Virus record (IMG/VR): IMGVR_UViG_3300021090_000113
Coordinates: 1 to 22,277 of that record
Source of the DNA: a virus
DNA length: 22,277 nt
Reading direction: 5' to 3' (one strand)
The first letter of the stretch is position 1, and every line of letters starts with the position of its first letter. Below the pieces are notes generated by a model. That model was given only the letters and a program-made list of their open reading frames with translations. It was not told the DNA's origin and made no database searches. Of this stretch, positions 1 through 22,277 are shown piece by piece. Made by a program: the position numbers and the translations under genes.

Positions 1-122
1 GCCCGCACGAGCAACGCATTGACGAGGTCTACAGTGCGCTCGGCCTCGCGCTCGATCCCTACCGACATGGCCATGGGGTATGCCACGTCTCGGCCCATGA
101 AATAGCCGGTGCGCGTGATCAT
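1..122 (-). CDS. Peptidase M15-like endolysin, N-terminal fragment (cut by window edge)
   Basis: Forty complete codons are visible before the left edge. The start is ATG at 122-120, overlapping the TGA of the holin-like gene by four bases (ATGA), which implies translational coupling. The visible protein begins MITRTGYFMGRDVAYPMAMS and continues with a helix ending in VDLVNALLVR. A 'YFMGRD..YP' start followed by a helix with 'VN.LL' resembles phage endolysins of the M15 / D-Ala-D-Ala carboxypeptidase-like family, whose zinc ligands would lie downstream, outside the window. The position directly after a two-TM holin-like gene supports a lysis role, namely peptidoglycan cleavage. Family assignment rests on a short N-terminus recognised by eye and is moderate; a coding region here is well supported. 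Confidence 0.6.
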   Translation of the reverse strand, partial: MITRTGYFMGRDVAYPMAMSVGIEREAERTVDLVNALLVR

Positions 123-355
123 GTCGGGGCCGATAGCGGCGTGCTGTTCGCGAGTAGTTCGTCCTTACGCGCCGAACCGCTGGTGCTGCCGAAGTAGAAA
201 CCAATGATCGTTGCCACAGAACCCGCAAGCGCTCCAATCAAGATCAGCATCGCATCACGCATGTCGGGCTTGCCGAGCATGAGGAACAGCACCCCGAAAA
301 ATCCGCACACGAACACGAACGCTAGGGCTGCTTGCATCTTGCCGTGTCTCATCAT
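119..355 (-). CDS. Two-TM holin-like membrane protein
   Basis: A 78-aa protein with two hydrophobic segments, about residues 8-28 and 36-56, separated by a short charged turn (GKPDMRD). It ends in a polar tail with 'FYFGSTSGSARKDELLA', a pattern seen in small phage membrane proteins annotated as holins. Holins form inner-membrane lesions that release or activate the endolysin. The start is ATG at 355 (ATGA overlap with the upstream stop) or the adjacent ATG at 352. Its stop overlaps the start of the endolysin-like gene. Size, topology and place in the lysis end fit a holin, but topology alone cannot exclude another small phage membrane protein. Confidence 0.65.
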   Translation of the reverse strand: MMRHGKMQAALAFVFVCGFFGVLFLMLGKPDMRDAMLILIGALAGSVATIIGFYFGSTSGSARKDELLANSTPLSAPT

Positions 356-696
356 TTGCCTTTCTTGGCGTCAAGCCCAGCTTTCAGCCCGGTCAAGCTC
401 AGGTTCACATCGACAAGCGTCCGCTGCATCTCGCGTACGTCGGTCTTGAGCTCCCCGATTGATTCTTTCGTCGCGGCGCGGTCGGCCGCCTGTGTGACCT
501 GAACCTGCGTAATGTCACGTTTCTGCTCGGCCTTGTCCGCCGAGTAGGCCATCAGGCCGCCGATGCCGATGCCCGCGAACGCGACGAGTTGCAGCAGCGT
601 TCCGCTGCTGACGGTCGGATCGAACCGCAGGAATTTCCGGTGCGGGCGCCGGTCGCCTCGCAACGGCATCGTCTCGGAGTCGAGGTCGTCTCCCAT
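352..696 (-). CDS. Single-TM coiled-coil protein of the lysis region
   Basis: A 114-aa protein. The ATG at 696-694 overlaps the TGA of the tail-fibre gene (ATGA); the same frame is open further upstream, but that part is antisense-like composition inside the fibre gene, so the coupled ATG is preferred. It has a basic N-terminus (RRPHRKFLRF), one hydrophobic segment at about residues 33-51, then a charged helical region from about 55 to 110 with heptad-like spacing (DITQVQVTQAADRAATKESI and following), ending in KKGK. A short N-terminal tail, one TM and a long coiled coil resemble an inner-membrane spanin-like or XhlA-like accessory lysis protein. No outer-membrane partner lipoprotein is visible, so the spanin idea is inference. 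Confidence 0.7.
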   Translation of the reverse strand: MGDDLDSETMPLRGDRRPHRKFLRFDPTVSSGTLLQLVAFAGIGIGGLMAYSADKAEQKRDITQVQVTQAADRAATKESIGELKTDVREMQRTLVDVNLSLTGLKAGLDAKKGK

Positions 697-1667
697 CACG
701 AGACTTTCATCAGCGTCATGATGGTCCCCTTGCCAACCTGGCCGCTGCTCTGCATGGCCGCGATGCTCATCGTCACCGTGCCGCGTGCCGCCTGCACCAG
801 CGTGCCGATCGCTACATCGGTGGCGTGGATCAGGTAGCCGTGACCGCTCGCGCCGGTGCGGTTCCAATTCACGGTTGTCGTGACGTTCTGCCCGCCGACA
901 CTGGCAACCTGCGTCGCCGAAATCGCGCCGGTCGGCGTGTCGAAATAGGCGCGCGAGTCGAGCATGATCTGCCACGTGCCTGCCTCAAGAATCACGTCAC
1001 GTGTGCTGGCCGAGCCGTCGTTGACCGCCAGGGAGTAGAACGTCTCCCGCCGTTGCCACGCCAGGGCGTTGGCGGCGATCAGCGACAGCACGTCGCCCGG
1101 GACGGTGCGTGTCGGGAGCAGGCTTGACCCGGCCAGTTCGGCAAGCGCATCCTCGACGTTGACAGCCGTGAACAGTGCCGCCGCGTCCTCGACCGTCACC
1201 GACTCGGCCGGCGGGGCGTCAAGGCGCGTCACGATCTGGTCGAGCGCATCCTGCACGTTGGCCGCGGTGAACCAATCCGCGACCGGGCCCGAGTAGTCGA
1301 GCAGATCGGGCGTGAGTAGCACTACGCCCGTTTCGCCGTTGACTGAGGTGACAGTGCCCGTCGTGACCGCGGCGGCCACAACGTCATCCCACTCGCGGAT
1401 TTCCGCTCCGCCCTCGACCACCGGTGCAAGTAGCTCAAGCAGGTATTCGAGGTCCGGGTCGAGCCATAGGTCACAGCGGCCGTCCGCGTCGAGGATGATC
1501 GGGTTTGCGTTGGGCACGTCCCCCGCCTGCGTCGTGTAGGTCGGCTGCGTGCCGGCGGGGGTGCCGGCCGGGCGCGTCCGCAACTGGCAGGACGCCGCGG
1601 GCACGAGCACGCCGTCTACCTCGCGGAAGAACTGCGTGTTGAAAAATGCCGGCTGGTTCGCTGCCAT
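696..1667 (-). CDS. Tail fibre / receptor-binding protein
   Basis: A 323-aa protein. Residues 1-85 follow the podoviral fibre N-terminal layout: AGTPAGTQPTYTTQAGD, then NPIILDADGRCDLWL, where a TYT..AG element precedes a 'NP..LDA.GR..(I/L)WL' element. This part is expected to attach to the tail. Residues 107-118 hold the fibre-type motif TSVNGETGVVLL. Two copies of an 'FTA.NV.DAL..' helix follow at 133-145 and 166-178, typical of trimeric shaft repeats. The C-terminus (about 205-323) is beta-rich, with GTWQIMLDSRAYFDT and GHGYLIHATDVAIGTLVQ, and probably forms the tip. It lies between ejection genes and lysis genes, the slot of the P22 tailspike gene, but shows no beta-helix or endorhamnosidase signature. 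A weak GGA lies before ATG 1667. Confidence 0.8.
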   Translation of the reverse strand: MAANQPAFFNTQFFREVDGVLVPAASCQLRTRPAGTPAGTQPTYTTQAGDVPNANPIILDADGRCDLWLDPDLEYLLELLAPVVEGGAEIREWDDVVAAAVTTGTVTSVNGETGVVLLTPDLLDYSGPVADWFTAANVQDALDQIVTRLDAPPAESVTVEDAAALFTAVNVEDALAELAGSSLLPTRTVPGDVLSLIAANALAWQRRETFYSLAVNDGSASTRDVILEAGTWQIMLDSRAYFDTPTGAISATQVASVGGQNVTTTVNWNRTGASGHGYLIHATDVAIGTLVQAARGTVTMSIAAMQSSGQVGKGTIMTLMKVS

Positions 1668-1676
1668 AATGGTCCG

Positions 1677-1853
1677 ATGGGGAATGCGTTCTGGGTGATG
1701 CTGGCTAAGCCGTTCGTTGGGCTGGTGCTGTTCGCGCTGGCGTGGCTTGTGGCTCGGTGGGTGGTTGGGTTGCTGCCGCCCGGATCGTCACTGCGACGCC
1801 GCCTGACCCGACAGGTAGCCGGCGGCACCCGGCGCCGACCGCTGCAGTAGCAG
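1677..1853 (+). CDS. Possible 58-aa plus-strand single-TM membrane protein
   Basis: An ORF from ATG 1677 to TAG 1853 reads MGNAFWVMLAKPFVGLVLFA, continues hydrophobic to about residue 34, then turns strongly basic (GSSLRRRLTRQ and TRRRPLQ). This is a classic one-TM, positive-inside layout. It fills the only sizeable gap (1668-1787) between the ejection and fibre genes and overlaps the 3' end of the ejection gene antisense by 66 bp. The 'FWV.LAKPF' start and basic tail resemble small membrane proteins seen in other phages, from memory. Against it: no ribosome-binding site, opposite strand to everything else, and a GC-rich region where spurious ORFs are common. A CATAAT at 1665-1670 would give a leaderless transcript, but this is weak. 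Confidence 0.42.
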
Positions 1854-3683
1854 ATCCAGCTGTGTCGGGGCCCGGCGCGCATCGAACCCCCGAGCACTGC
1901 GCACCAGCATCGCCGCCGTCTCCGGGTCGAGCATCGCCTCGGCCACACGGGCGCCGACCCGCGGCTCGGCCGCCTTGTACGCCCACTGAAGCGGGCGCAT
2001 CGCCGTCTGCGCGAGCACCGACTCGGCGAACGACTCGGGCAGGCCGAGCGGCCCCGCGACCTGGCGCAGCATGTTCTGCGACGCGAGCATCTGCGCGGTG
2101 TGACTGCCCGGCCCGGACGCCGCGCGGTCGAGATTGGCGAGCGTTTCGAGCTCGTCGCGCACGGCGCGGATGCGCCCCGACTGCGTGGGCGTCAGCAGGT
2201 CATCCAGCGCGTTGCCCGCGCCGCCGAAACCCGTCGCCTGTTCGATGAGCCGCGCCTCGTCATTGAGCATCCCGGCGAACTGGTTCGCACGCAACCGCGG
2301 GTTGCCGTCGAAATCGCGCAGCGCCGAGCCGGCGCGGTCGGCGAGCCGGGCGGCCACATCCTGTCGGTTGAGCGGCACGCTGTTCCGCCGGAACTCGGCG
2401 CGGGCGGCCTGATACGTCGGTGCAATCTCGTCCAGCACCGACGACAGGTCACGGCTCGTCTGCGCCACGAGGCGGGCGCGGTTCGCATCCCCCGAGCGCT
2501 GGGCCATGGCGGCCGCGTCGTCGAGCGCCTGTTTCATGTAGTGCAGGCCCTGCACGCTGCCGGGCTCGGCGATGCTGATGCCCTCTTCGGCGGCCAGGTT
2601 GCGCGCCGTGGCGACGCTCTGCTGGATGCTCGGGCGCGACAGCAGAGCGTCAACCTGCGGTTTCATCATCGCCGCCAACTCGGGGTCGATGCCCTCGTCA
2701 AACGCCGTGCCGTAGCTCTCGCGCGCCGCCGCGCTGCGCGTGCCCTCTGCCTGCGCGCGGGTCGGGCCCTGCTGGATTCGGCGCAGCGCGCGCACCGACG
2801 ACTGCACGGGCGCCTCGCCCTCGCCGGCCAGCGCCTGCAGTGTGGCCACACGGGCGGCGTTGTTCTCGGTTTGCCGGGCGCCGAGCATCGCCGCCGCCTC
2901 GGGGTCGAGCGTGGCGATTGCGCGCTGCAGGCGGGCGATGCCGGGGTCACGTGTGGCCTCGGCCAGCGTCGGCCGCGCGCCCGTGGCGCTGCGTGCCGCG
3001 GCGAGATTGTCGAGCGCGTCGCCCCCTTGCGTGCCGAATCGCTCGATCGCCCGGCCGGCGATCCGATCGCGCCCCCCACGGGTGAGAGGCTCGGTAGCGC
3101 CGCGCCACAGGCCGCGCACGGCCCGCGCCGCCGGCATGACCGCCGCGGCCACGCCAGCGCCTGCCGCACCGCCTGCCGCGCCGAGCGCCCGGTCGCCGAG
3201 GTCGCCCTCGGTCAGCGCGGCACCCGTGGCCGCCCCTGCCGCCAGCGCGCCCGGCAGCGCGGCCGGGGTGAACGGGATCGCCAGGGCGGCAGGGGCGGCC
3301 TGACCGACCACACGACCGATTGCACCGCCCGCTGTGTCTCGCAGCGGCGCGTCGAGTTGTTCGGCCCCTTCAGCGGTATCCGGCAGTCCCATCGCACGCG
3401 CCAGGCGCCCGCCGCCGACGGCGCGGATAACGCTCGTCATGCCCGACCCGACGCCCTGCAATAGGTTCTCCCCGAACGACTGGCCCGCGGTCGGATCGTA
3501 GAGCTTGCGGTCGGCCTCGCGCTGCGCGGCGATGCGTTCCTCGCGGCTCAGGCCGACGGGGGCGGCCGGCGCGCCACCCCCACGCACGCGGCGCAACTCA
3601 CCCGCCAGGATCCGCGCGGCCGCTGCGTCACCCGCCGCGTCAGCGCGGCGCAGCGCGGCCTCAAGTTGCTCAGGGGTTGCCAT
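1788..3683 (-). CDS. Large ejection / internal virion protein
   Basis: A 631-aa, almost wholly helical, Ala- and Arg-rich protein. The chosen start is ATG 3683 (MATPEQLEAALRRADAAGD), because this N-terminal helix with an 'LEAALR.ADAAGD..AAR.LA.ELR' pattern is a recurrent start in phage virion proteins; a second ATG lies 21 bases upstream. The ORF overlaps the preceding gene by 14 nt. Residues about 115-195 form a Gly/Ala-rich weakly hydrophobic stretch (GALAAGAATGAALTEGD), as found in ejected proteins that cross membranes. Long helices with ARG/GAL motifs follow to the end. As the last of three consecutive ejection-type genes before the fibre, it sits where P22 gp16 lies. No lytic transglycosylase motif is visible. 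Role by position and composition, not clear homology. Confidence 0.7.
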   Translation of the reverse strand: MATPEQLEAALRRADAAGDAAAARILAGELRRVRGGGAPAAPVGLSREERIAAQREADRKLYDPTAGQSFGENLLQGVGSGMTSVIRAVGGGRLARAMGLPDTAEGAEQLDAPLRDTAGGAIGRVVGQAAPAALAIPFTPAALPGALAAGAATGAALTEGDLGDRALGAAGGAAGAGVAAAVMPAARAVRGLWRGATEPLTRGGRDRIAGRAIERFGTQGGDALDNLAAARSATGARPTLAEATRDPGIARLQRAIATLDPEAAAMLGARQTENNAARVATLQALAGEGEAPVQSSVRALRRIQQGPTRAQAEGTRSAAARESYGTAFDEGIDPELAAMMKPQVDALLSRPSIQQSVATARNLAAEEGISIAEPGSVQGLHYMKQALDDAAAMAQRSGDANRARLVAQTSRDLSSVLDEIAPTYQAARAEFRRNSVPLNRQDVAARLADRAGSALRDFDGNPRLRANQFAGMLNDEARLIEQATGFGGAGNALDDLLTPTQSGRIRAVRDELETLANLDRAASGPGSHTAQMLASQNMLRQVAGPLGLPESFAESVLAQTAMRPLQWAYKAAEPRVGARVAEAMLDPETAAMLVRSARGFDARRAPTQLDLLLQRSAPGAAGYLSGQAASQ

Positions 3684-4923
3684 ACTTCGTAAGCAAGTCG
3701 TCAACCGAGGGTTCGTCCGTCGCGTCGGCGCCGTCGCTCAGGTACGTGCCGCCGCGGATCGACTTGGCGCGTTCCTTGCTGAGCGCCGCGCGCCGGTTGG
3801 CCGCTGCGATGCCGCGGGTGATGATGGCCGCGCGTTGCTTCGGCGTCTTGTCGGCCGACGCCTGCAGTTCAAGCAGAATCGCCCGTTCGCCTTCGGTCGG
3901 GTTGCCGCCGAAGATGGCTTTCATGCCGGCGAGGGCCTGCGTGCCGATGAGGTTTTCAAGCTCAATGGTTGCGTCTGCGCTGGCGTCCTTGCCCGGGAGG
4001 TTGCTGCGCACCTTGGCGCGCGTAGAAGCGCCGTAGCCCGAATACGCCTTGTCGTTGATCTTCAGCGCCTGATTGAGCGTATCGACGGTGCCCTGTGCCG
4101 TCGCGGCGAGGTCATCCGACTCGATCAGTTCTTTCTGCAGCGTGGCCGACATCTTGCCGGGGCCGCTGCCGCGCTTCGTGGCCGCCTCGAGCGCAGCGGT
4201 TGCGCGCCGATCGGTCGCGGCGATCCCTTCACGCTGCACCTGGCGACCCGCGGCGGCCTCTGTTGCGCGCTGCGTGCGGTCAGCGTCAGCCCGCGCGGTC
4301 GTGGCCGCCTGGCCCGCTGCTTGCGTGGCCGCTGACAGTTTGGCGTTCGCGTCGGGCATTGCAAACCCGGCTTGCTTCGCCGCGTCGAGCACCGACATGA
4401 GCGTCTCGTCGCGCCACGTGCCGAACGCGGCCGGATCGCGCGGAACGCGGCTGATCATCTGTTGTGCGGCCTGCATCGGCATGGCGCCGCCGGCCACGCT
4501 GTCAGCGAGCCACTGGCGTGCGTCCTCAGGTTGCTGGAATTGCCGCAAACCCCCGACCACGTGCTCATACTTCTGCCGCTGTAGTTCGTAGTCGCCTTTG
4601 CGGGTCTTGCCTTCCGTCTCGGCCACACTGGCTCGGGTCTTGGCGCGCTCGCCGACGCCCTTCTCGAGCGCGTCGGCCTGATCGAAGAACGCCCCGCCAC
4701 GCAACGCTGCGACACGGTCGTCATCGGTCGCGCCGACGGGCAGCCCCCGCATGAGCGACTGCAGCTGGTCGCCGCGCTGCACCTGGCGCTGTGTGGCCGC
4801 GCGCTGGTCCCGCGCCGCGAGCAGCTGCAGCTGGTCAAGCTCGCCCGCCCGCGCCTCGCGGTCATAGTCGGCCACGCTGCGCACCGGGCGCAGGAACTGG
4901 CTGTAAATGCTGAGGTCGGCCAT
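3670..4923 (-). CDS. Internal virion / DNA ejection protein
   Basis: A 417-aa helical protein, Gln- and Ala-rich. Residues 20-150 contain long charged helices (RDQRAATQRQVQRGDQLQSL). Residues 190-270 are an Ala/Thr/Arg coiled-coil stretch. The C-terminal part contains LIGTQALAGMKAIFGGNPTE and GERAILLELQASADKTPKQR; the 'GG.PTEGER.IL.ELQ' block is a recurring feature of podoviral DNA-injection proteins. It starts at ATG 4923, three bases after the stop of the gp7-like gene, and overlaps the next gene by 14 nt. Position between two other ejection genes matches the P22 gp20 slot. Such proteins are packaged inside the capsid and leave with the DNA; that role here is inferred. Confidence 0.75.
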   Translation of the reverse strand: MADLSIYSQFLRPVRSVADYDREARAGELDQLQLLAARDQRAATQRQVQRGDQLQSLMRGLPVGATDDDRVAALRGGAFFDQADALEKGVGERAKTRASVAETEGKTRKGDYELQRQKYEHVVGGLRQFQQPEDARQWLADSVAGGAMPMQAAQQMISRVPRDPAAFGTWRDETLMSVLDAAKQAGFAMPDANAKLSAATQAAGQAATTARADADRTQRATEAAAGRQVQREGIAATDRRATAALEAATKRGSGPGKMSATLQKELIESDDLAATAQGTVDTLNQALKINDKAYSGYGASTRAKVRSNLPGKDASADATIELENLIGTQALAGMKAIFGGNPTEGERAILLELQASADKTPKQRAAIITRGIAAANRRAALSKERAKSIRGGTYLSDGADATDEPSVDDLLTKYGNP

Positions 4924-4926
4924 AGG

Positions 4927-6078
4927 TCACCCCATCGCAGGCGCGGGCAGTTGCGGCGGCGCCTGGCGCTTGAACTGGCGTACGCGCTGCTTCAATTCCT
5001 CGAGCAGTGCGTGCCCCGCCTCGGTGTTGCCGTCGCCGAGCATCGCCACCGTCTCGGCGTCGATCACGTGCTCCCCGTCGGACACGTGCGCGGTGCGCGC
5101 GTCGGCCTTGCCGGGGGTCTTGCCGCGTACCGGGCCGCCGTCCGCGTAGGCGCCCGCCTTGCGCATGCGGTCCTCGACGATCGCCCGCGGGTTGCGCACC
5201 GGGTCAGCCGGCAGTGCCGCCACGGTGCCGGGCTGCGGTGCGGCCGGAACGTCACGCCAGGCCACATCGAGCGCCTCGAGTACCGCCTGCCGATCCATGT
5301 GACCCCCGCCCCCGGCACGCCGCGGCGCGCGTGTGCCGATCTTGGGCTCGAAACGCACCGGGCCGCCGTCGGCCAGGTAGCCGCCGAGGTCCTCGTTACC
5401 GAAGTCTCGGCCGGTTCCAAACCCACCCCCGCCGCCGATCGCGCCGCCGGGGGTCTTCTTGCGGTTGTTCCACATCGAGGCGCCCTGGTTCAGCAGGTTC
5501 CCCCAGATGTTGCCTTGCGAGAGGGTTCCGGCCGCCGCCGCGTCAGCGCCGCCTTTGAGGTCGCCCGCCACGCCACCGGTGACCGCGTTGCCCTGCGTGG
5601 AGATGTTCGTGCCGACGCGCTCGCCGAACCCGGCCGTGCCGGTGAGCATGTTGAACGTATCGCCGCGCGTCGCCCGGTCGCGGTTGAAAGCGTCGTTCAG
5701 TTTGGTGGTGCTGTAGTCGGTGCCGTAGCGCGCCGCGGCCTTGAGCGCGGCGCCCGAGCCGCTGCGGCCGCGGGCGGCGAGCGACTGCTCGAGCGCCCGT
5801 TGCCCCTCGCGCATGCCGAACTCATAGCCCGGTTCGCTCGTGAGGCGCTGCGGGTCATAGCCCTGCGTCAGTTCCGGCAGGCGCTGCGTGAGTTGCGAGA
5901 ACGCATCCGCGCCGCCTTGGTAGAACGGCATTTGCAGTTGCTTGCCCTCTTGGAATCGCTGCTCGCGGGCGAGCGCAGCCGCCTGCGCTGCAGCCGCTTG
6001 CCCCTTGGCCGCCTTGCCCGCAGCGTTACTGCTGATGGCGCTGCCGACAACCGTCGCACCTGCTGCCCAAAAGCTCAT
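4927..6078 (-). CDS. gp7-like DNA transfer (ejection) protein
   Basis: A 383-aa protein starting at ATG 6078, which overlaps the upstream TGA (ATGA). The N-terminus MSFWAAGATVVGSAISSNAA is a Gly/Ala hydrophobic segment. It is followed by a helix and MPFYQGGADAFSQL, LTSEPGYEFGMREGQRALEQ, and SLAARGRSGSGAALKAAARY with GTDYSTT. The series 'PGY.FR..EG..AL..S.AARG...SG..LK...RYG.DYA' is the hallmark of P22 gp7-type DNA transfer proteins. The C-terminal third is Gly-rich and carries two ADGGPV motifs, the second leading into HVSDGEHVIDAETVAMLGD, a known phage C-terminal module. Longer than P22 gp7 (about 229 aa) because of this tail. First of three ejection genes. Confidence 0.85.
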   Translation of the reverse strand: MSFWAAGATVVGSAISSNAAGKAAKGQAAAAQAAALAREQRFQEGKQLQMPFYQGGADAFSQLTQRLPELTQGYDPQRLTSEPGYEFGMREGQRALEQSLAARGRSGSGAALKAAARYGTDYSTTKLNDAFNRDRATRGDTFNMLTGTAGFGERVGTNISTQGNAVTGGVAGDLKGGADAAAAGTLSQGNIWGNLLNQGASMWNNRKKTPGGAIGGGGGFGTGRDFGNEDLGGYLADGGPVRFEPKIGTRAPRRAGGGGHMDRQAVLEALDVAWRDVPAAPQPGTVAALPADPVRNPRAIVEDRMRKAGAYADGGPVRGKTPGKADARTAHVSDGEHVIDAETVAMLGDGNTEAGHALLEELKQRVRQFKRQAPPQLPAPAMG

Positions 6079-6596
6079 TGCAGTAGCTCCTGTTCGTCCA
6101 TGAGCACGTCGCGTTCGGCGTCCTCGACCGTCGTGCATTCGGTGCGGTGCACCGTGGCCCACACGATTTCGTCGGTGACCAGTAGCACCCGCTTTGCGCC
6201 CGCCCGGCTCACGAACGCATGCGGCCCGCGGATCAACGTCATGCCATCCTCGGTGAACACCAGCGCTTCGCCTTTTGAGATGACGCAGAGGTGTTGGCGG
6301 GCGTGCCTCTTGGACACGACCACAGTGCTGGCGGGGATGGTCAGTTGCCGCAGGTACATGCCCGGCGACAGGATGTGCAGCGGCGCGGGCCCCGCGGTGT
6401 CCGCCCCCGGCATGGCCGTGAGCGAGATTTGCAGCGCGTAAATCTTCGCCCGGCGCGTCAGCTGATCGGAGGTAGCGGGCAGCGCCTGAAACTCCCCCAG
6501 CGTCAGGTCATGTGGTAGCCCCTCGCGCTGCGGGTAGACGTTCACAGACAACTCGCCCGCAACGTTCAATCCGTCGAGGACGGCGGGCAGGTTCAC
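6075..6596 (-). CDS. Cupin-like phage protein
   Basis: A 173-aa protein with GTG start at 6596 (GTGA overlap with the upstream stop); its stop overlaps the start of the gp7-like gene. Residues about 78-150 form a single cupin-like barrel: YLRQLTIPASTVVVSKRHAR, then QHLCVISKGEALVFTEDG, GPHAFVSRAGAKRVLLVTDE and IVWATVH. The 'H..QH.CVI.KG.A.V...G......P..F....G.KRV......W..VH' layout is a phage cupin-fold type found in podoviral tail regions. The H-x-x-Q-H and final H could bind metal, but the classical cupin glutamate is not obvious. Position between tail-hub and ejection genes suggests a structural or assembly role. Biochemical function is unknown. Confidence 0.6.
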   Translation of the reverse strand: MNLPAVLDGLNVAGELSVNVYPQREGLPHDLTLGEFQALPATSDQLTRRAKIYALQISLTAMPGADTAGPAPLHILSPGMYLRQLTIPASTVVVSKRHARQHLCVISKGEALVFTEDGMTLIRGPHAFVSRAGAKRVLLVTDEIVWATVHRTECTTVEDAERDVLMDEQELLQ

Positions 6597-6931
6597 GACG
6601 TGACCACCCGGCCATCCATGCGCAGGGACAACGCATCGGAAGTGCCCGCCACCATCGACACGAAGTCGCCCGCGTCAAGCCGACGACCAGCGAGTTCGGG
6701 ACACAGATAGGTGCTGTGCTCGGCAATCGACAGAGCATCAGCCACGAGGTTCGCCGGGCCCCCGGCGCCGCCGTTCGCGACCACGTTAATCGACAGCGAC
6801 ACCGCCGCGGCTGTCGTGTTTGTGATGGTGACTCCGTCGATGATCGTTTTCAGCCCGGCCGAGGTGTACTGGATCGTCTGCGAGTTCTCGATCCGCTTTC
6901 CCTGAACCAAACATCTCGAGGTAACGGTCAC
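6593..6931 (-). CDS. Small beta-rich virion-associated protein
   Basis: A 112-aa protein with GTG start at 6931 (GTGA overlap upstream) and a 4-nt overlap with the cupin-like gene. The sequence alternates polar and hydrophobic residues throughout: TIIDGVTITNTTAAAVSLSI, then HSTYLCPELAGRRLDAGDFV and SMVAGTSDALSLRMDGRVV. This 'T..T....V.L......L..G..I...A.....L...G.VV' layout fits a beta-sandwich found in small phage structural proteins. No catalytic residues are apparent. The coupled arrangement with tail genes on both sides suggests a tail or head-tail accessory role; function is otherwise unknown. Confidence 0.65.
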   Translation of the reverse strand: MTVTSRCLVQGKRIENSQTIQYTSAGLKTIIDGVTITNTTAAAVSLSINVVANGGAGGPANLVADALSIAEHSTYLCPELAGRRLDAGDFVSMVAGTSDALSLRMDGRVVTS

Positions 6932-7242
6932 GTCGCTTGCTCCATCCCCGCAATGCGAGCCTCAAGGGCCGCGAGTCGCGCGAGCAGCGCGGGCACATGA
7001 ACGTCAACTTCGAGTGCCTGCACCGCCTTCTGCAGAGTGATAGCCAAAACCTTAACGGCCGAGGCATCATCATTGCCTAAGTCTATCGCATCGACGCCGC
7101 TGTTGCCACCCTCGTCAACAACGTCGGCCACGTCGCCGGCCAGGGCTCGGAGCACCCGATACCATTCGACTGTGATGTAGACCAACTGGCCGCCATCGGT
7201 GCGGCCGAGGGCGACACGTTGCGGCTGAAGACGGATCGCCAC
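6928..7242 (-). CDS. Small tail-associated protein with C-terminal coiled coil
   Basis: A 104-aa protein starting at GTG 7242, two bases after the stop of the gp10-like C-terminal ORF, with an AAGGGG Shine-Dalgarno-like run upstream. The middle contains TDGGQLVYITVEWYRVLRAL, which resembles the 'G.(I/V)T.EWYR' motif of small podoviral tail proteins. The last 25 residues, ALLARLAALEARIAGMEQ, form a clear heptad coiled coil likely to oligomerise. It overlaps the next gene by 4 nt (GTGA). A virion or assembly role is inferred from motif and location; no enzymatic feature is seen. Confidence 0.65.
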   Translation of the reverse strand: MAIRLQPQRVALGRTDGGQLVYITVEWYRVLRALAGDVADVVDEGGNSGVDAIDLGNDDASAVKVLAITLQKAVQALEVDVHVPALLARLAALEARIAGMEQAT

Positions 7243-7243
7243 C

Positions 7244-8497
7244 CTAACGCCCCTTCACGATCGCGCGCACGATGGCAAATGACACATCATCGACGCAGCG
7301 GACGTGCCACACGCGGTCGCGACTGCTGCCCATTCCGAGCCAGCGCTGTCGGGTCTGCCATTGGGCGACGCCCCCCAGCGACTCATTACGCCAGCTGGAC
7401 CAAGTCTTTCCGCCGTCATCGCTGACCCGCAACGACACGAACGCCTCGGACCCATCCGGCTTGCCGCCCCCGACCTTGCAATCGAGTTCGAAAGGCCCGA
7501 ACACGAGAGGCGCACCAGTCGGGTTGGCGTAGTGCGGGCTGATGCGATCGCGCACGAGCGGGTCGCCCGCGTTGGTGTTTGCTGTCGGGTCGAGCTCCCA
7601 CAGGTCGCCCGAGTCGCCGCCGACGATGTGCCGGCCGTAGCAGTAGGCGTGAAACTTCGCGCGGTGCCGCACGTGGGCTCCGAGTTCGAAATCGGTGCGC
7701 TCGTGCCACTCGGCCGATTTGGTGTCATAGACCCACGTGGACGCGAAGCCCGGCACGTTAAGCCAATAGAAACCATGCTCGCCCTCGGCCTGCGCGAAGG
7801 CAATCGTCTTGCTCATGTCCGCGCCGGCCCGGATCGCCTCGGCCAGCTTCTGGTTCAACGCGGTGTTGCTCACCGGCACGGGTTGATAGCCATTGCGCCG
7901 GTAGACACGCACGGCACCGTTAGCGTCTCGACCGAGCCAATAGAGCGAGCCGTTCAACGAGCGCGCCGTGAACGCGGCCAGGCACCCGACATCGCTGTCG
8001 GCGCCGTCGTTGTGCTCGAGCGGGAAGTCAGCCGCGCCGGTGTAGTTCCACGTCTCATTGGTCACCTCGCCGAGTAACACGGCCTCGCCGTGGTCGTCTA
8101 CCGGCGCAACGATGTCATCGGGGCTGCTCGATGCGGTCGCGAAGTCAAGGGCCGCGAGGTCGGCGGCATCTTCAAGCGCGCTGATGTAAAACTCACCGGT
8201 TTGCGGGTCGGCGAAGAGGAAAGAACCCTTGACGTAGCCCGCGCGGTTTGACCCCCGCCACCCCGGCGACGTGATGCGGGTGAGGACGTTCGTCGCCAGG
8301 TCGAGAACATACCCATTCGCTCCGTCCACAATCACCAGCTGCCGCGTGCCGAACGCGAAATCTACGTACCCCGTGCTGCTGGCAAGAGCGCCGAGCGTCG
8401 TGCGCACTCCGTCGCGTGCGATGAAATTCAGGGCGCCATCGAACACCCCGTACAGTGCGTTTTGCGATGGGTTCGCCCGGAGGCCTCGGCACTTCAT
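7244..8497 (-). CDS. gp10-like tail hub / DNA stabilisation protein, C-terminal part (split gene)
   Basis: A 417-aa ORF starting at ATG 8497, which overlaps the TGA of the glycosyltransferase ORF (ATGA). From its second residue on it reads like an intact P22 gp10-type packaged-DNA stabilisation protein: CRGLRANPSQNALYGVFDGA, TRQLVIVDGANGYVLDLAT, GEFYISALEDAADLAALDFA, NGSLYWLGRDANGAVRVYRR. Such beta-propeller-like proteins (about 470 aa in P22) form part of the tail hub that closes the portal. The usual N-terminal about 60 residues are missing here and are found instead at the start of the 9042-9596 ORF, about 920 bases upstream. The frame is open and coupled, with no sign of decay, so a functional split protein is more likely than a pseudogene. 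Stop TAG at 7244. Confidence 0.85.
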   Translation of the reverse strand: MKCRGLRANPSQNALYGVFDGALNFIARDGVRTTLGALASSTGYVDFAFGTRQLVIVDGANGYVLDLATNVLTRITSPGWRGSNRAGYVKGSFLFADPQTGEFYISALEDAADLAALDFATASSSPDDIVAPVDDHGEAVLLGEVTNETWNYTGAADFPLEHNDGADSDVGCLAAFTARSLNGSLYWLGRDANGAVRVYRRNGYQPVPVSNTALNQKLAEAIRAGADMSKTIAFAQAEGEHGFYWLNVPGFASTWVYDTKSAEWHERTDFELGAHVRHRAKFHAYCYGRHIVGGDSGDLWELDPTANTNAGDPLVRDRISPHYANPTGAPLVFGPFELDCKVGGGKPDGSEAFVSLRVSDDGGKTWSSWRNESLGGVAQWQTRQRWLGMGSSRDRVWHVRCVDDVSFAIVRAIVKGR

Positions 8498-9045
8498 GGG
8501 TTCGCCTTGCACCAGAGCAGCGCACGCATTTGACTGAGCGACGTGCTCGGCCAGTTGTGCATGCCGCTCGGGCGCTTGTTCCACACGTAGCCGATGCGCG
8601 GCACGTAGGCCGCGCCGCGCTTCGCAACCTGCCATGCAAGCATGATCTCGGGGCAGTAGTGGCCCCGTGGCAACTGCGCGACCGCGCGCCGAGCCTCGGC
8701 TGTCTCATACAACGCCAAGTGATGCACGAGTAGCGGGTCGGCCAAGTGCGCCGCCTGGCTATACGGCGCGCTCTTGCGCACCTCGACGCCGACAAGCTCA
8801 TCCGTGTAGGCCAGCGGCGCGGCCCGTGCCTTGCATTCGGCGAGCACGTCGAGATGACCCGCCGGGAGCGTGTCATCGTCGTCGAGGTAGAAGAAATGCG
8901 AGGTGCGCACGTCGAGCACAGCGTTGAATCGCGCAGCCTGAAGCTCGGCGGCGTTGCGGATCACCTGGCGGCGCACGAGCACCTCAAGACCCGGCCACGT
9001 GGTCCCGTAGCTGCCTGCGGTGAGCACGACCGCGGTGATGCTCAC
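8494..9045 (-). CDS. GT-A type glycosyltransferase inside the split gp10 region
   Basis: A 183-aa protein. The start is GTG 9045 (GTGA overlap with the gp10 N-terminal ORF); the frame is open upstream but out of coding context. It begins ITAVVLTAGSYGTTWPGLEV, an N-terminal beta strand typical of family-2-like glycosyltransferases. Residues 51-61 read FFYLDDDDTLP, the metal/nucleotide-sugar binding DxD-type motif, followed by a C-terminal half with LPRGHYCPEIMLAWQVAKRG and YVWNKRPSGMHNWPSTSLSQ. It is shorter than most GT2 enzymes (about 230 aa or more) but carries the core fold. The acceptor could be host surface glycan, a virion protein or a nucleotide; nothing here decides. Its stop overlaps the gp10 C-terminal ORF. 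Family call good, substrate unknown. Confidence 0.75.
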   Translation of the reverse strand: MSITAVVLTAGSYGTTWPGLEVLVRRQVIRNAAELQAARFNAVLDVRTSHFFYLDDDDTLPAGHLDVLAECKARAAPLAYTDELVGVEVRKSAPYSQAAHLADPLLVHHLALYETAEARRAVAQLPRGHYCPEIMLAWQVAKRGAAYVPRIGYVWNKRPSGMHNWPSTSLSQMRALLWCKANP

Positions 9046-9596
9046 GGCACCGGCCCCCAGGCCATCTCGTTGTATGAAGTCGGCCCCGATGACACCTCGA
9101 TCTCGTTGCCGATTGGCACGCCGTCGAGAGTTGCCGAAATCGTCAGCAGGCCAGCCGACGTGATCGGCGGGAAGTCGAAATTCGACCAGGTGACCGTCAC
9201 GACCCCGCCCGCCCCGGGCGTGAGTGTCGGAGATGCGTCGCCCCCGGTCGGTGCCCACACACTCGACCACACAACGGCGCCAGCCGTGTAGCCGACGACC
9301 CCTGCGTACATGAAGTCATCGATCTGGATCCGCGGCAGCAGCGACTGGCGCCAATCGCCCACCCCCGCGTTAGCCTGCGCTGCCACACCGCCCGGGTCGA
9401 TCACCGACTCGAGCCAGCCGATCGCAGCCACCGGGGCGGGTTCCCCGCTGAACAGCACCAGCCCCGGCGCCGACACGAGGTGCGCCTCCGACTTCTCGCC
9501 GACCTGCTCGGCCGCGACCGGGTACATGTTGATCGACCGCTGCAGGTCGACCCGGTCGAGCGCCAGCGGGTGCGAGGGGCCGACGAACGGGACCAT
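9042..9596 (-). CDS. gp10-like N-terminal segment fused to a beta-rich domain
   Basis: A 184-aa ORF starting at ATG 9596, three bases after the gp4-like stop. Residues 1-50 match the N-terminus of P22 gp10-type proteins: VPFVGPSHPLALDRVDLQRS, then INMYPVAAE and VSAPGLVLFS. After about residue 60 the family pattern stops. Residues 61-184 are unrelated: WLESVIDPGGVAAQANAGVG, a DDFMYAGVVGYTAGAVVW segment, then a Thr/Gly/Val-rich beta-sandwich-like part ending SYNEMAWGPVP. The expected continuation appears at the start of the 7244-8497 ORF. The ORF therefore looks like the left half of a gp10 gene broken by an insertion that brought this beta domain and the glycosyltransferase. Whether the halves reassemble in the virion is unknown. 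Confidence 0.75.
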   Translation of the reverse strand: MVPFVGPSHPLALDRVDLQRSINMYPVAAEQVGEKSEAHLVSAPGLVLFSGEPAPVAAIGWLESVIDPGGVAAQANAGVGDWRQSLLPRIQIDDFMYAGVVGYTAGAVVWSSVWAPTGGDASPTLTPGAGGVVTVTWSNFDFPPITSAGLLTISATLDGVPIGNEIEVSSGPTSYNEMAWGPVP

Positions 9597-9599
9597 GTG

Positions 9600-10289
9600 T
9601 CAGCCGGCCGGGAACGCGGCTTCCGCGTCGATGCGGAGCACCCCTATGTCCAGTTGAGGCACCGTGTGATTGCTGCGCTCCACGATGCGCTGCGCGCGCT
9701 TCACAAGTCGCCCCACGCTGTCGCGCAGCGCCACCTCGTACAGCGCCGCGATTCGCTCCGACAGCAGCAAACCGAGTAAATCCTCATAACCGTCTGGCAA
9801 GTCCTGCGTCGTCGTGGCTGTCGCGTAGGCGGCCACTGACTGCAGCGTGACCAGGTGCAGGTCGCATGTGCCCTTCGGCCACACGAACAGATTGCCGGTC
9901 GGGTTGCCCCCATCGAAGAAGCACACCGCGGGCCAGGTCGCCGTGGTGTCCTTCAGCACGATCCGGTTGAATTCCTCGCGCGTCACCGGCAGCACGGGGT
10001 AGTCCTGCTGGCCGACCCGCGCGAATGTCTCGCGCTCGATCTTGAACGGGCGGGCGATGTCGATCTGCGCCCCGGGCCCGAGCGTGCGAGACGCCTGGCC
10101 GGCGAGAGGCACGACCGTTTCGAGCTTGGTGTAGCTGTAGGGCGGAACGAGGTTCAGTTGCGAGACAAGCAACTGCAGTTCCTTGAGCCCATCGGCGAGG
10201 TAGTCACCCTGCAGCGTTTGCCCGAGGGCCAGCAATCCAGCGTAGCGGAAGCCGCGCCGGATGACCGCGCTGGCCATCACTGCGGTCAC
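9600..10289 (-). CDS. gp4-like tail accessory / head completion protein
   Basis: A 229-aa protein starting at GTG 10289 (GTGA overlap with the 78-aa ORF upstream); ATG 10277 is an alternative. Family features: RRGFRYAGLLALGQTLQGDY near the N-terminus and YLADGLKELQLLVSQLN, matching the 'A.R..G.LA.G......(D/E)AL..L...L..' start of P22 gp4-type adaptors. Also LFVWPKGTCDLHLVTL and DLPDGYEDLLGLLLSERIAA, typical of the C-terminal half ('LP..Y...L...LA..LA..Y'). P22 gp4 is 166 aa and binds the portal as the first ring of the tail neck; this protein is longer. It directly precedes the gp10-like gene, as in P22. Confidence 0.8.
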   Translation of the reverse strand: MTAVMASAVIRRGFRYAGLLALGQTLQGDYLADGLKELQLLVSQLNLVPPYSYTKLETVVPLAGQASRTLGPGAQIDIARPFKIERETFARVGQQDYPVLPVTREEFNRIVLKDTTATWPAVCFFDGGNPTGNLFVWPKGTCDLHLVTLQSVAAYATATTTQDLPDGYEDLLGLLLSERIAALYEVALRDSVGRLVKRAQRIVERSNHTVPQLDIGVLRIDAEAAFPAG

Positions 10290-10522
10290 TTGCGGCCCTT
10301 CCCGGCGGGCTTGACCGCCGCGGCGGCCTGCTCGAATGCAGCGTGCGCGGCCACATCGGGGGCGGTCGTGCCGGCGACGCCGGACACCTTGGACTCCCAA
10401 CGTGCGAACCCGTCGCCCATGGCAGCGAGTTCGGCGTCGGCGTCGAGCACGGTGCGCTGATCGCCGACGGCACCGCTCAGCACGGCATTCCGGTACAGCA
10501 TGGCGGGGTAGGTTTGCATCAT
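10286..10522 (-). CDS. Small phage protein between coat and gp4-like genes
   Basis: A 78-aa protein (77 if the second of two adjacent ATGs is used). An AAGGA Shine-Dalgarno lies a few bases before the ATGATG start. It begins MMQTYPAMLYRNAVLSGAVG, a 'YP.MLY' opening seen in small podoviral proteins next to coat and gp4 genes. It ends with an Ala-rich helix and a basic tail (KPAGKGRK). It is the first gene after the intrinsic terminator that follows coat and overlaps the gp4-like gene by 4 nt. Function unknown; possibly a head-completion or assembly factor by position. Confidence 0.7.
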   Translation of the reverse strand: MMQTYPAMLYRNAVLSGAVGDQRTVLDADAELAAMGDGFARWESKVSGVAGTTAPDVAAHAAFEQAAAAVKPAGKGRK

Positions 10523-10533
10523 GGTCCTTGTTG

Positions 10534-10569
10534 AAAAGAGGGCCGCCGACCCTTGCGAGCGGCGGCCCT
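10534..10569 (-). terminator. Intrinsic terminator after the coat gene
   Basis: A perfect 10-bp inverted repeat (AGGGCCGCCG at 10539-10548 and CGGCGGCCCT at 10560-10569) with an 11-nt loop. In the minus-strand transcript the hairpin is followed directly by CTTTTC. It starts 24 bases after the coat stop codon. A strong GC stem with only four Us suggests partial termination, allowing coat to be made in excess over the tail genes downstream. Seen directly; strength is inference. Confidence 0.8.
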
Positions 10570-10592
10570 GAGTCGCTGGCAACTGCGGGCCG

Positions 10593-11954
10593 TCAGCGGT
10601 ACATCCCGCACGCCCACTCGGGGCGCACACCGGCGAGCGTGCACAGCACGTCGATCCGGGTCGATTCGGAGTCGGCCGCGCCGTCACCGAACGTCATCAC
10701 GCGCATGCTGAAGCCCTTTGCGTTGTACGTGTAGCCCTCGCACGAGGCGAGCACCGGCAGCGGACGCATCGCGATCGTGAACGCATCGCGGTGATACATC
10801 AGGTCGCGCGAGTAGGTCGTCGAGAGACTGCCCGAGAACGTGATGGCCGCAGCGTCGGCGGGAACCGCGCTGACTGTCTTGTTCGGCATCGTCGCGGTGA
10901 TCGCCGGGTAGAACAAAAGCGAGGTCGTGGTCGAGCCCGCGAGCACCGTGAACTGCTTCAGATCACCCGCGGCCGTGCCGTAGCCGACACCCGTCAGCGA
11001 GTGCACGTCATGCACCCCGGCGATGGTGAACGTCATGCCCGCCACCGGCGCCGCCGTCAGGCCACTCACCACGAGCGCCGCACCCGACTGCGCGGCGCCG
11101 TTCACCGCTCCGACCACATCGGCCGAGTTCGCCACGGCCGGACCGTTGACGATTTCGAAGAACTCGGCGCCCTGCGCGTAGCCGACGTAGCCCTCGCGGT
11201 ATTGCTTGCTGATTTCCGCGTTCGGGTTGAACAGCGCCCGGTCGCCGGTCACCAGGCCGGCATTCGTCGAGGTGTCGATCAGCGCACAACGGTCCTTCAT
11301 CGGCGTCAACGAGCGTTGCAGCTTGCTGCGGGCCGCCGCGAACACTGACATTGCCGTGATGGGCGTACCCGGAGTGCCGACGAAATTGGGCGTCAGCCGC
11401 ATCGCCCGGAGGAGCATGTCCGCTTCGACCGTGGCCGCCAGGCTGGCGATTTTAGGGCGCAAGAAACGGTCCACCCAATCCGATTTGGCATCCGGCACGT
11501 TGAAGACCTTTTCAAACGCGCTGATGTTCAGCACGACGTGCTTCTGGTCCGTCGCCTTGACAAACGTCACCGGCACCGTGCGCTCGACGGTATCCTCGCC
11601 CGCGCCGCCCTCGGCGAACGTCGATCCTGTGTAGACCGTGGCCGTTGGCGGCACCACGATTTCGATCGTCGGACCCTTCTTATACTGCCCGTCCTGACCC
11701 TTGAAATCCTCTTCGCGGGCCCGGTTGCAGTGGTTGATAAGGGGTGCTGACTCTTCGAAGATGGCTGCGGCCTCGCGGGCGAGCATCTGGTGCACCTCGA
11801 GGTTGTTGACCCCGAGGACGAGGCCGCCGCGGGCCATGTAGGCGAACAACGCGGCGTGCGCGCGTTCGGCGGCACCCCACAGGAACCCGCGCACGGCGGG
11901 GACGGACAGCAGCGCCACGAGGGCGAGCGTGGTGAACAGGAGAATGGTTTTCAT
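10593..11954 (-). CDS. Major capsid (coat) protein, P22 type
   Basis: A 453-aa protein. Family features: an N-terminal arm and helix NNLEVHQMLAREAAAIFEES, then GPTIEIVVPPTATVYTGSTF, KPKIASL-like helix 'RFLRPKIASLAATVEADML', SLTPMKDRCALIDTSTNAGL, FNPNAEISKQYREGYVGYAQ, and a C-terminus with DLMYHRDAFTIAMRPLPVLA. These match the HK97-fold coat of P22-like phages (430 aa in P22), including the inserted beta domain at about 265-365. Unusual is the first about 48 residues: MKTILLFTTLALVALLSVPA is signal-peptide-like and is followed by LFAYMARGGLVLGV, a motif shared with scaffold. ATG 11954 lies 1 base past the scaffold stop, with a poor Shine-Dalgarno; ATG at residue 40 is an alternative start giving a normal-length coat. 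Confidence 0.88.
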   Translation of the reverse strand: MKTILLFTTLALVALLSVPAVRGFLWGAAERAHAALFAYMARGGLVLGVNNLEVHQMLAREAAAIFEESAPLINHCNRAREEDFKGQDGQYKKGPTIEIVVPPTATVYTGSTFAEGGAGEDTVERTVPVTFVKATDQKHVVLNISAFEKVFNVPDAKSDWVDRFLRPKIASLAATVEADMLLRAMRLTPNFVGTPGTPITAMSVFAAARSKLQRSLTPMKDRCALIDTSTNAGLVTGDRALFNPNAEISKQYREGYVGYAQGAEFFEIVNGPAVANSADVVGAVNGAAQSGAALVVSGLTAAPVAGMTFTIAGVHDVHSLTGVGYGTAAGDLKQFTVLAGSTTTSLLFYPAITATMPNKTVSAVPADAAAITFSGSLSTTYSRDLMYHRDAFTIAMRPLPVLASCEGYTYNAKGFSMRVMTFGDGAADSESTRIDVLCTLAGVRPEWACGMYR

Positions 11955-11955
11955 G

Positions 11956-12798
11956 TCAGGCTCGTTTGAACCGCTGCGAACGCCATTCCTCGTCGGTCAT
12001 GGCCTTCTCCGCTTTGTCGGAGTTGCCACGCCCGCCGAGCGGCTCGAGCGGTTTGGGGGCATTGGAGGGTTTGGGCGGGGCCTTCCCGAGTTCGATGCGA
12101 ATCTCGGCCAGGCGCGCCCCGAGGCGTGCGCCGCGTAGCCCTTGCAACGATTCGGCCACATCGGGCGTTTGCGCGATGTGGTGCAGCAACGCAGCCGGGT
12201 CTTTGCTGTCGAGCACCGCCTCGATGAATTCCGTGGGTTGGCCGGTGCGCGCATCGACGAACGGAAGATCGTTCGCCAGGTCGAGCACGGTGTCACGGAA
12301 TTTCGTATCGATTTTCTTTCCGGCCTCGAGCATGCGAGAGGTGCGGTCGGCGATGTCTCGTCGGCGCAGTTTCTCGTCTGCCAATTGGTCGGCGCGGGCC
12401 TCGACATCGACGCGGGGTGCGTCGTCCTCGTCATCGTCACTGTCGTCGTTGGCGCGGGGAACGCCTTGCGGTTTTCCTGTCGCCTGCGCCCGGGTCTGTG
12501 CGATCTCGGCCATTGCGTCGTGATACGCCTTGGTCCGACGACCGAAACGGCGCTCGAGCTTGGCCTTGTCCTTGCGGAGCAATTCCAGTTCGATGTCGCG
12601 AGGGTCGCGCGTGTCGGGGGCAGGTAGCAGCGGGTCGGCGTTGCCGCTCGCGTCACCCGCTGCGCCGGTGTCGGCTGGCGCTGCGGACGTAGGGGCCGCC
12701 GGGTCGCCGCTCGCCGGGTCGCCGGGGTCGGCCACGCACAGCACGAGGCCGAGGCGAGCGAGGTAGGCGAACAGCAAGCGGGCGATACGGTCTTTCAT
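11956..12798 (-). CDS. Scaffold protein
   Basis: A 280-aa, highly charged protein directly before coat, the position of the P22 scaffold gene. ATG 12798 is preceded by GGAA at a seven-base spacing. After an N-terminal LFAYLARLGLVLCV segment (9-22) comes a Pro/Ala/Gly/Asp linker, a charged helix (LRKDKAKLERRFGRRTKAYH), an acidic stretch (SDDDEDD), a helical middle (ADQLADEKLRRRDIADRTSR) and a basic C-terminal end (MTDEEWRSQRFKRA). An acidic middle and a short basic C-terminal helix are typical of scaffolds, the latter binding coat during procapsid assembly. Sequence is not closely P22-like; the call rests on layout and location. Confidence 0.8.
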   Translation of the reverse strand: MKDRIARLLFAYLARLGLVLCVADPGDPASGDPAAPTSAAPADTGAAGDASGNADPLLPAPDTRDPRDIELELLRKDKAKLERRFGRRTKAYHDAMAEIAQTRAQATGKPQGVPRANDDSDDDEDDAPRVDVEARADQLADEKLRRRDIADRTSRMLEAGKKIDTKFRDTVLDLANDLPFVDARTGQPTEFIEAVLDSKDPAALLHHIAQTPDVAESLQGLRGARLGARLAEIRIELGKAPPKPSNAPKPLEPLGGRGNSDKAEKAMTDEEWRSQRFKRA

Positions 12799-12830
12799 GG
12801 GGTGATTCCATGGCGCCCGGGTTTGGGCAC

Positions 12831-12867
12831 CGATAGTTTCACACTATTTTGACTGTTCCGTCAATAG
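12831..12867 (-). promoter_or_regulatory. 37-bp three-hexamer element, copy C (before scaffold)
   Basis: On the plus strand CGATAG, 7 bases, CTATTT, 12 bases, CAATAG; read along transcription it is CTATTG-N12-AAATAG-N7-CTATCG. The spacing is identical in the two other copies. It lies 7 bases after the stop of the 153-aa gene and 32 bases before the scaffold ATG. Extra complementarity is present: GAC (12851-12853) with GTC (12860-12862), and ATAGT (12833-12837) with ACTAT (12843-12847). It may be an operator, a promoter for a non-standard polymerase, or an RNA hairpin. No good sigma-70 -10 box is found at 17 bases from the TTGACG. Confidence 0.7.
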
Positions 12868-12874
12868 CGTTTGG

Positions 12875-13336
12875 CTACCCCCGCCGACCGATCAACCACA
12901 CTTTGAGCCCGGCGCCCGCGATGGTGCTGCCCACCGCGTCGATGTCGATCGTGATTTCGGCATCATCAGCAAGGGCCGCGTCACTGATGACCGGCGGTGC
13001 CGCCGCGGTCGTGCTGGTCTTCTCTGTGGCGTCGATTGAAATTGGCGTGCTCAGCACCGACGCCCCCGCCTCATTCACGTCCACGACAATCGCCGCACCG
13101 GTGGGCGCCACCGTGACGGCGGCGCGCACCTCGTCAAGAACGAACGCGAACGGCACGCGGAACGCGTACTTCCCGACGCCCGCCGTCAGCGGCGTTGATT
13201 CGTCGCCGATGAAGCAAGGCAGCGCTACGCGCACAAGCTCATTCACCGCCCCGCGTTTGAGCGCCCCGCCCTGCACGATCAGCGCGGTGTCCGCGTCGGC
13301 CGGAGTGACCAGGGGGTAGAGGGTGACGGCGCCCAT
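12875..13336 (-). CDS. Beta-rich virion-type protein (head fibre or decoration-like)
   Basis: A 153-aa protein with ATG at 13336, four bases after the 52-aa ORF stop and preceded by AGGG. The core KYAFRVPFAFVLDEVRAAVT and PTGAAIVVDVNEAGASVLST, followed by SIDATEKTSTTAA and a C-terminal DDAEITIDIDAVGSTIAGAG stretch, is a recurrent small-protein type in phage genomes ('Y.FRVP.AF.L..VRA.V..APTG....VD(I/V)NE.G.S(I/V)LST'). It reads as a compact beta sandwich that could decorate a head or fibre. No catalytic motif is seen. It lies just before the scaffold gene, separated by element C. Confidence 0.65.
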   Translation of the reverse strand: MGAVTLYPLVTPADADTALIVQGGALKRGAVNELVRVALPCFIGDESTPLTAGVGKYAFRVPFAFVLDEVRAAVTVAPTGAAIVVDVNEAGASVLSTPISIDATEKTSTTAAAPPVISDAALADDAEITIDIDAVGSTIAGAGLKVWLIGRRG

Positions 13337-13340
13337 TACC

Positions 13341-13499
13341 CTACGCGTCCGTCAACAGAGCGCCGGCCTCATCGAACAGCAGCGCCCCCGACTCATCGCA
13401 CAGCAGTTCGGCCGTGCGTAGCGAGTTGCCCGACCTGACGACCATTCCATCCGGCCAGCGCAGCAACGACCCGACGAACGCCCACAGTGTTTGTAGCAT
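13341..13499 (-). CDS. 52-aa small phage protein with C-terminal LL.DE.GALL repeat
   Basis: ATG at 13499 overlaps the TGA of the exported-protein gene (ATGA); the longer upstream frame is antisense-like and not used. The sequence begins MLQTLWAFVGSLLRWPDGMV and ends with two near-copies, LLCDESGALL and LLFDEAGALL, then TDA. Coupling on both sides argues that it is translated. The duplicated short acidic-hydrophobic motif suggests a beta-hairpin repeat. Function unknown. Confidence 0.6.
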   Translation of the reverse strand: MLQTLWAFVGSLLRWPDGMVVRSGNSLRTAELLCDESGALLFDEAGALLTDA

Positions 13500-13924
13500 C
13501 ACGGGTGCGCCAGGAACAGCGCCACGCAACGCGGTGAGTCTGGCACCGTCACGTGCCGTTTGTAGCTGGCGCTCCACGCGGCGGGCGGGTCCGCCGCGAG
13601 TCGCACCGTGTCGACCCGATCGCCGAGGCGCCGCAGGTCAATCACGGCCCACGATGCTTCGAGACAGTGCCGCGTACGCACCGGCGTCACCCCGGGCTGC
13701 AGCGCGTAGCAGTTCCACAGCACCCACGGGCCCGCGGGGTCAACGATCGAGTAATGCGTGACGGCCCCGACGAACTGTGGCGAATCTTCGAACGGGGCGC
13801 AGCGTGGCATCTGTGCCGCCGTGGGCGTGGCCGCGACCGCGGGCGGGACGGCGCAGAACGCGACGAGTACGGCCGCGATGAGCAAACGAGCGATGAGGCC
13901 GCCGAGGGCGTCGATGGTGCGCAT
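13499..13924 (-). CDS. Exported four-cysteine protein of unknown function
   Basis: A 141-aa protein with ATG 13924. The N-terminus shows a signal peptide: MRTIDALGGLIARLLIAAVL, hydrophobic to about residue 28, then AVPPAVAA with a good AVA-A cleavage site near residue 31. There is no lipobox: the C24 in VAFC sits inside the hydrophobic core with F before it. The mature part has cysteines at 42, 72, 87 and 133, an even number that could form two disulfides in the periplasm. No known domain is recognised. It lies between structural genes, where a secreted host-interacting protein (superinfection exclusion, receptor masking) or cargo gene could sit; this is inference. No clear Shine-Dalgarno; element B ends two bases before the ATG. 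Confidence 0.65.
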   Translation of the reverse strand: MRTIDALGGLIARLLIAAVLVAFCAVPPAVAATPTAAQMPRCAPFEDSPQFVGAVTHYSIVDPAGPWVLWNCYALQPGVTPVRTRHCLEASWAVIDLRRLGDRVDTVRLAADPPAAWSASYKRHVTVPDSPRCVALFLAHP

Positions 13925-13926
13925 GT

Positions 13927-13963
13927 CGATAGTGTCGGCCTATTGAACCGCAGCCGTCAATAG
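13927..13963 (-). promoter_or_regulatory. 37-bp three-hexamer element, copy B (before exported protein)
   Basis: On the plus strand CGATAG, 7 bases, CTATTG, 12 bases, CAATAG, with exactly the spacing of copies A and C. It overlaps the last codons and stop of the LamG gene (TAG at 13942-13940) and ends two bases before the ATG of the exported-protein gene. In the transcript CUAUUG and CAAUAG form a perfect 6-bp pairing across 12 bases. It shares the 11-mer CGTCAATAGCG (plus strand) with the other copy regions. Confidence 0.68.
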
Positions 13964-15517
13964 CGCGATGGCGATCTCGTCCAGCTGCGCCTGCTGCAGC
14001 CGGGCAATCTGCGTTTCAATGCGCTCCGATTCGGCCAAGTCGAGCGCATGCTGCTCGCGCAACACCTCCATGTGCGCTTGGAGCGCCTCGGCCTGCACGC
14101 GTGCTGCTCGCGCCCGCTCGACTGCCTCATCGACCGGTGCAGGCCCCCGCCGGGTCCGGGCCGGGGTCGGGGGCGCAACATCGGCGGGGGGTGCTGCTGC
14201 TGCTGCTGCGTCGGCCTCATCTCGCTCCCTGCGCTCACGCCGCGCAGCCTCGGCGACCGCGCGCCGGCCCGCGACGGTGTGGTCACGAACGAACCCCCCG
14301 CCCCCTGACACCCCGGGGAGCAGCGCGAACGCCGTATCCGTTTCGGTGGCCATGCCCGCCGGCTGCGGACCAACCGCCAGCAGCGCGAGTGCAGTATTCG
14401 TCTCACCGGCCATGCCGACCTGTGCGAGCTGAACTGGCGTCAGTGAAAGCGCAACGTCCGTTTCGGTGGTGGTGCCAGTGGCGCGGATTTGCACGGCAGC
14501 AAGAGCTTGCGCGGAATCGAGCTCTGTGGCGATATCAGCCACGGCGATTTGCACCGCGGCCAACGCTAGCGCAGCGTCGGTTTCTACCGCCATGCCAACC
14601 GCCGTGCCCGCGCCAGCGGATAGCGCCAGAGCGGTGTCAGTTTCGGAGGCGAGCCCGGCCGCCCCAATCTGTACTGGCGTGAGAGCGATGGAAGTGTCGG
14701 TCTCCGTTGCCGCACCGGCGGCACGGATCGATACCGCGGAGAGGGCCAGAGCGGAGTCTGTTTCGTCTGATCGGCCTGCGACGCGCAACTGAAAACCGAC
14801 CAGCGCCAGAGCGGAGTCTGTTTCGTCAGCGCGGCCGACCGACGTTCCCGCCGCTGCAGCCGGCGCTTGGACTTGCGCCCCAACCTTCCACGGCTGCCAC
14901 CCCGTGTCTTCCGTCGTCAGCGTCCCGCCGACTGTCGGGTTGCGTCCGTTGCCGCTGTAGTCGCCAGTGTCAGTCGAACTGCGCAGAGGCCAGTGAAAGT
15001 TAAGCGAGGTCGGAAACTTGACGCGCTCGTAAAACGACTCGACCAACAACTCGTCGGCTGTAAGCGCTCGGTCCCAGCATTTGATGTCCCGGAATCGGCC
15101 GTTGAACCACTCCGAATACTGGTCGTTGCCGATCTGCAGTGCGGCCGGCACGAACGCGCCACGCCCGTATGTGGCCGATGACCATACATTTGAGCCGACT
15201 GCACGGTAGTAGCCGGTGGTTTGCCCGGCCCCCGTGCCTGTGGATGTGACGGCCCACGCGAACGGGGTGCCGGCCACGAGCGTGGCAATCGTGCTCGACG
15301 GACCACCGGTTGCGTCAAAGAACACCAGGCTTGTGCCATCGATATCCGTGCCGAAGTACAGATACCCGGAACCCGACTCCCTCAACTCAAACAGGCCGGA
15401 GTAATTGTTCCGGGCCGTGACCATGTGGCCCCACCCCATGAGGGTGAAACTGACATCATCCGGGAGGTTTGCTGACCTCGACAGTGAGTCGCCAGAGGCG
15501 TCAATGCGGACGGCCAC
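13940..15517 (-). CDS. LamG/ConA-like lectin protein with nine 20-residue repeats
   Basis: A 525-aa protein; GTG 15517 is preceded by AGGGGCGGG at good spacing. Three parts are visible. (1) Residues 1-215, a laminin-G/concanavalin-like lectin fold: GLFELRESGSGYLYFGTDID, an AFVPAALQIGND strand, WFNGRFRDIKCWDRALTADE (the usual LamG end), and WPLRSSTDTGDYSGNGRNP. (2) Residues 228-407, nine tandem repeats of exactly 20 residues with core ETDTALAL. (3) Residues 415-515, a charged coiled coil with an Ala/Pro-rich hinge. Lectin, rigid repeat stalk and coiled coil suggest a head fibre or sugar-binding surface appendage. It is in the block between portal and scaffold, not with the tail fibre. Domain call good; role inferred. 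Confidence 0.75.
   Translation of the reverse strand: MAVRIDASGDSLSRSANLPDDVSFTLMGWGHMVTARNNYSGLFELRESGSGYLYFGTDIDGTSLVFFDATGGPSSTIATLVAGTPFAWAVTSTGTGAGQTTGYYRAVGSNVWSSATYGRGAFVPAALQIGNDQYSEWFNGRFRDIKCWDRALTADELLVESFYERVKFPTSLNFHWPLRSSTDTGDYSGNGRNPTVGGTLTTEDTGWQPWKVGAQVQAPAAAAGTSVGRADETDSALALVGFQLRVAGRSDETDSALALSAVSIRAAGAATETDTSIALTPVQIGAAGLASETDTALALSAGAGTAVGMAVETDAALALAAVQIAVADIATELDSAQALAAVQIRATGTTTETDVALSLTPVQLAQVGMAGETNTALALLAVGPQPAGMATETDTAFALLPGVSGGGGFVRDHTVAGRRAVAEAARRERRERDEADAAAAAAPPADVAPPTPARTRRGPAPVDEAVERARAARVQAEALQAHMEVLREQHALDLAESERIETQIARLQQAQLDEIAIALLTAAVQ
14297..14836 (-). repeat. Nine tandem 60-bp coding repeats (ETDTALAL)
   Basis: Inside the LamG gene, nine in-frame units of 60 bp without indels, coding for G-x-A-x-ETD-(S/T)-A-L-A-L-x-x-V-Q-I-x-x-A. 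The first two units (nearest the lectin) share a 22-base exact match at 14806-14827 and 14746-14767, 60 bases apart; the others have diverged at DNA level but keep the ETD/LAL core. This points to old amplification under protein-level selection plus one recent duplication or conversion. Confidence 0.85.
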
Positions 15518-15529
15518 GGCCCGCCCCTA

Positions 15530-16021
15530 TCAAGCCGCGTCGCGCAGCTCGACCATCAGCACTTGCGCATCGCCGGTCGCGTCGTCGGTCCCGCTCGTGC
15601 CGTCGGCATCGCGGTTCAAGCGCAAGCGGAAATAGTCCCCGGCCGCCATGCTGTCGGCGTTCGTGAGTGTGACCGACAGTTGGTCGATGTGGCCAGCCGT
15701 CCCCGGCACCGTCGCCCCGTTGCTGTTCGAGGTGTCGAATGACGAGGCCGCATCCGTGTCTACGGCATCGCCGTCGGTGATGGCCTCGATTGCAACCTGC
15801 CAGCGCGCGGCGCCGGTGGTGGCCGAGGCCATGCGGTAGGTGATGATGGCCGTCAGCGCCCCGGTGAGCCCTTGCGGCGCGACGCCAGACCAGTCGCAGG
15901 ACTCGTCGGTTGTGGCGTCGAATGCGAGGTAGGGCCGGAGCTGCCCGTCCACGCCTGGCGCAGGCATGTTCGTGCTCGGGAAGTTCGCCGACTCGGGCAG
16001 GAACACGCAGCGGGTAGCCAT
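15530..16021 (-). CDS. Virion-type beta-rich protein
   Basis: A 163-aa protein; ATG 16021 overlaps the TGA of the 81-aa ORF (ATGA). Recognisable blocks: RPYLAFDATTDESCDWSGVA, LTAIITYRMASATTGAARWQ, VAIEAITDGDAVDTDAASSF, and AGDYFRLRLNRDADG with a closing VLMVELRD strand. This 'L.FDA...E...W.......G.LT..I.Y.MASA..G...W.V..EA.T.GDA.D.D...SFD' layout recurs in phage genomes as a jelly-roll-like protein of unknown function, usually among structural genes. It directly precedes the LamG gene, 12 bases apart, and is probably a virion component. Confidence 0.65.
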   Translation of the reverse strand: MATRCVFLPESANFPSTNMPAPGVDGQLRPYLAFDATTDESCDWSGVAPQGLTGALTAIITYRMASATTGAARWQVAIEAITDGDAVDTDAASSFDTSNSNGATVPGTAGHIDQLSVTLTNADSMAAGDYFRLRLNRDADGTSGTDDATGDAQVLMVELRDAA

Positions 16022-16266
16022 CAGGTCACCTCGTATCGGCGGCGCAGGACAAGCATGAACATGGCCGCCTTCTGCTTGGTGGTCAGAATCCCGCGCTGCG
16101 GCTGCGGGATCGCGGTGTTACCCGCTGCCGCCACGGTTTCCCACCAGTCGTCCATGGCGTTGAACGCGGCGCGCAGCTGTGGCTTCGTCAGTCCACCAGG
16201 ACAGTCATCGGTGCGCTGAATCTCGGCGGTCAACGCGGCGCGGTTGGGGTCAGGCAGCACAGCCAT
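16021..16266 (-). CDS. Small conserved phage protein
   Basis: An 81-aa protein, ATG 16266 two bases after the upstream stop, with its own TGA overlapping the next ATG. It begins MAVLPDPNRAALTAEIQRTD, continues LTKPQLRAAFNAMDDWWETV and IPQPQRGILTTKQKAAMFML, and ends RRRYEVT. The 'LPD.NRA......R......TK..LRAA..A.DDW....A...N.AIPQP.R..L...QKA.LFM.V..RRY' pattern is a recurrent phage small-protein type always found next to virion genes. Mostly helical. Function unknown; assembly or decoration accessory by context. Confidence 0.65.
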   Translation of the reverse strand: MAVLPDPNRAALTAEIQRTDDCPGGLTKPQLRAAFNAMDDWWETVAAAGNTAIPQPQRGILTTKQKAAMFMLVLRRRYEVT

Positions 16267-16268
16267 GG

Positions 16269-16730
16269 TCAGCTCGCCCGGAAAAACACGCCGGTCGTCA
16301 TCTGAATATCGGCGCCGCTCGGTGTCTGCACGAAGTCAAACATCGTCAGCGGGATGATCGCGGAGTCGGCGCCGCCGGTGGTGTCGGGGTCGTAGCAGAC
16401 CGCGATCTTGCTGATGGCGTTGCCTGCCGCCGCTGTCCAGGTGACCGTCGGAAGGGACACCTCGTAACGATCGTTCGTGTCGTCGGGTGCGGGCAGCGCC
16501 GCCAATTCTGCGTCCGTCAGGGTCTTGCGCCCCATCGTGGTCTGTTCGTTCGTCGTGCCGGCAATCAGCGCGGCGAGCGAGTCCACATCGATCAGCGTTG
16601 CGTCCGCTTCGAGGCCCGACGTTTCGATCGGCACGAGGATCAACGCCGAGTTTGCCGGATCGTTGCTTTCGACGCGATTGTAGTACTCGACAACGCGCCC
16701 CTTGGCGATGTTGAAAACGATATTTGCCAT
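16269..16730 (-). CDS. Virion-type hypothetical protein after portal
   Basis: A 153-aa protein. ATG 16730 (MANIVFNIAKGRVVEYYNRV) is preceded by AGAGG and lies 13 bases after the portal stop; the longer upstream frame overlaps the portal coding region and is rejected. Blocks: ESNDPANSALILVPIETSGL, GRKTLTDAELAALPAPDDTN, and AVCYDPDTTGGADSAIIPLT followed by MFDFVQTPSGAD and FFRAS. This 'GRV.E....V...DPANSALI.V......EADATL.D.D....L.AGT..E....GRK.L...D' type is widespread in phages and metagenomic phage contigs and is usually near head or fibre genes. Function is not established. Confidence 0.68.
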   Translation of the reverse strand: MANIVFNIAKGRVVEYYNRVESNDPANSALILVPIETSGLEADATLIDVDSLAALIAGTTNEQTTMGRKTLTDAELAALPAPDDTNDRYEVSLPTVTWTAAAGNAISKIAVCYDPDTTGGADSAIIPLTMFDFVQTPSGADIQMTTGVFFRAS

Positions 16731-16743
16731 TGGATTGCCTCTG

Positions 16744-19011
16744 TCAGTTGGTTGCCACTTCGCCCACCGCGCGAACGGGTCGGCCTTGCTCGTCGTACTC
16801 AATGGTCGCCACGCGGGGCTGCGTGACCAAATCAGCCAGCTGCGCGATTTGGTCCTTCGCCTCACCGACCGCAGCGCCGACCGTGGCCACGTCCTGCGCG
16901 GCCCCCGCTTGTACTTCCGCCATCTGCGTGACAGCCGCGATGATGTCCTGCACTTGCCCCGAGAGCGACGCCGCTGCAGCTTGATCCTGCGCGGCCCTCG
17001 CTTCCGTCTCGGCGCGCAGCATGTCGGCCTCCGCCTCGATGCGTTTGCTGTCCGCCTCCGCGCCCTTGATGTCGAGCTCGCGGGCCTTCAGCGCGTTCGC
17101 CATCTGCGCCTCCTGCGTGTCGCCTGCGGCCTGTTGCGCCGCGCCCTGCGCCTGCTGCAGCTGCTCGGCCAGCTGCGCCAACAGTTGACCCGCCTGCTCG
17201 AGCTTGCCTTGCATGGCCTGCATCTCGGCGCGCACCGCTGGCGGCACCACTGGCGCTTCGTCGTCCTCGCCTTCGCTGTAGGCGGCCTGCACTTGAGGCG
17301 GCAACAGCGCCAGGCAGATACGCGTGATCTTGTCGGCCTCGGGCAAATCCTCGAGCTTCACGAGGATCGGCGCGAGCGCTGCGGCCAGGGCAGGATTCGC
17401 TTGGCCGAGCGTGGTGAGCCGATCCTTGAGTTCCTCGCGCAGCGTCGTGTACCCGGGGCCGACCTTGACGCGCGTGTCGTATTGACCGATTCGCGGATTG
17501 ATTGCCTCGACCTTACCCGCCTCGTTGCGCACGATGGCCTCAGGCAAGTCAGGGTCGATTGTCACCGTCCCCGACTTGCCGTCGAGCGACAACGTGCGCA
17601 CCGTGCGGCGCGAGTCGATCAACCGCGAATCCATGTCGAGCAGGCAGCGGCCGAGGTGCTCGATGCTGCGCCGCTGGTTATCGACGTAGTGGAACGTGGC
17701 TGAGTCGCCTTCGATCTTGTCGGCGACCTTGGCACGGCCGCTCACGGCGTTGCTCTGCTGGCCAAGCACCGACTTGTTCATCCCGACCGATGACATCATC
17801 GCTTGGATGCCCAGTTGCGCACCGTTGGCGAACGCCGCGGGGAACGTGGGCGGGCTCATACGCTGCGGCGCCGCGATGGGCGGGTCGTTCGGGTCGTCCG
17901 GCAGGTCATTGAACGGCAGATACGAGGGGTTGCCCTTGTTGAGTCGCGCCCAATGGTCTTCGTGGCCCTTGATCGCTCGCGCCGACGCCAGAAACGGCGC
18001 CTTGGGCTGTTCGAGCAGCGACTCGGCAAGACTGGTCATCTCGACGTTGTAAAACCGCTGGCCGCCCATGAGCCGACGCGTCAGGCCCGACACGTAGCGC
18101 TTTCCGTCCACCCACACCATGTGACCGTAGACGGGAATCAGGCCGATCCACGTGCACGGGAAGTCGGTTTCTTCGAGGATTTCGCAACCGCTCATCTTGC
18201 GCCACTTCACTTCGCGGCCGAGCTCAGCTTGCGGGTCGGTTTCGATCACACGGGGCTTCGTCCCGGTCTTGGCCGACACCTCGTGATATTGGTCCTCCGT
18301 CATAGCGACGCGGTTCTCGCCGCGATCGTCGCCCGTGATGATGCGATTGCCGCGCTTGATGTCGATGCTGAAATATTCAGCGACGCGCACGCCCTTGTCG
18401 CTGAACCATCCCTTCGTCTCACCGAACGATGACACTCGCGCTTTGGGGTACTTGCGCTTGAACGTGCGTTCGTGCATCGTCGTCTCGACGAACCCGAACG
18501 CGGCATCGCTGCCGTCGAATTCGGTCGAGTCACCGTCGATGCAGGCCGACAACGGGTCGTTGACGGCGAAGATGCGCGGTTCCTGAAAATTGTTCTCGCG
18601 GTCAACAACGACCGGAACGAAACGCAACCACCCGAGCGCGCATCGCGCTGAGTATTCGAGCGACGTGTCATAGGCGATGGCCGCCCGGCTGCGGTACTCG
18701 AAGTAGCGCAGGCGCTCGGCTTGTTTGAGCGCTACGTCAACGTTCGCACGATCGTCACCTGGCGTGACCGACAGGCTCGGGGTGTTCTGCCGGCCGTCGT
18801 TAACCACCTGTTGAATGAACTGGTTGGTCTGGTCGAGCGTCAGCGTGATGTCGCGATTCTTGCGGGCCTCGAGGGTCTTCTCGGGCCACTGTTGCGGGTC
18901 GGCCGGGTTGCTAAACCGCAGGTCTTCCCGCATGCGGTCGTAGTTCTCGCGCCACGCCTCCTGTGCGTCGTCGTACCGCTCGCGCGCCTGCTGGAACGTG
19001 TCTTGGGCCAT
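16744..19011 (-). CDS. Portal protein, P22 type
   Basis: A 755-aa protein (725 in P22). It starts MAQDTFQQARERYDDAQEAW, then LRFSNPADPQQWPEKTLEAR, ITLTLDQTNQFIQQVVNDGR and NTPSLSVTPGDDRANVDVAL, the standard opening of P22-like portals. Later blocks are YDTSLEYSARCALGWLRFVP, PLSACIDGDSTEFDGSDAAF, MVWVDGKRYVSGLTRRLMGG, SSVGMNKSVLGQQSNAVSGR (loop) and GPGYTTLREELKDRLTTLGQ. Residues about 600-720 form an Ala/Gln/Glu-rich coiled coil, like the barrel of P22 gp1 that projects into the head. The protein forms the dodecameric DNA channel at one capsid vertex and docks the terminase. ATG 19011 directly abuts an inverted repeat. Confidence 0.92.
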   Translation of the reverse strand: MAQDTFQQARERYDDAQEAWRENYDRMREDLRFSNPADPQQWPEKTLEARKNRDITLTLDQTNQFIQQVVNDGRQNTPSLSVTPGDDRANVDVALKQAERLRYFEYRSRAAIAYDTSLEYSARCALGWLRFVPVVVDRENNFQEPRIFAVNDPLSACIDGDSTEFDGSDAAFGFVETTMHERTFKRKYPKARVSSFGETKGWFSDKGVRVAEYFSIDIKRGNRIITGDDRGENRVAMTEDQYHEVSAKTGTKPRVIETDPQAELGREVKWRKMSGCEILEETDFPCTWIGLIPVYGHMVWVDGKRYVSGLTRRLMGGQRFYNVEMTSLAESLLEQPKAPFLASARAIKGHEDHWARLNKGNPSYLPFNDLPDDPNDPPIAAPQRMSPPTFPAAFANGAQLGIQAMMSSVGMNKSVLGQQSNAVSGRAKVADKIEGDSATFHYVDNQRRSIEHLGRCLLDMDSRLIDSRRTVRTLSLDGKSGTVTIDPDLPEAIVRNEAGKVEAINPRIGQYDTRVKVGPGYTTLREELKDRLTTLGQANPALAAALAPILVKLEDLPEADKITRICLALLPPQVQAAYSEGEDDEAPVVPPAVRAEMQAMQGKLEQAGQLLAQLAEQLQQAQGAAQQAAGDTQEAQMANALKARELDIKGAEADSKRIEAEADMLRAETEARAAQDQAAAASLSGQVQDIIAAVTQMAEVQAGAAQDVATVGAAVGEAKDQIAQLADLVTQPRVATIEYDEQGRPVRAVGEVATN

Positions 19012-19035
19012 GCTATTGCCGGGGGCGTCAATAGC
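19012..19035 (-). promoter_or_regulatory. Perfect inverted repeat abutting the portal start codon
   Basis: GCTATTG at 19012-19018 and CAATAGC at 19029-19035 (plus strand) form a perfect 7-bp dyad with a 10-bp centre. In the transcript the 3' arm ends at the base before the portal ATG, so pairing would cover the ribosome-binding region; no strong Shine-Dalgarno is visible there. The arm CAATAG is also the first hexamer of the 37-bp element copy A, so the two structures are exclusive or form a larger site. Confidence 0.6.
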
Positions 19036-19065
19036 GCGAGTCTATCCCGAACGGCCGGACGATAG
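19029..19065 (-). promoter_or_regulatory. 37-bp three-hexamer element, copy A (before portal)
   Basis: On the plus strand CAATAG, 7 bases, CTATCC, 12 bases, CGATAG; spacing matches the other two copies exactly. It fills most of the 60-base gap between TerL (stop 19072) and portal. Read along transcription CTATC and GATAG pair across the 12-base spacer. Compared with copies B and C both arms changed together (CTATT/AATAG to CTATC/GATAG), a compensatory change that favours dyad symmetry or RNA pairing. Confidence 0.68.
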
Positions 19066-19071
19066 CAATCC

Positions 19072-20292
19072 TCATCGATCGGACACGGGGATTTTGATGG
19101 GCTCGCGAACACTGCGCAGCGCCCGGCGGGACCCCTCGCAAGCGTAGCGTAGCGCGTCAATCACGTGATTATCCTTGTCGCGCAGCTTGGGCAGCACAAG
19201 GCCCGTGAGCTCGTCAACTTCCCAGCTGTAGGCCGTAAGCTCGTCGATGGTGTGCACGCAGCGCGGGTGCACCACGATGTCAAAAGTCTTAAGGAACTCA
19301 ATGCCCTCCTCCAAAGACCTGGCGCCCTTGATCGCGGCCAACATCTTGGGAAATCCGTGCCGCTGCATGTAGCTGATCGTCTCGGGCCGGCTCGAGTCGG
19401 CCACCGTGGGCCAGCGCTCGGCCTCAGGCACCGAGCGAAACAGGTCGGGTAGAAAGTCGATGTCGCAGCCGACCCGGTACGCCTCATGCGCCACGTAGAG
19501 CGTGCGGCCGACAATGGCCCCTTGCACAAGAGCCGACGGGTCAACGGCAAAGCCCCAATCCGCGCCCTGGCGTAGCGTCCACGCGGGGTCGATGTCGAAC
19601 TCTTCGACGCGCCAATTCCTGAAAACCCGCGCCTCGCTGTTCTGCTGATAGGCGCCGCGCCATACGTGTCGATACTTGTCCGGGTCGCGGCGCTTGTCAT
19701 ACTCCATTTCGTCGCGCAGCACCTGAGGAAACCACGGGTTGTCCTCATAGTTGACCTGCACAACGACGGCGCCGGGTGGCGGGTTCTCGCCCCGCAACAG
19801 CGCGTCAACGGGATCGGTTGACTGGTTCGGGTTCCATCCGAACCACAGTTCGCTATCTTCGGTGCGCAGCGTCGGCCTCAGCAGGTCGAGCGAGCGCTGC
19901 GACAGTGACTGCGCTTCTTCGACCCACGCGATGCCGAACCCCTCGAGCGACTTGATGCTGTCGGCCGTGTGGTTCTGCATGCCCTCAAAGATCGTCACGC
20001 CGCCACGCTTGGACATGATGAGCTTGTCTTGCACGTCGAAGTGTGCCCCGACATTCATCGCCGCGATCTTCGTCTCGAGCAGTTTCTTCACCGACTGCTG
20101 CAACGTGCGTTGATACTCACGGATGCACACCGCGTCAACCTTACGCATGATGTGCTGCTCGATGAGCGATTCGGCGAAGAAATGCGACTTGCCAGAGCCC
20201 CGGCCTCCGTGCGCGCCCTTGTACCGGGCGGGCTGCAGCAGCGGAACGAACGCGCGGGGCGTCGGTATGCTTAGCGCTGCCACCTGCGCCAA
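19072..20292 (-). CDS. Terminase large subunit (TerL)
   Basis: A 406-aa protein of the terminase_3 / PBSX-like group. ATPase: Walker A GGRGSGKS at residues 29-36, Walker B IAWVEEAQ at 121-128, and a coupling motif WFGWNPNQ at 150-157. Nuclease: acidic residues in GADWGFAVDP (D245, D251), VADSSRPET (D299) and DKDNHVIDALRYA (D379), the RNase H-like set. It powers DNA packaging and makes the end cuts. The start is uncertain: TTG 20292 gives MAQVAALSIPTPRAF; a GTG nine bases downstream is possible. It overlaps the 64-aa ORF by 22 nt. Length is slightly shorter than typical (about 420-480) but all motifs are present. Confidence 0.93.
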   Translation of the reverse strand: MAQVAALSIPTPRAFVPLLQPARYKGAHGGRGSGKSHFFAESLIEQHIMRKVDAVCIREYQRTLQQSVKKLLETKIAAMNVGAHFDVQDKLIMSKRGGVTIFEGMQNHTADSIKSLEGFGIAWVEEAQSLSQRSLDLLRPTLRTEDSELWFGWNPNQSTDPVDALLRGENPPPGAVVVQVNYEDNPWFPQVLRDEMEYDKRRDPDKYRHVWRGAYQQNSEARVFRNWRVEEFDIDPAWTLRQGADWGFAVDPSALVQGAIVGRTLYVAHEAYRVGCDIDFLPDLFRSVPEAERWPTVADSSRPETISYMQRHGFPKMLAAIKGARSLEEGIEFLKTFDIVVHPRCVHTIDELTAYSWEVDELTGLVLPKLRDKDNHVIDALRYACEGSRRALRSVREPIKIPVSDR

Positions 20293-20465
20293 TCACTGAA
20301 CGCTTCAGCCGGCGTCTCGCCAAAACCATACGACCCGAGGCCGTCCGCGCTGCCGCAAGACCACAGCCCCGCGCTCGGTCCGCCGCGAACCAGGCGGATA
20401 CGCGGCTTTGACAGTGCCACGCTTGCCCAGAACGGCCGCGAGCTGTGCAGTAGTTCAACGCTCAT
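20271..20465 (-). CDS. 64-aa small ORF between TerS and TerL
   Basis: ATG 20465 overlaps the TerS stop (ATGA) and the 3' end overlaps the TerL start by 22 nt; the frame fills a gap that would otherwise separate the terminase genes. The sequence is PRIRLVRGGPSAGLWSCGSA, then DGLGSYGFGETPAEAFSDWR. The 'LWSC......G.G.TP.EA..DW' pattern recurs in small phage proteins placed near terminase or replication genes; function unknown. Possibly a terminase accessory factor by position. Confidence 0.65.
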   Translation of the reverse strand: MSVELLHSSRPFWASVALSKPRIRLVRGGPSAGLWSCGSADGLGSYGFGETPAEAFSDWRRWQR

Positions 20466-20917
20466 GTTGGCGCCTTCGGGTCGACGATGGTGCGCTCGAT
20501 GCGCTCGATCTGGACAGCTCCACCATCAGGACCAGTGAGAGCCACCTTGTCGCCATAGCGCTTCGGCGCCCACTTGCCGAGCAGGCGCATGCGAGTGTCG
20601 ATGCGCAGCCGCCGGTGCTCGATCATGTCGCCTTCCATCACCTCGACACCCTCCGCACTGATCTTGGTCTTCTGGCCGATCATCGGCGTGTCAGCGATGT
20701 GCAGGCACTGCTCGGCGAGCGTCTCGTAACCGAGGGCATACGCACGCGCGGAATCCGCTGCGAAGTCGTCACGCTCGATCGCCCAGCGCCGAACGGTCGA
20801 CGCGCTCGGCATGTCATCGTCGCGGCAAATCGAGTCGAGTGGTTCGCCCTCGGCAAGCCGCTCACAGATACGTTGTGCTAGTTCCGGCGTGTACATGGCC
20901 CGGATTATGCCCGCCAT
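20462..20917 (-). CDS. Terminase small subunit (TerS), Sf6-like
   Basis: A 151-aa protein. The N-terminal helix-turn-helix region YTPELAQRICERLAEGEPLD with SICRDDDMPSASTVRRWAIE is the DNA-binding part. The oligomerisation core has ARAYALGYETLAEQCLHIAD and EVMEGDMIEHRRLRIDTRMR followed by LLGKWAPKRYGDK, the signature of the Sf6-type TerS group. It recognises the packaging site and feeds DNA to TerL. ATG 20917 is used; ATG 20896 (MYTPELA) is a reasonable alternative, as neither has a strong Shine-Dalgarno. The packaging site may lie within or next to this gene, as in related phages (inference). Coupled to the 64-aa ORF. Confidence 0.9.
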   Translation of the reverse strand: MAGIIRAMYTPELAQRICERLAEGEPLDSICRDDDMPSASTVRRWAIERDDFAADSARAYALGYETLAEQCLHIADTPMIGQKTKISAEGVEVMEGDMIEHRRLRIDTRMRLLGKWAPKRYGDKVALTGPDGGAVQIERIERTIVDPKAPT

Positions 20918-20952
20918 GTTGACCGTCGCGTCAAGAGCACGGCCACAGGTTC

Positions 20953-21151
20953 CTAGCCCTTCTAGCCCTCTAGCCCTTGTGTTTTCAAAACTTCCTGACG
21001 GGGGCCGGAGGGGGCTGCTGTGTAATTGCTGTATTTACTGCACCTTCTCTATAACTTTCATACTTATAAGGGCTAGAAGGGCTAGAAGGGCTAGACACCG
21101 GGCGTCAGCGTCTAGCCCTTTCGACCCCGCCTAGCCCTTCGGGTGGGCTAG
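20953..21151. repeat. CTAGCCC/GGGCTAG repeat cluster with an AT-rich centre
   Basis: Nine heptamers in 199 bases: CTAGCCC (plus) at 20953, 20962, 20970, 21112 and 21131; GGGCTAG at 21070, 21079, 21088 and 21145. The first three and the second three form nine-base-period tandem arrays (TAGCCCTTC-type) that are nearly perfect reverse complements (20953-20978 and 21068-21094, one indel), able to make a stem of about 26 bp with an 89-base loop. The loop holds an A+T-rich stretch (about 21020-21069), unusual for this GC-rich region. The last two copies reach into the end of the VapE gene. Plausible roles: replication origin iterons, packaging site, or a terminator/attenuator. Nothing here distinguishes them. 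The rest of the 20918-21130 gap holds no gene that I can support. Confidence 0.75.
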
Positions 21152-22277
21152 ATGCCGCCACGCCTTTAAATTACGGCCGGAAATCCATGCGTCACCCTTG
21201 AAATAGCCAAGTTTTCGCAAAATAGCGCCGAGTCGAAGGCTTTGCTTACGGTCGATCCGATCTAAACCTAGCCCAAGTGCGAGGCGCGCTAGCTCTCCCA
21301 TTTGGAACGGTGCGCCCCCCATTGGCATTGGGTTTGGTACCTCGCCGGGCCCGGCCGGGCGGGGCTTCGCAAGCACCGCGGCGACCGCATCGTGCCACTC
21401 ATCGTGTTCTTCGAACTCGGCGTGCACCTCGCGCGCCAGGGTCTGCGCGTCATGCCACATCACCCCGTTTTGTCGCCAAAGCGCAACACCCTCCGCCCAT
21501 AGCTGGTCGCGGTCTGCGGTCAACGCCTCGTCGTCGGCTGCGGTCACGTCGATGGGTAGCCACCGGCGATTGCCCTCAGGGTCGCTGAGAATGTCACGCG
21601 GGTTGCTCGTGCCGACGAACACGCACCGGCGCAGAAACGACGATTCGAACTCCCGATACTTGGGAGTCCACGACTCAGTGCGGCGCGTTAGCCACGCCCG
21701 GATGCTCTGTGAGTCGCGCCCCTTCAGGCCGCGCAGTTCGGCGAGCTCACCCACCAGCTTCCCCCGTAGCTTGCGGCTGAGGTCGTCGTCAAGCTTCTCT
21801 AGGTTCACCTCGCAGAACGCTTCAGGGGTGGGGGCGATGGCCGCGACGGCGCTTGTCTTGCGCAGGCCCTCGGGCCCGATCAGAACGGGCACCATGTCAG
21901 CCTGGCACCCCGGGCTTAGGCAGCGGCCGGCGAGCGCGGACCACAGGTATAGGCCCACCGCGCGGGCATAGGGCCCCGCGGCGGCGCCGAAGTAGTGCAC
22001 CAAGCTATCAGCCACGCGGGGGACGCCGTCCCACACCAGCGCGCCGGCCCACTCGGCCGCGGTGTCGACGGGGTTGCTCATGGCCACCGCCAGCACGGCG
22101 TCGCGCATCAGGTCTGCCGACACGGGTTTGAACCCTTTAGCCTCAAAGCCGCTGCGCAACGTCACGTAGTCCACATCCGTGAGCATGCGCCAGGCGCCCG
22201 GGCCGCCGAGCACGATACGATCGCGGAAAGCGTCATAGGCCAATTGCACCCCGCCCTCGGCGCTGCGCAGCGCTGCC
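21131..22277 (-). CDS. VapE-family replication ATPase/primase-helicase, C-terminal part (cut by window edge)
   Basis: The frame stays open to the right edge (AALRSAEGG precedes the GTG at 22249), so the true start is outside; 381 residues are visible. Counting from that GTG, the P-loop is IGPEGLRKTS at about 124-133, followed by an acidic helix GKLVGELAELRGLKGRDSQS (Walker B region, about 163-180) and FVGTSNPRDILSDPEGNRRW at about 212-231, the sensor/arginine block (G(T/S)(T/S)N....L.D..GNRR(W/F)) of virulence-associated E proteins. The C-terminal region, residues 300-370, looks like a winged-helix segment (RLGAILRKLGYFKGDAWISG). In phages such proteins act as superfamily 3-type helicases in replication initiation, often next to primase domains. 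It ends at TAG within a GGGCTAG repeat. Probably the last early/replication gene before packaging. Confidence 0.88.
   Translation of the reverse strand, partial: AALRSAEGGVQLAYDAFRDRIVLGGPGAWRMLTDVDYVTLRSGFEAKGFKPVSADLMRDAVLAVAMSNPVDTAAEWAGALVWDGVPRVADSLVHYFGAAAGPYARAVGLYLWSALAGRCLSPGCQADMVPVLIGPEGLRKTSAVAAIAPTPEAFCEVNLEKLDDDLSRKLRGKLVGELAELRGLKGRDSQSIRAWLTRRTESWTPKYREFESSFLRRCVFVGTSNPRDILSDPEGNRRWLPIDVTAADDEALTADRDQLWAEGVALWRQNGVMWHDAQTLAREVHAEFEEHDEWHDAVAAVLAKPRPAGPGEVPNPMPMGGAPFQMGELARLALGLGLDRIDRKQSLRLGAILRKLGYFKGDAWISGRNLKAWRHLAHPKG

What the first reader, a model, noticed from the sequence alone, without database searches (positions are those of the whole stretch)
12831..19065. Three-copy 37-bp element of fixed geometry in the head operon
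CRATAG-N7-CTATYN-N12-CRATAG (plus strand) occurs at 12831-12867, 13927-13963 and 19029-19065 with identical spacing while the spacer bases differ. Outer same-direction hexamers are 31 bases apart, about three helical turns. Arms co-vary (CTATT/AATAG in two copies, CTATC/GATAG in the third), so symmetry is maintained. The 11-mer CGTCAATAGCG is also shared at 12859, 13955 and 19026. The copies sit before scaffold, before the exported-protein gene and before portal, dividing an otherwise gapless operon. This looks like a real regulatory system: a protein operator, a phage-specific promoter, or an RNA switch in which the middle hexamer can pair with either neighbour. It matches no promoter type that I recognise.
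Basis: seen in the sequence. Interest (0 to 1): 0.85.

Follow-up and report, generated by a model that had tools for sequence, protein, structure and literature searches.

The report
OxyR-like operators in phage head operon
Three short DNA sites between the head genes of an uncultured P22-like phage have the spacing and core sequence at which the bacterial stress sensor OxyR (a LysR-type regulator) sits in its resting form, which suggests, but does not prove, that this phage lets a host regulator control its late genes.

Summary
In detail: CTATYG-N13-RATAG-N7-CTATYG occurs three times on the coding strand of the late operon, with 0 matches of this quality in shuffles. The pattern is about 20-fold over a reversed-letter control in IMG/VR, and about 50-fold denser per base there than in bacterial genomes. 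Two pattern-retrieved contigs turned out to be true relatives (TerL 70-72% identical). They carry the element at the syntenic junctions, terL|portal and upstream of scaffold, with unrelated spacer bases. It is therefore a selected DNA element. Anatomy: two ATAG-N7-CTAT dyads 31 bp apart, the outer distal half weak. Nonredundant viral sites cluster at dyad spacings of 22 and 30-32 bp, the IR1-IR2 (22) and IR1-IR3 (31) spacings of OxyR and related LysR-type regulators. In 59 bacterial oxyR loci I recover the same dyad upstream of oxyR (8/8 in 17), with secondary peaks at -31 and -22. No phage record tested encodes a LysR protein. Best explanation: an operator of the reduced-OxyR type, probably bound by the host's OxyR or a relative, gating internal late promoters (most likely repression). 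Binding and sign are inferred. RNA switch not supported; packaging site unlikely. A phage-encoded regulator with the same geometry is the main rival.

The parts
19029..19065 (-). Element copy 3, between the terL stop (19072) and the portal start (19011): CTATCG-N13-GATAG-N7-CTATTG. A further CAATAG lies at 19013-19018, just before the ATG.
   Evidence: syntenic counterpart in L037
19029..19047 (-). Proximal dyad of copy 3, GGATAG-N7-CTATTG (11/12)
13927..13963 (-). Element copy 2, overlapping the stop codon of gene 13940-15517 and ending 2 nt before the ATG of the exported-protein gene
13927..13945 (-). Proximal dyad of copy 2, CAATAG-N7-CTATCG (12/12)
12831..12867 (-). Element copy 1, upstream of the scaffold gene
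   Evidence: counterpart at the same place in relative G034/L080
12831..12849 (-). Proximal dyad of copy 1, AAATAG-N7-CTATCG (11/12)
12862..12880 (-). Distal dyad of copy 1, GGGTAG-N7-CTATTG (10/12), 31 bp from the proximal one: the only copy with all four half-sites recognisable
19072..20292 (-). terminase large subunit
   Evidence: PHROG 3717
16744..19011 (-). P22-like portal, downstream of copy 3
   Evidence: PHROG 156
13499..13924 (-). small gene with a signal-peptide-like start, downstream of copy 2
   Evidence: no PHROG match
11956..12798 (-). head scaffolding protein, downstream of copy 1
   Evidence: PHROG 8865
10593..11954 (-). major head protein
   Evidence: PHROG 283

Best explanation
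Each copy is a DNA operator for a LysR-type regulator of the OxyR class. It has an intact proximal dyad (RATAG-N7-CTATYG) and, 31 bp (three turns) away, a distal dyad of which at least the inner half (CTATYG) is kept. This is the IR1-IR3 geometry that OxyR occupies in its reduced form, not the 22-bp geometry of the oxidised form. No element-bearing phage record tested encodes a LysR protein, so the binder is most likely the host's OxyR or a close LysR-type relative. The proximal dyads start 20-50 nt upstream of the start codon of portal, the exported protein and scaffold. The perfect dyads upstream of bacterial oxyR genes mostly lie at a similar distance (13-49 nt), where OxyR represses its own gene. 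The likeliest action is therefore repression of internal late promoters by reduced OxyR, relieved when OxyR is oxidised or outpaced late in infection. Shown here: the motif, its geometry, enrichment, syntenic conservation and match to bacterial oxyR promoters. Inferred: identity of the protein, binding, presence of promoters, and the sign of regulation.
For: Not chance. Conservation appears at positions not in the query: a fourth half-site at -11..-8 and Y at position 18. Strict four-half pattern: 62 in viruses, 7 in 257 Gb of bacterial DNA; two of those 7 lie directly upstream of LysR-type genes, one of them best matched by the OxyR model. Spacing peaks at 22 and 30-32 bp in viral sites. OxyR consensus ATAG-n7-CTAT with dyads at -66, -44 and -35, i.e. 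22 and 31 bp (PMC5002191); reduced OxyR contacts two groove pairs separated by one helical turn (PMC2881104). 59 bacterial oxyR loci: 8/8 dyad upstream in 17, 0 inside the gene, offset peaks at -31 and -22. Relatives: L037 (TerL 70%) has the element directly after the terL stop, before portal, same orientation; G034/L080 (TerL 72%, portal 48%, coat 46%) has it 36 nt before scaffold. 0 of 50 phage records have a LysR domain over cut-off.
Against: No binding data and no known host. Two of three copies lack a good distal outer half-site. The inner t/a positions of the OxyR consensus (ATAGntnnnanCTAT) are met at only 1 of 6 places in the window copies. CynR-type promoters also showed an 8/8 or 7/8 dyad in a small control, so ATAG-N7-CTAT is not exclusive to OxyR. 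Exact consensus sites are rarer in bacterial genomes than in phages. No sigma-70 promoter is recognisable at the sites. Relatives with TerL 51-68% identical lack the element, so it is lineage-specific.
Confidence: 0.5

Rival explanations
1. The sites are operators of a phage-encoded (non-LysR) late-gene regulator that binds as two dimers three helical turns apart; the likeness to OxyR geometry is convergence.
For: Sites are far denser in viruses than in bacterial genomes, closer to consensus than typical bacterial OxyR sites, and cluster in late/packaging regions with a preferred orientation (20 with terL, 5 against, p = 0.004).
Against: Carriers are unrelated phages of 34-65% GC. Clustering of ORFs near the sites shows no shared regulator across them; the largest clusters are TerL, a TerS-like protein and overlap artefacts. 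The window itself shows no candidate regulator, though it is partial.
Confidence: 0.28
2. The sites are packaging (cos/pac) or replication sites recognised by terminase or an initiator.
For: In other phages the site usually lies once per genome, 0.1-2.5 kb upstream of terL, sometimes in arrays.
Against: The window has three copies downstream of terL at gene starts and none upstream of terS. Of 53 terL-selected relatives of the commonest carrier family only 1 has a site, which an essential packaging signal would not allow.
Confidence: 0.06
3. RNA switch in the leader mRNA, in which the middle arm pairs with either neighbour.
For: Arms are complementary; copy 1 can form a hairpin.
Against: No covariation in 91 nonredundant sites. 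Folding is not better than shuffled. A conserved fourth half-site and sites in either orientation relative to genes point to DNA.
Confidence: 0.03
4. Site for a tyrosine recombinase or remnant of a mobile element.
For: Inverted arms around a 7-bp spacer look like a core site, and the copies are dispersed.
Against: Spacers differ among copies and relatives. No flanking duplication. Conserved position at syntenic junctions with diverged flanks. Paired dyads at fixed 22/31-bp spacing are not a recombinase hallmark.
Confidence: 0.04

Closest known systems
OxyR operator in the oxyR-oxyS region (IR1/IR3, reduced form), Escherichia coli
   Same: ATAG-n7-CTAT dyads; 31 bp between dyads; proximal dyad close to the start of the controlled gene
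   Different: Lies in phage head operons, not next to a LysR gene; distal outer half-site weak or missing; no 22-bp IR2 partner in the window copies; inner t/a positions mostly not met
OxyR(AB)/OxyR(BC) sites of the phage P22 gtr operon (PMC2909390) and the Mu mom operator
   Same: Phage-borne genes under host OxyR; gtr site spacing fits reduced OxyR; the BC site represses
   Different: Those control accessory genes and are coupled to Dam methylation; the window copies contain no GATC within the 37 bp and sit at core head genes
OxyR site in the Pf4 xisF4 promoter (PMC12395586)
   Same: Single ATAGTCTTGCTCTAT dyad in a phage promoter, bound by host OxyR
   Different: One dyad only, controls excision, acts as activation on oxidative stress
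CynR and IlvY operators (other LysR-type regulators)
   Same: Same two-or-three-dyad layout with 22 and 31-32 bp spacing
   Different: Published consensus ATAA-n7-TTAT and TTGCA-n5-TGCAA, not ATAG-n7-CTAT; but one CynR gene tested here has an 8/8 ATAG dyad

Membership tests
LysR-type regulator operator | Imperfect dyad with T-N11-A core | tested here: met
   All three proximal dyads (RATAG-N7-CTATY)
LysR-type regulator operator | Two dyads at about 22 or about 31 bp | tested here: met
   31 bp in all three, distal dyad partial in copies 2 and 3; viral set peaks at 22 and 30-32
LysR-type regulator operator | Cognate LysR gene encoded nearby | tested here: not met
   0 of 50 carrier records over the HTH_1 cut-off; none among the ten window proteins scanned. 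A host-encoded regulator would not need this.
OxyR operator | ATAG-n7-CTAT consensus | tested here: met
   recovered upstream of bacterial oxyR genes
OxyR operator | Inner t and a positions of ATAGntnnnanCTAT | tested here: not met
   1 of 6 positions in the window copies; in 80 viral sites n2 is C/T in 76% and n6 A/G in 66%
OxyR operator | 31-bp spacing of the reduced form | tested here: met
OxyR operator | Bound by OxyR, response depends on oxyR | not testable with these tools
   needs gel shift and an oxyR deletion host
OxyR operator | Overlaps or adjoins a promoter | tested here: inconclusive
   Sites are 2-32 nt upstream of start codons, but no sigma-70 match lies there; transcript starts unknown
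OxyR/Dam phase-variable operator | GATC sites within the operator | tested here: not met
   No GATC within any 37-bp copy
RNA switch | Compensatory changes between arms | tested here: not met
cos/pac site | One per genome, conserved with terminase | tested here: not met
   three copies in the window; 1 of 53 terL-selected relatives

The most novel reading that the evidence does not exclude
Diverse uncultured phages independently place reduced-OxyR-type operators on their late or packaging operons, so that the host's resting redox sensor holds back virion genes and oxidation releases them: a redox checkpoint on phage assembly, with three such gates in this one head operon.
Probability: 0.3. Interest if true: 0.82.

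Novelty: new variant of a known kind. Interest (0 to 1): 0.6.

Why it matters
Host OxyR is known to act on a few accessory or switch genes of phages (Mu mom, P22 gtr, Pf4 xisF4). Operators of the same geometry at core head and packaging genes of unrelated phages would mean that virion production itself can be tied to the host redox state. The site is short, its proposed partner is a well-studied protein, and the reduced (C199S) form exists as a reagent, so the idea is directly testable.

Tried and rejected
T7/SP6-type promoter: copy 2 (AATAG..ACACTATCG) looks superficially like one, but spacing differs by one base and the conserved partner dyad 31 bp away is unexplained. Sigma-70 promoter at TTGACG in CTATTGACG: no -10 at 16-18 bp in any copy; tool scan negative there. 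RNA switch: rejected. cos/pac: rejected. Recombinase core site: rejected. Idea that the element is a conserved feature of the abundant terL family seen in many hits: not supported, 1 of 53 when relatives were chosen by protein. 'Terminase neighbours are enriched' as a claim about the adjacent gene: not supported against other genes of the same loci; only the upstream-of-terL position is. Shared phage-encoded regulator: none found by clustering, but the clustering is crude. Literature searches for the hexamers found nothing relevant. Cultured relatives of the terL family (SSU5, ZY21, ANB28, Vibrio 1.157.O, Kolga and others) have no convincing site near terL.
Full report
WHAT WAS CHECKED. The window is a complete IMG/VR record of 22,277 bp, 67% GC, carrying the late region of a P22-like podovirus on the minus strand: D5-like helicase/primase, TerS, TerL, P22-type portal, several small genes, scaffold, major head protein and tail/injection genes. 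The spaced pattern is present at 12831-12867, 13927-13963 and 19029-19065 with no mismatch and nowhere else. Dinucleotide-preserving shuffles give 0.05 matches even with three mismatches allowed. On the coding strand it reads CTATYG-N13-RATAG-N7-CTATYG in all three places.

IT IS NOT AN ACCIDENT. From the overlap with a later complete scan (26 of 62 strict hits had already been seen) I estimate about 280 in all. Eighty nonredundant hits show conservation at positions that were not part of the query: a further half-site at -11 to -8 (A-T-n-G) and a pyrimidine at position 18. The full element is thus two dyads, [wATAG-N7-CTATYG]-N12-[YRATAG-N7-CTATYG], with the outer distal half weakest. The strict four-half pattern gives 62 stretches in viruses but 7 in 257 Gb of bacterial genomes; the per-base ratio of about 50 assumes roughly 40-45 Gb of viral DNA, which is my estimate. 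The element is rare in absolute terms, and most carriers have one site per record; three in one head operon is unusual.

SYNTENY. Among the loci brought in by the DNA pattern alone, two proved to be relatives of the window phage: L037 (TerL 70% identical, portal 34%) and the contig of L080 (G034; TerL 72%, portal 48%, coat 46%, collinear tail genes). In L037 the element starts directly after the terL stop codon and precedes portal, in the same orientation as window copy 3. In G034 it ends 36 nt before the scaffold start, at the place of window copy 1, though with the intact dyad distal instead of proximal. The spacer bases are unrelated. Conserved arms and spacing amid saturated spacers, at the same gene junctions, are what a selected protein-binding site should show. 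It is lineage-specific: Xanthomonas phage PBR31 (TerL 68%), MW202867 (66%), MW202573 (58%) and more distant relatives lack it. Because L037 and L080 were found through the pattern, their having it is by selection; their kinship and the position are not.

WHAT THE ANATOMY MATCHES. RATAG-N7-CTATY is a T-N11-A box of LysR-type regulators and equals the OxyR consensus ATAG-n7-CTAT (PMC5002191). In the E. coli oxyR-oxyS region three such dyads lie at -66, -44 and -35, that is 22 and 31 bp apart. Oxidised OxyR uses four adjacent grooves; reduced OxyR uses two groove pairs separated by one helical turn (PMC2881104). When I let the dyad spacing vary in the viral scan, nonredundant sites peaked at 22, 30 and 32 bp (21 each, beside 31 bp which was scanned separately) over a background of about 2-3 per spacing, with smaller peaks at 25 and 38. 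To see whether bacteria really use this geometry I collected 59 oxyR loci from Pseudomonadota: the best dyad within 250 bp upstream is perfect (8/8) in 17, against 0 inside the genes, and 15 of 847 random windows elsewhere in the same loci. Around those dyads the mean score peaks at -31 (3.61) and -22 (3.21) over a baseline of 2.15 +- 0.45; the peaks at +-11 and +-13 are trivial overlaps of the dyad with itself. Of the seven bacterial strict hits one lies directly upstream of a gene whose best model is OxyR and one upstream of another LysR-type gene. None of 50 carrier phage records encodes a LysR domain over cut-off. Hence the proposal that the host's OxyR, or a LysR-type relative of it, is the binder. 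A small control warns that a CynR-type gene can also have an 8/8 dyad, so the exact regulator is less sure than the class.

HOW IT PROBABLY WORKS. In the window the proximal dyads begin 35, 20 and 50 nt upstream of the portal, exported-protein and scaffold start codons, close to where the perfect dyads mostly sit upstream of oxyR itself (13-49 nt). At oxyR, and at the BC site of the P22 gtr operon whose spacing fits reduced OxyR, such binding represses (PMC5002191; PMC2909390). I therefore favour repression of internal late promoters by resting (reduced) OxyR, with release on oxidation or late in infection. Activation cannot be excluded: in gtr, OxyR bound at the upstream site activates. No sigma-70 promoter is recognisable at the sites, so the existence of promoters there is an assumption.

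OTHER PHAGES. In carriers with a recognisable terL the site is nearly always upstream of it, mostly 0.1-2.5 kb (the listing includes some near-duplicate registers), and the 31-bp element faces terL in 20 of 25 cases (p = 0.004). This suggests control of the late/packaging operon start. But when 53 relatives of that commonest terL family were chosen by protein instead of by site, only one had a site. So the feature is scattered, gained and lost, as host-regulator operators are, and is not a packaging signal.

ALTERNATIVES. An RNA switch is not supported: no covariation between arms in 91 nonredundant sites, no folding excess, occurrence in either orientation to genes, and a fourth half-site. 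A phage-encoded regulator with the same geometry is the serious rival: phage sites are closer to consensus than bacterial ones, and no host is known. Clustering of nearby ORFs found no shared regulator, which is weak evidence because most loci are fragments.

VERDICT. It is best read as a new variant of a known kind: LysR/OxyR-type operators with reduced-form spacing at core structural genes of phages. The class of operator is moderately well supported by computation; the protein, the binding and the sign are inference.

Noticed in passing
window 20917-21131 (minus strand): The 214-bp gap upstream of terS holds many copies of GGGCTAG/CTAGCCC in both orientations around an AT-rich core; it could be a pac/TerS site, an origin or another operator array.
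   Followed up: no
window 14319-14841, inside gene 13940-15517: Tandem 60-bp (20-residue) imperfect repeats coding for A(T/V)ETDxALAL-type units in a large late protein.
   Followed up: no
G034 (contig of L080): In this relative the portal gene (15357-17141) has moved away from terL, which now precedes the element and scaffold: head-module rearrangement with the operator kept before scaffold.
   Followed up: partly
L209, L262, L207, L292, L253, L302, L317 upstream of the sites: A recurrent box like AAACCCTAGGTTTTGATTGATTG directly upstream of the dyads in carriers of one terL family.
   Followed up: no
L034, L045, L060, L113, L155, L157, L172: Arrays of more than two dyads, some at 38-bp spacing with an extra CTATC half-site between.
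   Followed up: partly
L177:611-1039 and about 54 similar loci: A terS-position protein with AT-hook-like KKRGRPRK motifs, with no PHROG match and no match among cultured phages.
   Followed up: partly
L019 2108 and 4250: A phage with a distantly P22-like portal has one dyad at terL|portal and another just after portal, an independent parallel to several sites in one head operon.
   Followed up: partly
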